Source of the DNA: Kastovskya adunca ATA6-11-RM4 | GTDB lineage: Bacteria; Cyanobacteriota; Cyanobacteriia; Cyanobacteriales; Coleofasciculaceae | Assembly: GCA_019359445.1 (NCBI GenBank) | Contig: JAHHHJ010000006.1 | Location: 62,001 to 126,000 of the forward strand | Reading direction: 5' to 3' | Length of the DNA stretch: 64,000 nt | Shown here: one piece after another, positions 1 to 64,000 of the stretch | Layout of the letters: every line of letters starts with the position of its first letter | How positions within the stretch are numbered: the first letter of the stretch is position 1 | Notes under the pieces: generated by a model | Databases searched by the model: none | Told to the model about the DNA's origin: nothing | The model's input: only the letters and a program-made list of their open reading frames with translations | Position numbers and translations under genes: made by a program

Positions 1-2634
1 TTCTCCACAGGAGTGAATTAATTTTGCCACTAAGCCTGTCCAACCCGTTTGATGGTTGGCTCCTAAACCTGCACCTGTATCTCCCTGAAAATATTCATGG
101 AAGAGAATTAAATTTTGCCAATGCGGGTTTGTTTGAAAGGTTTCAATGTCACCATAAACCGGTCTTTGATTGGCAGAGTTTTGTTGAAAAATTCTCATCA
201 GTCTTCGAGAAATTTCATTAGCTACCTCTAAAAGCGTCATTTCTTGACCCGAACCCGTGGGACATTCAACTTTGAAATTGTCTCCTAAATAGTCATGGAA
301 TTTTTCCAGAGATTCAATCATCAAAAAATTTACCGGAAACCAAATTGGGCCGCGCCAGTTAGAGTTGCCGCCGAACATTCCCGTTGTCGATTCGGCCGGT
401 TCATAAGCGACTTTATAAGTCTGCCCCTCGGCGTCAAAGATGTAGGGATTGTCGCGGTGAAACTGAGATAGGGAACGGATACCGTAGTCACTGAAAAATT
501 CAGTTTCATCGAGCATTCGTTGAAGAACTTTTTTAAACCGCTCTAAGTTAACAATTGCTAAAAGTCTTCTTGCTTCCTCCCCGGCGGTTTCCATAGAAGC
601 AATATTTTTTTGCAAATCGGGACGATTTTTGATGAACCATTCCATGCGGCGTCTAAAGTTGGGTAGTGCCTCTAAGGTTTTTGGTTCAATGGTTTTAAGG
701 GCAAACAAGGGAACAAGTCCAACCATAGAACGAACTTTGATATGGATGCGATCGCCGTGGGGAAAATGCAGCACATCATAGTAAAATCCATCTTCCTCAT
801 CCCATAAAGGAATATCCGTTTCCCCCAGATGATTGATCGCATCAGCGATGTACAGGAAATGCTCAAAGAACTTGCTGGCAATGTCTTCGTAAACAGAATT
901 GTGCTGGGCTAATTCCAGCGCGATCGCTAGCATATTAAGACAGAACATTCCCATCCAACTTGTTCCATCTGCCTGATCGAGATGTCCCCCTGTTGGTAGT
1001 TCAGCACTGCGGTCAAAAATCCCGATATTATCTAATCCGAGAAATCCTCCCTGAAAAACATTGTTCCCGCCTTCATCCTTGCGATTCACCCACCAGGTAA
1101 AGTTGAGCAATAACTTCTGAAACACCCGTTCTAAAAAATCTCGGTCAGCACGACCATAAATTTCTTTTTCAATCTGATAAACTCGCCATGTGCCCCAAGC
1201 ATGAACGGGGGGATTGACATCGCTAAAATGCCATTCATAGGCAGGAATTTGTCCATTGGGATGCAGATACCATTCCCGCGTTAATCGATCCATTTGCCGC
1301 TTGGCAAAGTCCGGATCGATCATGGCTAATGGTAGGACGTGGAATGCTAAATCCCAAGCCGCAAACCAAGGAAATTCCCATTTATCTGGCATGGAAAGGA
1401 TGTCATCGTTATACAGGTGAATCCAATCCTTGTTTCTGGCGTAGTCGCGCTGAGGGGTAGGTTGAGCCGGATCGCCCTTGAGCCAATCTTCGACAACGTA
1501 GTGATAGTATTGCTTTGTCCACAACAACCCTGCAAAGGCTTGTCGCTGCACGTTCCGCATGTCCGGTGCTAAACCTGGGGGAATGAAGCGTTCGTACAGT
1601 TCATCCGCTTCCTGCTGACGTTGCTTGAAGATTTGCTCAAACTCTTCGCCAAAGGGTGCTGTTAAATCAGAATTGTCGCTTAATCGCAGTTGAATGGTTT
1701 TGGTTTGATTGGCACCAATCTTCCAAAAGTAAGCCGCAGAAAATTTTGTACCGTTATTGTCGGGGTTTACAGCCTCTTTTTCTCCTGCAACGATGTAGTC
1801 ATTGATCCCATCTTTAACGTAGGGGGATTGATTTTTGGTTCCAAATAAGCGTTTGTAGTTCGTTTCATTTTCCGTAAAGAGTAACTCTTCCGGTTCTGCA
1901 CAGTAAAGCCAGCGATCGCCGAGAGTGGGATGAGAGGCTTCAATAACACTAACGGAGGAATCGGATTGCAACTCTCTTAGGTAAGGTTTCTCGCTCTTTT
2001 TGTCCCAAGACCAGGTGTTTCTAAACCAGAGGGTAGGTAAAAGATGCAGGGGTTTTTCTTCATCCCCGCGATTCACCACATGAATTTTAATCAAAATATC
2101 TTCGGCTGACGCTTTAGCATATTCAACAAAGACATCAAAGTAGCGATCGCCCTCAAAAATTCCTGTATCTAGAAGTTCAAATTCTGGATCGTCGTAACCT
2201 CGCCGCTGATTTTCTTGAATCAACTGTTCGTAAGGAAATGCCTGCTGAGGATACTTGTAGAGGTAGTTCATGTAGGCATGAGTGGGAGTATTGTCGAGAT
2301 AGAAGTAGTACTCCTTGACATCTTCCCCATGATTGCCTTGCGGCCCAGTTAAGCCGAATATCCGTTCTTTAAGGATTGGATCTTCGCCATTCCAAAGCGC
2401 GATCGCAAAACAAAGTCGCTGATGGTTATCCGAAATTCCGCCAATGCCATCTTCTCCCCAACGGTAGGCACGGGAACGAGCATGATCGTGGGGAAAATAC
2501 TCCCAGGCACTGCCATCTTTGCTGTAATCTTCTCGTACCGTTCCCCACTGTCGTTCGCTCAAATAGGAACCCCAGCGACGCCAGTGGGCTTTATGAGTAC
2601 GTGCTTCCTCTAGGCGTTTTTCTTCTGCTGTCAT
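1..2634 (-). CDS. MGH1-like (GH63-related) glycoside hydrolase, 3' end outside window
   Basis: The frame is open from the ATG at 2634 to base 1 with no stop, so 878 residues are visible and a short C-terminus is missing. Near the N-terminus is [13 protein letters not shown] (about residues 51-63). Later come the aromatic-rich blocks typical of (alpha/alpha)6-barrel glucosidases: [43 protein letters not shown] and, close to the end, [12 protein letters not shown]. The family resembles mannosylglycerate/glucosylglycerate hydrolases and GH63 glucosidases, so compatible-solute or storage-glucan turnover is plausible, but the substrate cannot be read from sequence. The start lies 12 bp after the stop of the SDR gene on the same strand, suggesting co-transcription. 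Family placement is fairly sure; substrate is not. Confidence 0.85.
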
Positions 2635-2646
2635 TTTTCTCTCTAT

Positions 2647-3453
2647 CTAAGCTGACCAAGGTTCGCTAAAGTCAGGGTAAAGTGTCAATCCACCGTCAAT
2701 AAACAGAGTTTGTCCGGTGATATAAGCGGCTTCCTCTGACGCTAAAAATGCCACGGCTGCTGCCATTTCTTCTGACGTTCCGGCACGACCCATCGGAATA
2801 TGACTTTCCACTTTCGCCTTTTCTTCAGGGTCATCCGTCCAGCCTTTATTAATAGGAGTAATGGTTGCCCCAGGGCCAATACCATTAACCCGAATCTTTT
2901 TATCCGCGTATTCTAGGGCGAGAGTTTTTGTTAAATTTTCCATTCCTCCCTTACTGATAGAGTAGCTCAGGTAGTAAGGTCGAGGGATAATTTCATGAAC
3001 GCTGGAAATGTTAATAACTACGCCATTTTTATCGCGCTCTAAGAAATGCTTAATCGCTTCGCGGGCGCACATGTAAGCACCCCTGAGATTAACAGCAATT
3101 ACTTTGTCAAAGTCTTCAATTTTTGTCTCGTGGGCAGCACTTTCAATCTGAATTCCTGCATTGTTGACTAGGATATCTAGTCCACCGAACTCTTCAACGA
3201 CGGTGTTTACCATGCGGATAACATCGTCTTCTTTCGAGACATCTGCTTGTATCAGCAAATCTTTAACACCACAGCCTTGGATTTCACCACAGGCTTTGTC
3301 CATCATTTCTGCGGTATCTGCGGCATCTTCAGGGCTGCTCCGATAGTTGATAGCAACATTGACGCCTTCTTGAGCCAAACGGATAGCAATACTTTGACCA
3401 ATCCCCGAACTCGCGCCAGTAACTAAGGCATTTTTACCTTTTAAACCTTTCAT
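2647..3453 (-). CDS. SDR-family oxidoreductase (glucose 1-dehydrogenase-like)
   Basis: A 268-residue classical short-chain dehydrogenase with TGASSGIGQ (dinucleotide-binding glycine motif), NNAG, and the catalytic pair in YSISK. The C-terminal GGLTLYP is typical of the glucose 1-dehydrogenase-like subgroup, but the substrate is unproved. A TTG at 3462 extends the frame by three codons but touches the AAGG ribosome-binding site. The ATG at 3453 sits nine bases after AAGG and is preferred. It probably forms a two-gene transcript with the glycoside hydrolase 12 bp downstream, which would fit sugar or sugar-derivative metabolism. Confidence 0.88.
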   Translation of the reverse strand: MKGLKGKNALVTGASSGIGQSIAIRLAQEGVNVAINYRSSPEDAADTAEMMDKACGEIQGCGVKDLLIQADVSKEDDVIRMVNTVVEEFGGLDILVNNAGIQIESAAHETKIEDFDKVIAVNLRGAYMCAREAIKHFLERDKNGVVINISSVHEIIPRPYYLSYSISKGGMENLTKTLALEYADKKIRVNGIGPGATITPINKGWTDDPEEKAKVESHIPMGRAGTSEEMAAAVAFLASEEAAYITGQTLFIDGGLTLYPDFSEPWSA

Positions 3454-3558
3454 TCTAATCAACCTTTTTGAATCTTAGAAACTGGAAACCTAACTTATGG
3501 AAATTTAACTTTCCAGGTAATTACTAGAACTTTTCTACTACTTAACTTTAAAGAACAA

Positions 3559-3909
3559 TCAAGCTGCCGCTAAGACTCTAAAAATTATGGAGTTAATCAC
3601 GCTCAGGGCAATCGAACCAATCAAGGCACTCCAAATTCCCCAACGTAACCGAAATCCTGGCACCAACCAAGCGGCTAATCCAAAAATAATCGCGTTTAAA
3701 ACGAATAGGAATAATCCCAAGGTCAAAATAATGAGTGGAAAGGTGAAAAAGCCTAAAATTGGTCGTAATAGGGCATTTAAAATCCCAAAGACTGCTGCGG
3801 AAATTATAGCTTTGCCAATGCTATCAATTTCAACTCCTATGGGCAGTCGAGAAATAATGAGAAAACTGATGGTGGTTACTATCCAGCTCACAATAATCCC
3901 AGGAATCAT
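3559..3909 (-). CDS. Phage-holin-4-like small membrane protein (PF04020 type)
   Basis: A 116-residue, very hydrophobic protein with four predicted membrane segments (about residues 3-20, 30-50, 54-75 and 85-112). The block GILNALLRPIL is the signature of the holin-4/YvlD-like family, chromosomally encoded small membrane proteins whose role is unknown; most are not phage holins. An AGGAGG ribosome-binding site lies seven bases before the ATG at 3909. The upstream TTG that would add six residues overlaps this site and is rejected. It lies 106 bp upstream of the SDR gene on the same strand. Confidence 0.82.
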   Translation of the reverse strand: MIPGIIVSWIVTTISFLIISRLPIGVEIDSIGKAIISAAVFGILNALLRPILGFFTFPLIILTLGLFLFVLNAIIFGLAAWLVPGFRLRWGIWSALIGSIALSVINSIIFRVLAAA

Positions 3910-4565
3910 AAAGATCCTCCTTTCCAATTCATTTGGTTTAGGTTAGTTAGGTCATGGAAGTGTAGCCTCTGCCGCGCATTGTATCAGAATCGTCAACGGG
4001 TAAAGTCCAACCGATATGATGCTGAACAACACTCAATGTACTAGGAGCCTATGCAAAGCGAAAGCGGCTTGCTAATCTACTCCTCACTTCAGAGCGCTTT
4101 CCCTCTCTTTTTAGGATTGAGAATAAATGTGACTACAAAGTGACAAACAGCGTAATTCCACAGGACGCAAAGAAATTCACCGCAATTGATTAGATGTCTG
4201 GCAATGTACAAGCCCGATCCCCCTCGCCTCCCTAAAAAGGGGAACTATAATTTCTGTTCTCCCCTTCTTGATGCTTCCTGACTCGGAAGAACTGGATGTA
4301 TCCCAGGATCGCTTTTTTAAGAACGAAGAGCGATCGCCTGAGCTGAGATTGAATCTTTAACCCTGGCTAAAAAGTCCAACTTTTAGTAGAAGTCAACGCG
4401 ATTCCTTTAGACCAAGACTAAATGTAGGCGCTAAAGCGCTGCCTGACTATGAACCTGGAATGTAGGCGACACAAGGAGGCGATCGCGGGGCGAGATAAGC
4501 AGTTTCGCCAGTAAAAAGAGCTAATTTTCTCCGCCTTCCTCGACAAACACTTTTCTCAATCTAAA
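3910..4565. other. Intergenic region between divergent genes
   Basis: About 650 bp with no convincing gene. It must hold the promoters of the holin-like gene (minus) and the alpha/beta hydrolase (plus). A 7-bp inverted repeat (4060-4066 with 4095-4101) encloses ACTCCTCAC at 4079-4087; this recalls the loop of the small RNA Yfr1, but the rest of the structure does not fit. Several HIP1-type octamers are present. Confidence 0.5.
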
Positions 4566-5600
4566 ATGCAGATGCCTGATTATTCCCAAATAACAGCGGC
4601 AATTCTTGAAAAAGCCAGAAAAGAAGAGGCTTTACCGCTCAAAAATGAAGCTTGTCGCTCAAAATTCTTTTTTCACCCCCACCCCACCCCAAAAGTTTGC
4701 CTTTTCTTCCACGGATTCACCGCCGGGCCCTACCAGTTTGAGCCGATAGGAAAAGCTTTTTTTGATGCTGGCTACAATGTCCTAGTTCCCTTGCAACCTG
4801 GTCATGGGAAAGCGGGAGATTGGGATGGCGATAATCCTCCTCCTTTACCAACGGATGTGCAGGTTTATCAAAGCTTTGTACGGGAGTGGTTGGACATTGC
4901 TCAAACCCTAGGGGAAAAGGTAATCGTAGGAGGATTATCCACAGGGGGTAACTTGGCGGCGTGGTTAGCCCTAGAATATCCCCAGCAAATTGATCGGGCT
5001 TTGGTCTTTGCTCCCTACCTGAGCAGTAGTAACAAATTGGTTGATTGGCTCGTGGACATACTGCCGTTTTACTTCGAGTGGTTTAATAAAGACGCACCGG
5101 GTAACTTTGGCTATGATGGCTTTCCGATTCCGGGGCTGGAGTTGTTTTTGGATCTGGGGAAAGAAATTCTAGAGCGATCGCCAAACGCTCCAACAGCACC
5201 GATGTTTGTGCTTTCGAGTGATGGCGATCGAGTAACTAGCCAGGACGATCAACGGGCATTATTTCAAGCCGCCCTCCAACATCAGCCGAAAGCCTGGTAC
5301 TACTGCTTTGACGAAAATCTGAAAATCGCCCATCGCATGATGACCAAAATGGAGGGGAATGACTACCAGGATTTAGTCATCGCCCTCGCTAAAGCCTATG
5401 TTGAAAGCGATCTTAGCTGGGCTGAAGTGAAGAAGATTGCCCAGCAGATGCGACAAGGGAAATCATTCAAGGCAGTAGTAGAAGCGCTGAATCTACAGCA
5501 ACGAGTTTCCCCGGAACTATCCATAATGCTGACTCTATCGGTCAACCACTCTAGCCGTCTTGTCGCAGATGTTGCTGAGGACGCTGGTAGCTGTTCCTAA
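4566..5600 (+). CDS. Alpha/beta hydrolase (serine aminopeptidase/esterase-like)
   Basis: A 344-residue protein with an alpha/beta-hydrolase core. FFHGFTAGP near residue 48 forms the oxyanion region, GGLSTGG near residue 122 is the nucleophile elbow with the catalytic Ser, and SSDGDRVT and AHRMM match the acid and His positions. The last ~60 residues after the His are a helical extension ending in a low-conservation tail. No signal peptide is visible, so it is probably cytoplasmic. The ATG at 4566 has no strong ribosome-binding site; a second ATG two codons on is possible. Substrate unknown. Confidence 0.8.
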   Translation: MQMPDYSQITAAILEKARKEEALPLKNEACRSKFFFHPHPTPKVCLFFHGFTAGPYQFEPIGKAFFDAGYNVLVPLQPGHGKAGDWDGDNPPPLPTDVQVYQSFVREWLDIAQTLGEKVIVGGLSTGGNLAAWLALEYPQQIDRALVFAPYLSSSNKLVDWLVDILPFYFEWFNKDAPGNFGYDGFPIPGLELFLDLGKEILERSPNAPTAPMFVLSSDGDRVTSQDDQRALFQAALQHQPKAWYYCFDENLKIAHRMMTKMEGNDYQDLVIALAKAYVESDLSWAEVKKIAQQMRQGKSFKAVVEALNLQQRVSPELSIMLTLSVNHSSRLVADVAEDAGSCS

Positions 5601-6028
5601 ACCCATGTAAATTAGAAAACTTCTCCCACTGAAAAAGATAAATTAATTTTTAGGCAACGGTGTTAGGGTAATAAAATCCTTGTAGATAATTTGCTAATGT
5701 TACGAAGATTTGTATTAACGGTCACCAAATAAAACGCAACCGTCGCTATGACCGCAAGCTAGAGCTAAAGCAAATCAGCTTATCCGCTAGTTTTTCTTTT
5801 TCCCCTCACTCCTCCTCTCTCCAGCATTAACAACAAATGTGACGAGAAAGTGACAACTGACATCAATTAATTTTCCTCTATTTTCACCAAAAAATTCTTC
5901 TATCCGTCTGTGCTCAAACTCCTGGCAATATAATCATTTCAGCATCACTCCTGATACATATGAATCAAGAAACTTCACTAGTCTCTTCCCAACGGATGAT
6001 GTATTAATCTTCTCAATCGTCTGTAATC
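5601..6028. other. Intergenic region
   Basis: About 430 AT-rich bases between the hydrolase and the L,D-transpeptidase. I see no coding frame and no strong hairpin followed by a T-run. It probably holds the transpeptidase promoter. Confidence 0.45.
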
Positions 6029-6586
6029 ATGAATGCTATTTTATCGCTAAGTCAATCCTGGAAAATGCTACAGCAAATCGCTAGATTAATTAGCTTTATA
6101 TTGGTACTGGGCTTAGTTTCTCAACCGCAATTATTATTAGCAACTACTCCTTCTGAACTGCCTCAGTCTGACTTTAGTACCAGCACAGTTAAGCAATCCA
6201 CGCGTTTAGAACTTAGCCTCAGTCGTCGTCAAGTCACCTTATATCAGGGAACAACCCCAATTAAAAGTTATCCCGTCGCTGTAGGGCGTCCAGGATGGGA
6301 AACTCCCACAGGTAACTTCCAAGTCCGTCAGATGTTGCGAAATCCAACTTGGATACACCCCTGGACAGACAAGGCGATTCCAGGAGGCGATCCCAAAAAT
6401 CCCTTGGGTCGCTACTGGATTGGCTTTTGGACAGACGGTAATAATTGGATTGGCTTCCACGGTACTCCTAATCCTGAGACAGTTGGCACAGCCGCCTCTC
6501 ACGGTTGCGTTCGGATGTATAACAAGGATATTGAGGAATTATTCAATCAAGTTGATATGGAAACGGTAGTAACCGTCATTCCGTAA
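6029..6586 (+). CDS. L,D-transpeptidase (YkuD domain), secreted
   Basis: A 185-residue protein with an N-terminal hydrophobic signal sequence (about residues 14-39) and a YkuD catalytic domain. The active site is clear: His144 in GFHGT and SHGCVRM with catalytic Cys160, matching the HxGT and SHGC(I/V)R signatures. Such enzymes make 3-3 cross-links in peptidoglycan or attach proteins to it, outside the cytoplasmic membrane. The ATG at 6029 has no obvious ribosome-binding site; the ATG at 6065 would still leave a usable signal sequence. Monocistronic by spacing. Confidence 0.9.
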   Translation: MNAILSLSQSWKMLQQIARLISFILVLGLVSQPQLLLATTPSELPQSDFSTSTVKQSTRLELSLSRRQVTLYQGTTPIKSYPVAVGRPGWETPTGNFQVRQMLRNPTWIHPWTDKAIPGGDPKNPLGRYWIGFWTDGNNWIGFHGTPNPETVGTAASHGCVRMYNKDIEELFNQVDMETVVTVIP

Positions 6587-6622
6587 GTGATTTAATTTAA
6601 TTTTTGGAATGAGTTTGAGTAC

Positions 6623-6675
6623 AACTGATTAGTTCATTACTAATCAGTTATTTCCTGTAACTGATTAGTAATGAA
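6623..6675. other. Two overlapping, mutually exclusive inverted repeats
   Basis: Three copies of the motif aactgattag in alternating orientation build two competing hairpins. Hairpin A pairs 6623-6633 with 6639-6649 (11 bp, 5-nt loop). Hairpin B pairs 6633-6650 with 6658-6675 (18 bp perfect, 7-nt loop). The shared segment 6633-6650 can be in only one of them. No T-run follows, so a simple intrinsic terminator is unlikely. It lies between the L,D-transpeptidase stop and the repeat-protein start 174 bp further on, and could be an attenuator, operator or mobile hairpin element. Confidence 0.75.
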
Positions 6676-6848
6676 TATTTTGTAAGGAATACTAAACCTA
6701 AGGTAGAGAACTAGTAGTAGAAATACTTATAACCTGTTGAGTGAATCAAGATCAATTGTGAAGTAGATTTTTGCTGACAATACAGCTTTGATCTAAATCT
6801 AATCTTTTCATCCGCAAACCTTAATACTTTTAATGCAAGGAGATATCA

Positions 6849-7346
6849 ATGAGTGTACAAAATCGTAAAAGTGCTTTCCAAAAATTGGTTGCTTTTGTAG
6901 GAATTGCTGGTTCCAGTGTCCTACTCGGCTTGCCTGCAATGGCACAGGTTAATCCAAATTCTCAAACTCCGGGAATCCAACAAGTTCCGGGAACTCAACA
7001 AACTCCAGGAATCCAACAAGTTCCGGGAACCCAACAAACTCCAGGAATCCAACAAGTTCCGGGAACCCAACAAACTCCAGGAACCCGACAGTTCCCTAAT
7101 CAACAAGTTCCGGGAACCCAACAAGTTCCAGGAACCCAACAAACTCCAGGAACTCAACAGTTCCCTAATCAACAAGTTCCGGGAACCCAACAAACTCCAG
7201 GAACTCAACAGTTCCCTAATCAGCAAACTCCGGGAATTCAGGACAACGATGATTTTGACAATCAAGTTCAGGACAACGATGATTTTGATACCGCACCTGC
7301 AACTCAACAATCTCCTGCCAATCAGGGTGTGCGAGGTCTTTGGTAA
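6849..7346 (+). CDS. Secreted PGTQQ-repeat low-complexity protein
   Basis: A 165-residue protein with a clear signal peptide (cleavage near PAMAQ, about residue 33) and a strong ribosome-binding site (AAGGAGA, six bases before the ATG). The mature part is built of near-identical pentamers PGTQQ, PGIQQ and FPNQQ in the order V/T-PG-T/I-QQ, followed by two acidic DNDDFD motifs near the C-terminus. There are no cysteines and no known domain. Composition suggests an unstructured, Gln/Pro-rich envelope or sheath protein; function unknown. Repeat number probably varies between strains. Confidence 0.85.
   Translation: MSVQNRKSAFQKLVAFVGIAGSSVLLGLPAMAQVNPNSQTPGIQQVPGTQQTPGIQQVPGTQQTPGIQQVPGTQQTPGTRQFPNQQVPGTQQVPGTQQTPGTQQFPNQQVPGTQQTPGTQQFPNQQTPGIQDNDDFDNQVQDNDDFDTAPATQQSPANQGVRGLW
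6960..7240 (+). repeat. Coding minisatellite (15/30-bp units) of the PGTQQ protein
   Basis: Tandem copies of a 15-bp unit encoding (V/T)PG(T/I)QQ, with larger 30-bp and 45-bp periods formed by alternating VPGTQQ/TPGIQQ and by FPNQQ inserts. Copies are almost identical at DNA level, which indicates recent slippage or recombination. Confidence 0.85.
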
Positions 7347-7400
7347 TTGCTGAGGGCAATAATAACTGTATAACAGCAAGTTTAGGCTTGATGTATGAAG

Positions 7401-7469
7401 AACCTCTCCTCTCCCCGCCTGCATCACCCCTCTCCTCCCACGAAGAGAAGGGAGGGGGAGAGGTTTTAT
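7401..7469 (+). terminator. Hairpin terminator after the PGTQQ-repeat gene
   Basis: Arms aacctctcc (7401-7409) and ggagaggtt (7457-7465) pair, with further C-rich/G-rich pairing inside, followed by a short T-rich tail. It lies 55 bp after the stop codon at 7346. Confidence 0.65.
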
Positions 7470-7623
7470 TATGGACAATTCTCCATACTCGATAGAACAG
7501 AGAATTAGCAAGTTTGTAGGCTATAAAATACTCCACGGCGTCAAGCTAAATCTTGCTACTACTGCACAAGAAATTTCTTGAACTTGCACTAAAAATTAGA
7601 AAAAGCGATCGCCATCTCGTTAT

Positions 7624-7962
7624 TCAGACAAACTGGCTGCCAATTTGCGGAAGACGGTTTTCCAAATCAGTTCGGCAATAATCAACCCCACACCAACTAA
7701 CCAAATTTGCTGTTCTACCCAAAACGCTAGGAACAAGCAAGAGGATAAACCTTCCGCCCAAAACAACGGTAGTTACCATAATCACCGCTACTAGGGCTGT
7801 AGGAATTACTAGAGAAATAATCACAGCAAGACCTGCAACTCCCGCCGCAATCCCTGTACTGACAAATACCCCTGCACCGACAATGGAACCTAAACCTAAG
7901 GCGATCGCCCCTAAAATACCTAGTTCTTTGTGAAGAACGGGCGCAGAATTTTTATCTGACAT
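7624..7962 (-). pseudogene. Decayed amino-acid permease (APC family): N-terminus joined to C-terminus
   Basis: The first ~55 residues (ELGILGAIALGLGSIVGAG onward) match the first helix and adjoining region of APC-family transporters, which are normally about 450 residues. After ~70 residues the frame goes into unrelated sequence. Reading the minus strand in the next frame over about 7619-7740 gives a proper transporter C-terminus (IWLVGVGLIIAELIWKTVF, then RKLAASLSE and stop). The gene has therefore lost most of its internal helices and gained a frameshift. A plausible GAGGA ribosome-binding site remains before the ATG at 7962. Confidence 0.8.
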
Positions 7963-8246
7963 GGGATGTCCTCTGAGCTAATCATCTGCTCTTCGTTAAC
8001 CATTCTGCGAATTTGGTTGCCAGCCAAACTGGAATTGATCGAACTTTCTTATCGGAAACAGCAGGATGATCGCCAGACTATCAAATACTATTTGTACCAT
8101 GGCAACCAATAATGAGGCAATTCCTGTTACTTAACTTATTTCTAAGTGGCAAAAATCAAGTTGATGGCTAGTTTATTTCTGTTTAAATTAATAGTGTTTC
8201 AGTGACTGAGATTCCTAACTTATTTAAAAAATAGGGAATCTCAACT

Positions 8247-8828
8247 TCAAAAGCTTAGTAGTGAAAAAGGACGCAGAAATAACTGCGTGATGTAGTAAGT
8301 ATTTCCGTCTCGCCAGACTCCAATACCTGTCTCCGTGAAAACAGGACGCAGGATATTTTCTCGATGTCCCGGACTCTCCATCCATCCTTTTACTGCTAAT
8401 GGTACTGGTTGGGGAGCATTTGTACTTTTGAAAAGATTCTCACCGACTACTGAGTAGTTAATTCCCCCGGCGCGTACCCGTTTGGCTGGGGTACTTCCAT
8501 CAGAACCTGTGTGGCTGAAAAAGTCGTCTCGTGCCATTTGTTGGCTGTAGTTACGAGCAACCTGTGCCAATCTTTCGTTATTCTTAAGGGGCTTCAAATC
8601 TTGTTGCTGACGGATAGCATTAATCCTTTGGAGAACTGCTGCTTCCATTTCAGCCGCAGTCGGTGACTGCGTTGTTGTAGTCGGAGATGGTGATCTCTTC
8701 TCAAGTACCTCTTGAGGGATTAGTTTTACTACCTCTCTAGCTAGATCTCTAGCTTGATCACATCCTACTAAAGTGAGGGCGATCGCTAGTCCCAATATTC
8801 CGTTTCTTTGTAGCATTCCTTTACGCAT
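8247..8828 (-). CDS. CAP/SCP (PR-1 like) domain lipoprotein
   Basis: A 193-residue protein with a lipoprotein signal peptide (LTLVGC, lipid-modified Cys near residue 23), a Ser/Thr/Pro linker to about residue 60, and a CAP domain. The domain has NAIRQQQ, LAQVARNYSQQMA, FFSHTGSDGSTP, GENL, GWMESPGHRENIL and TGIGV, which are the usual CAP signatures, including His and Glu of the cavity. Bacterial CAP proteins are extracytoplasmic, with unclear biochemical role; the product is probably anchored to a membrane facing the periplasm. Confidence 0.88.
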   Translation of the reverse strand: MRKGMLQRNGILGLAIALTLVGCDQARDLAREVVKLIPQEVLEKRSPSPTTTTQSPTAAEMEAAVLQRINAIRQQQDLKPLKNNERLAQVARNYSQQMARDDFFSHTGSDGSTPAKRVRAGGINYSVVGENLFKSTNAPQPVPLAVKGWMESPGHRENILRPVFTETGIGVWRDGNTYYITQLFLRPFSLLSF

Positions 8829-9064
8829 AGTTAGCTAGATTAACCTCGAAGTCATTATCAAACCAATCGCTATATTTACTACCCAACGCCAATGCTAAGC
8901 AGTCGGTAAATCCCTTGCTCGCTTATGAGAATTGTCGTCTGTGTTTAATCGCTAGAAGCTAATGTAACGAAGATCTAACAGAGATAGCCCGCTTCAGTAA
9001 TCAACAAAGCCTTAAAAATAGTTTATTAAGGAAGAAAATATCAAAATTAGGAGTCCCGCACCTG

Positions 9065-10105
9065 ATGAATCTTAGTCGATGGATTGGCTTACTATCACTA
9101 ATCGCTTCTTTATATATCCTTTGGCAGATCCGAAATCTACTTCTCCTAGTGTTTACAGCCGTGGTGCTGGCAACTGCCTTAAACAAGCTGGTGCAACAAC
9201 TTCAAAAATTACCGATCAATCGCCCTGTAGCCGTTATCTTATCTATTGCTATTTTACTCATATTTTTAGTGAGCTTTGTCTGGCTGATCGTGCCATCGTT
9301 CGCCGCGCAGTTACAAGAACTCGTAGCACTTTTCCCTATAGGAGTGGCACGAGTTCAATTTTGGTTTACTTTTTGGCAGCAACGTCTTTTAGGGGAGTAT
9401 GAAAATTTTCCGACAAGCAATAACTTATTACAACAAATTCAGCCCCTATTGACTCAAATATTTGCTCGATCGGTTGACGTGTTTTCTGCATCTGTTACCG
9501 CTATCTTGCAATTTCTACTGGTATTAGTATTAACAATTATGCTTTTGGCAAATCCCAAACCTTACCGTGAATCATTCATCCAATTATTCCCGTCTTTTTA
9601 CCGCTACAGAGTTGATGAAATTCTTTCACGTTGCGAGTTTGCTCTAGGTAATTGGGCGGTCGGAGCTTTAATTGAAATGGTTTTTATTGCACTTTTAAGC
9701 GGAACTGGTTTGTGGATTTTGCAAGTTCCTTTAGCACTAGCTCACGCTATTGTAGCGGGGGTACTGAATTTTATTCCCAATATTGGGCCAACGTTGAGTG
9801 TAGTGCTACCAATGGCGATCGCCCTTTTGGACAAGCCGTGGAAAGTTGGTGCCGTTTTAGCTTTATATATCGTAATTCAGCAAATTGAAAGTTACTGGTT
9901 GACCCCCATGATCATGGCAAAACAAGTAGCACTGTTACCCGCTATTACCTTAACAGCACAGATTATCTTTGCCAGCTTGTTTGGAGTATTAGGGTTATTG
10001 ATTGCACTTCCACTGACTGTAGTTGCTAAAACCTGGTTAGAAGAAGTGTTATTTAAAGATGTTCTAGACAAGTGGAATCAGCCATCGGCTCAAAAACTAT
10101 CTTAG
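9065..10105 (+). CDS. AI-2E family transporter (UPF0118)
   Basis: A 346-residue polytopic membrane protein of the AI-2E/PF01594 family. Two N-terminal helices (residues 8-40) are followed by a helix at 55-80, a long loop, and a C-terminal block of helices. Family hallmarks are VPSFAAQLQEL and the conserved GVLNFIPNIGPTLSV and QQIESYWLTP segments. Family members export autoinducer-2 in a few species and act as Na+/H+ or Na+(Li+)/H+ antiporters in others; the substrate here is unknown. The ATG at 9065 lacks a strong ribosome-binding site but fits the family N-terminus. Confidence 0.88.
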   Translation: MNLSRWIGLLSLIASLYILWQIRNLLLLVFTAVVLATALNKLVQQLQKLPINRPVAVILSIAILLIFLVSFVWLIVPSFAAQLQELVALFPIGVARVQFWFTFWQQRLLGEYENFPTSNNLLQQIQPLLTQIFARSVDVFSASVTAILQFLLVLVLTIMLLANPKPYRESFIQLFPSFYRYRVDEILSRCEFALGNWAVGALIEMVFIALLSGTGLWILQVPLALAHAIVAGVLNFIPNIGPTLSVVLPMAIALLDKPWKVGAVLALYIVIQQIESYWLTPMIMAKQVALLPAITLTAQIIFASLFGVLGLLIALPLTVVAKTWLEEVLFKDVLDKWNQPSAQKLS

Positions 10106-10119
10106 ATTTATCAAGTATT

Positions 10120-10206
10120 AATGTCATGCTGAACGTAGCGAAGTGAAGTATCTTAGGCAAAGGCGATCGCCCTAGATTCTTCGTCCCGCTGCGTCTACTC
10201 AAAATA
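10120..10206. repeat. Degenerate dispersed palindromic repeat
   Basis: The segment begins tgtcatgctgaacgtagcg and ends with an inverted related segment (gattcttcgtcccgctgcg). The core contains a hairpin around ggcgatcgcc. It resembles the widespread bacterial 'tcatgctgagcgaagcg' intergenic repeats. Related degenerate sequence occurs near 38028-38110. Confidence 0.4.
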
Positions 10207-10354
10207 AGAGTAAGCTCCCACCGCCCTCGATGCGAGCAACTTTGATAGAAACTGCAACGGCTTCGCACTCAAGATGGTGAGGCGATGAGCGCGTCCTAAG
10301 GCACTGCTGAGAGCAAAACAAAGCCAGCACTAATAGAGAATGTGAAAATAAAAA

Positions 10355-10428
10355 TCGGGATGACAGGATTTGAACCTGCGACCCCCTCGTCCCGAACGAG
10401 GTGCGCTACCAAGCTGCGCCACATCCCG
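10355..10428 (-). tRNA. tRNA-Pro (anticodon CGG)
   Basis: Read on the minus strand this folds as a full cloverleaf: acceptor CGGGATG/CATCCCG, D-arm GCGC with AGCTTGGTA, anticodon stem CCTCG/CGAGG around the loop TTCGGGA (anticodon CGG), and T-arm GCAGG/CCTGT with TTCAAAT. No CCA is encoded. It reads the proline codon CCG. Confidence 0.95.
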
Positions 10429-10686
10429 ATTGCCTGATGGCAATATATATCCCACCATATCACGCCCCCTAGGGAATTACTACTGCTTTGAGCTAAAAAC
10501 TGGTGCAGCCAACCTTTTGCTTTCCTTTGAGATTACGACTGTTGTATCCTTTAAGAACATTTCACGGACGCTGGGACTAGCGTTTACTGGCTGTGGAGGA
10601 TACTCGGCTACGAGTCCTGTGAATCAGCAACTCTCAATCGTGAGTTTGGGAATCCCTCGGTAAATTAAAGATTATGCTGAAGGAGA

Positions 10687-11610
10687 ATGTCACCGGATAA
10701 ACTTTGTACGACTTCAGTGAGAAAAGCGGTTGTGGTAGTTAAGCCAGATTGGTTGCGTGTCAAAGCGCCGCAGTGGCAGCGCGTCGGTAGCGTCAAAGAA
10801 ATCCTCCGGGATTTAGCACTAAATACCGTTTGTGAGGAAGCCTCTTGCCCCAATATCGGGGAATGCTTTAGCGTTGGCACAGCGACGTTCTTAATTATGG
10901 GGCCTGCTTGCACTCGCGCCTGTCCCTACTGCGATATTGACTTTGAGAAAAAGCCACAAGCCCTCGACCCCACGGAACCAACACGCTTGGCAGAAGCGGT
11001 GCGGCGTCTGGACTTAAACCATGTGGTGATTACCTCAGTGAACCGGGATGACTTACCCGATGGCGGTGCTTCCCAATTTAGGCATTGTATTGAAGCGGTG
11101 CGTACTGTCTCGCCAAAGACCACGATTGAGGTATTGATTCCCGATTTGTGTGCCAATTGGGAGGCGTTGGAAGCGATTCTTGCCGCCCAGCCAGAGGTTT
11201 TGAATCACAATACAGAAACTGTTCCCCGGCTGTATCGGCGGGTACGTCCGCAAGGAAACTATCAGCGATCGCTAGAATTATTACAGCGTTCTCGCGAGTT
11301 AGCTCCCTGGGTTTATACCAAGTCGGGCATCATGGTCGGGTTGGGAGAAACAGACGCGGAAGTTAGAGAAGTCATGCAAGACTTACGCCGGGTCGATTGC
11401 GATATTCTCACCATCGGGCAATATCTCCAGCCCTCCTCAAAGCATTTAGCTATAAATAGTTTCGTCACGCCTGAGCAATTTGATGCCTGGAGAGAGTGGG
11501 GAAAATCCTTGGGTTTCCTGCAAATTGTCTCCTCTCCACTCACTCGCAGTTCCTATCATGCCGAACAAGTGCAGGAACTAATGAAACAGTATCCTCGCTC
11601 TCGAAAATAG
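10687..11610 (+). CDS. lipA: Lipoyl synthase
   Basis: Radical-SAM enzyme that inserts two sulfurs into octanoyl groups on lipoyl-dependent enzymes. Both iron-sulfur motifs are present: the LipA-specific [12 protein letters not shown] (auxiliary cluster) and CTRACPYC (CxxxCxxC, SAM cluster). A C-terminal RSSYHA block with the conserved Ser completes it. At 307 residues the length is normal. The ATG at 10687 directly follows AGGAGA with almost no spacing; a GTG about 15 codons later, just before [12 protein letters not shown] where family conservation begins, is a plausible alternative start. Confidence 0.95.
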
Positions 11611-11681
11611 GTACGGTCATCCCTTTTTTAAGAGGGATAATGGGGGATCTTCATGCAAATAAGAAATAGTGTTTAAGCGCA

Positions 11682-12617
11682 ATGAGCAATAAACCTGCCC
11701 CAACAAAACTCTCTATTGCCGTTGTGGGGGCTGGGGCTTGGGGGACAACGCTAGCCTCCCTCGCCTCTGGCAACGGTCATGATGTGCGTTTATGGTCTCG
11801 TCATAGTCCTGAACGCCTTGAGGAGGTTATCGCAGGGACAAGCATTGTGCTTTCTGCTGTCTCGATGGCAGGTGTTGCCCCAGTTGCCGCGCAGTTGCAA
11901 CACTTATCGATTGCGCCGGAAAAGATTTTCATCACTGCCACAAAAGGATTAGACACGCAAACCACGGATACTCCTTCCCAGATTTGGCAAAAGACATTTC
12001 CCTCAAATCCCATCGTTGTCCTTTCGGGGCCAAATCTCTCCAAAGAAATTCAGCAAGGACTCCCCGCCGCTACAGTTGTTGCTAGCGAAGATATACCAGC
12101 AGCAGAATTTGTCCAAACGGCTTTTTCCTCACCCAGTTTCCGCGTCTACACCAATCCTGACCCCATTGGGGTGGAACTGGGAGGAACACTGAAGAATGTC
12201 ATGGCGATCGCTTCCGGAACCTGTGACGGCTTGCACCTCGGAACCAACGCCAAAGCCGCTTTACTCACCCGTGGATTGGCAGAAATTATTCGGGTAGGCA
12301 CCCATTTAGGCGCTCAGGCAGAAACCTTCTACGGTTTGTCAGGGCTTGGTGACTTACTGGCGACTTGTAACAGTACTCTGAGTCGCAACTACCAAGTTGG
12401 CTACCAGCTTGCTCAAGGCAAGCCCTTGTCTGAAATTCTCGCCCATATAGAAGGGACGGCTGAAGGGGTGAACACAACATCTGTGCTAATTCAGCGAGCA
12501 GAACGGCAAGGTATTTCTGTTCCGGTCTCTTACCAGGTTTATCGTCTGCTCAAGGGTGAAATTACCCCCCAAGCGGCTGTGGAAGCCCTCATGCTACGAG
12601 AAATTAAGCCAGAATAA
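11682..12617 (+). CDS. gpsA: Glycerol-3-phosphate dehydrogenase [NAD(P)+]
   Basis: A 311-residue enzyme that reduces dihydroxyacetone phosphate to sn-glycerol 3-phosphate for membrane lipid synthesis. VVGAGAWGTTLA near residue 14 is the Rossmann glycine motif. LSGPNLSKEI, GGTLKNVMAIASG with the catalytic Lys, GLSGLGDLLATC and EGTAEGVNT are diagnostic of GpsA. It lies 71 bp after lipA on the same strand; only a weak hairpin separates them. The slightly short N-terminus is normal for cyanobacteria. Confidence 0.96.
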   Translation: MSNKPAPTKLSIAVVGAGAWGTTLASLASGNGHDVRLWSRHSPERLEEVIAGTSIVLSAVSMAGVAPVAAQLQHLSIAPEKIFITATKGLDTQTTDTPSQIWQKTFPSNPIVVLSGPNLSKEIQQGLPAATVVASEDIPAAEFVQTAFSSPSFRVYTNPDPIGVELGGTLKNVMAIASGTCDGLHLGTNAKAALLTRGLAEIIRVGTHLGAQAETFYGLSGLGDLLATCNSTLSRNYQVGYQLAQGKPLSEILAHIEGTAEGVNTTSVLIQRAERQGISVPVSYQVYRLLKGEITPQAAVEALMLREIKPE

Positions 12618-13040
12618 ATAACTTCAGCTTTGAATTAGTTATTTCCCAATTCCAGGCGTTTCGGGCTAGGAAAGAAACTTTTTGGCAAAAACTTTGTTCA
12701 TAGATCTGGGAAATCGTCAGGAATCACCCGAATAGGTGATGTAGATCTAATACAGCATTTGACTAAGGTCACTCCCTAGAGATTGACTGCTGCTTATACT
12801 AGTTGCCAACTCAAAAGCCATCACATCCTGCTGTAGATAGATTTATTTATCTACAGTAGCGATAGAGCGGTTACCTGTGTCAGCGGTAGATAACAGTTAT
12901 ACGTCGTTAGTCTCGATTGATCGCTCTTGATAAAAAAAACGCAAGCAGTGTTAGCCAGCCCTCAAGGTTGGGAATCCTAAAGATAAGTTGTGACTCACGT
13001 TGATTTAAGTGTTGTCGCCGGTCGTAATTGAGAGATCACT
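12618..13040. promoter_or_regulatory. Upstream region of sigC with a 9-bp inverted repeat
   Basis: About 420 bp without a gene. An inverted repeat pairs ctgtagata (12831-12839) with tatctacag (12848-12856), and a partial copy, gtagata, recurs near 12895. The position, ~190 bp before the sigC start, would fit an operator or leader structure. No promoter boxes are clear enough to assign. Confidence 0.4.
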
Positions 13041-14294
13041 ATGCCAGCCACTCCTTTCTATGCCGAGACCGAATACGACCATGAGCCGTCTGTCTACAGC
13101 CTGGAGCTGAACAGTACAAGTGGACATGTGGGCGGAGCGGTGGATGATTTAATTGACCCGGAGATGGAAGAAACCGACATTTCCCTCTTTGGTAAAGGTG
13201 CCACTCGCCGCACAACTGATCTGGTTCGGTTGTACCTCCAGGAAATTGGTCGAATTCGTTTACTGAGGCGAGATGAGGAAGTCTCGGAAGCCCAAAAAGT
13301 ACAGCGTCACATGCGGCTGTTGGATTTGCGTACTGAAGTGGCACAAAAAGCAGATGATGATGTGCTTCAGCTTTTTGTCAAACTTATTGATGCTCATGAC
13401 CGTTTGGCAGCCAACTTAGGACATCGTCCTTCCTTAGAACGATGGGCGGCGGCGGGCGGAATTGATGTTACTGAGCTGAAGCCAAGCTTGGCGGCAGGTA
13501 AACGGCGCTGGGCAGAGTTGGCAGAACTAACCGTTAAAGAGTTAGAGCAAATTCAATCTCAAGGCATCCGCGCCAAAGATCACATGATCAAAGCCAACCT
13601 GCGCTTGGTTGTGTCGGTGGCGAAAAAGTATCAAAATCGGGGTCTGGAATTGCTGGATCTGATCCAGGAAGGCACCCTTGGCTTAGAACGAGCGGTTGAG
13701 AAGTTTGATCCCACCAAAGGGTATCGCTTTAGCACCTATGCCTACTGGTGGATTCGTCAGGGAATCACCAGAGCGATCGCGACTCAAAGCCGCACCATCC
13801 GCCTCCCGGTTCACATCACCGAAAAGCTCAACAAAATTAAAAAAGCCCAGCGCAAAATTTCCCAAGAAAAAGGTCGCACTGCCACCATCGAAGACGTAGC
13901 ACAAGAGCTGGAAATGACAGCGCCCCAAGTTCGGGAAGTCTTACTGCGAGTGCCTCGTGCCGTCTCTCTAGAAATCAAAGTCGGTAAAGAAAAAGACACC
14001 GAACTCGGTGACCTGCTCGAAACTGAAGAAACGTCTCCGGAAGACGTTTTGATGCGGGAAGCCTTGCAGCGAGACTTGCATCAGCTTCTGGCTGACTTAA
14101 CCAGCCGCGAGCGGGATGTGATTCGGATGCGCTTTGGTTTAGGTGATGGTCATCCTTATTCCCTAGCAGAAATTGGTCGCGCTCTCGACCTATCTCGCGA
14201 ACGAGTGCGTCAGATTGAAGCCAAGGCACTGCAAAAACTGCGTCAACCCAAGCGTCGCAACCGCGTCCGGGATTACCTAGAATCCTTGAGCTAA
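13041..14294 (+). CDS. sigC: Group 2 RNA polymerase sigma factor, SigC type
   Basis: A 417-residue sigma-70 protein. The N-terminal MPATPFYAETEYD, followed by RRTTDLVRLYLQEIGR (region 1.2), is as I recall it for cyanobacterial SigC. Region 2 (about 180-250) carries ANLRLVVSVAKKYQNRG, DLIQEGTLGLERAVEKFD and FSTYAYWWIRQGITRAI. Region 4 ends with SLAEIGRALDLSRERVRQIE and KLR. It lacks the long acidic region 1.1 of the housekeeping factor, so it is a non-essential group 2 factor of the type linked to carbon/nitrogen balance and stationary phase. Length agrees with Nostoc-type SigC. Confidence 0.88.
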   Translation: MPATPFYAETEYDHEPSVYSLELNSTSGHVGGAVDDLIDPEMEETDISLFGKGATRRTTDLVRLYLQEIGRIRLLRRDEEVSEAQKVQRHMRLLDLRTEVAQKADDDVLQLFVKLIDAHDRLAANLGHRPSLERWAAAGGIDVTELKPSLAAGKRRWAELAELTVKELEQIQSQGIRAKDHMIKANLRLVVSVAKKYQNRGLELLDLIQEGTLGLERAVEKFDPTKGYRFSTYAYWWIRQGITRAIATQSRTIRLPVHITEKLNKIKKAQRKISQEKGRTATIEDVAQELEMTAPQVREVLLRVPRAVSLEIKVGKEKDTELGDLLETEETSPEDVLMREALQRDLHQLLADLTSRERDVIRMRFGLGDGHPYSLAEIGRALDLSRERVRQIEAKALQKLRQPKRRNRVRDYLESLS

Positions 14295-14320
14295 GTTAGT
14301 TTGGCAATCTAAACGGTCTG

Positions 14321-14349
14321 AAAGCGGGTGTTTGACCCGCTTTTTTTTT
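14321..14349 (+). terminator. Intrinsic terminator of sigC
   Basis: Perfect 9-bp stem aaagcgggt/acccgcttt with a 5-base loop, running into nine T residues, 26 bp after the stop codon. A textbook rho-independent terminator. Confidence 0.95.
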
Positions 14350-14401
14350 AGCTGATCGGGTGGGGTAAACGTAGCCGTAAGCCACCCGATACTCCCACGA
14401 T

Positions 14402-15862
14402 TTAATGCAACGGCGGTTTCTGAAAATGCCAGGAAGTGGATTGCTCGTAGGCATAAGCAACTTGGAAAAGTTGGTCTTCACGCAAGACTTTACCGATGAG
14501 CTGCAACCCGATTGGTAATCCATTTTGGTCAAAGCCGCAAGGAATGCTGATTCCCGGTAAACCTGCCAGATTGAGAGGAATCGTCATCAAGTCAGACAGG
14601 TACATGCTCAAGGGGTTTTCTGTCTTTTCTCCGGCTTTGAAGGCAGTGGTTGGTGCTGTAGGACAGACTAAAACATCAACTTTTTCAAAAGCCTCTTCAA
14701 AGTCTTGTTTGATCAAAGTCCGAACTTTTTGGGCTTTGAGGTAGTAGGCGTCGTAGTAACCAGCAGAAAGGGTATAGGTGCCTAACATAATCCGCCGCTT
14801 GACTTCTGCTCCAAACCCAGCCGCACGGGTTTTGGTATACATCGACATTAGATCCTCGCTTTCCGGCGTGCGGAAGCCGTACTTCACCCCGTCGTAACGC
14901 GCCAAGTTCGCTGAGGCTTCCGAGGGAGCAATGATGTAGTAGGTAGGCAAACCGTAGCGGAAGCGAGGGCAAGAAATGACTTGAATTTCTGCACCGAGGT
15001 TCTGGAGTTGCTCAATAGCTTTGGTGACGGCGGCTTCAACGACCGAGTCTAAGCCTTCGCCAAAGGTTTCTTTAATCACGCCAATTCTCAATCTACCTCT
15101 CGGATGGAGATCGGGATTGAGGGACTTGGCATAATCCGGGATTTCAACGTTGAGACTGGTGGAGTCGTTGGGATCGTATCCAGCGATCGCGCCTAGTAAA
15201 ATTGCCGCATCTTCAACACTAGTGGCAAAAGGGCCAATCTGATCTAAAGAAGACGCGTAAGCAACTAAACCGTAGCGGGATACCAATCCATAGGTCGGCT
15301 TCATCCCCACCACACCACAAAAGGAAGCAGGTAGGCGAATTGATCCCCCTGTATCCGAACCCAGCGCCACTGAACACTCACCGCTGGCTACCGCCGCCGC
15401 CGAGCCACCGGAAGACCCTCCCGGCACCCGCGTCAAATCCCACGGGTTAGCGGTAACTTGATAGGCGGAGTTCTCCGTGGAACTACCCATCGCGAACTCA
15501 TCCAGGTTGGTTTTGCCGACCATTACCGCGCCAGCATCTTTGAGCTTTTGTGTCACCGTTGACTCATAAGGCGGCACAAAATTTTCTAAAATCTTTGAGG
15601 CGCAAGTCGTGGGAATGCCTTTGGTACACATATTGTCTTTGATCCCAATCGGAATCCCAGCCAATAGCCCAATTTCTTCACCCGCTGCAATGCGATCATC
15701 CACGTTGCGAGCTTGCTGTAGCGCCTGCTCTGTTGTTACGGATAAAAAACTGTGTAATTTCGGCTCCAGTATCTGTATGCGCTCTAAAGCGTTCTGGGCA
15801 ATTTCAACAGCTGAGCGCTCTTTACGGATCAGTTGTTTGTGTAACTCGCGAATGGATGCCAT
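14402..15862 (-). CDS. gatA: Asp-tRNA(Asn)/Glu-tRNA(Gln) amidotransferase subunit A
   Basis: Glutaminase subunit of GatCAB, which converts Glu-tRNA(Gln) to Gln-tRNA(Gln). The amidase signature is complete: GIPIGIKDN (catalytic Lys), [15 protein letters not shown] (cis-Ser) and [12 protein letters not shown] (nucleophile Ser). The frame extends upstream to 15976, but the ATG at 15862 ([11 protein letters not shown]) has a GGGAG site seven bases away and gives 486 residues, the normal length, so it is preferred. gatB and gatC are not in this window. aat ends ~100 bp upstream on the same strand. Confidence 0.96.
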
Positions 15863-15960
15863 GCAGCGCTCCCTTTTCGACTCATGTCCATTAAGTATAC
15901 GGAAAGCAATTTTAGCTTGTGATGTGGATATCTGCCTGATTAAAGTTATATAGGGGTGAC

Positions 15961-16536
15961 TTAAATCAAAGAGCACCGTCGTTTCAGAGCTTGCCGCAGT
16001 AAGATTTGATACTGCTGCTCATCGACAGTCACAGACCCAAAGCGTTCTAGGTGGGGATTGGTCATCTGAGCATCGAAAAGGAGAAAGCCGCGATCGCGCA
16101 ATCGTTCTACCAACTTTACCATCGCCACTTTCGATCCTTCCGGAATCCGGTAAAACATCGACTCCCCAATAAATGCCCCCCCGATGGCGATGCCTAGAAT
16201 TCCTCCGGCTAACTGCTCCCCTTGCCAAGTTTCAAAGCTATAAGCCCATCCTGCCTCATAAAGTGCGAAGTAAATGTCCTTGAGTTGTGCAGAAATCCAG
16301 GTAGTTTCCCGGTCAGCACAGCCAGCCACCACACTCTTAAAATCCCGGTTGATTTCGACTGTAAAGCGCTCTTGATTCAACGCCCGTCGTAGGGAGGTTG
16401 GGTAGCGAAATCGCTCATCTAGAGGCACCAGCGCCCGCTGACGGCTAGCATACCAACCCAAATCACCGCTCTCATCTGCCATGAGAAAGTAGCCCTGGGC
16501 ATATCCCTCAATTAAGGACGGAACATCAAATTCCAT
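15961..16536 (-). CDS. aat: Leucyl/phenylalanyl-tRNA-protein transferase
   Basis: A 191-residue enzyme that adds Leu or Phe from aminoacyl-tRNA to proteins with N-terminal Arg or Lys, marking them for ClpS/ClpAP-type degradation. Recognised by [43 protein letters not shown] and [16 protein letters not shown]. It is shorter at the N-terminus than the 234-residue E. coli protein, as is usual in cyanobacteria. It lies directly upstream of gatA. A minus-strand terminator before it (16589-16620) suggests an independent promoter. Confidence 0.94.
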
Positions 16537-16588
16537 AAATCATCAGCACTCGGCAACGTTGTGACATCGCTTTTAGAGGTGTTAGGAC

Positions 16589-16620
16589 AAAAAAAGCAGC
16601 TGTCTATCGAGGCAGCTGCT
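16589..16620 (-). terminator. Intrinsic terminator, minus strand, upstream of aat
   Basis: On the minus strand AGCAGCTG (16620-16613) pairs with CAGCTGCT (16602-16595), followed by seven T. It would stop leftward transcripts coming from rpsN and thus insulate aat. Confidence 0.85.
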
Positions 16621-16751
16621 CAGAGGGAGATTGACTCACTTGTACAATTTAGGTATTGCCATCACTTTTGAGAATCCTTGTGATAAGCCCGGCGGCATCT
16701 TGATTATTACTACCGCCGTTACAGTTTGAAAGCTGAACGCTCAACGCTGAT

Positions 16752-17081
16752 ATGTCTCAACCCATTCCACCGATTACACTCCCTCCAGTTGAAAAGCCTC
16801 AGCAGGAAGGGGAGTGGCTGCAAACTGCCCTTGTCAAATGGCTTGACGAAGAATTTATCCCAGAAACCGTGAATCAGGAGATTGCCCAACGTGCCTCCCA
16901 AATCTTTGTGCGCCAGCGGATGGAAGGCGAAAATGATCTGGGTTCGCTGGTCATTGCCATCCTAACTGAGATGCAAGCCTTTGACTTTTCCAAGAGTTTT
17001 TTTAGCGAGTTTGCGATCGCTAACGCTGTCAGCGACTTACTCCTGGATAGTCTTGGCATTGACCGCTGTTGTGGTCAGTAA
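16752..17081 (+). CDS. Conserved cyanobacterial hypothetical protein
   Basis: A 109-residue soluble protein with a proline-rich start (PIPPITLPPVEKP), then a helical, acidic body (VKWLDEEFIPE, IAQRASQIFVRQRMEGEND, LVIAILTEMQAFDFSKSF) and a Cys pair near the end (DRCCGQ). No catalytic motif or known domain is apparent. Composition and codon use look like its neighbours. It lies convergent to rpsN, 45 bp away. I do not recognise the family. Confidence 0.75.
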   Translation: MSQPIPPITLPPVEKPQQEGEWLQTALVKWLDEEFIPETVNQEIAQRASQIFVRQRMEGENDLGSLVIAILTEMQAFDFSKSFFSEFAIANAVSDLLLDSLGIDRCCGQ

Positions 17082-17126
17082 TTTCTGAATATTGAATTAA
17101 TTCCTAACGGCAAAATTCAATATTGC

Positions 17127-17429
17127 CTACCAACTTGACTTCACAACTCCTGGAAGCAGACCTTTGTGCGCCCACTCCCGCATGACATGGCGAGACAAGC
17201 CAAAGTCACGGTAGTAACCGCGAGGACGCCCCGTTACCCAGCAGCGGTTCCGCAGGCGAGATGGCGCACTGTTGCGGGGGAGTTGCTGGATTTTGCGGTG
17301 GATTTCTAGCTTCTCCCGCTGAGAAGTAGCCGTTCTAAACTGCTCCAACAACTCTGTCCGCTTGTCAGCATACTTATCAACTAAATGTTGGCGCTTCTTT
17401 TCGCGCTCAATCATGCTCTTTTTAGCCAT
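17127..17429 (-). CDS. rpsN: 30S ribosomal protein S14
   Basis: A 100-residue S14 of the zinc-independent long type: [13 protein letters not shown] at the N-terminus and the conserved [19 protein letters not shown] near residue 65, ending in [13 protein letters not shown]. The CxxC zinc ligands of the short type are absent, as expected for cyanobacteria and chloroplasts. It stands alone here, not in the S10/spc cluster, which is the usual cyanobacterial arrangement. Confidence 0.97.
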
Positions 17430-17591
17430 GAATCTCTCTTTTACCTTTACATCAAGACACCGTTTTCTATCTTAGGTCAACTACCACGTTTGACGCTATT
17501 ACAAAGAAGTACCGATTACCTCCAAGCCCCAACCTGCAAGCTATTGAATTGTGGAGCTGATCAAGCCTTTGGCGTTATCGAATGCGATTAA

Positions 17592-18305
17592 TCAACGGGA
17601 TTGTAAAGGCAAAGCAGAAGGTACCAACCCGCCTTTAGCAGTGGTTAACTCAGAAAGGTCAGCAGACGGGCAGAGATCCGCTATCTCGCACTCACCACAC
17701 TGCGGCTTTCGTGCCTTACAAATTGCCCGCCCGTGATAAACCAGGCGAATTGACCAGTTTTCCCACTCCAGTTGCGGCAAAATCCGCATCAAATCCCGTT
17801 CAATGCGGATCGGGTCAGTGTGTTCGGTTAAGCCCAAGCGATGACTGAGGCGCTTAACGTGGGTGTCTACCGTTACACCTTCATGGATGCCGTAGGCATG
17901 AGCCAGGACAACATTTGCCGTTTTCCGTGCCACTCCTGGCAACTTCAGCAGTGCTTCCATGCGCTGCGGCACCTGTCCGCCAAAGTCCACCATAATCATG
18001 CGGCAGGCTCCTTGAATATTTTTTGCCTTATTGCGATAGAAACCCGTAGAACGAATCAGGTTTTCGATATCCTCAACATTGGCAGCCGCAAAGGCAGCCG
18101 CATCAGGAAACTGACGAAAGAGTTCTGGCGTAACTTTGTTTACCCGCTCATCCGTGCATTGAGCCGAAAGAATGGTGGCGACTAAAAGTTGCACTGGAGT
18201 TTCATAATTCAGCGTACAGGGGGCTTCTGGATACAGTCGCTTTAAGCGAATCAAAATTTCCAGCGCCCGCTGCTGCTTAACTGACCATTTACGGATAATG
18301 CTCAT
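17592..18305 (-). CDS. nth: Endonuclease III
   Basis: A 237-residue DNA glycosylase/AP lyase that removes oxidised pyrimidines. The helix-hairpin-helix LPGVARKTANVVL carries the catalytic Lys, VDTHVKR the catalytic Asp, and the [4Fe-4S] loop is C-x6-C-x2-C-x5-C (CKARKPQCGECEIADLC). Both N- and C-terminal ends are a little longer than in E. coli (211 residues); the C-terminal ~20 residues (ELTTAKGGLVPS) are low-conservation. Confidence 0.96.
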   Translation of the reverse strand: MSIIRKWSVKQQRALEILIRLKRLYPEAPCTLNYETPVQLLVATILSAQCTDERVNKVTPELFRQFPDAAAFAAANVEDIENLIRSTGFYRNKAKNIQGACRMIMVDFGGQVPQRMEALLKLPGVARKTANVVLAHAYGIHEGVTVDTHVKRLSHRLGLTEHTDPIRIERDLMRILPQLEWENWSIRLVYHGRAICKARKPQCGECEIADLCPSADLSELTTAKGGLVPSALPLQSR

Positions 18306-18385
18306 TAAAAAAGGATGAACGATGAAGTATGAAATTGAGAATTTCAGGCTCCGGACTTCGGACTGGTAGACTTTTTACCCAACTA

Positions 18386-19477
18386 TCACTGGAACAAGCT
18401 TTGTACCCAACCCAGGTTAGCGGTATCCCGAATAATCAGGAAAATTCCCAAGCCGAGGATGAGGACTAGTCCAGTTTGCATGATGCTTTCCTGGATGCGT
18501 CCGGGTAGAGGTTTGCCGCGAACGCCTTCAATCGCGAGGAAGGCGAGTTGACCGCCATCAAGGGCAGGTAGAGGCAAGATGTTGATGATTGCCAGGTTGA
18601 TGCTAATCAAGGCGGCAAATTGGAAGAGGTTGGCGGCATCTGAACGAGCGATATTAGCGCCAATAGCAACGATCGCTATCGGGCCAGAAACTTGTTCAGC
18701 CGTTTCCCCAAAGTTGCTAATCAGTTCCCCAAACCCTTGAACGGTGAGGATTGCCACTCGCTGATACTCTTCGGCAGCACTGCTGAAGGCTTCAATAATA
18801 TTATTGGCTCGATTCCTGACCACTTTGCCATTAGGAGCAAGCTGGACGCCAATTCGACCCTTGCCATCCGTTCCTGGTTCCGGCGTCAATTGCAGGGACA
18901 GGGTTTCTTCGCCTCGCTGAATGGTTAGATCTAGAGGTCTATTCGCATGGGATTGAATTTCTGCCATCAAGGATTTGAGCGCTTCTCGGTTAGCGCCTAA
19001 CTCTTCACCATCTACCCCAATAATTACGTCTCCTGATTTAATGCCTGCTTGGGTTGCCACCATACTGCTTTCGGCGGCAACTTGCGGCACCAACACCCCT
19101 GGCTGGTAGTTAACTTCTGGAGTACCAACCGTTCCAACTTGGGCAACTAGGAGGAAGTAGGCAAATACCAAGTTGGCAATCACACCCGCGCTAATTACGA
19201 TCGCGCGATCAAGAATTGGTCGATTACGTAGCAGGTTTGGGTCATCTGGAGAAATGTCACTATCGGGGTCATCGTCGGGGAAACCGACAAAACCCCCTAA
19301 GGGAAAAGCCCGAATAGCATATTCCGTTTCTGGCCCCTGGTACTTCCATAAAACTGGCCCAAAGCCTAGGGAAAAACGGTTGGCGTAAATTCCTTGAAGT
19401 CGAGCTGCCATAAAATGACCCAGCTCATGCACGATGATTAGAAGTGCTAAAACAGCGATCGCCGCCAAAATTGACAT
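18386..19477 (-). CDS. rseP: RseP-type site-2 protease (M50) with PDZ domain
   Basis: A 363-residue membrane metalloprotease that cuts transmembrane substrates such as anti-sigma factors. HELGHF in the first helix (residues 17-22) gives the zinc His-Glu-x-x-His. The second zinc ligand lies in NILPLPALDGG near residue 318. Between them is one PDZ domain (about residues 120-215, with GIKSGDVIIGVDG). Four hydrophobic helices flank these parts. Location is the cytoplasmic membrane. Its start is 80 bp from the serS stop on the same strand, so the two may be co-transcribed. Target unknown. Confidence 0.93.
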   Translation of the reverse strand: MSILAAIAVLALLIIVHELGHFMAARLQGIYANRFSLGFGPVLWKYQGPETEYAIRAFPLGGFVGFPDDDPDSDISPDDPNLLRNRPILDRAIVISAGVIANLVFAYFLLVAQVGTVGTPEVNYQPGVLVPQVAAESSMVATQAGIKSGDVIIGVDGEELGANREALKSLMAEIQSHANRPLDLTIQRGEETLSLQLTPEPGTDGKGRIGVQLAPNGKVVRNRANNIIEAFSSAAEEYQRVAILTVQGFGELISNFGETAEQVSGPIAIVAIGANIARSDAANLFQFAALISINLAIINILPLPALDGGQLAFLAIEGVRGKPLPGRIQESIMQTGLVLILGLGIFLIIRDTANLGWVQSLFQ

Positions 19478-19556
19478 AGCAGAATTATTTAATGTAACGA
19501 TTAAACATTTTTTAATTGTACGGTGTCAGACAAAACCCCTGCCTGCTTCTGCGGTA

Positions 19557-20915
<1,359 letters not shown>

Positions 20916-20926
20916 TCATTGACAGG

Positions 20927-21058
20927 GAGATGGGGAGCGGGGGAGCAGGGGAGCAGGGGTGCAGGGGAGCAGGGGTGCAGGGGAGCAGGGGTGCAGGGGA
21001 GCAGGGGTGCAGGGGTGCAGGGGTGCAGGGGTGCAGGGGTGCAGGGGAGCGGGGGAGA
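20927..21058. repeat. G-rich octamer array (gcagggga/gcaggggt)
   Basis: About 130 bp of 8-bp units alternating agcagggg and tgcagggg on the plus strand, giving a G4 run every eight bases and therefore strong G-quadruplex potential. It lies between the DUF3611 stop and the serS start, in the serS upstream region. The same unit recurs at 36105-36190 and, inverted, at 26170-26206. Confidence 0.9.
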
Positions 21059-21138
21059 GAATAATTGACGACGATTAGCCATTACTCCAATCGCCTATTT
21101 CATACTTCACCCGTTCGGCTGAGCTCACGGCCGAAGCC

Positions 21139-21173
21139 TTCACACTTCATCCTTCATACTTCATCCTTCACAC
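21139..21173. repeat. Short tandem repeat (cttcatcctt/cttcatactt)
   Basis: Tandem units of ttcatac, ttcatcc and ttcacac lie directly beside the DUF3611 stop codon. The same unit type occurs at 36240-36302 and, in reading frame, inside rsmB. Confidence 0.75.
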
Positions 21174-21740
21174 TCAGCCCTTATTAATCCGACTCAATAG
21201 CCAAAGAGCAGCAACTAGTCCTGCAAAGTGAGCAAAAATCGTGTTTGTGTTGGCTTGTACAACAAACAAATCTATTGGCTCAATAATCTGACCCCGGACG
21301 ATTAAACCAGGCTGTTGAGACAAAGACCTTCCCAAGGTACTACCAATGATCGCTTGCGCTCCGACCAAAGTCAGTAGCATTCCAGCTAAGTTGATCGCTA
21401 CTCCGGTCTGCAGCGCTTGAATTGTTTCTGCTTTACTTGGACGCCTAGAGTTATTAGGCTCTAGCAGAGCCTTCGCCATACGGACGTAACGGAATGCCCA
21501 ATAAGTCCCGACACCTAGTGTCACTAGCCCACAAATCGCAAAAAATATTCCCAGCCCAGTACCTGTACCACCTGCTCTACCAGGATTGTTACTAAAAACC
21601 ACGTACACAAGCAAGATGACGGTGGAAACCACGGCTAGTACTAATTGCACCCAAAAGGCAATCAAACCGCCTAGACGGAGCCGGAGAGCAAAGCGCTGGA
21701 GTCCTGGGGGGATGGAAGAGGAAGTAAACTGATCGCGCAT
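21174..21740 (-). CDS. DUF3611 family membrane protein
   Basis: A 188-residue protein with four membrane segments: about residues 25-50, 62-82, 112-135 and 160-183. The LQRFALRLRLGGLIAFWVQL start and the GVAINLAGMLLTLVGAQA block identify the DUF3611 family, shared by cyanobacteria and chloroplasts. Function unknown; a thylakoid or inner-envelope place is inferred from plant relatives. It stands before the serS/S2P group on the same strand, but a repeat array separates it. Confidence 0.85.
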   Translation of the reverse strand: MRDQFTSSSIPPGLQRFALRLRLGGLIAFWVQLVLAVVSTVILLVYVVFSNNPGRAGGTGTGLGIFFAICGLVTLGVGTYWAFRYVRMAKALLEPNNSRRPSKAETIQALQTGVAINLAGMLLTLVGAQAIIGSTLGRSLSQQPGLIVRGQIIEPIDLFVVQANTNTIFAHFAGLVAALWLLSRINKG

Positions 21741-21964
21741 TGACGTTGGCCGTTACAAATCAAGACCTAGGTTAGTTCCATTTTCTCACTGGTCGCCCCT
21801 GATCGTGAGTGCCAGTTTCGTAACTGTACTTGAGCGATCGCGTTTCCTACAAAAATTTTGTTAAAAAGGGCGAAATTGGAGAACTTTCTGCTGACGCTAT
21901 TTGTCATTATCCTAATAAGGCAGCTCTTTTCCAAAAGTTTCTCAAGGTAGCACGGTACCGATAT

Positions 21965-22459
21965 ATGGGAGCGACATTCAGGAAGCATCTCACCTCTGCA
22001 ACCTGCGCCATCGCCTTAGTGTGCAGCTTGAATCTTTATAAACGAGACGTGGCGAGAAATCCCCTGGATGTGGCTCAAAATCACTGGGAAGCGATCGCCA
22101 CTGAAGATACAGAACGCTTATCTACAGGTTATCGCGAAGACGCTATTCTCAATCAATCCCACGGTCTTGTGGCTGAAACTTATCAAGGTCAATCAATCAG
22201 TGCTGCCTGGGAGCAATTTTTTTCACAGTACACAATTGAAGACTTTAAAGTTGTTGCCAAAGAAAGACGCAATCGCCTCGTAGCAGCAGAATTTAAGATC
22301 ACCGCCAAGTCCGACCGAGGAAGCACTGTGTTTCTCTGGGTGTCCTATCAAGTCCATGTTGATGCCACTGGCAAAATTACACAGGAAGTCTGGCAGGCAA
22401 ATTCAGAATTCGTTGTGCAAGCTATCCCCACTCAACGCACAGAGGTCGATAGAGGATAG
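21965..22459 (+). CDS. NTF2/SnoaL-like domain protein with N-terminal hydrophobic segment
   Basis: A 164-residue protein: a hydrophobic stretch (TSATCAIALVCSLNLY, about residues 10-25) is followed by a cone-shaped NTF2-like fold, with AQNHWEAIATEDTERL, YREDAIL and GQSISAAWEQFF. Many such proteins bind small ligands or are polyketide cyclases or ketosteroid isomerase relatives, but no catalytic set is clear. The frame opens at a TTG (21830), but the residues before MGATFRKH are not domain-like, so the ATG at 21965 is chosen. Function unknown. Confidence 0.7.
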   Translation: MGATFRKHLTSATCAIALVCSLNLYKRDVARNPLDVAQNHWEAIATEDTERLSTGYREDAILNQSHGLVAETYQGQSISAAWEQFFSQYTIEDFKVVAKERRNRLVAAEFKITAKSDRGSTVFLWVSYQVHVDATGKITQEVWQANSEFVVQAIPTQRTEVDRG

Positions 22460-22740
22460 TTGGCGACAAATTTTTAAGTAAGCAATCTTGCTTTCTCCTC
22501 TCCTTTCCTAGAGCTTAATTTTAGGGAAGTATCTTCTCTTTGGTGAAAGAAGAATAAGCGACATCATTAAAATTAATTGTTATATTTAGCCGAGTTATTG
22601 CGGAAATTCCGCGAAGCATCCCGTAATTGATTAATTAGGCGTGAATTCTTTCTATTTATGAGTAGGGTAACCTGTCTGTTGTCCTTGCTCTGAATGACAG
22701 TACGCTGTTTCAGTATGAGTTTCCAGGGTCATCGAAAGCC

Positions 22741-23151
22741 ATGTTAGTGAAAAAAAGTCTTTTCCCCTCAAATCCGGTTGACTGGGATACTCTGCGGGTT
22801 ATACAGATGAAGCTTGAGGATATTTATCAGTTTTTTCGAGACCCTCCGCCCAACTATCTCAATAAGGAAGTCGCTGTTTGTTATATAATTTTTATCCTGT
22901 TGCAGCGAGAATCCTACGGAACCGAACTCATTGAGCAACTTGAACAGGACTATCCTAGCTATCGGCTCTCGGATACCGTCCTCTACAGCGCTCTCAAGTT
23001 TCTTGAAGACGAAGGAATCATCGTTGGGTACTGGAAAAAAGTCGAAGGACGAGGACGCCCACGCCGTATGTATCAAATCAGCCCGGAGTGGCAGCCGCAA
23101 GCGCAGGAACTTGCAGAATTTTGGTGTCAATACATTACAAGAGGTAATTAA
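22741..23151 (+). CDS. PadR-family transcriptional regulator
   Basis: A winged-helix protein of 136 residues (or 114 if it starts at MKLEDIYQFF, ATG 22807, where family-like sequence begins). The fold is shown by VCYIIFILLQRESYGTELIE (helices 1-2), YRLSDTVLYSALKFLEDEG (recognition helix) and the wing KVEGRGRPRRMYQISP. PadR proteins usually repress neighbouring genes; the nearest are the NTF2-like gene (upstream) and the CCB1 gene 155 bp downstream, but no operator is evident. Target unknown. Confidence 0.85.
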   Translation: MLVKKSLFPSNPVDWDTLRVIQMKLEDIYQFFRDPPPNYLNKEVAVCYIIFILLQRESYGTELIEQLEQDYPSYRLSDTVLYSALKFLEDEGIIVGYWKKVEGRGRPRRMYQISPEWQPQAQELAEFWCQYITRGN

Positions 23152-23306
23152 TTAAAGATCTGTTTATGGCGAAGCGCCACTTTAACTAGTCGCTACCAGC
23201 TTTTCTCTCCCCAGTTTGGGGTGCACCCGCTTTCCCAGTTCCTCCTCCAGCTACAATGTTAATCGCTGTTAATTGCCTGCTAATGCCTGGTTTCCGATAA
23301 AAGCCT

Positions 23307-23873
23307 GTGAGTACCCCCGTTCTTTCTTCAACGTTTCTGCTGACGCTACTGTTAGCCATTGGTCTATTTTTCTTTATTCGTGCTTCTGTTAAAGACCGTA
23401 CACAACAAGTTAAACTAGTCGCCGCCACCTCCGAAGACTCGCTGCTGACTCAGTTGGGGCAATATATGCAAGCACGATCCTACAAAGTGGCAACAGTCGA
23501 TGCTGAACAGCATCAAGTCACTTTTCAGGGGATTGTTCGTCCTAGCTTATTTTTGGCAACTCTCCTAACTGTTCTGGCTATCTGTGGCACCCTTTGTCTA
23601 TCACTGGTTCTGTCTCAACTCTACCCAGCTTTCTCCAATGCTTTTCTCGGACTGGTACTGCTTGCGCCCTTAGCTGGCGTCTATTACTGGAAAAAAGCAG
23701 AACGTCCAGAGCAAGTTTTCCTCCAGGTAGAAGAGATTACCAATGAGAAAACAGGTATCCAAAGCATCGTTACGGTGACTGCTCATCGGGATGAGCTTTT
23801 GGAGTTGCAACGCGCCTTATCCCTAAAACCCTCACCAGGATCTGCATCGGGAGGTTTTTTTAATCCTAATTAA
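23307..23873 (+). CDS. CCB1-like cofactor assembly of complex C protein (DUF3529)
   Basis: A 188-residue protein with one N-terminal membrane helix (residues 6-25), then a soluble domain (VKDRTQQVKLVA, YMQARSYKV, VTFQGIVRPSLFLA), two more helices (74-97 and 104-125) and a C-terminal soluble part (VTAHRDELLELQRAL). This matches CCB1, which with CCB2-CCB4 attaches haem c(i) covalently to cytochrome b6 of the cytochrome b6f complex. Translation starts at a GTG. It would act in the thylakoid or plasma membrane. The other CCB genes are not in this window. Confidence 0.85.
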   Translation: MSTPVLSSTFLLTLLLAIGLFFFIRASVKDRTQQVKLVAATSEDSLLTQLGQYMQARSYKVATVDAEQHQVTFQGIVRPSLFLATLLTVLAICGTLCLSLVLSQLYPAFSNAFLGLVLLAPLAGVYYWKKAERPEQVFLQVEEITNEKTGIQSIVTVTAHRDELLELQRALSLKPSPGSASGGFFNPN

Positions 23874-23956
23874 TGACATTAACCCCGCTAAAGCCTTGGC
23901 ACTGTAGCAGGGTTAAGTATCAAATCACCTTTTTTTTGTAGTAACTGGTGACTTTT

Positions 23957-24274
23957 TTAGCGGACTGGAACCGCAACTGTCGCCGTTTCTAGTGGAGATT
24001 CAAACAGCCTCAAGCTAGGAAACAGAAAATGATTCTCCTCAACATATTGGGCACCAAATAGCCCTTTTTCTGCCCAGAAGTAGCGGTCTGTCGTGTGTTC
24101 GTTCCGTTTCACTAACAGCAAAGCAGGAGGAGCGATACCTGTTGCTTGAATGTATTTCCTTGCTGCTGTGACTGGTTTATCTTCGCCACTTTCGATATTA
24201 TACTGAGGCACGTGCTCCAGAATTTTACGTCCTTCCTGACGACGGCGACTTTTGCGTTTGCGTCTTCTTGCCAA
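23957..24274 (-). CDS. DUF3155 domain protein
   Basis: A 105-residue protein with a strongly basic start (ARRRKRKSRRRQEGRKILE) followed by VPQYNIESGEDKPVTAARK and KRNEHTTDRYFWAEKGLFG, then VEENHFLFPSLR. This is the DUF3155 pattern, seen only in cyanobacteria; function unknown. The frame extends to an ATG at 24352, but a strong AGGAGG site eight bases before the TTG at 24274 and the start of conservation there favour the TTG. The basic N-terminus suggests nucleic acid or ribosome contact (inference). Confidence 0.85.
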   Translation of the reverse strand: MARRRKRKSRRRQEGRKILEHVPQYNIESGEDKPVTAARKYIQATGIAPPALLLVKRNEHTTDRYFWAEKGLFGAQYVEENHFLFPSLRLFESPLETATVAVPVR

Positions 24275-24647
24275 CCTCTTTACCTCCTCTTTCTGCTGAC
24301 AGTTGTAATGTCGGTTACAAAAGCCGTCGCAAGTATATCTGGTAGAGTTCAAAATATCAACATCTGTTTATAGAAAGATACAAATCGGGAGATCGCCTCA
24401 ACAGTTGGGGTAAAGAAGTTTTGAGAAGGTTCTGGCTAAGAAATTTATCGGAAACCGGAGATTTTCTTTAACGAAACTTAATAAAAGACAGCCCCCTATC
24501 AGGCGTTGCATCTTTCACCCTTGATTCTTTCTCCCTATTTTCTAGAGGAGTAGCTAGTTTCTTCTGCGGTTCTGCATTATAGAAAAGAGCCGCTACTTAA
24601 GGTAAGCGCGATCGCGCCGTTAGATTGACAACCCTTACCCTCACCGC

Positions 24648-25997
24648 ATGTTTATTCCTGCTAGTTCAGAATTTGTCACCCTATGCCAATCGCAGGTGTC
24701 AATATTGACTCAAGGCTTAGGAGCCGCGCTGAGTGCTGTGTATTTGACAGAAGAATTGGTCGAGGGAGCAGAAACAAAGCTAGTTCCCATAGTGGTTTAT
24801 CCTGACGTGCCGGAGGCATATAAAGAAAACACCTTAGCACTGCCGGAGCAGATTGAACAGGCGGAGTCTATGGCAAGTTTGCCTTCAACACCACTGCTGC
24901 TACCTGAGGCGTTTGGCAGGAATCAAAATTTCCCTCAAGGTTCAACTACTGCAAGTTGGCAAGAAAGTTCTTTGCAGCAGCAACGCCAAATCATTTTGCC
25001 CTTAATCCATGAAGACGTAGTGGTTGGATTGCTGGTGACGAGTCGGAAAGATCGACCTTGGACTAGTAACGAAAAAGGGCAAATTGAGGGGATTGCCAGG
25101 ACACTGACGGTCGCTTGTTTGATGGATCGGCGTCGTGCTTGGTTAGAGGAAAAGGTGAGTCAGCAGCAGCGACTGCAAGCCCAACAGCGCGATCGCTTAG
25201 ACGACTTACTCCATCAATTTCGCAATCCTCTGACGGCGGTACGGACATTTGGCAAACTACTACTGAAGCGACTGTTACCAGGGGATAAAAATTCTGAAGT
25301 GGCAAATAGTATCGTGCGGGAAAGCGAGCGCCTGCAAGAGTTGCTGCAACAGTTTGATCAGTGTTTAGATATGACGGAAGCGGAACTTGAGCCGTTAACG
25401 TTGACAGCCGCTCCGATCCCAGAAGAGGTTTCTGTACCTGCCTCCTATTCCCTTCTTCCGGGAAACATTTTCTCCTTAGAATCCTTTTTTGTCATTGAGG
25501 TTTTGTCGCCGATGTTAATCTCGGCACAAGCGATCGCCCAAGAACGGAATTTAGAGTTACACGCCCAAATTCCCTCAAATTTGCCGCCAGTCTACGCTAA
25601 TCCTAGAGCCTTGCGGGAAGTGTTGAGTAACCTGATTGACAATGCGCTGAAGTATACGCCAGCGGGGGGACGCGTTTATATAGAGGTCGATGTGCAGCAA
25701 CACTCCCCCCAGGAAATGTATCAGGCGATCGCGATTAGCGATACAGGTTCTGGCATTCCACCGCAAGATTTGGAACACTTATTTGAGCGGCATTATCGAG
25801 GCGTTCAAGCCGCAGGGGACATTCCCGGTAGTGGTTTGGGGTTAGCGATCGCCCAAGAATTAGTGGAACAAATGCATGGAGAAATTGAAGTCTTTAGCCC
25901 CGCCAATGCCAGTTGGATGGATGAGGAAATGCAAGAATTTCCCAGTTCAGGAACGACATTTATTGTCTGGCTACCGTTAGTGAGTGCTGAGTCCTGA
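24648..25997 (+). CDS. GAF-domain sensor histidine kinase, possibly Hik2/CSK-like
   Basis: A 449-residue soluble kinase. Residues 5-160 form a GAF-type sensor with a Cys at residue 13 (FVTLCQSQ). The dimerisation helix has phospho-acceptor His189 in LLHQFRNPLTAVRTFGKLLL. The ATPase domain has LIDNALKYTPAGG (N box), DTGSGIPPQDLEHLFERHYR and GSGLGLAIAQELVEQMHGEI. A GAF sensor with an early Cys and an HxxRNPL box recalls Hik2, the cyanobacterial relative of chloroplast sensor kinase, which senses plastoquinone redox state. I am sure of the kinase, not of the orthology. The final residues SAES and the TGA stop come from a tandem repeat. Confidence 0.88.
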   Translation: MFIPASSEFVTLCQSQVSILTQGLGAALSAVYLTEELVEGAETKLVPIVVYPDVPEAYKENTLALPEQIEQAESMASLPSTPLLLPEAFGRNQNFPQGSTTASWQESSLQQQRQIILPLIHEDVVVGLLVTSRKDRPWTSNEKGQIEGIARTLTVACLMDRRRAWLEEKVSQQQRLQAQQRDRLDDLLHQFRNPLTAVRTFGKLLLKRLLPGDKNSEVANSIVRESERLQELLQQFDQCLDMTEAELEPLTLTAAPIPEEVSVPASYSLLPGNIFSLESFFVIEVLSPMLISAQAIAQERNLELHAQIPSNLPPVYANPRALREVLSNLIDNALKYTPAGGRVYIEVDVQQHSPQEMYQAIAISDTGSGIPPQDLEHLFERHYRGVQAAGDIPGSGLGLAIAQELVEQMHGEIEVFSPANASWMDEEMQEFPSSGTTFIVWLPLVSAES

Positions 25998-26087
25998 GTC
26001 CTGAGTCCTGAGTCCTGAGTCCTGAGTTCTGAGTCCTGAGTCTCTTGAGTCCTGAGTCCTGAGTCCTGAGTCCTGAGTCCTGAGTAG
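25985..26087. repeat. Heptamer array (cctgagt)n
   Basis: About 13 tandem copies of cctgagt with few changes, starting inside the last codons of the histidine kinase. The kinase stop codon TGA belongs to the repeat unit. Related cctgagt/actcagg units are found inside anmK. Confidence 0.9.
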
Positions 26088-26398
26088 GGGAGAAAGGATG
26101 AAGACGGAGTCGGTGAATTCTGAGTCCTAAAGTAAGGAAGAAAGTATGGAGTATGAATAGGTTATCAGCTTCTCCCCAGCACCCCAGCACCCCCGCTCCC
26201 CAGCCTACTTTCAAGATTGTTCCAGCAAAAAAATAGGGCACGGACTTCCCGTTACCCTACTCATTTTTAGATTAATCCCTTAAGGGAAAGTGCTTATACC
26301 ATTTCTATTTTTGTAGGCTACAGAGCTGACCCCCGACCCCCCGAATTGGCGGGGGGAGCAATAGAAGTCGTTGCAGCGGACATTTCATAGATTTGGTA
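26088..26398. other. Repeat-rich intergenic region
   Basis: No gene seen. 26120-26160 has gaatagg/gaagaaag-type units; 26170-26206 is a C-rich array (cagcacccc), the inverse of the G-rich octamers at 20927 and 36105. A hairpin pairs cccccc (26337-26342) with gggggg (26351-26356) around gaattggc. The convergent kinase and SLH genes end on either side. Confidence 0.55.
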
Positions 26399-27661
26399 TT
26401 ACCTAGCGCTGATTACTAGGTCTTCTTCCAAGGTCAGATCCAAATCAGTATCTGGTTCAACAACGAGCAAGTCAACACTGTTACGACCTAGGAATTGTCG
26501 AATCAAGGTGACTATTGCACCTGCACCTGCACCAAGTAAGAGTTCCTCAGTGGCGATCGCATCGTCGCCTGTGACGGCGGAGATAGCAGCGGCGGCAGCG
26601 GTACCGATGGCAGCATTTCTGATCAAGGAGCTAACATTAGTACCCTTACGCACTGTTTCGGTTTCCGTAATGACCTCAGAGTTGGCATCAAGAGATATCC
26701 GCTGACCATTCGTCAGTACTAGTTCCTGAGCAACAAACTGAGTGCCGTTGCTGGCTGGGCGCAGTTCTCCTACAACTTGAGAATTCACGGGAATCAAGAC
26801 TCTACCATCGGCGGTGGTGATGTTTGCCGCAACAGTCAGAGTTAGGGGTACGGTTTCATTCTGAGTCACCAGAATCCTTTCTTGCTCGTAGCGTACGGGA
26901 AGAGTGGTTCCGGAAGGAATGCGGAAGTCCTGAGCGACGGGTGTAGGCGAGACGATGTACTGAGAGGCGATCGTTTGCGCTGCTCCTTCTGCTACCAAGG
27001 CTTGGTAGATGAAGGCGGCTACATCAGCTCTGGTTGCAACCTGCAGGGGATTAAGGGACTTAACCGTAGGATAGTTGACCACCAAACGCTCTTCGGTTGC
27101 AGCAGCAATGGGAGCGCGAGCGAAGTTAGAAATCCTGCTAGCGTCGTTGTAGTAAGCGAGAGTGGCTTCTGTAGCAGTGCTGGCAGTATAGTTCAGACCA
27201 TTTGCCAGAGAGACTAAGACTTGTTCGCGAGGAATGTTTTGTTCAGGGTTAAAGACATTACCGGGATAGCCTGCCAAAAATCCGGTCGTGTAAGCTTCCT
27301 GAATTGCAGAAGCTGCCCAGTAATTAGAGCGGACATCTACAAAGTTGATGGGGTTACGAATAGCTTGCTTGTTGAACTGTTGGTTCGCTTTCCGCAACAT
27401 AGCGGCGAACTGAGCGCGAGTTACTGGGGCGTTCGGGCGGAAGGTGCCATCGGGAAATCCAGCGATGATGTCTCGCTGCGATAGTTCGGAAATAAACTGA
27501 CTTGCCCAGTAACTGGAGGAAACATCGCTAAATGTTGTGGTTTGGGCAAAAACCGGGGCAGGGGCGACCATGGAAGTCACAATCGGTGTTACTGTTCCCC
27601 CCAATAAACCGAGGGTGAGGAAGAGGGCAGTAGTAGACTGCAAGCGGTTGAATTTAGACAT
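26399..27661 (-). CDS. SLH-domain secreted protein
   Basis: A 420-residue protein with a signal peptide (cleavage near APVFAQ, about residue 40). Three S-layer homology repeats follow: FSDVSSSYWASQFI to RAQFAAML, FVDVRSNYWAASAI to REQVLVSL, and a diverged third ending RADVAAFIYQAL. A beta-rich region (SGTTLPVRYEQERILVTQ) and a Gly/Ala-rich stretch with AAIGTAAAAAISAV and GAGAGAIVTLI precede an acidic tail. SLH repeats bind cell-wall polymers, so the protein is probably anchored in the envelope. The ATG at 27661 with a GGAG site nine bases upstream is preferred over the upstream start at 27697. Confidence 0.88.
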   Translation of the reverse strand: MSKFNRLQSTTALFLTLGLLGGTVTPIVTSMVAPAPVFAQTTTFSDVSSSYWASQFISELSQRDIIAGFPDGTFRPNAPVTRAQFAAMLRKANQQFNKQAIRNPINFVDVRSNYWAASAIQEAYTTGFLAGYPGNVFNPEQNIPREQVLVSLANGLNYTASTATEATLAYYNDASRISNFARAPIAAATEERLVVNYPTVKSLNPLQVATRADVAAFIYQALVAEGAAQTIASQYIVSPTPVAQDFRIPSGTTLPVRYEQERILVTQNETVPLTLTVAANITTADGRVLIPVNSQVVGELRPASNGTQFVAQELVLTNGQRISLDANSEVITETETVRKGTNVSSLIRNAAIGTAAAAAISAVTGDDAIATEELLLGAGAGAIVTLIRQFLGRNSVDLLVVEPDTDLDLTLEEDLVISAR

Positions 27662-27958
27662 TTGGGCGTTCTCCAAGAAAATCGTTTCGTTAAGCAATAA
27701 GACCTGAGACGGCGTCAGATGTTCCTGTAACTTGCTAGCCTGTGATTCGGGCTAATTTTAGCTACAAAAGGCTGAACTCGGGTCATTGAAGCTGTAAAGC
27801 ATGTACCTGACCTAACCATCCAAGACGCTGACCAGATTCAAATAGTTGCCTAGTTAGAGCAAATTGTTTTTTGTCAAGGTGTCTATCGGAATAAACAGGA
27901 AATCTACTGACTTAATGTCGTAAATCTTGCCAAAACTTGCTCTTTTGCACGGAAAAAC

Positions 27959-28378
27959 TTAGGCTTGCTGGTTCAGCCAACGGCGGTAAAGTTTTTGGAT
28001 AGCTTTGAGGACACCATTACTACTTGACTTAGGCGTTTCTGCCGGGTCAAGTTGTTGCAAGCGAGTCAGAAGCTTGGCTTCCTCTGTGGCAACGTCTCCA
28101 TCACTGTAGATCAGAGCGCTGATCGCTTCGATTAAGCGTTGATAATCTTCAGAATTGGGGCGATCGCCGAGATAAGCTTGTACCCACTTGTAAAACTCTG
28201 TTGGTTGCACGGCTCTGAGTTCGTGCAACAACGGCTGAATTTGTGGATCATCCGCAACGCCATGTTCCTTGGCAACTCGTTGCAAGTGTTGCCGTTCCTC
28301 TGGCTGAATTTTGCCATCAATCCAGGCAGCACCAATCAAAATCTTGACGAGTTGTTTAACACTGGAATCTGCAACCAT
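27959..28378 (-). CDS. TerB-like (tellurite resistance TerB fold) protein
   Basis: A 139-residue all-helical protein. VKILIGAAWIDGKIQPEERQ and AISALIYSDGDVATEEAKLL are the two acidic DG(K/D)..E motifs of the TerB/DjlA-like fold, which can bind metal. The C-terminus (AIQKLYRRWLNQQA) is basic. Such lone TerB proteins are common in cyanobacteria with no known function; no other ter genes are nearby, so tellurite resistance should not be assumed. Confidence 0.8.
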   Translation of the reverse strand: MVADSSVKQLVKILIGAAWIDGKIQPEERQHLQRVAKEHGVADDPQIQPLLHELRAVQPTEFYKWVQAYLGDRPNSEDYQRLIEAISALIYSDGDVATEEAKLLTRLQQLDPAETPKSSSNGVLKAIQKLYRRWLNQQA

Positions 28379-28441
28379 TGTGTTTTCCTCAAATTAATTC
28401 TTTGATCGATCGAAACAGTTCCCTTCAATAGTGGTTAGTGT

Positions 28442-29866
28442 CTAACTACTCCGTTGCCTCAACCGCACCATGAAAAAGCCGTCCATCTGTTTCCGGTGAG
28501 GCCAAACTTTCAGCCAACCCGGAGGAGTAGCAAAATCAGCCAACGGTGAATCAGGTAGTGGCGGTTCAATTTGCCAGAGAGGATGACGCTCCAAAAAGGG
28601 TTGAATGACACCTTCATTCTCCTGCGGATGCAGGGTACAGGTGGCATAAACGAGAATACCCTCCGGCTTGACCCACTGGGCTACCTGTTCTAAGAGTTCC
28701 CCTTGCAACTGTGAAAGTTCGCATACCGCTGCGGGAGTTTGCCGCCAACGGATATCAGGACGCCGATGCAACGTTCCTAAGCCAGAACAGGGGGCATCAA
28801 GTAAGACGCGATCGGCTGTATTAGTAAACTGAGAGAACTCACGGCTATCGCCTACACAAATCTCAATAGACTTTAGTTTCAGCCGTTGAACGTTGGCGCT
28901 GAGTTTTTTCAGTCGCGAAGCCACGCGATCGCACGCCCAAATTGTCCCCCGATCTTCTATTAATTCAGCAATATGGGTTGTCTTTCCCCCCGGTGCCGCA
29001 CAAGCATCAATAACGACCTCATCGGGTTGAGGGTCGAGGAGATGGCTGACTAACTGGGCACTACTGTCTTGAATCGTCCACCACCCTTGATTAAACCCTG
29101 CTAGCTGTTGAATGTTACCGCTGCCGCCCGCTAACCTTAAGGCTTGGGGCAACTGTGGTACGCGGCTCACTGAGATATTCGTGGCAAAGAGTGCGGCTTC
29201 GACTTCCTCAAGGGTTGTCTGTAAGGGATTAATCCGCAGGTCAATCGTTGGCGGCTGGTTTAGCCACTGACAAAGCTGTTCGGTTTCTTCTAAACCAATC
29301 TCTTCAATCCAATTTTTTACAATCCAGTCGGGAAAACTGTGCAACACCCCTAAGCGTTCGGCTGGGTTTTCTGGTAACTGGAGAGGGTCAATTAAAGTAT
29401 GAAGTATTAAGGATGAAGGTTGAATTAATTCTGTCTCCTCCGTTTTGCCTATTGCCGCTTGCTTTTTGGCTTCTGTTAACCGCAAATATTGACGTAGTAA
29501 AGCGTTAACGACACCACTAAGCTTGGAAAAGCCATTGTCCTTTGCTAGCTGGACAGAGGTGTTAACGGCGGCTGAGGGGGGAATGCGCTCTTGGTAACGC
29601 AGTTGGTAAAGGCCGATATGGAGAATGGTACGCAAGTTAGGGTGTTGCTGGTGAGCTTTCTTTTTTCCTAACTGATCGATCAAGGCGTCAAGCGATCGCT
29701 GTCTTCTCACACACCCATAAACTAACTCTGTCACCAATCCCCGATCCATACTGCTCAATTGAGCCGTTTGCAGGACGCGATCGAGGGCAATATCAGTAAA
29801 AGCCCCCCGTTGTTGCACGTCTCGAAGGGCGAGAAATGCCAATTGGCGGGGATTGTCATTCGTCAT
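28442..29866 (-). CDS. rsmB: 16S rRNA (cytosine-967-C5)-methyltransferase
   Basis: A 474-residue enzyme with a NusB-like RNA-binding domain (residues 1-135) and a Rossmann SAM domain. ACAAPGGKTTHIAEL is the SAM motif, DAPCSGLGTLHRRPDIRW holds one conserved Cys and YATCTLHPQENEGVI the other. Residues ~141-160 (KTEETELIQPSSLILHTLID) are absent from what I expect of relatives and coincide with a short tandem repeat at DNA level, so they look like an in-frame insertion at the domain junction. The enzyme is probably still functional because the insert falls in a linker. Confidence 0.94.
   Translation of the reverse strand: MTNDNPRQLAFLALRDVQQRGAFTDIALDRVLQTAQLSSMDRGLVTELVYGCVRRQRSLDALIDQLGKKKAHQQHPNLRTILHIGLYQLRYQERIPPSAAVNTSVQLAKDNGFSKLSGVVNALLRQYLRLTEAKKQAAIGKTEETELIQPSSLILHTLIDPLQLPENPAERLGVLHSFPDWIVKNWIEEIGLEETEQLCQWLNQPPTIDLRINPLQTTLEEVEAALFATNISVSRVPQLPQALRLAGGSGNIQQLAGFNQGWWTIQDSSAQLVSHLLDPQPDEVVIDACAAPGGKTTHIAELIEDRGTIWACDRVASRLKKLSANVQRLKLKSIEICVGDSREFSQFTNTADRVLLDAPCSGLGTLHRRPDIRWRQTPAAVCELSQLQGELLEQVAQWVKPEGILVYATCTLHPQENEGVIQPFLERHPLWQIEPPLPDSPLADFATPPGWLKVWPHRKQMDGFFMVRLRQRSS
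29387..29446. repeat. Short tandem repeat inserted in frame in rsmB
   Basis: About 60 bp containing agtatgaagtatt and aaggatgaaggttgaa, the complement of the ttcatactt/ttcatcctt units seen at 21139 and 36240. It falls within the coding frame of rsmB (residues ~141-160) without breaking it. Confidence 0.65.
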
Positions 29867-29949
29867 TATTTATTTCGTCATTCTTGGCGTCGAGTGCGGC
29901 TCCTTAAATTCCCTTAGGAGCAATTTCTAAATTTTGCAAGCGGCACTAA

Positions 29950-31830
29950 TCAATCTAAGGAACTCCGATATTTTTCCAGCAGTTCCCCTATGTAGTCATA
30001 GCCATCAACGCCAATTAGGGCGATGATTTTTGGACGATTTTGTCCCAGCAGGTTTTGAAAGGCTTCATTTCCTAGCTGTCCTTGCAAGATGGTTAGCAAA
30101 CCTGCGGGTTTACGCCAGTCACTGGCATTGATTTGCTCTAAAACATAGGCACCGAGAGCGCCTGCATAGACAGCTTTTTGCCAGTTTGCCATGCTGTAGC
30201 AGGCTTGGGATAGGTATGCCAGATTGAGTCCTTGCAGGTACAAGTCACCAGAAATCTGAGCCGCTTGCCAGCCGGATTCTAAGTAAGCGATCGCTTGTTG
30301 AGGTTGTTCAACAATTACATAAGCAAGCCCTAAACTACTGAAGCACAAGGATTGACTTTGGCGATCGCCTAATCGTTCTGATAATTGCACACCTTGTTCT
30401 AGATAGTTGATCGCCCTTTCGTAGACTTCCGGTTCAGCTTGCTGTTGCTGCTGGGCTTGAAATACCTCGCTATAGCCCAAGTTCGCCAAAGCATTGGCTT
30501 CGCCTAACTTATTCCCGGCTTGGCGCGAAAGAATTAACGCCCGTTGGCTATAGCTAATTGCCTCGGCATAATTTTTCTGGGCAACACAAAGGCGGCTGAG
30601 GTGATTGAGGTTAGCAATTTCACAAGGACTGTCATTAGCATCACGAGCAATATCTAGGGCTTGCTGATGGAAAGATGCTGCCCGTTCATACAACCCTTGC
30701 GCCCGGAAAGAATAGCCTAATAAGGTGAGAATTCTGGCTTTTTCCTGGGTGCCTTCTACGCGCCGCAGTGGTTCGTTGAGATAGTTCAAGGCATCGCTCA
30801 GGTAGTCGCCACCCAAGCTGGCGAATATACCGCCATAAAGGGGGAAGTAGTCGCGCTGGGAAAATGTCCGTAAGATTTGTAGACAGACTTGAAAACTACC
30901 ATTAACAAAGCGATCGCGTTTCACTCCAGTTAATGCCTGACTAAATGCGATCGCCAACTGCGACCAAATCACGCCAAAGACAATGAAGGTAGAAATGGAG
31001 AGTTTTGCCCCTACCTTCGAGTCATAAACCATTTTGTCGAACCACTTCACTAGAGCCAGTTGTAGGCACTGGAGAACGACGGCTAACTCTACCCATGCTC
31101 CCAATTCAATACCGCGCTGGCTCTCTGCCCATTCGCTCAAGGATTGATTCCGGGCAAGGGTTTGGAACAGAGACTGAGGGAGCGGGCTACCCACTTGTTT
31201 TGCCCATAGTCCCCAAGGGCCACGCTGTTCTGGAAGCCCCCCAAACCCTAGCGTTCCCTGGCTTTGGTCGTAAATCCAACTCACTAAATAATCTTCCAGT
31301 CGCTGCCAGGAGGCTAAACCCGCTTTCAAGCCCTCTGAGAGCTGTTGAATCTCTTGAGCACTATCTGGGTCAGAAGTTTGCTGACTTTGCTGTTGTAGGG
31401 TTTGGGAGAGCTGTTTGAGCTGCTGTAAAGTTAGGGTCTGCTGTTGGTTGGGGTCGATGGCTCGCAGTAGAGCAGAGAGACGTTCTTCGGGTTCTGCTGT
31501 TGTGACCGCATTAATGGCGGTGTTGATGGCGGCGGAGACTTGGTTTTGCTTTTGGGCGCGTTCCCACTCGCTGCGAATCGTTGAGATCGCTCTGAGGCTG
31601 CGGGTGGCTTTTGCCTGTTTGATTTCGCTAACGGGGTTATCTATCTGCTCTTGAGTAGAGGTAAAGCGCTCTTCTAGGCAACGCTCAAAGATTTCTCCAG
31701 TTCCGGGTTCAACGCCTTTGAGCAACATTTGATACACCTGCTCCTTGGAGCTGATGTTTCCCTTGAGGGTGGTGGTGACAATTTGGTCGATGAGTTCGAG
31801 ATAGCGATCGCGCAATGGCACATCCGGCAT
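29950..31830 (-). CDS. Large TPR-repeat protein
   Basis: A 626-residue protein. Residues 1-170 are helical and Gln-rich (EPEERLSALLRAIDPNQQQ). A central conserved part (LPEQRGPWGLWAKQVGS to IWSQLAIAFSQAL, about 190-300) has no domain I recognise. Residues ~355-560 hold at least four tetratricopeptide repeats, e.g. KARILTLLGYSFRAQGLYER, CEIANLNHLSRLCVAQKNYA and AIAYLESGWQAAQISGDL. No signal peptide is clear. A protein-interaction scaffold is inferred; the partner is unknown. It is upstream of rsmB on the same strand, 83 bp apart. Confidence 0.8.
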   Translation of the reverse strand: MPDVPLRDRYLELIDQIVTTTLKGNISSKEQVYQMLLKGVEPGTGEIFERCLEERFTSTQEQIDNPVSEIKQAKATRSLRAISTIRSEWERAQKQNQVSAAINTAINAVTTAEPEERLSALLRAIDPNQQQTLTLQQLKQLSQTLQQQSQQTSDPDSAQEIQQLSEGLKAGLASWQRLEDYLVSWIYDQSQGTLGFGGLPEQRGPWGLWAKQVGSPLPQSLFQTLARNQSLSEWAESQRGIELGAWVELAVVLQCLQLALVKWFDKMVYDSKVGAKLSISTFIVFGVIWSQLAIAFSQALTGVKRDRFVNGSFQVCLQILRTFSQRDYFPLYGGIFASLGGDYLSDALNYLNEPLRRVEGTQEKARILTLLGYSFRAQGLYERAASFHQQALDIARDANDSPCEIANLNHLSRLCVAQKNYAEAISYSQRALILSRQAGNKLGEANALANLGYSEVFQAQQQQQAEPEVYERAINYLEQGVQLSERLGDRQSQSLCFSSLGLAYVIVEQPQQAIAYLESGWQAAQISGDLYLQGLNLAYLSQACYSMANWQKAVYAGALGAYVLEQINASDWRKPAGLLTILQGQLGNEAFQNLLGQNRPKIIALIGVDGYDYIGELLEKYRSSLD

Positions 31831-31972
31831 AATGCAAGTCTGGTTGCTTACTTAAATTCATGGTAGGCGTGTTTGTTTACTGTTGACTTGCCGATTCCTT
31901 AAATTCGTTGTCAACTCTACAGTCGCAACCGCTTCATGGAATACTGGTAGTACAACCATTCCCAGAGTTTTT

Positions 31973-32272
31973 ATGTCTTCTTCCCTCAGCCAGGGCACTC
32001 TCGTTACTATTATTTGTGAAGCCGTATTGCAAGACCGCCTGGTACACTTGCTAAAAACACTAGGTTCCTCCGGCTACACGATTGTTCAGGCGCGGGGCGC
32101 TGGCAGTCACGGTAGACGCATGGGAGATATTGCTGGCTACAACACCAACATTGAAGTCAAAACCATCGTTGCAGCAGAAACATCAGACAAATTGTTTGAT
32201 GAACTGAAATCGTTTCAGGACACTTACGCCTTGATTGCTTATCGGCAAACAGTAGATGGCTTGTTTGATTAA
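31973..32272 (+). CDS. PII-like signalling protein
   Basis: A 99-residue protein of the PII/CutA-like ferredoxin fold: TLVTIICEAVLQDRLVHLLK (beta-alpha), GYTIVQARGAGSHGRR (beta 2 and start of the T-loop), then NIEVKTIVAAETSDKLFDEL. The T-loop lacks the GlnB-type YRGAEY uridylylation/phosphorylation region, so it is not GlnB; it is closer to SbtB-type PII-like proteins. No transporter is adjacent, so the partner is unknown. The frame opens at 31883, but the ATG at 31973 (MSSSLSQGTL) begins the domain. Nucleotide binding is inferred from family. Confidence 0.75.
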   Translation: MSSSLSQGTLVTIICEAVLQDRLVHLLKTLGSSGYTIVQARGAGSHGRRMGDIAGYNTNIEVKTIVAAETSDKLFDELKSFQDTYALIAYRQTVDGLFD

Positions 32273-32397
32273 CCAGGATGCAATCAGTCTCAACTGAGCA
32301 AGCAGGAAACCACTAATACCGAGAATCATTTCTTCCACAAAAGTGCTTTTTGTCAGGCGTCATGGTAAATAACCCAGAGATGCATGGCAAATAACTA

Positions 32398-33618
32398 ATG
32401 ATTACTCGTGTAGTGGGCTTGATCAGCGGCACCTCTGTAGATGGTATTGATGCGGCTCTAGTAGAAATCACAGGCACAGATAATGATTTAAACCTAGAGT
32501 TGTTGGCGGGAGAAACTTATCCTTATCCCGTTGCTCTGCGAGAAAAAATCTTGGCGGTTTGTGGCGGTGCGTCGCTATCAATGGCAGAGTTGGCAGAACT
32601 CGACGATGCGATCGCCTACCAATTTGCCCAAGCTGCCCAAACCATCCAGCTCGGTCAGGCTCCCGCCGCCCTCATCGGCTCCCACGGTCAAACCGTCTAT
32701 CACCGACCGCCCCTCAAAAAGGAAGCTCGCTCAACTTCTTTCCCTCAAAACTCCCTCAGCACTCAGGACTCAGTACTCAGGACTGCTTTGGGCTATAGCC
32801 TGCAATTAGGTCGCGGAGAAGTTATTGCCAGCCTTACTGGTATCCCTACAGTGAGCAACTTTCGTGTGGCGGATATTGCCGCCGGGGGACAGGGTGCGCC
32901 GTTAGTATCGAAGATTGATGTTTATTTATTTAGTGATGCCCTCCATCCTCGCTGCGTCCAAAATATTGGGGGAATAGGTAATCTTACTTATCTACCACCT
33001 CGCAATCAGGCGAATTGGGAGCAAAAGGTAACAGGTTGGGATACAGGCCCCGGCAACGCTTTGTTAGATTTAGCTGTGCAGCATTTTACAAACGGCAATC
33101 AAACCTATGACCAAGATGGACGCCTCGCCGCCGAGGGAACTTGCTGTGAGGGGTTGCTCAATCAATGGCTTCAGGATGAGTTTTTTCAGCAACTGCCTCC
33201 TAAATCAACCGGGCGGGAGTATTTTGGGGTGGAGTATTGGCAGCGATGCTTGCAGGAGGCGATCGCTTACCAACTCACTGCGGCGGATGTGCTGGCAACT
33301 CTAACGGAACTCACCGTCGCGTCAATTGCCCATAGTTATGAGACTTTTTTGCCCCAACTTCCCCAGCAAGTGCTGTTGTGTGGTGGGGGAAGTCGCAACC
33401 TCTACTTAAAACAACGACTAGCCGCGCGGCTGCCATCTGTATCGGTGTTGACAACCCAGGAACTTGGGGTGAGTGCTGATTTTAAGGAAGCGATCGCCTT
33501 TGCTGTCTTGGCGTATTGGCGTCAGTTGGGTATTCCCGGCAATCTTCCGGCTGTCACGGGTGCTGAACAAGCGATGCTATTGGGGGAAGTTCATCTGCCC
33601 ATCCCTCAATCCGCCTAG
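32398..33618 (+). CDS. anmK: Anhydro-N-acetylmuramic acid kinase
   Basis: A 406-residue enzyme that phosphorylates and opens 1,6-anhydroMurNAc released in cell-wall recycling, giving MurNAc-6-phosphate. [18 protein letters not shown] (ATP loop), [38 protein letters not shown] and [13 protein letters not shown] are diagnostic. Between HRPPL and [12 protein letters not shown] lie 23 extra residues (107-129, [20 protein letters not shown]...) coded partly by an actcagg repeat. They fall in a surface loop between conserved blocks, so activity may persist. It stands alone with no mur recycling partners nearby. Confidence 0.93.
32716..32784. repeat. Short tandem repeat inserted in frame in anmK
   Basis: 69 bp (23 codons) of sequence unexpected in AnmK. 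Its right half, 32755-32784, is made of actcagg/actcagt heptamers, the reverse complement of the cctgagt units at 25985-26087. Confidence 0.7.
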
Positions 33619-33776
33619 TCACGATACTGTAAGAGATCGGACTTTAGTTATACTTAGACATACTTGCAGCCTTTCATTCCCATTTAAGCAACTATCATGA
33701 TTGGTATTTCTACCCATGAGCGGGTGCTAAAGGATAACTCAGGAGCGAGGTTCGACAACAGGCAAGAGGTAGCACT

Positions 33777-34220
33777 GTGGGTCATACCTTTTTATTGGAG
33801 CCAGGACGCTGGATACTCCAGGGAAATTGGCTAGAGCGCAATGGCATGCCAATTGCCGTGAAAGGCAAAACTATAGTGGCTTGGGGTCGAGAGAACTGGT
33901 TCACCATGGTTACAAAGCTTGTCTTTCCCGGAAGTGAACGAGAGGATATCTCTTTTCAGTACCGAGGACGCCTAGATGTCGGAGAGCGGCAGTACACATT
34001 TGTCTTGCAGCATAGTGTCTTGGGTCGTGTTGAGGGTGAAGGCTGGGTAACTCCAGAATCAATTGTTCAACGCTACTGGGTACTTGGCGATCGCCAACGG
34101 CGCAGCGGCTTTGAAACTCGACATCAGTTGAATGAGAACACTTACTACTTATCTAGTGGCATCATGGCAGGTCACTATCTCACCAGCACAATGGAGGCAA
34201 CTTTAGAGCGTCAGCTCTGA
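33777..34220 (+). CDS. Conserved cyanobacterial hypothetical protein
   Basis: A 147-residue, beta-rich protein: TFLLEPGRWILQGNWLERNG, then IVAWGRENWFTMVTKLVF, ISFQYRGRLDVGERQYTFVL, a SVLGRVEGEGWVTPESIVQR block, and YYLSSGIMAGHYLTSTMEA. The pattern of strands suggests a beta-barrel or lipocalin-like fold (inference). It starts at a GTG with AAGAGGT about eight bases upstream. No signal peptide or catalytic motif. I recall similar proteins only in cyanobacteria; function unknown. Confidence 0.75.
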   Translation: MGHTFLLEPGRWILQGNWLERNGMPIAVKGKTIVAWGRENWFTMVTKLVFPGSEREDISFQYRGRLDVGERQYTFVLQHSVLGRVEGEGWVTPESIVQRYWVLGDRQRRSGFETRHQLNENTYYLSSGIMAGHYLTSTMEATLERQL

Positions 34221-34555
34221 TCGCATGAGTTCTAGTGTTTGAATATGTACGGTTTCTCAACATTTAGTAGCAACATTGCTGCAAATCTTGCTATCTCTCT
34301 AACACAGGAACTAGCACGCCTCGCAGCACCGCAACGTGCCGGGACTTCTCTTTCGGCGTCTTACGTACCGACTCCAATCAACTGGCTCGTTGTCGGCAGT
34401 TGGCGGCGACAGTCGCTCTGTTAAATACCTATATTTATGGAGTTGGGGGATGTGTCTCGAACCACGCTTGACCTCACCCATGCTTTCACCCCTTGAATCC
34501 AACGCGCTATGGATAAGCAGACTCCTCCACTGCTCCAAGCTTTCGGAGCCTCACT
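34221..34555. other. Intergenic region upstream of the Ser/Thr kinase
   Basis: 335 bp between two plus-strand genes. Short open frames here have poor coding character and no ribosome-binding sites. Probably promoter and leader of the kinase. Confidence 0.45.
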
Positions 34556-36100
34556 ATGAAGACGGACTTCAATACTGGTCGCTTACTCGCCAACCGCTAC
34601 CAACTCATGGACTTAGTGGGCAAAGGCGCTATGGGTCAGGTATATCAAGCTAAAGATATGTTGTTGGGAGGCGTTATTGTTGCCGTTAAATTCCTCTCCC
34701 AATCGCTGCTGAACAAAAAAATGCGCGATCGCTTTGAGCGAGAAGCCACAATTTGCGCCTTGCTTGGCGAAAAAAGCATTCATATTGTCCGAGTCAGGGA
34801 TTACGGCGTAGACGAAAACGACACTCCGTTCTACGTCATGGAATTTCTACAAGGAGAAGGCTTGAGCGATATTATCCGCCCCCAAGCCCTCTCTTTACCC
34901 CGGTTTTTAAGCCTCAGTCGCCAAATTTCCCTGGGTTTAGAGTGCGCTCATAAGGGAATCGTCATGGACGGAGCCATCTGCCCAATTATTCATCGCGATA
35001 TCAAACCCAGCAACATCCTGGTTGTTCAAGACCCCTCCTTTGGTGAACTTGCCAAAATACTAGACTTTGGGATTGCCAAGCTGCTTCAGGAAGACAGCGC
35101 CCAAACCCATTCCTTTATGGGAACATTGGCGTATTGTTCACCGGAACAAATGGAGGGTAAAGAGCTAGACAAACGCTCTGATATTTACAGTCTGGGCATA
35201 ATGATGTTTGAGATGCTCACCGGGGAGATGCCGATTACGGCAGAAACACACTCCTTTGGTGGATGGTACAAAGCTCATCACTACAACCCCCCAAGAACCT
35301 TTGAATCTGTTGACCCAGCACTGAAAAAGCTGCCCAAGAGCCTTGAAACCTTGGTGATGAGTTGTCTGGCGAAAGCTCCCCAGGATCGCCCACAAAGCGC
35401 CACTGAAGTTTTAAAAGCCCTAGAACCCTTAGAACAGCAGCTCAACCAAGGTCGGCAAATCGGTCTACGCAGCAGTGCTACCTTTTCAAAATCAAATCTA
35501 CCTGTTCCGGTTGAACGAGAACCGAAGTATATTTCCACGGCAGATGAAATCTGTCGGTCAGCCTCCTGGCCAAAAGACAAACCCCATGCAGAAATTGTTT
35601 TTCCCCATCTTCTACGCGTCAACGAAGAAATCTTACCGACCCTCTGGGTCATGTTGAAAAAGCAAGATATTCAAAGCCGCCTTGTCAGCACCCGCTACAA
35701 TCAATTCTTATTTTTGATGTCCCCTCATCCAATGATGCTGTGGATTACAGCCCTGCATAACCGCGAACACGGCGCTCGTTGGCTCCCTTGTTACTTAGAC
35801 TTGAAAACGCCTTTAGGTCAAAAAATGGCGCGGCTTTTGGGAGCCGTCGGCAAATACCGGATTTTATTTTTCTCCCTATCAGAACCCCAGCAGTGCATCA
35901 GTGTCATGTCTTCAACGATTGCTCCTATGCAACGCAAAATGCTGTCCGAGTGGGCAAATACTAGTCAAACCTTAAGTTCGGCGGCTCAACCCCAGCTCAG
36001 CAAAAAATTACTCAAACAAGAATTTGAGAAGTTAAAACCAAAAATTGAGATGAAGCTAGAAACGATTCATACTGACTTTCCGACTGATATCTCTGGGTAG
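34556..36100 (+). CDS. Eukaryotic-type serine/threonine protein kinase
   Basis: A 514-residue kinase. The Hanks-type catalytic domain spans residues ~15-285: VGKGAMGQVYQA (P-loop), VAVKFLS (Lys), HRDIKPSNIL (catalytic loop), LDFGIAKLL (Mg-binding DFG), MGTLAYCSPEQMEG (activation/P+1) and RSDIYSLGIMMFEMLTGE. After a linker, residues ~325-500 form a second, unrecognised domain (EIVFPHLLRVNEEILPTLWV, LMSPHPMMLWITAL, RILFFSLSEPQQ) that may regulate or target it. No membrane helix is seen, so it is cytosolic. A repeat array begins right after the stop. Confidence 0.92.
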   Translation: MKTDFNTGRLLANRYQLMDLVGKGAMGQVYQAKDMLLGGVIVAVKFLSQSLLNKKMRDRFEREATICALLGEKSIHIVRVRDYGVDENDTPFYVMEFLQGEGLSDIIRPQALSLPRFLSLSRQISLGLECAHKGIVMDGAICPIIHRDIKPSNILVVQDPSFGELAKILDFGIAKLLQEDSAQTHSFMGTLAYCSPEQMEGKELDKRSDIYSLGIMMFEMLTGEMPITAETHSFGGWYKAHHYNPPRTFESVDPALKKLPKSLETLVMSCLAKAPQDRPQSATEVLKALEPLEQQLNQGRQIGLRSSATFSKSNLPVPVEREPKYISTADEICRSASWPKDKPHAEIVFPHLLRVNEEILPTLWVMLKKQDIQSRLVSTRYNQFLFLMSPHPMMLWITALHNREHGARWLPCYLDLKTPLGQKMARLLGAVGKYRILFFSLSEPQQCISVMSSTIAPMQRKMLSEWANTSQTLSSAAQPQLSKKLLKQEFEKLKPKIEMKLETIHTDFPTDISG

Positions 36101-36235
36101 TGGGGAATTGGGGTGCAGGGGAGCAGGGGAATTGGGGTGCAGGGGAGCAGGGGAATTGGGGTGCAGGGGAGCAGGGGAGCAGGGGAGCAGAGGAGATGAG
36201 GCGATGAGGCGATGAGGCGATGAGGAAAACTGATA
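36101..36235. repeat. G-rich repeat array and gatgaggc repeats
   Basis: ggggtgcaggggagca and ggggaattggggtgca units (36105-36190) are followed by four gatgaggc units (36195-36222). G4 runs recur every eight bases. The array starts within a few bases of the kinase stop codon. Confidence 0.85.
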
Positions 36236-36302
36236 ACCTCCTTCACCCTTCATACTTCACCCTTCATACTTCACCCTTCATACTTCACCCTTCATACTTC
36301 AC
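36236..36302. repeat. Short tandem repeat (cttcatacttcaccc)
   Basis: About four copies of ttcacccttcatac, a 14-bp unit, related to the array at 21139-21173. Confidence 0.85.
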
Positions 36303-36351
36303 CAAGCGCCTCCGGCAACGGCTTCGCCGAACATACTTTCTTTGCTACTCA

Positions 36352-36379
36352 GTAGGGGTACGGCATGCCGCGCCCCTAC
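36352..36379. repeat. Palindromic repeat gtagggg-cggcatgccg-cccctac
   Basis: A 28-bp near-perfect palindrome (arms 36352-36358 and 36373-36379, central palindrome 36361-36370). A diverged copy lies at 59234-59260. Such hairpins are common dispersed elements in filamentous cyanobacteria. Confidence 0.7.
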
Positions 36380-36415
36380 CATTCACCGACTCACCCTTTC
36401 TCCCCAATCCTAGAA

Positions 36416-37831
36416 TTAGAGCTGCTTCACCTCAGCTACCAACTGCGCTACTACGTCCTTAGCGCTGCCAAACAGCATCATTGTTTTATCTTGATAGAAC
36501 AGGTCATTATCGACCCCGGCAAAGCCCGTACTCATTCCACGCTTAATCACGATCGCGTGCTTGGCTTTGTCCACTTCCAGAATCGGCATCCCATAAATAG
36601 GGCTGCTGGAATTGCTGCGAGCGGATGGGTTGACGACATCATTAGCCCCAATCACTAACGCCACATCCGTTTCCTCAAACTGAGGATTAATATCCTCCAT
36701 GTCATAAAGCTGAGGATAAGGCACGTTTGCCTCTGCTAGCAGTACATTCATGTGCCCCGGCATCCGACCAGCAACAGGGTGAATGGCAAACTTGACCTCT
36801 ACTCCCAATCCTTCTAACTGGTCAGCCAACTCTCGCACCGCATGTTGTGCCTGAGCAACTGCCATCCCGTAGCCCGGAACAATCACCACGTTGCGGGCAT
36901 AACCTAGCATCATTGCACCTTCGTCAGCACCGATGCTCCGCACAACCTTGTCGCCTTGGGTTCCTGATGCCCCGCTTCCAGCAACAGCCGTTGCACCGCC
37001 ACCACCACCAAAGGCACCAAATAAAACACTCGCGAGGGAGCGGTTCATTCCCTTACACATGATGTTGGTGAGAATCAAGCCCGATGCACCCACTAAAGCT
37101 CCGGCGATGATCAGCATGTTGTTCATCACCACAAAACCAGCCGCACTTGCAGCTAAACCCGATAGGGAGTTCAACAACGAAATTACAACGGGCATGTCAC
37201 CGCCGCCAATGGGGAGGACAAACAAAATCCCTAACAGGGAAGAGATGCCTACCATAGCCAGGAAGACGGTGGAATTTTCCGGCGTCACTAACATATAGCC
37301 ACTGCAACCGAGAAAAGCAATCAGCAGCAAGGCATTGAAAGGTTGCTGCAAGGGAAAGGTCACAGGAGAGCCGCTAATCAGCCCTTGTAACTTCGCCACG
37401 GCGACAAAACTCCCGGTGAGGGTGACACCACCAATCAAGACACCAAGAATCATCGTAATTGTGGCATCAAGGGGCACCGTTTCTGGTGAACTGAGCAAGC
37501 GCCAAAATTCACCCACCGCCACTAGAGCCGAAGCGCCACCTCCCAGACCGTTGAGCAAGCCAACCATCTGTGGCATGGCAGTCATGGCTATTTTTTGAGC
37601 AGCGATCGCCCCAATTACGGAACCGATTGCTATCCCTATCAAGATCATCTGATAGTTCAACACTTGCTGATCGAGTAGTGTTACGACTACCGCCAGCAGC
37701 ATTCCCCATGCTGCCAATAAATTCCCATTCCTTGCTGTTGCTGGCGATCCCAGCTTTTTCAGTCCGATGATGAACAGTGAAGCAGCCACTAAATAAGACA
37801 GCTGAATTCCTGTTGGCAAAAAGTCACTCAT
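36416..37831 (-). CDS. pntB: NAD(P) transhydrogenase subunit beta
   Basis: A 471-residue subunit with about nine membrane helices (residues 1-265) forming the proton channel, and a C-terminal NADP(H)-binding domain III: VPGYGMAVAQAQHAVRELAD, AIHPVAGRMPGHMNVLLAEA and VALVIGANDVVNP, then KRGMSTGFAGVDNDLF. Last gene of the three-gene pnt operon, transcribed leftward. The complex uses the proton gradient to make NADPH from NADH in the membrane. Confidence 0.97.
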   Translation of the reverse strand: MSDFLPTGIQLSYLVAASLFIIGLKKLGSPATARNGNLLAAWGMLLAVVVTLLDQQVLNYQMILIGIAIGSVIGAIAAQKIAMTAMPQMVGLLNGLGGGASALVAVGEFWRLLSSPETVPLDATITMILGVLIGGVTLTGSFVAVAKLQGLISGSPVTFPLQQPFNALLLIAFLGCSGYMLVTPENSTVFLAMVGISSLLGILFVLPIGGGDMPVVISLLNSLSGLAASAAGFVVMNNMLIIAGALVGASGLILTNIMCKGMNRSLASVLFGAFGGGGGATAVAGSGASGTQGDKVVRSIGADEGAMMLGYARNVVIVPGYGMAVAQAQHAVRELADQLEGLGVEVKFAIHPVAGRMPGHMNVLLAEANVPYPQLYDMEDINPQFEETDVALVIGANDVVNPSARSNSSSPIYGMPILEVDKAKHAIVIKRGMSTGFAGVDNDLFYQDKTMMLFGSAKDVVAQLVAEVKQL

Positions 37832-38186
37832 ATCAATTTTTCGTTGTTCGTTGTTGGGAATTAGTGCATTTCGGTCGTAGAAGTTGCCGCAGACTTTCTC
37901 AAGAGAAAGCTTGTCGTGCTGTGAGTTCCGTGAGTTTAACTATCCTGAACTCAATCAAAAAGGGGCTAGTTGCAGTAGTTTTTCGTTTTAATTTCAGGGT
38001 TGCTGAATTTGGGGATGAAACGTCGCCTTGTCATACTGAACCAAGCAAGACGAAATCAACATCTACCGATATTCTTCGCTCCACAGAGTTTACCCTTGAG
38101 CGCCGCGAAGGATTGCGCTGAGAATCACAAATCCTACTCTTGTTCAGCAATGCCTTAATTTCTTCTCAAAACCAACCACTCAAAAT
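37832..38186. other. Spacer inside the pnt operon
   Basis: 355 bp between the small alpha subunit and pntB, unusually long for an operon. 38028-38110 contains a degenerate form of the dispersed tcatgctgaac/gattcttcg repeat. No gene seen. Confidence 0.5.
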
Positions 38187-38480
38187 CTAGACATTTGCCT
38201 CTTTTTTCTTGAACATTTGCAACATCCGATCGGTGACCAGGAAACCACCAACGACGTTGATAGTGGCTAGCACCACGGCAATAAAGCCCAAAATCACAGT
38301 TACATTTGACTCTTTGGCACTGGAAATGAGCAGCGCCCCAATCACCGCAATGCCAGAAATAGCATTGGCTCCGGACATCAACGGCGTATGGAGAGTCGGA
38401 GGCACTTTGTTGATGATTTCAAAGCCAACAAAGGATGCCAGAACGAAGACAAACAAACTTGCTATCAATACTGAGGTCAT
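38187..38480 (-). CDS. pntAB: NAD(P) transhydrogenase alpha subunit, membrane domain
   Basis: A 97-residue protein with three to four helices (TSVLIASLFVFVLASFVGFE, then LHTPLMSGANAISGIAVIGA). It matches the membrane part of PntA, which in cyanobacteria is coded by a separate small gene. It sits between the large alpha subunit and pntB, on the same strand. Confidence 0.94.
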   Translation of the reverse strand: MTSVLIASLFVFVLASFVGFEIINKVPPTLHTPLMSGANAISGIAVIGALLISSAKESNVTVILGFIAVVLATINVVGGFLVTDRMLQMFKKKEANV

Positions 38481-38583
38481 AAACGTACAGACTCCTTAGT
38501 TGTTAGTCAGCAATCATTAGCCATTGCAGTTTAAACCCTAGACTAATGATGAAAAACCTGTTTGTAGCGATTTGGCGTAATTT

Positions 38584-39729
38584 TTAAGCGGTGGGACTTA
38601 GTTGCGCTAGAGCGTCTTTGACGCGCTGATTGCGAATTTCTCCACCATGGGTAACGCAAGTGCCGCTGATAATGTCGTCTTCAAAGTTCAACTGCAACTC
38701 GTGATCTTTCACCATGTATTGCAACAAGGTAGAGATGTTTTTGGCATACATCTGACTGGCATGTATGGGCATAGAAGAGGGTAAATTAATCGGCCCGATA
38801 ATGGTGACACCGTGACGGATGACATCTTTCCCTGGTTCGGTGCCAGCACAGTTACCGCCTTGTTCAGCCGCTAAATCTACGATCACTGCACCAGGTTGCA
38901 TTTGTTGCACCATTTCTTCAGTCACGAGCAAGGGCGCTTTTCTGCCTGGAACCTGAGCGGTTGTAATCACGATATCGGCACTTTTAACATGCTCTGTGAC
39001 AACTTCCTGAGTGCGCTGCTTGGAAATTTCAGAAATTTCTTTGGCATAACCGCCAGCCGCGACGGTTTCTTCTTCGAGTTTCACTTCAATAAACTTGGCA
39101 CCGAGGCTTTGCACCTCTTCTTTGACGGCGGGACGAATATCGAAGGCTTCAACGATCGCACCGAGGCGACGAGCTGTAGCGATCGCCTGTAAGCCAGCTA
39201 CCCCGGCTCCCATAATAAACACCTTCGCGGGTTTGATGGTTCCGGCGGCTGTGGTGAGCATGGGGAAAAACTTGGGTGAAGCAGCAGCGGCAATCAGCAC
39301 CGCTTTGTAGCCTGCAACGCCAGCTTGAGAGGATAAAGCATCCATACTTTGGGCGCGGCTGGTACGCGGGATCAATTCCATACCGAACGCCGTGACTTTA
39401 CGGTTGGTTAGCTGCTGTACTGTTTCTGGCTTCCCCAAGGGGTTCAGCAAGCTGAGCAAAACACTTCCTTCCGGCATTTGCTGAATTTCTTCGTCTTTGG
39501 GAACGCCGACTTTCAGGAATACATTGGCTTGAGTCCAGAGAGTAGAGGCGTCAGGGATGATTTTTGCCCCGGCGGCTTCGTAGGCAGCATCACTAAAAAA
39601 TGAAGCTTCTCCAGCCCCCTTTTCTACCCAGATTTCTAAGCCTTGTTTGACTAAACGGGCGACAATATCAGGAATTAGGGCAACACGATGTTCACCGAAT
39701 TCGATTTCTTTGGGAACTGCTATTTTCAT
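38584..39729 (-). CDS. pntAA: NAD(P) transhydrogenase alpha subunit, NAD-binding domain
   Basis: A 381-residue soluble domain I, homologous to alanine dehydrogenase. MKIAVPKEIEFGEHRVALIP opens the protein. FIMGAGVAGLQAIATARRLG is the NAD(H) site, AFDIRPAVKEEVQSLGAKF follows, and VIVDLAAEQGGN is near the C-terminus. The reading frame also starts at a GTG six bases earlier, but that codon overlaps the ribosome-binding site; AAGGAG lies five to six bases before the ATG at 39729, so this start is chosen. First gene of the pnt operon. Confidence 0.96.
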   Translation of the reverse strand: MKIAVPKEIEFGEHRVALIPDIVARLVKQGLEIWVEKGAGEASFFSDAAYEAAGAKIIPDASTLWTQANVFLKVGVPKDEEIQQMPEGSVLLSLLNPLGKPETVQQLTNRKVTAFGMELIPRTSRAQSMDALSSQAGVAGYKAVLIAAAASPKFFPMLTTAAGTIKPAKVFIMGAGVAGLQAIATARRLGAIVEAFDIRPAVKEEVQSLGAKFIEVKLEEETVAAGGYAKEISEISKQRTQEVVTEHVKSADIVITTAQVPGRKAPLLVTEEMVQQMQPGAVIVDLAAEQGGNCAGTEPGKDVIRHGVTIIGPINLPSSMPIHASQMYAKNISTLLQYMVKDHELQLNFEDDIISGTCVTHGGEIRNQRVKDALAQLSPTA

Positions 39730-40474
39730 GAACACTCCTTGAGGTGAGGACGGAAAAATTTATCTGGATGGAACCGAGTCATGCTCAATTCTTTTGATAC
39801 GGCGTGGTTAACAATAGTAGCAACGCACCGCAGCTAGAAGAACTAGCGGTCAATTTTCACTATGGAACTCGTCAACAATAGTGATTGCTGCCTGGTGGTG
39901 AGGGTTGATTCTATCTGCCATAGGCTAGAGCCTGCTTACCGTTAACAATAAACTAATGCTAACGATTGTCATTCACCAGCTTTTAGGCTTCTTCACAAGT
40001 GCGCTACTGCTACAACAATTAATAGGCACTTTCGTTTGATCAGGGTGTGACTGGCTGAACTAACTTGAGACTTGTTCAAAGCATTGCCTGCTGAAAATGA
40101 CTTTTTGCATCCTATGTGATTCGTCGAGGGGCACCACGTTTTTTAACGTGTTCTTAGGGATTGTAGTTTTTTAACCGGATAAAAAATCGTTCCCGTAACT
40201 TGTGATACTAAATGCTAGGATTCAGGTTGAAAAAGACGCGTTACGTATCTTTAACTTCCTCAAGACAGCTTTGATCTTATCAATCAAAGGGCGATCGCTA
40301 CCCTCAGCTCAAGTCCCAAGTAATACTAGCTGGCTGACCGCTTATAAAGTTAGCAAAATCGTGACTTTCCCCTGTCTACGGCACCTTTTACGAGATTGTT
40401 CGTCACCAAGCTCGATCCTGCGTTCAGTGGAACTTGGCTTTGAACGCATCAACAAGAGTAAAGTTTAGTAACAA
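39730..40474. other. Intergenic region between divergent pnt operon and DUF2808 gene
   Basis: About 745 bp, the longest gene-free stretch here. A small hairpin (CACGTT-tttt-AACGTG, 40135-40150) is visible. An open frame at 40202-40468 has no ribosome-binding site and no protein-like composition. Promoters of both neighbours must lie here. Confidence 0.45.
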
Positions 40475-41047
40475 ATGTCAACACCCTACGGTAAGAGCAG
40501 CAAAGTTATGTCATCCAAAAAATCTTCAATGCGATGCCTGTTTGGTGCCCTCGCGGTTACCACTTGTTTACTTACTGGTATTTCTGCTACGAGCTGGGCA
40601 CAGAGTAACGATGGACTGACACTATTTAGCGGTGTTCGCCGTGAAAATCAGTTGAGTTACTTATTAGACTACGGCGGTCGTCCCAATGGCTGGGATCGCT
40701 ACAGGTTAAGAATTCCTGCCAAAAAGCTGGAATTGGGAGTTGCTCAGTTTGCCATTTCTTATCCTGATTACTTTGATGGCAAATTTGACACCGATAAAAT
40801 CGAGGTGCGTGTCAAAGGTAAATCGCTTCCCTTGTCTGAGGTGGAATGGGATCAAGAAAATAACCTGATCCAGATTTACTTAGAGGAACCCATTACGGCG
40901 GGGAATAAGGTGGAATTGGTGCTTTCTAATGTAAAAAACCCGCCATTTGGGGGGACATACTACTTCAACGTTCAAACTCTGACACCGGGGGATGTGCCTC
41001 TACCCCGTTATTTAGGAACGTGGATTATTAGTATTGGCAGAGGTTAA
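40475..41047 (+). CDS. DUF2808 domain secreted protein
   Basis: A 190-residue protein with a signal peptide (FGALAVTTCLLTGISATSWA, cleavage near residue 42). The mature domain has GGRPNGWDRYRLRIPAKKLE, AQFAISYPDYFDGKFD, VEVRVKGKSLPLSEVEWD-like blocks and NPPFGGTYYFNVQT, the DUF2808 pattern. It is periplasmic or exported, function unknown, common in cyanobacteria. The start may be ATG 40475 or 40508 (MSSKKSSMR); either leaves the signal peptide intact. Confidence 0.85.
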   Translation: MSTPYGKSSKVMSSKKSSMRCLFGALAVTTCLLTGISATSWAQSNDGLTLFSGVRRENQLSYLLDYGGRPNGWDRYRLRIPAKKLELGVAQFAISYPDYFDGKFDTDKIEVRVKGKSLPLSEVEWDQENNLIQIYLEEPITAGNKVELVLSNVKNPPFGGTYYFNVQTLTPGDVPLPRYLGTWIISIGRG

Positions 41048-41068
41048 CTCAACTTAGGTGGCAAAGCA

Positions 41069-41096
41069 GTAGAGATGCGAGCGATCGCGTCTCTAC
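41069..41096. repeat. Palindromic hairpin with HIP1-like core
   Basis: GTAGAGA (41069-41075) pairs with TCTCTAC (41090-41096), and GCGA with TCGC inside, separated by one mismatch. This is a known style of dispersed cyanobacterial hairpin; no T-run follows, so it is not a standard terminator. Confidence 0.65.
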
Positions 41097-41198
41097 CCTG
41101 AAAAAATACAGCCGCTCTCCTCCCGGTTGAGATGCTAATATTAAAGATTGTGACTCTTTAAACAAGGAGTCATATTGCTGTATTTAAAGTGAACACTC

Positions 41199-41336
41199 AT
41201 GACTCAACGAACTCTCCACGGCACTAGCCGCAAGCAAAAAAGAAAGTCAGGGTTTCGCGCCCGGATGCGTACGAAGAACGGACGACTTGTAATTAAATCG
41301 CGCAGAAGTAAGGGACGTTGCCGCCTAGCTGTTTAA
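41199..41336 (+). CDS. rpmH: 50S ribosomal protein L34
   Basis: A 45-residue, highly basic protein reading [20 protein letters not shown], continuing ARMRTKNGR and ending [11 protein letters not shown]. It carries the L34 signature (SGFRARM.T..GR). An AAGGAG is upstream. First gene of the conserved rpmH-rnpA-yidC cluster near the usual replication-origin neighbourhood of many bacteria; in cyanobacteria the link to the origin is not kept. Confidence 0.97.
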
Positions 41337-41412
41337 GGGCTTTGTATTGTCCTGTCTATCACGCGCTGGGGCTAAAGAACCCTCCTCTATAGCCCCCATA
41401 TTGGAGTTTTTT

Positions 41413-41835
41413 GTGGCATTGCCAAAACAAAATCGACTCAAGCACAGGCAAGACTTCAAAGCAGTCTATCAGCAGGGAATTCGTTGCTCAGGACGTCACT
41501 TGACTTTACGAGCTTTGCGGCAGCGCTTCGAGCCTAGTGCTGCCAAGGATGCCTCAACCCAAGCAACGGCAACGAGATGGAAACAGGCAAACTACACCTC
41601 CCCCTCTCAGATTGGCATCTCTATTAGCCAAAAAGTCAGCAAAAAAGCGGTAGTCCGCAACCGAATCAAACGCCAGATTCGTGCCATCTTTGCGGCGCTA
41701 ATGCCCCGACTGGCACCAGGTTGGCTGTTGGTGGTCATTGTACGACCAACAGCACTCTCGTGCGAATATGGTCAATTTTTGCGAGAATTAGAGCAGTTGT
41801 TGGCAGAAGCAGAGGTACTGAATGGGCATTCGTGA
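41413..41835 (+). CDS. rnpA: Ribonuclease P protein component
   Basis: A 140-residue basic protein that assists the RNase P RNA in maturing tRNA 5' ends. ALPKQNRLKHRQDFKAVYQQ is the N-terminus and SKKAVVRNRIKRQIR the RNR motif. The GTG at 41413, with GGAG six bases upstream, is chosen; a TTG 22 codons earlier gives a non-conserved extension. The central part (ASTQATATRWKQANY) is a low-complexity insertion. It overlaps the next gene by 14 bp. Confidence 0.94.
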   Translation: MALPKQNRLKHRQDFKAVYQQGIRCSGRHLTLRALRQRFEPSAAKDASTQATATRWKQANYTSPSQIGISISQKVSKKAVVRNRIKRQIRAIFAALMPRLAPGWLLVVIVRPTALSCEYGQFLRELEQLLAEAEVLNGHS

Positions 41836-42214
41836 AGAAGCAATCTATGAAGGCGGCCCGCACATCGGCGACCTGATTATTAATATTGTGTTAGGATTTA
41901 CCATCATTTGTTTACCCTTAACAGTCGGAGCGATTGTCCGGGCTTTATGGCTACGCTATCGGATTACCGACCGCCGGATTTCTGTCACCGGAGGCTGGCA
42001 AGGACGCGATCGCACTGATGTTATTTATTCAGAAATCGTCAAAATTGTGAAAGTTCCCCGTGGACTGGGTGCGTGGGGCGACATTGTGATCACCCTCAGA
42101 GGTGGTAGTCGTTTAGAGTTGCGCTCTCTTCCCCGTTTTCGGGAAATTTATGACTATATTGCCGAAAAAGTTGCCGACAAAACCAAAAGACCTCTGGATG
42201 CCATTAAGGGGTAA
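41822..42214 (+). CDS. bPH-domain membrane protein (PF03703 type)
   Basis: A 130-residue protein: one or two hydrophobic helices (DLIINIVLGFTIICLPLTVG, about residues 17-45), then a bacterial pleckstrin-homology domain with YRITDRRISVTGGWQGRDRT, VIYSEIVKIVKVPRG and DIVITLRGGSRLELRSLPRF. Start ATG is inside the end of rnpA (14-bp overlap), which implies translational coupling. The position between rnpA and yidC is, from memory, common in cyanobacteria and suggests a role in membrane protein insertion (inference). Confidence 0.86.
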   Translation: MGIREEAIYEGGPHIGDLIINIVLGFTIICLPLTVGAIVRALWLRYRITDRRISVTGGWQGRDRTDVIYSEIVKIVKVPRGLGAWGDIVITLRGGSRLELRSLPRFREIYDYIAEKVADKTKRPLDAIKG

Positions 42215-42244
42215 TTCCCAAAAAACCGGGGCTTTTTTGCGGCT

Positions 42245-42272
42245 AGTCACCTTTGCCTTGGCAACGGTGACT
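42245..42272 (+). other. Long stem-loop between the PH gene and yidC
   Basis: AGTCACC (42245-42251) pairs with GGTGACT (42266-42272), and TTGCC with GGCAA inside, with one mismatch and a 2-base loop. No T-run follows, so it is more likely an RNA processing or stability element than a terminator. Confidence 0.6.
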
Positions 42273-42411
42273 CTAAAGGCTGCTTTAATTCCAAAAAATC
42301 GGCTTGTGTAACCAGGCTCAAGTGCAACACAAGCAACTGCCCCACATTGAGCCAGATAATTAGATAGATTAGATTCAGAAAACTTTACACAGCTGAGTTT
42401 ACTTCATACGA

Positions 42412-43560
42412 ATGGATTTTGGTATCGGGTTTCTCTCTAACAACGTCATGCTGCCAATCCTGGATTTTTTCTACGGGATTGTGCCTAGCTATGGTCTCGC
42501 CATTGTGGCGCTGACTTTGGTGATTCGCTTCGCGCTCTATCCTCTCAGTGCTGGCTCCATTCGCAATATGCGCCGGATGAAAATCGCTCAGCCGATGATG
42601 CAAAAGCGGATGGGTGAAGTAAAAGAACGCTACAAAGACGATCCGGCAAAACAGCAGGAGGAAATGCTTAACGTTCAAAAGGAATTTGGCAATCCCCTAG
42701 CTGGCTGCTTACCCGTTCTGTTGCAAATGCCTGTGCTCTTTGCCCTGTTTGCCACATTGCGGGGATCGCCCTTTGCAGATGTTAACTATTCCGTTAACCT
42801 GCAAATCTTTCCCAATGAACAAATCGAACGGATTCAACCCCAGGCATTTGTCACTAAACCCCAAAATATCTACTTCACTGACAGCAAACATGCTCCAATT
42901 GCAGCACTGCTACCTGCTGGAAATCGTTTAGTGGTGGGAGAAAAAACAGAGGTTGAATTTCAAACGGTTGAAGGTAAACCCCTCAATTCCCTGCTGGCGG
43001 AGTATCCAGATGCGGAGCTGAGACCTCAGTGGAAAGTTACAAAGGGTGAAGAGCGGGTTCGCATCAACGAAGATGGCACAATCGAAGCATTAGAACCGGG
43101 CGAAGTCACCTTGCAAGGGACTGTACCTGGAATTGCCTCCAATAAAGGATTTCTCTTTATTAATGCTTTGGGACACGTTGGTGCCTTTGATGATGACGGC
43201 ACCATTCATTGGGATATCGTGGGGATGATTTTGTTCTTTGGTGTGAGCTTGTATGTCAACCAGATTCTTTCTGGTCAAAATGCCAGCACAACCCAACAGC
43301 AGTCAACCGTCAATAAAATTACTCCAGTACTCTTTTCGGGGATGTTTTTGTTCTTCCCCTTACCCGCTGGAGTTTTGATGTACATGTCAATTGCTAACGT
43401 ATTTCAGACGGCGCAAACCTTCTTTTTGATGCGGGAACCCCTGCCAGAAAATCTCCAAAAACTGCTAGAAGCGCAGGAAAAAGCCGAAAAAGACAGCAAA
43501 GCAAGAGAAGCGCTGCCCGAAGAAAAGTTTGGGCGTTCTAAGAAAAAGACATCAGGCTAG
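42412..43560 (+). CDS. yidC: Membrane protein insertase YidC/Oxa1
   Basis: A 382-residue insertase for membrane proteins, including thylakoid proteins. The first conserved helix region is [20 protein letters not shown] (substrate-groove Arg), followed by [14 protein letters not shown] and the helical hairpin [37 protein letters not shown] is helix 2. A large periplasmic/lumenal insert (residues ~120-265) precedes the last helices ([20 protein letters not shown]). The long insert between helices is typical for cyanobacteria. The C-terminal tail is basic (RSKKKTSG). Confidence 0.96.
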
Positions 43561-43562
43561 TT

Positions 43563-44069
43563 ATGAGCAATCAGCTTATGCAGCGAGGTCAGCAGTGGCT
43601 AGAAGAGCTACTGCTGCTAGCTAACTTACCAACGGGTGTGCAGGCAACAACAGAGGAAGTTTCTTCAGACGACGAGCCTCCCAGCTATTGGTTGATCATC
43701 GACGAAACTAAATTGACACCAGACCAAATTCAACAGTTGATTGGTAAGGAAGGGGCGGCACTTGATGCCCTTCAGTATCTTGCCAATTCGATTTTGAACT
43801 TAAACCAGGAAAAAGCGCAGCAAGCCTCCTACACCATTGAACTCGATGGCTACCGCGTCCGGCGGCAAGCAGAACTGCGCGCTCTTGCTGATAGCGCGGC
43901 TCAAAAAGTCCGCCAAACAGGGGATGAGTTTGAACTACGGTCTTTGTCATCGGCAGAGCGGCGTCAAATACATACCTTTTTAAAGGAGAGTGAGGATTTA
44001 GAATCCCTCAGTCGCGGACAGGAGCCGGAGCGATGTTTGGTAGTGCGCCTGCGTTCACAAAACGAGTGA
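43563..44069 (+). CDS. Jag/KhpB-like RNA-binding protein (KH + R3H)
   Basis: A 168-residue protein starting two bases after the yidC stop, so translationally linked. Residues ~45-95 form a KH-like domain (LIGKEGAALDALQYLANSIL). The C-terminal part has the R3H motif region (LRALADSAAQKVRQ, then SLSSAERRQIHTFLKE). Relatives (Jag/SpoIIIJ-associated, KhpB) bind RNA and affect cell envelope and division. The N-terminal Jag domain is lacking, as in other cyanobacteria. Confidence 0.88.
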   Translation: MSNQLMQRGQQWLEELLLLANLPTGVQATTEEVSSDDEPPSYWLIIDETKLTPDQIQQLIGKEGAALDALQYLANSILNLNQEKAQQASYTIELDGYRVRRQAELRALADSAAQKVRQTGDEFELRSLSSAERRQIHTFLKESEDLESLSRGQEPERCLVVRLRSQNE

Positions 44070-44122
44070 ATGGGTTTAGTGCTATCACTTAGGTGTGTTG
44101 TTTTGAGTAGGAACTAAGCATC

Positions 44123-44626
44123 ATGGAAGCCATTTATATCCCTCGGCTACTCAAACTACCGGGGAAAATAGAGACGATAACCATTGATGAACCTTTGCCC
44201 GCTCTGGAAACTTTGACACCAGTGCGAGGGCAAATGCAAGTTAGGCATCAGGGCAATTATTTAGAAGTTTCGGCACAAGCAGAAACTATTATGACCTTGA
44301 CTTGTCATCGCTGCCTGCAGCAATACAATCATCGATTATCCCTGCAATCAAGCGAACTGGTGTGGTTAGATGAATCTGCCAATCAACCGGATATGGGGCC
44401 AATAGAGCGGGAAACGCCTTTAGATGAGTTGGTAGAAACCCTAGATCCGCAAGGGTATTTTGAACCGGATACCTGGTTGTACGAGCAACTGTGTCTGGCA
44501 ATTCCCCCACGGCAGTTATGCGATCGCGCTTGTCCTGGAATTCAGCCCATTGAACAAGATGCCGTAGAGACGAACACTGACCGCCGTTGGGATGCCCTGG
44601 AAGCTCTAAAGCGACAACTTTCCTAA
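44123..44626 (+). CDS. yceD: DUF177/YceD family protein
   Basis: A 167-residue protein with a metal-like Cys pair TCHRCLQQY near residue 60 and a second Cys group (LCDRACPG) near residue 133, plus PLDELVETLDPQGYFEPD. This is the YceD/DUF177 pattern. In plants and bacteria the family is linked to 23S rRNA accumulation and 50S biogenesis; in many bacteria it precedes rpmF, but not here. It stands between jag and ycf46 in a co-directional block. Confidence 0.87.
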   Translation: MEAIYIPRLLKLPGKIETITIDEPLPALETLTPVRGQMQVRHQGNYLEVSAQAETIMTLTCHRCLQQYNHRLSLQSSELVWLDESANQPDMGPIERETPLDELVETLDPQGYFEPDTWLYEQLCLAIPPRQLCDRACPGIQPIEQDAVETNTDRRWDALEALKRQLS

Positions 44627-44715
44627 AATGTGTTTCATTTTGAGCTGTTAAGGGAAACTAAGAAGGGGAGATGGTTGTTTGCCAATCCCTGCCCTCATCG
44701 CCCCTAGCTACTGCT

Positions 44716-46230
44716 ATGACATTCAATGACGAGTTTGAGCTGCTGCTTCGTGCCCGCTATCCGTTAATTTACATTCCCACCCTGGAAGAAGAGCGAGTAG
44801 AATCCGCGATCGCCCAATCAGCTAAAAACCTGGGAAATCGCGCTGTCTATCTCTGGGATTTTGTCGATGGCTACCAGGGGAACCTCAATGACGCTGGGTT
44901 TGGACGCCGCAATCCCCTACAAGCCCTAGAGTTTGTGGAGAAATTGTCAGCCGATGCACCGGGAATCTTTGTCTTACGAGATTTTCACCGCTTCTTAGAA
45001 GACATCTCGATTGCTCGCAAGTTGAGAAATTTGTCGCGGCGTCTAAAGTCTCAGCCGAAAAATCTAGTGATCATTTCGCCCCAGGTTTCCGTTCCGTCAG
45101 ACCTAAGCGAAGTATTAACAATTTTAGAGTTCCCTTTGCCCCATGCCTCAGAGATTAAAACAGAAGTCGCTCGCTTAGTGAGCGCCACCGGGCAAAGCTT
45201 GAACGATAACGTCTTAGATGAGCTGGTGCGTTCGGCTCAAGGTCTTTCTCTAGAGCGGATTCGCCGCGTGTTGGCACGGGCTATAGCCTCTCACGGTGCT
45301 ATCCAACCCGAAGATGTGGAACTAATTTTAGAAGAAAAACGCCAGTCAATTCGCCAAACTCAAATCCTAGAGTTTTACCCGGCTACCGAGCAAATTTCTG
45401 ATATCGGCGGATTGGATAACTTGAAAGATTGGCTCCTGCGGCGAGGAGGTGCCTTTACAGAACGGGCACGTCAGTATGGTTTACCCCATCCGCGTGGCTT
45501 GCTGCTGGCGGGGATTCAGGGAACCGGGAAGTCATTAACGGCAAAAGCGATCGCCCACCACTGGCATCTTCCCCTCCTGCGCCTAGATGTCGGGCGTTTG
45601 TTTGGCGGCTTGGTGGGAGAATCAGAATCTCGTACCCGGCAGATGATTCAACTGGCAGAAGCCCTCGCACCCTGCGTTCTTTGGATTGATGAGATTGATA
45701 AAGCCTTCTCCGGACTGGATAGTAAAGGGGATTCAGGAACCACTAGCCGTGTCTTTGGCACCTTTATTAGTTGGCTAGCAGAAAAGCAATCGCCTGTCTT
45801 TGTCGTTGCCACCGCCAACAATATCCAGTCACTGCCGCCAGAAATGTTGCGAAAAGGGCGATTTGATGAAGTTTTCTTTGTGGGTTTGCCCAGTCAGGAA
45901 GAACGTTTAGCAATTTTTGAGTTACATTTATCTCGACTGCGTCCTCATAACATAAAAAGTTATGATTTAGAGCGGCTAGCTTACGAGACCCCCGACTTTT
46001 CCGGTGCAGAAATTGAGCAAACTCTCATTGAAGCCATGCATATCGGCTTCAGCCAGAGCCGAGACTTTACCACAGACGACGTTTTGGAAGCGGCTAGCCA
46101 AATCGTCCCCCTAGCACGGACAGCTCAAGAACAAATCAAGTTTCTCCAAGACTGGGCAGCCGCCGGAAAAGCCCGTATGGCATCTAGAGACAGTCGGTTA
46201 AGTAGTCGCATTCAGCGTCAACTTCAGTAG
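44716..46230 (+). CDS. ycf46: Ycf46-type AAA ATPase
   Basis: A 504-residue ATPase. The N-terminal domain ([20 protein letters not shown]) is specific to Ycf46. The AAA module has [15 protein letters not shown] (Walker A, ~residues 270-285), [14 protein letters not shown] (Walker B) and [14 protein letters not shown] (Arg finger region). A plastid-encoded relative exists in red algae, and in Synechocystis the gene is reported to affect CO2 use under low carbon. The frame opens at 44671, but the ATG at 44716 begins conserved sequence. Confidence 0.92.
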
Positions 46231-46289
46231 CATTTAGCGATTGCAGATTACAACTCAACCCCGCTAAAAATGCCTTTCAGCCTCGCGTC

Positions 46290-46318
46290 TAACAACCAAC
46301 AACCCACAACTAACAACT
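46290..46318. repeat. Short tandem repeat (aacaacc/aacaact)
   Basis: Heptamer-like units aacaacc, aacaacc, cacaact and aacaact lie just before the SH3 protein start. Confidence 0.55.
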
Positions 46319-46322
46319 CCCT

Positions 46323-46784
46323 ATGAGTTTGTCAGGTCTAATACAGTTTTTAATTGGCTTTATCCTCGGCGTCACTCTGCTCGCTGGTAGTGGCGCGGCG
46401 GCTGGTTATTACTTCCTTACCAAGCTTTCGACGCCTCCGGATCGACCCACTTTTGCCGAAGAAAAACCGCCAGAACCCGTAGCTAAAGCTCAGAGTTCAG
46501 ACGCCAAGTCGGAAGCAACCCCCAAACCACAAGCAAATCCTAGCCCTTCCCCGACGGAGGCTCAGCTACCCCCCGGAAGCTACACCGCACGGGTGACTTG
46601 GGCAGAGGGATTAAGCTTGCGGGATGGCCCCACGCCGGATGCTGCCCGTATTGGTGGGGTTGCCTATAACCAAGAAATTATCGTCCTTAAAGAAAGCGAT
46701 GATCAAAAATGGCAACAAGTGCGCCTCGGTGAGGAGGGACAAGAAGGTTGGGTCAAAGGGGGTAACATTGAACGCCTTGACTAA
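46323..46784 (+). CDS. SH3-domain membrane-anchored protein
   Basis: A 153-residue protein: an N-terminal membrane helix (IQFLIGFILGVTLLAGSGAA), a Pro/Ser/Lys linker (residues ~40-82), and a bacterial SH3 domain (ARVTWAEGLSLRDGPTPDAA to EEGQEGWVKGGNIE). SH3b domains bind peptidoglycan peptides or metals, so an extracytoplasmic envelope role is inferred. It follows ycf46 by 92 bp on the same strand, with a short repeat between. Confidence 0.85.
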   Translation: MSLSGLIQFLIGFILGVTLLAGSGAAAGYYFLTKLSTPPDRPTFAEEKPPEPVAKAQSSDAKSEATPKPQANPSPSPTEAQLPPGSYTARVTWAEGLSLRDGPTPDAARIGGVAYNQEIIVLKESDDQKWQQVRLGEEGQEGWVKGGNIERLD

Positions 46785-46817
46785 GAGTTGAGCCTCAATT
46801 TTGGGGTACTTGCGTTT

Positions 46818-49241
46818 TTAACTACAGCGAAAGCGCACCCGTCTAAAAGAATGGGCTGGCAATCGTTGTTCCTCAATTGCCACTTCTTGCTCATCCACCC
46901 AGGCTTGTTGCACTGACATCCCGTGCACCTGCAATTGCACCCCTTGATAAGGGAAGTTATAGTTTCCCTCTTGCTCCCAAATGAGTTCTAAACTTTGCTG
47001 AGCGCGGATGAGGCGGAAGCGATCGCGCCGAGAGTCTTCGTAGCCATCCCCAGCATCACTATAAATGCAGCCTTCACTCTCACCCTCTAGGGGTGGGTAA
47101 AGGTGAAGAGTTAATTGTTGTGCGTCTTCCATCGGTAAAATACTACCTGCCCTCACCAACACCGGAATCTGTTCCAGTGGTGCTTCTAGTTGCATCGTCT
47201 TTCCACCTTCAAGCAGGGTGTCGTTCCAGAAGTTATACCAATGTCCTTTTGGCAGAGATACAGGATGCGATCGCTCCCCCTGATTGAGGATTGGGCAGAC
47301 TAACAGCGCCTCTCCCAAATAAAATGCCTCTTCCCGATCCCAAAGCGATCGGTCGTTCCAGTCAAACCAAAACAAAGGACGTACTGGGGGGTATCCCTTT
47401 TGGGCCGATTCCCAAGCCAGAGTATAGAAATAAGGCATCAATTGGTAGCGCAATTCCAGGAAGCGGCGAATAATGCTCAAGTAAGGCTCACCAAACGTCC
47501 AGGGGGCGCGAGGCTCAACGCTAGTAGAACTGTGCGTCCGGCAAAATGTAAAAAAAGTTGCCATCTGAAACCACCGCACATAGAGTTCTCCTGAAGGATT
47601 GCCTAAAAAACCACCAATATCCGGCCCACTATAGGGAATTCCCGATAACCCTAATCCAATCACCGTGGCGATTGTTTGGCGCAAGGCTTCCCAAGTTGAA
47701 ACAATATCCCCAGTCCACGTCCAAGCATAGCGTTGTAAACCCGCCCAACCCGATCGCGACACAATAAAAGGACGTTGTTGAGGTCGATGTTGGCGAAGTC
47801 CTTCAAAAGCGGCTTTAGCTTCCAGCAATCCATACAGATTATGCGCTTCCCGATGATCGCCCCCTCTGCCTTCTAAATTATGTTGCGCGACTTTGGGAAG
47901 CGTCGGATCGCCCCAAGTAACAAACGCCGCCGGTTCACTCATATCATTCCAGAATCCAGCAATGCCGACATTCAGCAGATAGGCAAATTGCTGATTCCAC
48001 CAACTCCGTACCGTCGGGTTTGTAAAGTCAGGAAATACAGTGCATCCTGCCCAAACAGGTGCAATCACTAGCTCTCCATTGGGGTAGGTGCAAAAAGCAT
48101 CTAGGACTTGCCCTTCTATAAATAAGTTGCTCTGACGGCTGTATTTAATACCCGGATTGTTAATAGCAATGCACTGGATGCCTGATTGTGCCAGTTCTTG
48201 TGTGAAATTTCTGAGCTGGGGAAAACGTTTCGGGTCGATGGTAAAGGCGCGATGATTAACTTGACAATCGATATCAAGATGAATCGTACTCAACGGTAAA
48301 TTATGGGTTTGAAATGTCTGCACTTCCTCGCGGACATTTTTTTCGGTGCGGTAGCCCCAGCGCGATTGGTGATACCCTAATGCCCACCGAGGAGGTAATG
48401 GCGCACGACCAGTTAATTGAGTGTAGCGTTCTATAAGCTGGGGCGGTTCACCAACGGCGACATAGTAACGAAGTGCGCCACCTTCAAAATTAGCGATCGC
48501 TTGATCAGCAAAAGTAAATTCAGCCCGAAAGGTGTTTTCGTAAAAAATTAGGTAACTTCCTAAATCGTGCAATCCCAAATAAACGGGAATGCAGATATAC
48601 ATCGGATCGACACCCGGTTTATAAATATTTCCGGGGTCATAATTCCACATTTGGTAGGTTTTACTCGTTTGCTGCTCATTTTTGGCAGCACGTAAATTAA
48701 GCGAGGATGCCCGTTCTCCTAACCCATAAATATGTTCTTCTGCTCGTAAACAAGCTTGATGTACCCATCGTTCTCCTTGTCGTTGGGGTGGCAATTCTTC
48801 CCTGACAATTTTTCCATCTGGATTGAAAAAGGTGAGGCTGCCATCAACACCAACGGTAATTTTTAAGACATTACTGGCTAAAATCCAGTCATCACCAGTT
48901 GGTTTCAATGTGGTTTCAACAATATCCCAATCTTGACAAGCGATCGCATAGGGAATGGGTAGAAGACCCGGAAACCAATTCACCCGGACAAAATCAGGCG
49001 TGAGAAAATCAATCTGAAGTTCTGCTTGCTCAAAGTAGAAGTAGGCTCCTCGTTCTGTTGCCGTTGCTTTGACTAACTTTCCCGGCGACGTCAACGGCTC
49101 TGATGGGGTTTCAGGTAGGTATCGGCGCTCAGCGCGATCGCGTGTATAAGAATAGAACAACGCCTGTGGGATGTACTGCAAAAAAAACAGCGACCTCAGC
49201 ACGAATTTTAGCTTCAGTGATAGCTGTTCGAGAAACGCCAT
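46818..49241 (-). CDS. GH31 alpha-glucosidase
   Basis: An 807-residue family 31 glycoside hydrolase. After an atypical N-terminus (residues 1-60) come the beta-sandwich and the (beta/alpha)8 barrel: GYHQSRWGYRTEKNVREEVQ, LDIDCQVNHRAFTIDPKRFP, GFWNDMSEPAAF (Asp nucleophile), YAWTWTGDIVSTWEALRQTI and YSGPDIGGFLGNPSGELYVR (acid/base region). It cleaves alpha-linked glucose from oligosaccharides; a role in glycogen or sucrose-related turnover is inferred. No signal peptide is clear. It ends 34 bp from the convergent SH3 gene. Confidence 0.93.
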   Translation of the reverse strand: MAFLEQLSLKLKFVLRSLFFLQYIPQALFYSYTRDRAERRYLPETPSEPLTSPGKLVKATATERGAYFYFEQAELQIDFLTPDFVRVNWFPGLLPIPYAIACQDWDIVETTLKPTGDDWILASNVLKITVGVDGSLTFFNPDGKIVREELPPQRQGERWVHQACLRAEEHIYGLGERASSLNLRAAKNEQQTSKTYQMWNYDPGNIYKPGVDPMYICIPVYLGLHDLGSYLIFYENTFRAEFTFADQAIANFEGGALRYYVAVGEPPQLIERYTQLTGRAPLPPRWALGYHQSRWGYRTEKNVREEVQTFQTHNLPLSTIHLDIDCQVNHRAFTIDPKRFPQLRNFTQELAQSGIQCIAINNPGIKYSRQSNLFIEGQVLDAFCTYPNGELVIAPVWAGCTVFPDFTNPTVRSWWNQQFAYLLNVGIAGFWNDMSEPAAFVTWGDPTLPKVAQHNLEGRGGDHREAHNLYGLLEAKAAFEGLRQHRPQQRPFIVSRSGWAGLQRYAWTWTGDIVSTWEALRQTIATVIGLGLSGIPYSGPDIGGFLGNPSGELYVRWFQMATFFTFCRTHSSTSVEPRAPWTFGEPYLSIIRRFLELRYQLMPYFYTLAWESAQKGYPPVRPLFWFDWNDRSLWDREEAFYLGEALLVCPILNQGERSHPVSLPKGHWYNFWNDTLLEGGKTMQLEAPLEQIPVLVRAGSILPMEDAQQLTLHLYPPLEGESEGCIYSDAGDGYEDSRRDRFRLIRAQQSLELIWEQEGNYNFPYQGVQLQVHGMSVQQAWVDEQEVAIEEQRLPAHSFRRVRFRCS

Positions 49242-49740
49242 AGTTCTGTTTTAAATCTTTGGGCAGCAAGTGTCACAAGGTGAGGGACATGACATTTGCT
49301 CTAACCAAGCTAATTACTAAATTCCTGTAGTTCTTCCCCTCAAGGAATTAACCTTTTCTCTATCTAGAGTGTGAGGTTATTATCTTAAACTAGGGAAAGC
49401 GCCGCTACGACGACTATGAGCAGGGAAAAAACTGGCTTAGAGTAACCGCTTCCGTTATAAAAGAAACTGTATTTATAAAATCGTTCTTTAACTCCTAAAC
49501 AGCGCCTTCATTACAGGCTTCCAAACATTCACTCTTTGAGCAATTGCCACCATGTAATCACCCTTCCGAATGATTTTGTCTGACAAATAGCTGAGTATTT
49601 TATAAGCTAGGCATTTTTGCTTACTACAGGGCAATTCCTGAGCAACCAGTCAGGCTTGGTGGAGGAAGCGAAGTTTCCCTGATAAAGCAATTAAAAAGGC
49701 TATATGCTCCAGCCGATAAGCTCGCTGAAACACAGATGTC
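49242..49740. other. Intergenic region between divergent genes
   Basis: About 500 bp, AT-rich, without coding features, tandem repeats or clear hairpins. It should contain the promoters for the GH31 gene (minus) and the 477-aa gene (plus). Confidence 0.4.
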
Positions 49741-51174
49741 ATGCCATTGTCTCTCTACCAGAAAATTACTCAACGACTCGCATCATCCGGGAGAAAACCC
49801 AGTTACATCGTCGGTCTGGATTCAGCGACAGCAGCACTACAAGCAACAGCCAAATACCTGCATGGCAAAGAAATGCGCGCGGGAGGGTTTGCGCCATCGC
49901 TGACAGGTTCCTTCCTCAATGCGGCTAGCTATCTCCCCAGCAAACTGATTGAGCCAATATCCACTGCTGTAGGTTGGCTCAATGCTGCCTCGCCCAGCGT
50001 TTTAAACGATGTGCAGGCCCAAACAATGTCTCAGTGGGTCGTGAGCCAATATCCCAAACGACGCTATCCCGGCGTCTTGATTGGCTCCTCTAGTGGTGGT
50101 GCAGTACATCTGGGTGCGGCACTTGGTATTCCCTGGTTGCCGCAAACTCTCCTCGTTTGCGCGCGACATTCAGTGGATCTCGATGACCCAAAACAGGAAC
50201 TGGAGTGGGCTAAAGCACCTACCAAAGAATTACTCAGAAACAATCCTGACCTGTGGGCATACCAAATGCACGACCCTAATCAGGATCGATTGAAGGTGGG
50301 TCATGTCTCTTACTTCCGGCTGAAACGCTCCCGTCTTGGCACAGAGTACAAGCAGTTCCTGGAGCAGAATTTAGCGCCCGGTGGCACAATATTCCTGGTA
50401 GATTGCCAATACAAGTGGCTATCTACCCAGGTTGCAGATCGCCATCTGTTTCAGTTTGGTGGCAAAGGTGGCTTATCCCCAAAAGACTATTTTCAGGACA
50501 GCCAGGAGATTGCCGACTTTCTCAGACGACACGGATCAAAGCACCGACAGTGGAACCCACCTGCCCATGATGGCTATTTACCGGAGTCAGAATGGGGCTT
50601 TGAGCCATCTTTACAGGAGGATGTAGAGAAGTTTGCCCATGAACAGGGTCTGCGGGTTCGTCGGATTGTGTTTAATGATCCCCAGGATTTGAGTCCGTTG
50701 GTGGCTGACCTTTATCGGTGGTGGTATAAGGTACGGGGTTTGCCAACCAACCGACTTTTAGTGGAGTCGTTTACATATCTCAATCCTTGGTTGGCGCTAC
50801 GTCTGGGGCTAGTGCCTTATTGGGCTGTATTTAATGATCTAACCTCACTGGATCACCTGAATCGCTATCTGGATACTGCCCAGCCTTACGATGAAATTTA
50901 CGCCAACCTGTTCTCCAATGGTCTTAACTCACTCGGTATTGCCTCAATTGATCAGTGGCGGTCTATGGTCAATCGGGCCCGTCAGCACGGTCAGTTTGTT
51001 GGGGTGAATGAACAGACCTACCCTGGAGATTTAGGCTCATTTGCCCGCCACTACACTGATCTCAAGAAACTCGATGGGCGTTACCCAGTCCCCCTCCTAG
51101 AACCTCTGACTCTACATCAACTCGATGCTTTCCTCGCACAGGAAGGCGATCGCTACTCGGTTCGCTGGATTTAA
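49741..51174 (+). CDS. Unrecognised 477-residue protein with hydrolase-like Ser motif
   Basis: I do not recognise the family. The protein is soluble, begins MPLSLYQKITQRLASSGRKP, and has GVLIGSSSGGAVHLGAALGI near residue 115, which resembles an alpha/beta-hydrolase nucleophile elbow (GxSxGG), followed by LAPGGTIFLVDCQYKWLSTQ and LFQFGGKGGLSPKDYF. Later blocks are GYLPESEWGFEPSLQEDVEK, LYRWWYKVRGLP and FTYLNPWLALRLGLVPYW. Codon use fits the neighbours, so it is native. A large hydrolase or acyltransferase is a guess only. Confidence 0.7.
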   Translation: MPLSLYQKITQRLASSGRKPSYIVGLDSATAALQATAKYLHGKEMRAGGFAPSLTGSFLNAASYLPSKLIEPISTAVGWLNAASPSVLNDVQAQTMSQWVVSQYPKRRYPGVLIGSSSGGAVHLGAALGIPWLPQTLLVCARHSVDLDDPKQELEWAKAPTKELLRNNPDLWAYQMHDPNQDRLKVGHVSYFRLKRSRLGTEYKQFLEQNLAPGGTIFLVDCQYKWLSTQVADRHLFQFGGKGGLSPKDYFQDSQEIADFLRRHGSKHRQWNPPAHDGYLPESEWGFEPSLQEDVEKFAHEQGLRVRRIVFNDPQDLSPLVADLYRWWYKVRGLPTNRLLVESFTYLNPWLALRLGLVPYWAVFNDLTSLDHLNRYLDTAQPYDEIYANLFSNGLNSLGIASIDQWRSMVNRARQHGQFVGVNEQTYPGDLGSFARHYTDLKKLDGRYPVPLLEPLTLHQLDAFLAQEGDRYSVRWI

Positions 51175-51380
51175 TACCTAGTGGCATTTTCAACCTTCGG
51201 CTTCCTTAAGTGCACCGACTTAACGGCTGACGGAATTTACATTTCTATGTAAAGAAACTTGACTAAAATTGAAGCTTGATTTCAAAATTCTCTCTACCAG
51301 GAGAGGTACTTCGGAAGTAGTGCTACGGTTTAAAAACTGAAACCCACTCCACTCCAAACCTTACTGGTGGATAGTAAAAA

Positions 51381-51557
51381 ATGTACAAAAATAATTCAGA
51401 CAAAGATTGGTTGGGATCTGTTCTTATCGCAGCATTAGGTGCGGGAGTTGTGACATCTTTTGCCGTAAGTCAAGGACAAAACCCTTTTGTCGCCCTAGGG
51501 ATCACCGCTTTTTCCGCATTGATAGCTGTTCTGTTTTCTCTAACGGGACTAATTTAG
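51381..51557 (+). CDS. Small membrane protein (58 aa)
   Basis: A 58-residue frame from ATG 51381: MYKNNSDKDWLGSVLIAALG, then AGVVTSFAVSQGQNPFVALG, ending in a second hydrophobic stretch. Two predicted membrane helices, a short charged N-terminus and no Cys. The composition is typical for small cyanobacterial membrane proteins. Ribosome-binding site is weak. Function unknown. Confidence 0.65.
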   Translation: MYKNNSDKDWLGSVLIAALGAGVVTSFAVSQGQNPFVALGITAFSALIAVLFSLTGLI

Positions 51558-51626
51558 CTATCCTTAAAAATAGCTTTTTGGCAGAATTACCTCTTTGAAT
51601 CATTCTTGGCAAAGTCGTTGATTTGA

Positions 51627-51785
51627 GTGCCTCAAATTGAGACTATTCTCAACACGATATTAGTTGAGCCTTTGCTTGAGGAAAAGGCAATCAAGTTAAA
51701 GATTTGCAAAGAATTAGAGATAATTGCCACAAAATCCCCAGGAAGTTTGGTAGTGCAAGCTATTGGCTTGGGCGATCGCAACTAG
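51627..51785 (+). CDS. Possible small protein (52 aa), GTG start
   Basis: GTG 51627 opens a frame reading VPQIETILNTILVEPLLEEK and then AIKLKICKELEIIATKSPGS, ending GLGDRN. The composition is protein-like and lacks alternatives in other frames, but the ribosome-binding site is weak and the last codons come from a HIP1 octamer. It could be a remnant of a longer gene. Confidence 0.35.
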   Translation: MPQIETILNTILVEPLLEEKAIKLKICKELEIIATKSPGSLVVQAIGLGDRN

Positions 51786-51943
51786 GCACTGAATACTGAA
51801 TCTCCCCCAATCAAGACAAGGGAGTGACTGTTGTGACGATTTTTGGCTAAGCAAGAGAGCAGGTTATCAATATTCATTGAATAATCAACAACGTCTCAAG
51901 CTCTAGGGTAGACTGACTGATAAAAAAGTGTGCTCTAAGAACT

Positions 51944-52828
51944 ATGGAGAATCCGGATTTCCTGCCTCTTTGCGATCGCCAGCCTTCTCAAGAGGCTAAT
52001 TTTTTGGCATGGCTAGAGCAGCAAAAGCTTTCTAGGCGTGCATGGAAGTATTTATTACCTGTAGTTATCGCCTTGAGTGGTTTAGGGGCAAATGAGGCGA
52101 TCGCACAGCAGGCGAGACCAGGCGAGAGGGGATTTAATGTCACAGTCGTTCAAGAGCGCTTGCGGGAATTAGGTTATTTTTTCGGAACAATTGATGGTGT
52201 ATACGGCCCCCAAACGCAAGCAGCAGTAACCTCATTTCAACGAGCGCAGGGGCTTTATCCGGATGGTTTCGTTCAGGGAGCAACTGAGACAGCTTTATTT
52301 AGGCAGAGCGGTGTACCAAGCTACAACAGCAATGCCTATTTCCCTCCTGCAAGACCGGGAGAACCAAGCTTCGCGGCAGCGGCTCCGCTTCCGTCTCCGA
52401 CTCCTATTAGACCTACTACCCTCCAACCGGGGAATAGAGGGATTGAAGTCAGGCGGCTTCAGGAACGCTTAAGAGAGCGAGGATACGATCCCGGTACAAT
52501 TGATGGAGTTTATGGCCCGCAAACGACGGCGGCGGTCAGGCGATTTCAGAGCGCCAATGAGTTGCGCCCTGATGGTATTGCCGATAGCCAGACGCTTGTG
52601 GCGTTAGGACTGGCTGGGGTAGCACAACAGAATCGCTATATCGTCGTGATACCAGGAGGTCAAGACACCCTCCTTCAAGCCCGTAGAGCCGTGTCTGATG
52701 CCTTTCTAGCTGCTAGCAGAAGAGGTCAGTACGTGAATGCTGGGTCGTTTAACGACCGCAACCTCGCTGAAAGCCGTTCCTACTTGCTGCGATCGCGGGG
52801 ACTAGATGCACGGGTAGTGCGTTTTTGA
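51944..52828 (+). CDS. Peptidoglycan-binding (PG_binding_1) protein with SPOR-like C-terminus
   Basis: A 294-residue protein. After a hydrophobic N-terminal segment (YLLPVVIALSGLGANEAIAQ, an atypical internal signal anchor at ~residues 37-56) come two PG_binding_1 repeats: VTVVQERLRELGYFFGTIDG with GPQTQAAVTSFQRAQGL, and IEVRRLQERLRERGYDPGTI with GPQTTAAVRRFQS. The last ~65 residues (YIVVIPGGQDTLLQARRAVS to LLRSRGLDARVVRF) look like a SPOR-type domain that binds denuded glycan strands. It probably acts in the periplasm at the cell wall. Paralogue of the next gene. Confidence 0.85.
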   Translation: MENPDFLPLCDRQPSQEANFLAWLEQQKLSRRAWKYLLPVVIALSGLGANEAIAQQARPGERGFNVTVVQERLRELGYFFGTIDGVYGPQTQAAVTSFQRAQGLYPDGFVQGATETALFRQSGVPSYNSNAYFPPARPGEPSFAAAAPLPSPTPIRPTTLQPGNRGIEVRRLQERLRERGYDPGTIDGVYGPQTTAAVRRFQSANELRPDGIADSQTLVALGLAGVAQQNRYIVVIPGGQDTLLQARRAVSDAFLAASRRGQYVNAGSFNDRNLAESRSYLLRSRGLDARVVRF

Positions 52829-52862
52829 TCGCGGATAGCACGCAAGATAGACTGGTGCTGGT

Positions 52863-53726
52863 GTGCAGTCAGAAATGGTAAAAAATATGGAAACCCTGGC
52901 TTATCTTCATCTTGCTTTGGCAAATCAGGCACCGATAGAGGCTGACTGGGTTGTGACGTGGAATTGGCAGCTTCCCCGGTGTGGGATGCCGTTATTGTCT
53001 TTAATGCTTGTCTTGAGCACTGTAGGTACAGCAACTCAGACAATGGCACTCGTTCAACCAGGCGATCGCGGTTCTGAAGTGGTTGCTATACAACAGCGTT
53101 TGCAGGATTTAGGTTACTTTCGGGCACGGGTGACAGGAAACTTTGGCCCGATTACAAAAGAAGCTGTGATCCGCTTTCAGCAAAAGCAGGGACTCGCGCC
53201 TGACGGTATTGCTGGGGCACAAACTCTTGCTTCTTTGCAATGTACACCGAAAGCAACCGCTAGCCTTCCCCCTAGCAGCACTCAACGACAACAGCCAGCT
53301 AGGGCAGTTGGTTCGCGTCCCGTGACGAATGTTTTGCGGCGAGGCGATCGCGGCACCCAAGTCAGTGCAGTGCAGGAAAGCTTGGCAGTGGCAGGCGTTT
53401 TTAAAGGGCCGATTAACGGCATATTTGGCCCCTTAACAGAAGCCGCCGTTAAACAGTTTCAGCAAGCCAGACGGCTTCCCGTGGATGGAGTTATCGGTTC
53501 CCAAACCAGGACAGCCCTCCCAGCAATTGGGGGAACAATCCCTACCTCCACCTCAAAATCAAGCGATGGACAACAACTCTGTCCTGAGCGCGATCGCGCT
53601 AGCGTTCTCTCACTACAACAGCGTTTGCAAGCACAGGGATTCTATCGAGGGGCACTAGATGGTATCTGGGGGTCACAAACCCAAACCGCCGTCGAAGCTG
53701 CCCAGCAGGCGTATGGCGTTAAGTAA
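52863..53726 (+). CDS. Peptidoglycan-binding protein with three PG_binding_1 repeats
   Basis: A 287-residue protein starting at GTG 52863, or at ATG 52875 or 52887; none has a strong ribosome-binding site. A hydrophobic signal-like stretch (GMPLLSLMLVLSTVGTATQT) precedes three PG_binding_1 repeats: VVAIQQRLQDLGYFRARVTG, VSAVQESLAVAGVFKGPING and VLSLQQRLQAQGFYRGALDG. The third ends almost at the C-terminus (QQAYGVK). It lies 35 bp after its paralogue, so the two arose by tandem duplication and are likely co-expressed. No catalytic domain. Confidence 0.82.
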   Translation: MQSEMVKNMETLAYLHLALANQAPIEADWVVTWNWQLPRCGMPLLSLMLVLSTVGTATQTMALVQPGDRGSEVVAIQQRLQDLGYFRARVTGNFGPITKEAVIRFQQKQGLAPDGIAGAQTLASLQCTPKATASLPPSSTQRQQPARAVGSRPVTNVLRRGDRGTQVSAVQESLAVAGVFKGPINGIFGPLTEAAVKQFQQARRLPVDGVIGSQTRTALPAIGGTIPTSTSKSSDGQQLCPERDRASVLSLQQRLQAQGFYRGALDGIWGSQTQTAVEAAQQAYGVK

Positions 53727-53907
53727 CGCTTTGTCTTGAATTGTAAGCATAATCACAAGCAAACTTAACATCTTTCCCCGGCTTTTGGCAGACGCAACAG
53801 CGAGTCAGAAGCCATTATTTTTAAATTAACTAGCGTAAAAAATTTAATTCCATCAAGTTTAGAAAACAGTATATTTTTTAGCAAAATAAAACAAATTAAA
53901 ATTCAGA

Positions 53908-54225
53908 ATGCTTCCTCGAATAATTAATTTAACTTTGTGGCTTGTCATTAAGGAAACTGAAGATCTCTTAGAAGATTATCCGGAGTATCCTTATCAAATG
54001 GCATTCTCTTTTCAGGAATTACGACAAAAGTTAATTTCCTCGGTACTCAACCAAATTTCCGATCAATGCTATGTAATTCTTGAAGCACAGCAAGAACTAC
54101 CTAAAGATACTCAAATATTGTATGGAACCCCTGAAGAACAACTTCTTTTGAAAGCTTTGATCCGTGCGAACATTATGAATGTTTTGCGAGAAAATGAAGA
54201 GTGGATTCACAATCATATTTATTAA
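53908..54225 (+). CDS. Hypothetical protein (105 aa)
   Basis: A 105-residue, AT-rich gene. The protein is acidic and helical: LWLVIKETEDLLEDYPEYPY, SFQELRQKLISSVLNQISDQ, CYVILEAQQELPKDTQI and LLKALIRANIMNVLRENEEW. No known domain. The run of charged helices suggests a soluble dimer or regulator. The base composition is lower in G+C than the neighbours, so acquisition is possible. I do not recognise it. Confidence 0.6.
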   Translation: MLPRIINLTLWLVIKETEDLLEDYPEYPYQMAFSFQELRQKLISSVLNQISDQCYVILEAQQELPKDTQILYGTPEEQLLLKALIRANIMNVLRENEEWIHNHIY

Positions 54226-54279
54226 AGCGTATGTTGTTTAATTTCTCCCCTTGGCTCCCCTAACTTCTCTTATGGGAAT

Positions 54280-54311
54280 AAAAAAAGGGCTAGCCAGTAA
54301 GTGGTTAGCCC
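54280..54311 (-). terminator. Intrinsic terminator on minus strand, downstream of the HLIP gene
   Basis: On the minus strand a 10-bp stem (54302-54311 with 54287-54296, one G-U pair, loop of five) is followed by seven T. It lies ~195 bp after the HLIP stop. Confidence 0.8.
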
Positions 54312-54505
54312 TGATACGGAGCAGGAGAGAAACTATCTTTTAACTTAACTGAGACTGATACATCTACTTATCCTAGGGCTGATCTATTTTCCCGTAGTCC
54401 GCTCGAAGTTTAAATTTCAGGTTAATAACTTGAGTCGATTTCAATGAACTAAACCGCTTATTTATTGCAGTTGGTTTAAAAAAGTTGGGCAATTCGCTAT
54501 GGGAA

Positions 54506-54721
54506 CTAATTCATTAGGTTAAGGACATCACGGAGTACGCTGTAACCTTTCCAATCCCAAAGTACATAGCTCAAGAAACCAAGCATTGCTAAACGTCCAT
54601 TCCAGAGTTCAGCTTGAGGATTCCGTCCCAAAATAAAGGCATTACGATCTTTGTTGTTATAGGCAGTAGCAACAGGAGGTAAATTAACAGCGCGAATTTC
54701 TTCAGTCGGACGATCTTTCAT
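54506..54721 (-). CDS. High light-inducible protein (one-helix chlorophyll-binding)
   Basis: A 71-residue HLIP/SCP: the hydrophobic helix contains the chlorophyll-binding signature ELWNGRLAMLGFLSYVLWDW (ExxxNGRxAMxGF). The N-terminal region is polar (EEIRAVNLPPVATAYNNKDR). HLIPs bind chlorophyll and carotenoid, protect photosystem II assembly intermediates and are induced by light stress. The ATG at 54721 gives the normal length; the frame stays open upstream to 54850 (see findings). A terminator lies downstream. Confidence 0.9.
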   Translation of the reverse strand: MKDRPTEEIRAVNLPPVATAYNNKDRNAFILGRNPQAELWNGRLAMLGFLSYVLWDWKGYSVLRDVLNLMN

Positions 54722-54964
54722 GATTAGTATATTCAGAGAACCTTTGAATGATAGCGATTTACCCTTACCTGAATTACCTACCAATAGATTTATAGTTGTG
54801 CCATTCTCAGGGATGACCTCAGGAGTCAAAAAATGTGTTCTCAGATACAAAAGTAGTATAAACTTGTTTAAAATCTAAAAAAATCGATAGATTATAACAC
54901 CGCTGGCTTTACCAACGGAGTAATTAATGTTATTGATGGGCTGATGATGCGTTACTTCTAACCA

Positions 54965-55552
54965 ATGAGACCGAACCCTGAAAGCAGATTGGGAATGGGA
55001 ACCCTGCTTGCTCGTAACTGGTGGACGCTGGCATTACGGGGGGCGATCGCTATCCTCTTCGGTATAGCAGTTTTCCTATTGCCTGGTATCAGCTTGGCAG
55101 TACTGGTGGCACTCTTCGGTGCCTTTGCCATTATCGGTGGGGTTTTTGCCTTGATTGCGGCATTAAGAGGACGAGGGGCAGGCGCTCAAGGGTTGATACT
55201 CCTACTACAAGGTTTAGTCGGCATCCTCATAGGTGTGTTCGTTTTCTTACAACCAGTGCGTGCCGGGGTAATCTTGGTCTACCTGATCGCAGCTTGGGCA
55301 ATTATCTCTGGCGTCTTCGAGATTCTTGCAGCGATCGCCCTGCGGAAGGAAATACAGAATGAGTGGCTGCTAGCGGCTGCAGGTGTGGCTTCGCTATTAT
55401 TTGGTCTACTCTTGACAATCCGCCCCGTTGCTGGTGCTTTGGCGATTCTGTGGGTAATTGGCGCTTATGCCATCAGTTTCGGCATAATGTTGCTGATTCT
55501 CGCCTTCCGGCTACGAAATTGGCACAAAGAAGAGCCGCCAACACTGCTCTAA
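54965..55552 (+). CDS. HdeD/DUF308 family membrane protein
   Basis: A 195-residue protein with six hydrophobic helices in three pairs: WWTLALRGAIAILFGIAVFL, FGAFAIIGGVFALIAALRG, GLVGILIGVFVFLQP and similar. DUF308 repeats are clear (GIAVFLLPGISLAVLVALFG). The E. coli HdeD relative is linked to acid resistance; in cyanobacteria the role is unknown. It stands alone on the plus strand. Confidence 0.88.
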   Translation: MRPNPESRLGMGTLLARNWWTLALRGAIAILFGIAVFLLPGISLAVLVALFGAFAIIGGVFALIAALRGRGAGAQGLILLLQGLVGILIGVFVFLQPVRAGVILVYLIAAWAIISGVFEILAAIALRKEIQNEWLLAAAGVASLLFGLLLTIRPVAGALAILWVIGAYAISFGIMLLILAFRLRNWHKEEPPTLL

Positions 55553-55626
55553 AAAAGCATTAAGCGATAAATCTTGGACTCGATCAGGGGAACTGCTCGA
55601 AAATAGTGCCACTGGAGAGTCATTTA

Positions 55627-56466
55627 TCATGATCGAGAAGGTTCCTCCTGTATCGGTGCTGGTAGCGGAAACTCCTCACCCCGCAAATAAGCATCGAACT
55701 TCTCTTCAAAACGGCTCCAACTAGTAGCAATTGAACGCTCCAATTGCTGGGGAGGAGCTTCGCGGAACAAAGGCATTCGCTCTACAATTAAAGCTCTAAT
55801 ATCGGGGTGTAGCTCATCAAAAGCATCAGTTTTAGCCCCCGTATAGTTCAAGACGAGAAAGCCTGGTTTGCCCTTCATTTTCATCCAGGGTTCCCACACT
55901 CCCATGCGGTAGTACGACAGTGCAACCGAGCGATTGTCACTAGGACTCACGGCTTCCGCCTCCAACATCTTTGTCGGAAACAGGAATTTGTAGGAGTCCG
56001 AAGATTGGATGTACTCCTCCGAAGAATAATCAGCAAACTTAGGATTTTTGGCTAGGGGATTCGGGAGTTTGAGGTTGATGTCAATTGAGACTGAGGAGAT
56101 TTCCGGGGTGATGTAAGCGGGTAACTGCGGGGGAATAAGAAACTCCTGGTAGTCATAAGAGCGATGCATCACATTTAAGGTTTCCCCCGTCCAAGGGTTT
56201 TGCCAATTCCGCAAAACTTCTCCGCTTTCTGGATCGAGATAAAGCGTGATTTTACGACTGACTAACGTCCACCGTGAGGTAGACTCATCCTGAATACAGC
56301 GTGAAATATCGACACCAAAGAAATCAAACAGGTGCATTGGTTCATCTATATCCATCGGTTGAGCATACATCGCACCTGTTGCTTCAAAATAAGATGTTCT
56401 GCTATCTGTACTACAGCGTATCTTTACAAATTGCTCGTCTGTAATCGTCGGCTTAGCGAAACTCAT
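55627..56466 (-). CDS. DUF1838 family protein
   Basis: A 279-residue soluble protein. Features include FVKIRCSTDSRTSYFEATGA, LYLDPESGEVLRNWQNPWTG, YSSEEYIQSSDSYKFLFP, SYYRMGVWEPWMKMKGKPGF and RMPLFREAPPQQLERSIATS. This matches DUF1838, seen in cyanobacteria and proteobacteria with no assigned reaction. No signal peptide is seen. It is divergent from the alpha/beta hydrolase to its right. Confidence 0.83.
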   Translation of the reverse strand: MSFAKPTITDEQFVKIRCSTDSRTSYFEATGAMYAQPMDIDEPMHLFDFFGVDISRCIQDESTSRWTLVSRKITLYLDPESGEVLRNWQNPWTGETLNVMHRSYDYQEFLIPPQLPAYITPEISSVSIDINLKLPNPLAKNPKFADYSSEEYIQSSDSYKFLFPTKMLEAEAVSPSDNRSVALSYYRMGVWEPWMKMKGKPGFLVLNYTGAKTDAFDELHPDIRALIVERMPLFREAPPQQLERSIATSWSRFEEKFDAYLRGEEFPLPAPIQEEPSRS

Positions 56467-56593
56467 TTAATTTATGCCACTCCAGAATAACCAACACTGG
56501 TATTAGCTCTTTATCACGACTTACACTATTCAACATTCCCTCCGGGGATATAGTTTTAACCCCATAAACCTTTAAAAGCTGTTACCTCAAAAA

Positions 56594-57376
56594 GTGAAGA
56601 GTGAATTTACTGAAAAGCGAATTAATCTAAGTCAATCCCACCTTTTCTATTTAGAGGGAGGCAAAAAATCAAATTCAGACCCGATATTATTTATCCATGG
56701 CTGGAGTGTCTCTACCCTTGCTTATCAATCGATTTTTAACGCTTTAGCAAAAAATCATTACATCATTGCTCCTGATTTACCAAACTTTGGCAAATCTACT
56801 AGCACCAAATCTCTGGCAACTTATAAAGATTACGTTGATTGCTTGATTGAGTTTGCTCATTTATTGAACCTAAAAAAAGTTCATTTAGTTGGGCATTCTT
56901 TAGGAGGAGCGATCAGCATTATCTTAGCCACTATAATGCCCTCTTTGGTAAGTAGTGTTGTTGTACTAGACAGTACAGGTATCCCTTTAGGATATTTAGC
57001 GGAGGTTATGCTGAGAAGGTCATTTGAAATAGTTGCCCAAATGCCCATGACAAAGCCTGAGCCTTTATCTAATATTGTTCAAGCTTTCCTGTACAACAGT
57101 CTTTTCCAAACGGGTAATGTTATTCAAGCAGCTCAAATTTCTCTAGACGAAGATATCAGACCATTTTTGCCCCACGTTGAATCTCCTTGTTTAGTTTTAT
57201 GGGGAGAAAATGACCTTTTTACTCCCCTTAATATGGGTCAAGAGATTGCCCAGGGAATAAAGGGTTCTCAACTCAGGGTGATTGAGGGGGTTTATCATGA
57301 GTGGAGTCTTTTTAGGGCGGAAGAATTAGCTGCTCTGATTTTTGATTTTCTTGAGCAAGTTGAATTGAATTCGTAA
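56594..57376 (+). CDS. Alpha/beta hydrolase
   Basis: A 260-residue alpha/beta hydrolase. ILFIHGWSVSTLAYQSIF holds the HGW oxyanion motif, LVGHSLGGAIS the GxSxG nucleophile Ser, VLWGENDLFTP the catalytic Asp and YHEWSLF the His. AT content is higher than the surroundings. It starts at GTG 56594 without a strong ribosome-binding site. Cofactor-free, cytosolic; substrate unknown (possible ester or lactone hydrolase). Confidence 0.86.
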   Translation: MKSEFTEKRINLSQSHLFYLEGGKKSNSDPILFIHGWSVSTLAYQSIFNALAKNHYIIAPDLPNFGKSTSTKSLATYKDYVDCLIEFAHLLNLKKVHLVGHSLGGAISIILATIMPSLVSSVVVLDSTGIPLGYLAEVMLRRSFEIVAQMPMTKPEPLSNIVQAFLYNSLFQTGNVIQAAQISLDEDIRPFLPHVESPCLVLWGENDLFTPLNMGQEIAQGIKGSQLRVIEGVYHEWSLFRAEELAALIFDFLEQVELNS

Positions 57377-57397
57377 GCTTCCAGTACCCGTTATTCC

Positions 57398-57505
57398 CTA
57401 CTCTCGACGCGGCTTAATCCAGCGGACGAGCCAGAGCAAAACGTCGTTGATGACGCGGAACAACCGTCCTAAAAAGCCTCTTCGTTCTTCTATTTTGCTT
57501 GTCAT
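57398..57505 (-). CDS. Small hydrophobic protein (35 aa)
   Basis: ATG 57505 opens MTSKIEERRGFLGRLFRVIN, then DVLLWLVRWIKPRRE. It has one amphipathic or membrane-embedded helix with basic ends and an AAGGG about 11 bases upstream. It follows the 60-aa gene on the same strand after 23 bp, suggesting a two-gene transcript. Function unknown. Confidence 0.5.
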   Translation of the reverse strand: MTSKIEERRGFLGRLFRVINDVLLWLVRWIKPRRE

Positions 57506-57528
57506 TTCTATTTCAACCCTTGCTCGTA

Positions 57529-57711
57529 CTATTCAATCACTGGCTTTCCTAGTGCCACCGCTGTTGCTAGTGTGTTGGCAGCGGGATAGTTGCCTTGTTG
57601 GTAGGCTAGTTCTGACCAAGCGTTGAGAATTTCCCACTTTCTGATGCCTTTGGCTTCGAGAGCAGCAAGAACTTGTTTTACCTCTGACTGCGCTGGCTTT
57701 GTTTTACCCAT
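57529..57711 (-). CDS. Small conserved hypothetical protein (60 aa)
   Basis: MGKTKPAQSEVKQVLAALEA, then KGIRKWEILNAWSELAYQQG and NTLATAVALGKPVIE. A helical protein without Cys; ATG 57711 with AGGA about 11 bases upstream. The frame extends to 57768, but that part is not protein-like. Looks like a small DNA- or protein-binding helical protein, function unknown. It is 74 bp upstream (5') of nothing else on this strand except the MFS gene, which ends at 57786. Confidence 0.6.
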   Translation of the reverse strand: MGKTKPAQSEVKQVLAALEAKGIRKWEILNAWSELAYQQGNYPAANTLATAVALGKPVIE

Positions 57712-57785
57712 TGCGTTTGTTTTCCTGTTCTTACATCCTAGGAAACCAGTCTTGAGCGGAGAAAACATCTTTCTCTAGTGCAACT

Positions 57786-59027
57786 TCAAGACTTTTTATG
57801 TTGTGGAGCCTCGGAACGGAACAAGGGGATGGCGGCAATGGCAATTAACAGTTGCACAAGACTAAAGATTATCAAAGCAGGGGCAAACCCCAAAAGCAGT
57901 GCTTGACCGAAAAGTACGCTACCAATACCGAATCCGGTAAAGAGGGTAAAAACTTTTAGCCCCATCGTCTGACCTAAGCTGTCTTCGTCCCCCAAATCAG
58001 TTACGATGCCTGCAAACAAAGGCTGAGTTAGGTCATAGCCAAGGGACAAAACCAGTATTGATGCTGTCGTCATCCATAAGGGAATTTGAAAACTTAAAGC
58101 GGCTCCTGCTACTGCGGCTACAGCCAATCCTGGGGGAATTAACCAGCGGCGTCCCCAGCGGTCTGCGGCTCTACCAATCAGGGGGCTAAATATAAGACCG
58201 GGAACTCCATATCCGAAAATTGCTAGCCCGATGCCAATCTCTCCCAAGTTATACCGTTGAGATAGGTAGAGTCCCAGCCAGGTATAAACTCCAGAGTGGA
58301 AGATGCCGTTTAGGAAGACATAGGCATAAGTCCGCTTACCGCGAAATGTTGCCAGTACGGTGCTATAGCCTGCAAAAATATCTCTGATCGATGGTAAAGA
58401 TTGCTGTTTGGGGGAATCAAATAGCGCGCTGTAGCGTTGCAAGCGCCAAAGAATGAATGCCGCCGCCACTGATGTGGCAATAAACAGCATTTGCCAGCCG
58501 ATAAAGGGTTCGAGAAGTGCCCCACCTGCGGAACCGAGAGCCATTCCGCCTTCCATTGCCGCAAATACAAAACCCAGCAGTTTTCCTCGCTCTCGAAAGG
58601 GAAATAAATCTCCGGTCAAGGCGAAGGTCATGGGAATCAAACCGCTGGCTCCTAAACCCGTTAAGAGTCGCCAGAAGATTAGTTGTGTGGCAGACTGAGC
58701 TGTTATTGTCAGTGCGGTGAAGAGAATGAAGACGTATAGAGAGGCGCGGATAATTGGCCAACGACCAAAACGGTCTGAGAGTAACCCGTAGAAGAGAGCA
58801 GCAAGGGCATAGGAGAGGAGGTAGGCAGGAACGATGAGTCCAATTTCCTGGTCTGAAACCTCAAAAACCTCGGCGAGGCGAGGGATCAGCGGGGCGATCA
58901 TGTAGCCTTGGAAAAATATTAAGCCCGCCGCGATCGCTAACCAAAAAAATAAACGATGGTGCTGCTTTAATCTCCTTTCTGGGTTTACTTCCTCAATATG
59001 GCTAAAGTTATGGGGTTGGTTCGGCAT
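57786..59027 (-). CDS. MFS transporter
   Basis: A 413-residue major facilitator with 12 predicted helices in two halves. LLSDRFGRWPIIRAS is the loop 2-3 motif (GxxxDRxGRR type), repeated in the second half as IGRAADRWGRRWLIPP. Subfamily resembles Bcr/drug-efflux types, but the substrate is unknown. The N-terminus (MPNQPHNFSHIEEVN) is hydrophilic. It is located in the cytoplasmic membrane. Confidence 0.9.
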   Translation of the reverse strand: MPNQPHNFSHIEEVNPERRLKQHHRLFFWLAIAAGLIFFQGYMIAPLIPRLAEVFEVSDQEIGLIVPAYLLSYALAALFYGLLSDRFGRWPIIRASLYVFILFTALTITAQSATQLIFWRLLTGLGASGLIPMTFALTGDLFPFRERGKLLGFVFAAMEGGMALGSAGGALLEPFIGWQMLFIATSVAAAFILWRLQRYSALFDSPKQQSLPSIRDIFAGYSTVLATFRGKRTYAYVFLNGIFHSGVYTWLGLYLSQRYNLGEIGIGLAIFGYGVPGLIFSPLIGRAADRWGRRWLIPPGLAVAAVAGAALSFQIPLWMTTASILVLSLGYDLTQPLFAGIVTDLGDEDSLGQTMGLKVFTLFTGFGIGSVLFGQALLLGFAPALIIFSLVQLLIAIAAIPLFRSEAPQHKKS

Positions 59028-59233
59028 TAGCTCCCTCTACTTCACAATTCCTCTTCTATCGCCGCCGCTTTGACTCTGAGGAAAATTGTCTAAAGTTACA
59101 ATATGGTTACAATAGCCGAAAAAGGTTAATAAACGTATATGAGACTACAGAAATAATCTCTCTTTCGTTTGCTGAGAGAAACATCTTCAGCACTTCAGGC
59201 TGAGATTGGAGGTGATAGCAAAGTGCTGAGTCG

Positions 59234-59260
59234 GTGGGGCACGACATGCCGTATCCCTAC
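59234..59260. repeat. Diverged copy of the gtagggg palindromic repeat
   Basis: gtggggcacgacatgccgta followed by tccctac matches the palindrome at 36352-36379 with a few changes. The stop codon of the glycosyltransferase-methyltransferase gene (complement of cta, 59257-59259) lies inside it. Confidence 0.6.
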
Positions 59261-61146
59261 TCCCCATCACCTGATCCCCCTTGGTGCCATAATTTGCCCG
59301 TAGCGGCGAGATATTCTTTTTCGTTCCAGGTTTGCACGCAGGAAGGATTAGCCGGATCGGGTTGGCATAGATAAATTTCGTGCCCCGGACGATTGATAAC
59401 CCGCAAACCGCTAGAACGCAACATCGCTTCCACCCCAGCATGATTGGCAATCCACCAGTTGGTGGGGTCACCAACAAAGGAATGTTCAATAAATGCCATT
59501 TTGGGCCAACCGGGTTGAGTTAATGCTTCTCGGTCATGGATAGGGCGATCGCTTGTATCTTCATACACCTCTTCTCCCGGCAGGGTAAGGGTTTGGAAGA
59601 CTAAAAGACGCTTCACCTTTTGCGCCACGATGTCTAAACCTAACAGTGGGTAACGCAGGTGGTAAAAAACGCCCATAAACAAAATTAGGTCAAAGCTTTC
59701 CTCGGTGTGGGCTAAATCGTAGACTTGCATCTGCTTAAACTCAATTCGTTCCTCAAGCCCAAGCTGCAAGAGTGCCCAGTTTGCTTGTGCTAGATAGTGC
59801 GGATCAACATCAATCCCGGTGACGTAGGCACCACGACGGGCGAGTTCAAAACTGTAGAAACCCGCATTGCAGCCGATATCGAGGACACGCCAACCTTCGA
59901 GATTTTCTGGCAGGGAAGTAGCCAATTGCTGCCATTTGAAGGCGGGAAAATCCCCTAGGAAATGATCGGGTGCTGTCTGGGTGCCGTCAGGAAGGTGGAG
60001 GTTGTGAAACCAAGGAGCAAGATTAGCGATCGCACTTGGCAAATCTTTTGGGTGATTGGAGAAAGAGGGCTTTGGTGAACTTTTCATCGCCATTGCCGCG
60101 ATCGCATACTGCTCCAGTTCCGCTGCACGGTGGGCAGATGTATGTTCTGCTAGGACACGCTTGCGGGCGCGATCGCCAATTGCACGACGCTCCTCTTCTG
60201 GCATTTGGCGCAAATACCCTAAAACATCCGCCGGGGAATCTGCCACCAAAATTTCTTTACCAAGTTCAAAGAAGGTATCTAGCCCTTCCCAATAGTCACT
60301 GATGATCGGAGTCCCACAAGCCGCCGCTTCAAATAGTCGCACACTAGGGGAGTATCCAGCCCGAATCATGTCAGCCCGCGTGACGTTGAGCGTGAAGTGT
60401 TGAGCGTTGTAGAAGGTGCGATGTTCAGCGGGTGGTAGGTGTTCAATCCGCTCAATATTGCTCGACCATTTAATGGTACTGGGATACTGAGGGCCAGCAA
60501 CAACAAAACGACCTTCTCCCCATTGGTGTGCGGGTTCCATCAGCAAGTGATTCAGGGTTGGTTGGCGATCGTCGCTGTAAGTGCCCATATAACCAAGATT
60601 CCAGAGGCGATCGCCCTCTTCTGGAGCATACAAAGTTGGGTCAACAGAACAATACAACGCCCTTGCCATCGGTGAGCCATACTGCTGCTCAAGCCGATGT
60701 AACGTTGCACCGCCAGTAAAGGAGAGATAGAGGTTGTAGCAGGAAATCAATGGGGGTGATAGGTATTCAGTATCGCCCCGTTCCAACTTTGCCAAAGTTA
60801 CTGGCGTGTCGATATCGTAGAACGCTGTGACGCCGCGTGCAGTCGCTGTTACCCATTCCCCCACCGCCACCCCTTCCGGCACATAGGAGCCAACTATGAC
60901 TAAATCTGCCTCGCGCACATCTTGAGTAAAACTGTCTTTTAGCTCCTCAAGATTGGAATATAGGTTAGTGCGCCCGTAGGGAGGATGAGGAAGGTCGCGG
61001 TTGGTAGCGTACCAAGGCACATCCCGTTCAAGAAACAGGACATCATGACCTCTGGCTACCAGTTCGCGCACCAGTCCCCGGTAGGTAGTGGCGTGTCCGT
61101 TGCCCCAAGAGGAAGTGATGGATAATCCTAGGATGATGATTTTCAT
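59257..61146 (-). CDS. Bifunctional CgeB-type glycosyltransferase / SAM methyltransferase fusion
   Basis: A 629-residue two-domain protein. Residues 1-345 are a CgeB/DUF3880-type glycosyltransferase (KIIILGLSITSSWGNGHATT, DLVIVGSYVPEGVAVG, GYSPSVRLFEAAACGTPIIS). Residues ~365-620 are a SAM methyltransferase of the TIGR04290 type (APWFHNLHLPDGTQTAPDHF, RVLDIGCNAGFYSFELARRG, ESFDLILFMGVFYHLRYPLL, NWWIANHAGVEAMLRSSGL). Relatives usually occur as two neighbouring genes, so the fusion suggests the two steps act on one glycan substrate. ATG 61146 begins the glycosyltransferase; a TTG six codons earlier is rejected. The product is unknown. Confidence 0.88.
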   Translation of the reverse strand: MKIIILGLSITSSWGNGHATTYRGLVRELVARGHDVLFLERDVPWYATNRDLPHPPYGRTNLYSNLEELKDSFTQDVREADLVIVGSYVPEGVAVGEWVTATARGVTAFYDIDTPVTLAKLERGDTEYLSPPLISCYNLYLSFTGGATLHRLEQQYGSPMARALYCSVDPTLYAPEEGDRLWNLGYMGTYSDDRQPTLNHLLMEPAHQWGEGRFVVAGPQYPSTIKWSSNIERIEHLPPAEHRTFYNAQHFTLNVTRADMIRAGYSPSVRLFEAAACGTPIISDYWEGLDTFFELGKEILVADSPADVLGYLRQMPEEERRAIGDRARKRVLAEHTSAHRAAELEQYAIAAMAMKSSPKPSFSNHPKDLPSAIANLAPWFHNLHLPDGTQTAPDHFLGDFPAFKWQQLATSLPENLEGWRVLDIGCNAGFYSFELARRGAYVTGIDVDPHYLAQANWALLQLGLEERIEFKQMQVYDLAHTEESFDLILFMGVFYHLRYPLLGLDIVAQKVKRLLVFQTLTLPGEEVYEDTSDRPIHDREALTQPGWPKMAFIEHSFVGDPTNWWIANHAGVEAMLRSSGLRVINRPGHEIYLCQPDPANPSCVQTWNEKEYLAATGKLWHQGGSGDGE

Positions 61147-61500
61147 ACTAAGTGGCGATCGCAAATGCTATTAGCAGCTTATAAGAGTCTGGATACGATC
61201 TGCCGCTACTTTGAACCCTCGCATCACCTGCTTAGGAAATAGCAAAGCTGATTCATCAAGAGCAATTGCGTGGCTTTATCCCAAAAACACACCCTAGGGC
61301 GATCGCGTATAAGTTGAACGGGTACACTTTGGCGATCGTTCTCCTCATGCGGTATCAAGCCCTTTCAAATAGCGAACTTGTCTTTAGACAGGGTTGATCA
61401 AGTAGTCCTGCTTTTCTTGAAGATTCTTTCCCTAATCCGTTAATTTTTGCGATAATCGTGCCACTCAAAAGAGCTAACTAATTTCACCACCTAGAGAAAA
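61147..61500. other. Intergenic region between divergent genes
   Basis: About 350 bp holding two HIP1-like octamers and no coding frame. It probably contains the promoters of the fusion gene and the PH/coiled-coil gene. Confidence 0.4.
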
Positions 61501-62541
61501 ATGTTCAAAGACAGTCAGGACATTTTAGCGATATTAAAGCCTCGCAGGATTCCTCAGATAGTTGCTTTATTTATAAAAGTTCTCTGGATATATGTTTTCT
61601 TGATAATTATCCAAAATTTATTCAATCCTGAATTAACAAGCTTTATGCTTTTTTCAAGTTTTTTCGGCGCTGTGTTTTATTCTTTTATTTTTTGGGTAAT
61701 TCTCAATACTATAGATACTTCATTACAGATAAGAAGTAATGGCATTCTTATGCGAGGGTTATTTTGGAAAACTTATCTTCCTTGGGATTCTGTTAAAGAA
61801 ATCAAACTAATCAATGGCAGGAATGAAAGACGATCTGCTGAAATTTACGCTAAACATCGTAAGTTTGGCTTTAACAAAAAAGTTTCCTTTGACAGTTCGT
61901 TGCACAGGAATTTTCGTCATGCTACTTACTATTTACTCTATCTAGCTGAACAATATAAAATCCCAGTAAAAACTGGCAGGTGGTCGCTTCCCCTCAGTGA
62001 GTGGAAAGCCTGGGCAAGCGTTGAATCTCCGGAACGATTAACCAAAATTGGAAAGCGACAGGCGGAACTCCTTCAGGAGCAAGAATGGGCAAATATTATG
62101 TCCCCAGAACAACTAGCTGAACTTGAAAAGCAGCAGGAACTCCTTCAGGAGGAAGAAGGGGCGAATACTATATCCCCAGAGCAATTAGCTGAAATTGAAA
62201 AGCTAAAGAAACTCCTTCAAGAGCAAGAATGGGCGAATATTATGTCCTCAGAACAACTAGCTGAAATTGAAAAGCGACAGCAACAGCTTCAGGAGAAAGA
62301 AGCAATGCTTGCCCAACTGAGCGAGCAATTGTCAAGCCAAGTACCGGGACTAAAGCCGCTAGAAGTAGGCAGTTTAGATATGGAAACTGTGGTTAAACAA
62401 TGTAATGAGGCTCTAGAGAAAGCAAAGAATGTGGAGACTGAAACACTTGCTAGCCAATGCCTTGAGACTCTCTTTGAGGTAGAACAGATTAAAGGAGAGA
62501 TTTTGCAGTTGCAACTCTCACAATACTTAAACTCTTTGTAA
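61501..62541 (+). CDS. Membrane PH-like protein with four ~24-residue repeats
   Basis: A 346-residue protein. Two membrane helices (VALFIKVLWIYVFLIIIQNL, residues 20-40, and SSFFGAVFYSFIFWVILNT, 52-70) are followed by a PH-like segment (ILMRGLFWKTYLPWDSVKEI). Residues ~170-266 are four copies of a 24-residue unit, EWANIMSPEQLAELEKQQEL plus LQEE, forming a charged coiled coil. A helical C-terminal region (GSLDMETVVKQCNEALEKAK) completes it. The gene is AT-rich and lies beside an accessory region. It could tether a complex to the membrane; no family is recognised. Confidence 0.75.
   Translation: MFKDSQDILAILKPRRIPQIVALFIKVLWIYVFLIIIQNLFNPELTSFMLFSSFFGAVFYSFIFWVILNTIDTSLQIRSNGILMRGLFWKTYLPWDSVKEIKLINGRNERRSAEIYAKHRKFGFNKKVSFDSSLHRNFRHATYYLLYLAEQYKIPVKTGRWSLPLSEWKAWASVESPERLTKIGKRQAELLQEQEWANIMSPEQLAELEKQQELLQEEEGANTISPEQLAEIEKLKKLLQEQEWANIMSSEQLAEIEKRQQQLQEKEAMLAQLSEQLSSQVPGLKPLEVGSLDMETVVKQCNEALEKAKNVETETLASQCLETLFEVEQIKGEILQLQLSQYLNSL
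62008..62298 (+). repeat. Tandem 72-bp coding repeat
   Basis: Three close copies of 72 bp (residues 195-218, 219-242, 243-266) preceded by a diverged copy (~170-194). High identity at DNA level points to recent expansion. Confidence 0.8.
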
Positions 62542-62555
62542 AAGTATTAACACTC

Positions 62556-63074
62556 TCATAAGTAAAGTGAAGCAGTGGCATCGTTAACTTTCACCATGAG
62601 TGTCATCGGATCAATAGGTGAAGCAGTAAAACCACACTTCTTATAAAACTGCTTCGCATCTTCCGAGATGGCATGTACGAGAATTGCCCGTATCCCTGCA
62701 ATCTCAGCAGCTTGCAGAGTGCGAAGAATTGCATCTCGCAGCAGAGCACGCCCGATACCTTTACCTTGCCAGTGGCGATCAACCGCCAGTCGTCCAATAA
62801 TCATAACTGGGATCGGATCGGGCATATTACGGCGAACTCGACCTGTTGCAGCAGTTTGTGCCACTGCTCCATTGGCAAGACAGTAGTAAGCGACGACTAT
62901 TTCACCAACGCAGAGAACATAAGTGCGTGAAGCTCCTTCTAACTCATTTTTCAGAGCACGGCGCTTCAGCCAGTCATCTAGCTGACTGTTACCTGAGTCA
63001 AAGCTTTCACTTCGATGTGACGAATTCAGTTTTTCAGGCGGACATAGCTTGTCTTGATCTCGATCTAATCCCAC
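62556..63074 (-). CDS. GNAT N-acetyltransferase, toxin of a DUF1778/GNAT pair
   Basis: A 172-residue GNAT enzyme of the TacT/AtaT toxin type. FDSGNSQLDDWLKRRA is the usual toxin N-terminus, and IGRLAVDRHWQGKGIGRALL is motif A (Q-x-x-G-x-G) for acetyl-CoA. FYKKCGF holds the conserved Tyr. Relatives acetylate aminoacyl-tRNA and stop translation. It starts at a GTG (63074) overlapping the antitoxin end by 10 bp, so the two are translated together. All catalytic elements are present, so it looks active. Confidence 0.9.
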   Translation of the reverse strand: MGLDRDQDKLCPPEKLNSSHRSESFDSGNSQLDDWLKRRALKNELEGASRTYVLCVGEIVVAYYCLANGAVAQTAATGRVRRNMPDPIPVMIIGRLAVDRHWQGKGIGRALLRDAILRTLQAAEIAGIRAILVHAISEDAKQFYKKCGFTASPIDPMTLMVKVNDATASLYL

Positions 63075-63361
63075 GGAGACTTGGTTGTCAGCAACGTGTG
63101 TAGTTTCTCATCTCGCGTAGGTGGTGCATCCAGCAACGCCACAAATTGCTTAAATTTAACTTCATCTAACCCAAAGAAACTTCGATCTAGAAGAACGTCT
63201 TGAGCCTTCTGATAAGCTGACTCAAGCATAAACTCTGAGCGGCTCTTGCCCTGCACTTCAGCCGCATGATCAATTAGATCGCGTTGATTTTTCTTAGCTC
63301 GGATGTTGATTGTGACATCGCGGGTTTGGCTAGCTGACCCTTCACCGGCTGAGGCAGACAT
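63065..63361 (-). CDS. DUF1778 antitoxin
   Basis: A 98-residue RHH-type antitoxin: VTINIRAKKNQRDLIDHAAE is the ribbon-helix-helix and KSRSEFMLESAYQKAQDVLL the following helix. The C-terminal FGLDEVKFKQFVALLDAPPT wraps the toxin. The frame extends to 63433, but ATG 63361 has a GAGGGGG site and gives the usual length. Together with the GNAT gene it forms a type II module; such antitoxins repress their own promoter. Confidence 0.9.
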   Translation of the reverse strand: MSASAGEGSASQTRDVTINIRAKKNQRDLIDHAAEVQGKSRSEFMLESAYQKAQDVLLDRSFFGLDEVKFKQFVALLDAPPTRDEKLHTLLTTKSPWD

Positions 63362-63507
63362 AACGCTTACCCCCTCTAAGAGGGACAAAGATACTACATC
63401 TTTACCTACAGCAGTATTAAAGCTACTGACCATAGGAGACTCTTCTAATTTAAAAGCTTTGTATACACAATGTCAACACATTTCTGTGATTTTTTGACCG
63501 TGGCTAC

Positions 63508-63735
63508 AGTTAAACAAACCATCCCAAGGAGATGGGCAAAGCTGAAATCGAAGCATTTCTCACACATCTAGCCGTCGAGGGTCAGGTTTCGGCTTCGACA
63601 CAAAATCAAGCTCTCAGTGCCTTGCTGTTTCTCTATCGGGAAGTACTTAATCTTGATATGGCAGGCATTGACACCGTTCGAGCGAAATGACCTCAGTATG
63701 TGCCAACCGTGTTGACCAAGTAGGAGGCGATCAGC
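63508..63735 (+). pseudogene. Tyrosine-recombinase (integron-integrase-like) fragment
   Basis: Plus-strand reading gives HPKEMGKAEIEAFLTHLAVE, then SASTQNQALSALLFLYREVL, which is the N-terminal core-binding domain of IntI/XerC-type integrases. An in-frame TGA (63688-63690, where relatives have Arg) and a TAG after TVLTK follow; upstream is a TAA. Only ~65 residues remain of ~320, and the catalytic RHRY domain is missing. This is a dead remnant. Confidence 0.82.
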
Positions 63736-63772
63736 CAACCCAGAGTGCGCTCTGCAAGCCAACGCCTTGCAT

Positions 63773-63857
63773 GATAACGACTCAAATCAGCGAAGGCAGT
63801 TAACCTCGAACTCAGCACTAGCGGTTTTCAACCGCCCGTTGCATTTGAATTGTTAGC
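63773..63857. mobile_element. attC-like recombination site (imperfect)
   Basis: GATAACGACTCAAAT (63773-63787) and ATTTGAATTGTTAGC (63843-63857) are inverted partners with 12 of 15 positions matching. Read on the minus strand the site starts GCTAACAATTC, the typical attC opening. An inner hairpin GCGGTT-ttc-AACCGC (63821-63835) sits between. Length, ~85 bp, fits the attC range. The core boxes deviate from consensus, so it may be degraded. Confidence 0.55.
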
Positions 63858-64000
63858 CTGCTGGATGAGGCTCACTTTGCTTGCTGACGCTGGATGAGCT
63901 TTGTGTGCCTCAGCATAAATTCTCAGCGCCACAGACAGCTGTTGTTCAGCGCTCTCTCCTTGTGCCTGAAACCAAGCAAGTGTATCGGGATCGACTAAAA
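63828..64000 (-). CDS. BrnA-like antitoxin, C-terminal part (5' end outside window)
   Basis: 56 residues visible: VDPDTLAWFQAQGESAEQQL, then SVALRIYAEAHKAHPASASK. DPDTLAWFQAQG and ALRIYAEAHK are the pattern of BrnA-type antitoxins (RHH fold). The last residues (QQANNSNATGG) are coded by the attC-like site, a usual trait of cassette genes. The brnT toxin gene would normally lie further right, outside the window. Confidence 0.65.
   Translation of the reverse strand, partial: LVDPDTLAWFQAQGESAEQQLSVALRIYAEAHKAHPASASKVSLIQQANNSNATGG

Follow-up and report, generated by a model that had tools for sequence, protein, structure and literature searches.

A CgeB-type glycosyltransferase and a TIGR04290 methyltransferase joined in one gene of Kastovskya adunca, and the gene cassette around it

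Introduction

The locus described here lies in the 5.09 Mb genome of Kastovskya adunca, within a stretch of 64,000 nucleotides (bases 62001–126000 of contig C26) that was analysed as a whole and is called the window below. On its minus strand a glycosyltransferase and a methyltransferase appear to be encoded together, which raises the question of whether the two are joined in a genuine gene and, if so, what glycan they would share. The original prediction named both domain types, expected them as neighbouring genes in other bacteria and proposed a common substrate, perhaps a capped exopolysaccharide or glycolipid. No study of TIGR04290, of TIGR04295 or of the cassette that contains them was found in the open-licence papers searched, and the available part of the Ramlibacter tataouinensis genome paper holds nothing on the cluster (PMC3164672).

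Results

The fused gene and its junction

The gene is a single uninterrupted frame of 629 amino acids, running from an ATG at 61146 to a stop codon at 59257–59259. An alternative TTG start 18 bases upstream of this ATG would give 635 amino acids, and the plus-strand reading of 59257–61146 in the same frame contains many stops. The parts of the gene are as follows.

59257–61146, minus strand: fused gene, CgeB-type glycosyltransferase then TIGR04290 methyltransferase (open frame; Pfam and NCBIfam matches)
60091–61146, minus strand: glycosyltransferase part (GT3), residues 1–352 (PF13524; identity to separate GT3 genes; AlphaFold model)
60031–60090, minus strand: linker, approximately residues 353–372, with an in-frame ATG AAA at residue 354 (junction frames; alignment limits)
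59260–60030, minus strand: methyltransferase part, residues 373–629 (TIGR04290; invariant columns; AlphaFold model)

Pfam model PF13524 (Glyco_trans_1_2) matched residues 200–345 with 139.9 bits, against a gathering cut-off of 25, and TIGR04290 (meth_Rta_06860) matched residues 370–594 with 351.9 bits against a cut-off of 300, with nearly the whole model covered. The remaining methyltransferase models that matched the fusion were general families or fell below their own cut-offs. The label "CgeB type" is one that we take to fit the PF13524 half, none of the matched models bearing the name CgeB. With one frame free of stops and both family matches above cut-off, the fusion is plain in the sequence, and both domain types are those originally named.

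The linker measures approximately 20 residues, as the glycosyltransferase alignments of relatives stop at about residues 352–359 and the methyltransferase alignments start at about 372–375. Up to the conserved AAELEQY (EQY) motif next to the junction the glycosyltransferase reads in its expected frame, and the methyltransferase continues in that frame. The in-frame ATG at residue 354 would be a natural start for a separate methyltransferase, and one frame over a TGA overlaps this ATG, so that a one-base insertion or deletion, whether natural or introduced in assembly, suffices to explain the fusion. The linker is also flanked by a short repeated motif, from which no inference was drawn because it is common here, with 26 occurrences in the 20 kb of locus L008.

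60026–60033 and 60098–60105: two GCGATCGC octamers flanking the linker (positions in L008, converted)

The glycosyltransferase half

The glycosyltransferase half is the third CgeB-type enzyme of the cassette and shares 59–78% identity with complete separate GT3 genes outside Pseudomonadota and 54–64% with those within Pseudomonadota. Its AlphaFold model has a mean pLDDT of 94.7, and the best PDB matches of the model were GT4-type enzymes, which have the GT-B fold, with TM scores by query of 0.45–0.78 among the matches listed. The model thus predicts a GT-B fold close to the GT4 enzymes MshA, BshA and HepE; the protein differs from other PF13524 glycosyltransferases by its C-terminal methyltransferase. 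When the PDB was searched by sequence with the whole fusion, none of the 42 matches had its best stretch in the glycosyltransferase half.

In an alignment of 20 GT3 sequences the fusion keeps all 100 columns that are invariant in the others. The copy of the same-order genome G062, omitted when the columns were chosen, has lost six of the 100, and the same test applied to other rows gave 0 to 11 losses for the glycosyltransferase half and 0 to 17 for the methyltransferase half. Non-synonymous differences of the glycosyltransferase half amount to 15–19% relative to L055, L074 and L077 (same-order relatives and Mojavia). Synonymous sites are saturated for both halves, which fits constraint and gives no ratio, so no dN/dS value is reported. 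In a short-search tree the glycosyltransferase half groups with G062 with a support of 92.

The methyltransferase half

In an alignment of 21 sequences the methyltransferase half keeps all 59 columns that are invariant in the others, among them the SAM motif LDIGCNAG at residues 422–429, which is followed by the acidic residues D446 and D448. The SAM-binding residues whose absence would have counted against a methyltransferase are therefore present, and in its score and invariant columns the half is like the other TIGR04290 methyltransferases. Its non-synonymous differences from L075 (G174) are 17%. The AlphaFold model has a mean pLDDT of 80.1, with lower values before the last third and in the tail. 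CmoB, the tRNA U34 carboxymethyltransferase, was the closest solved protein both by fold and by sequence; EvdMO1, AtmM and RebM stood further down by fold. These are sugar-methylating enzymes, and PDB entry 6uv6 is named a D-glucose O-methyltransferase. Class I methyltransferase folds are so common, however, that likeness of fold says little about the acceptor. The short-search tree leaves the placement of this half without resolution, and the trees therefore leave shared descent of the two halves undecided.

Occurrence of the fusion and spacing of the two genes in relatives

None of 64 other methyltransferase loci, taken one per genome or record (species may recur among the sets) and including one, in G822, with a stop inside the TIGR04290 match, has a glycosyltransferase match within the stop-to-stop frame of the methyltransferase. 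In all 64 loci the family thus occurs without a fused glycosyltransferase, and here as the C-terminal half of a fusion. The fusion is so far a single case; the related loci came from a scan by exact 8-residue patterns, which could miss more distant fusions. Methyltransferase open frames of 400–791 amino acids in some genomes looked fusion-like in the tables and were rejected, as those frames held no glycosyltransferase match. The viral contigs searched contained no related locus. In a plasmid collection 149 records matched the fusion protein, 110 of them over at least 80% at one place. Among the plasmid matches listed, features were named in seven, all of which give the glycosyltransferase and the TIGR04290 methyltransferase as separate genes, and six of the seven (rhizobia, Agrobacterium, Paracoccus) also name a gene of the UDP-glucuronic acid decarboxylase family.

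TIGR04290 exceeded its cut-off in one of 386 genomes of the window's phylum, namely the window's own genome; G174, from the same order, has a TIGR04290 match of 339.2 bits and lies outside this count. The corresponding figures were 14 of 341 genomes in the order of a Hymenobacter genome, 7 of 321 in the class of a Lysobacterales genome and 28 of 297 in the order of a Rhodoplanes genome. Matches at E 0.001 in 308 of the 386 genomes might suggest a frequent family, but 12 of 14 controls matched as well, and this reading was dropped.

Fourteen related loci hold both genes. In seven, GT3 and the methyltransferase are separated by 15–132 nt, which agrees with the expectation that they are neighbours elsewhere; the other seven have a longer gap, intervening genes, or the two genes apart. 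In Sinorhizobium medicae and S. meliloti GT3 is followed by a gene with the annotation UDP-glucuronic acid decarboxylase or SDR, and this gene by the methyltransferase. G174 has both genes approximately 86 kb apart; in Mojavia GT3 is present, whereas TIGR04290 gave no match at E 1e-30. From this spread of arrangements it follows that the two genes are not inseparable.

Seven rhizobial loci (L142:6855, L143:12983, L146:5835, L147:5027, L148:5651, L149:13618 and L150:14242) carry a second, more distant GT3-like gene, with 42–47% identity to the Pontibacter GT3 and located between a histidine phosphatase and the methyltransferase, which forms a second tie of this glycosyltransferase type to TIGR04290.

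The cassette in other phyla and in the window genome

To the right of the window, on the strand of the fusion, lie the CgeB-type GT2, the likewise CgeB-type GT1, GT4, a TIGR04295 radical-SAM gene and epimerase-type genes (L008, L009). Mojavia (Nostocaceae, Cyanobacteriota) is among the organisms with relatives of the GT3 and radical-SAM proteins of the window genome. The B12-binding radical-SAM protein (TIGR04295, B12_rSAM_oligo; L009:4723-6009) scored 740.5 bits against a cut-off of 400. The window genome thus contains, in order, epimerases, GT4, three CgeB-type glycosyltransferases and TIGR04290, like the TIGR04295 cassettes of other genomes, with the radical-SAM gene a few genes away from the fusion; its version differs in being interrupted and in having two truncated epimerase genes.

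Sixteen related loci were found in Bacteroidota, Abditibacteriota, Planctomycetota, Thermodesulfobacteriota, Pseudomonadota and Cyanobacteriota. The fullest row given by gene clustering, from Bacteroidota, reads SDR, epimerase C2a, the long protein C2b whose C-terminus is an epimerase, zinc dehydrogenase, Gfo/Idh/MocA dehydrogenase, GT4, GT1, GT2, GT3, TIGR04290 methyltransferase and NUDIX. The annotated cluster is also present on plasmids of S. medicae, S. meliloti and Xanthomonas sacchari. In S. medicae an inositol-3-phosphate synthase, a histidine phosphatase and Gfo/Idh/MocA and zinc dehydrogenases are found in the vicinity; Pfam backs the synthase and the phosphatase, and matches the decarboxylase-like protein to general epimerase families only. 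The synthase scored 550.5 bits against the 638 of the mycothiol INO1 model, and the best NCBIfam matches of both rhizobial dehydrogenases were of inositol type and far below cut-off. By this conserved gene context, the proposal that the glycosyltransferase and the methyltransferase belong to a shared pathway is well supported.

A bacterial UDP-apiose route (Xanthomonas pisi, Geminicoccus) was considered and dropped, since its authors, in the available part of their paper, find no conserved operon around that gene (PMC5607165).

State of the cassette in the window genome

The fusion lies approximately 3.5 kb away from the remaining cassette genes, and the genes in between include the following.

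61501–63433: genes parting the fusion from the cassette (ORFs, Pfam)
61501–62541, plus strand: gene without a Pfam match (ORF, Pfam)
62556–63074, minus strand: GNAT acetyltransferase (Pfam)
63065–63433, minus strand: TacA-like antitoxin (Pfam)

A BrnT-like toxin gene (L008:16114-16428) also lies between GT2 and the fusion, besides the TacA/GNAT pair (62556–63433). Given this separation, the fused gene needs its own promoter or read-through; a simple promoter scan found no site on its strand, a scan that finds fewer sites than in shuffled sequences and is not informative. The gene at 61501–62541 holds a 93-nt stretch three times in 72-nt steps (62066–62302), and a 109-nt repeat occurs in two copies 90% alike and 684 nt apart, one of them in the BrnT gene.

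Beside the radical-SAM gene, C2a is a remnant covering residues 111–242 of 371, and no close intact copy was found elsewhere in the window genome. C2b starts at residue 171 of 690, its first 170 residues missing, and abuts the C2a piece out of frame (L009:6328-8405). In-frame low-complexity stretches occur in GT4 (L009:3542-4717) and in C2b (L009:6328-7980), and the latter, judged by eye, has no counterpart in the Mojavia protein.

Six further genomes of the order (G062, G115, G039, G011, G081 and G026; loci L077:894-1934, L076:10311-10775, L012, L014, L015 and L016) carry GT3 copies that are partial or broken, and none of the six, when searched with the fusion, showed a methyltransferase match at E 1e-30. 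Among 195 genomes in the order, TIGR04295 was found in only two, G000 and G174. The cassette may be in the course of being lost in this order, and the damage and interruption lower confidence that the whole pathway still runs in the window genome.

Alternation of the radical-SAM gene and the dehydrogenases

In 54 genomes, comprising 53 with TIGR04290 above its cut-off and Mojavia, TIGR04295 was found in 18 and the cassette Gfo/Idh/MocA dehydrogenase in 33, with no genome having both and three (G516, G1068 and G1183) having neither. About 11 shared genomes would be expected by chance, a figure that ignores relatedness. The dehydrogenase was counted as a relative of the Gfo/Idh/MocA protein of the Pontibacter cassette at E <= 1e-40. 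For some genomes the scoring covered only 39 Gfo candidates; these genomes include G516, whose locus L054 has a zinc dehydrogenase and a 33% Gfo match 10 kb away, and none of the 18 TIGR04295 genomes.

The positions of the genes were located in 39 loci searched with the cassette proteins, which form 37 clusters, since L008 and L009 come from a single genome and so do L074 and L075; 20 of these loci were chosen for a type already known and add nothing to the count. In 14 loci the radical-SAM gene lies between an epimerase gene and GT4, and neither dehydrogenase was matched in the stretch. Another 23 have the Gfo gene, 22 of them also with a visible zinc dehydrogenase, and no radical-SAM match. 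In 11 of these 23 the dehydrogenase pair stands between C2b and GT4, the place of the radical-SAM gene elsewhere, and in most rhizobial loci of the Gfo type it stands elsewhere in the cluster. The exclusion is seen at L009:4723-6009 and in loci L142–L161, L050–L064, L124 and L125. Mapped on a GT2 tree of 33 of these loci, the distribution of the two types requires seven changes, at least four of them forced by well supported branches, which indicates repeated exchange of the types. The radical-SAM enzyme may catalyse the same net step as the dehydrogenases, or there may be two product chemotypes.

Discussion

The reading favoured here, with slightly better than even confidence, is a two-domain enzyme in which the last glycosyltransferase gene of the cassette has become joined to the methyltransferase gene and both parts act on an oligosaccharide. 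Judged from its sequence, the fused enzyme is probably functional. The GT3 domain, with its predicted GT-B fold, would attach the final sugar of a series, perhaps a pentose, after which the methyltransferase domain would O-methylate that glycan with SAM, and the join would keep both steps at 1:1 and close together. We infer the activity of both halves, the order of the steps, the presence of a pentose, methylation on an oxygen of a sugar or of a cyclitol, and the cyclitol-linked product. The pentose is proposed because a decarboxylase-like gene lies between GT3 and the methyltransferase in Sinorhizobium, and the cyclitol because inositol-phosphate synthase and inositol-dehydrogenase-like genes occur in rhizobial cassettes, both proposals being drawn from the cassettes of organisms other than that of the window. 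Together they suggest a cyclitol-linked, O-methylated oligosaccharide as the product.

Two alternatives concern the gene itself. The two halves might be separate genes overlapping by a few bases that a one-base sequencing or assembly error has joined, which we consider unlikely. The TGA that overlaps the ATG one frame over is the usual layout of coupled operon genes, and the 64 other loci gave no second fusion; on the other side, the contig is 245 kb long, completeness of the assembly is put at 99.99% and contamination at 0%, and the C-terminal end of the glycosyltransferase keeps its expected frame through the conserved EQY, with the methyltransferase in that frame too. It is less probable again that the fusion is real but stands in a decaying cassette and no longer serves its original pathway. 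The truncated epimerase genes, the toxin-antitoxin-type genes inside the cluster and the partial or broken GT3 copies in the six other genomes all point towards decay, whereas the two halves of the fusion have kept every invariant residue where the G062 copy of GT3 has not, the radical-SAM gene retains its high score, and GT1, GT2 and GT4 are near full length.

Other substrates may also be considered for the enzyme. Transfer of a carboxymethyl group from carboxy-SAM, as by CmoB, is suggested by the rank of CmoB as best match by sequence and by fold, but the CmoB models score far under their cut-offs (67.6 against 209 bits and 66.7 against 275), and the neighbouring genes are sugar genes. H381 aligns at position 91 of CmoB, where Lys91 is presumably a contact of carboxy-SAM, and this histidine is invariant in 16 aligned TIGR04290 proteins. 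With a histidine at the lysine position, use of carboxy-SAM is highly improbable, and the likeness to CmoB probably does not extend to this cofactor. Extension and capping of an exopolysaccharide or glycolipid by O-methylation, as originally proposed, is compatible with a functional fusion and overlaps with the favoured reading, and was judged improbable to about the same degree as decay of the cassette. Such a role would fit the weak sequence similarity (E 2e-7 to 3e-7) of the methyltransferase half to PDB chains of WbdD, a protein that caps O antigen. Among the annotated genes that recur in the cassette none is an exporter, a flippase, a polymerase or a chain-length regulator; the rhizobial cassettes repeatedly hold genes for inositol-phosphate synthase and for inositol-dehydrogenase-like enzymes instead. 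As far as the flanking genes were annotated, a capped exopolysaccharide is thus not supported and not the best reading, and the evidence speaks neither for nor against a glycolipid.

Returning to the two-domain enzyme acting on an oligosaccharide, a fusion of operon neighbours is an ordinary kind of event, and it is the pathway around it that is modestly surprising. That two enzymes are fused in nature speaks for their working on one route. This one ties TIGR04290, for which no known function was found, to one particular glycosyltransferase in a row of glycosyltransferases, and offers one protein from which both acceptor and product could be worked out. A broader and more tentative reading, which we hold to be possible rather than likely, is that the fusion completes a horizontally spread and so far undescribed pathway to a cyclitol-linked, pentose-containing, O-methylated oligosaccharide. 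In the version present here TIGR04295 alone would carry out the step that takes both dehydrogenases in other lineages, for example the inversion of a ring hydroxyl of an inositol or a sugar. The alternation offers a concrete guess for this unknown cobalamin radical-SAM family: if the reading is true, TIGR04295 would be a radical-SAM epimerase or its functional equivalent, and not a C-methylase.
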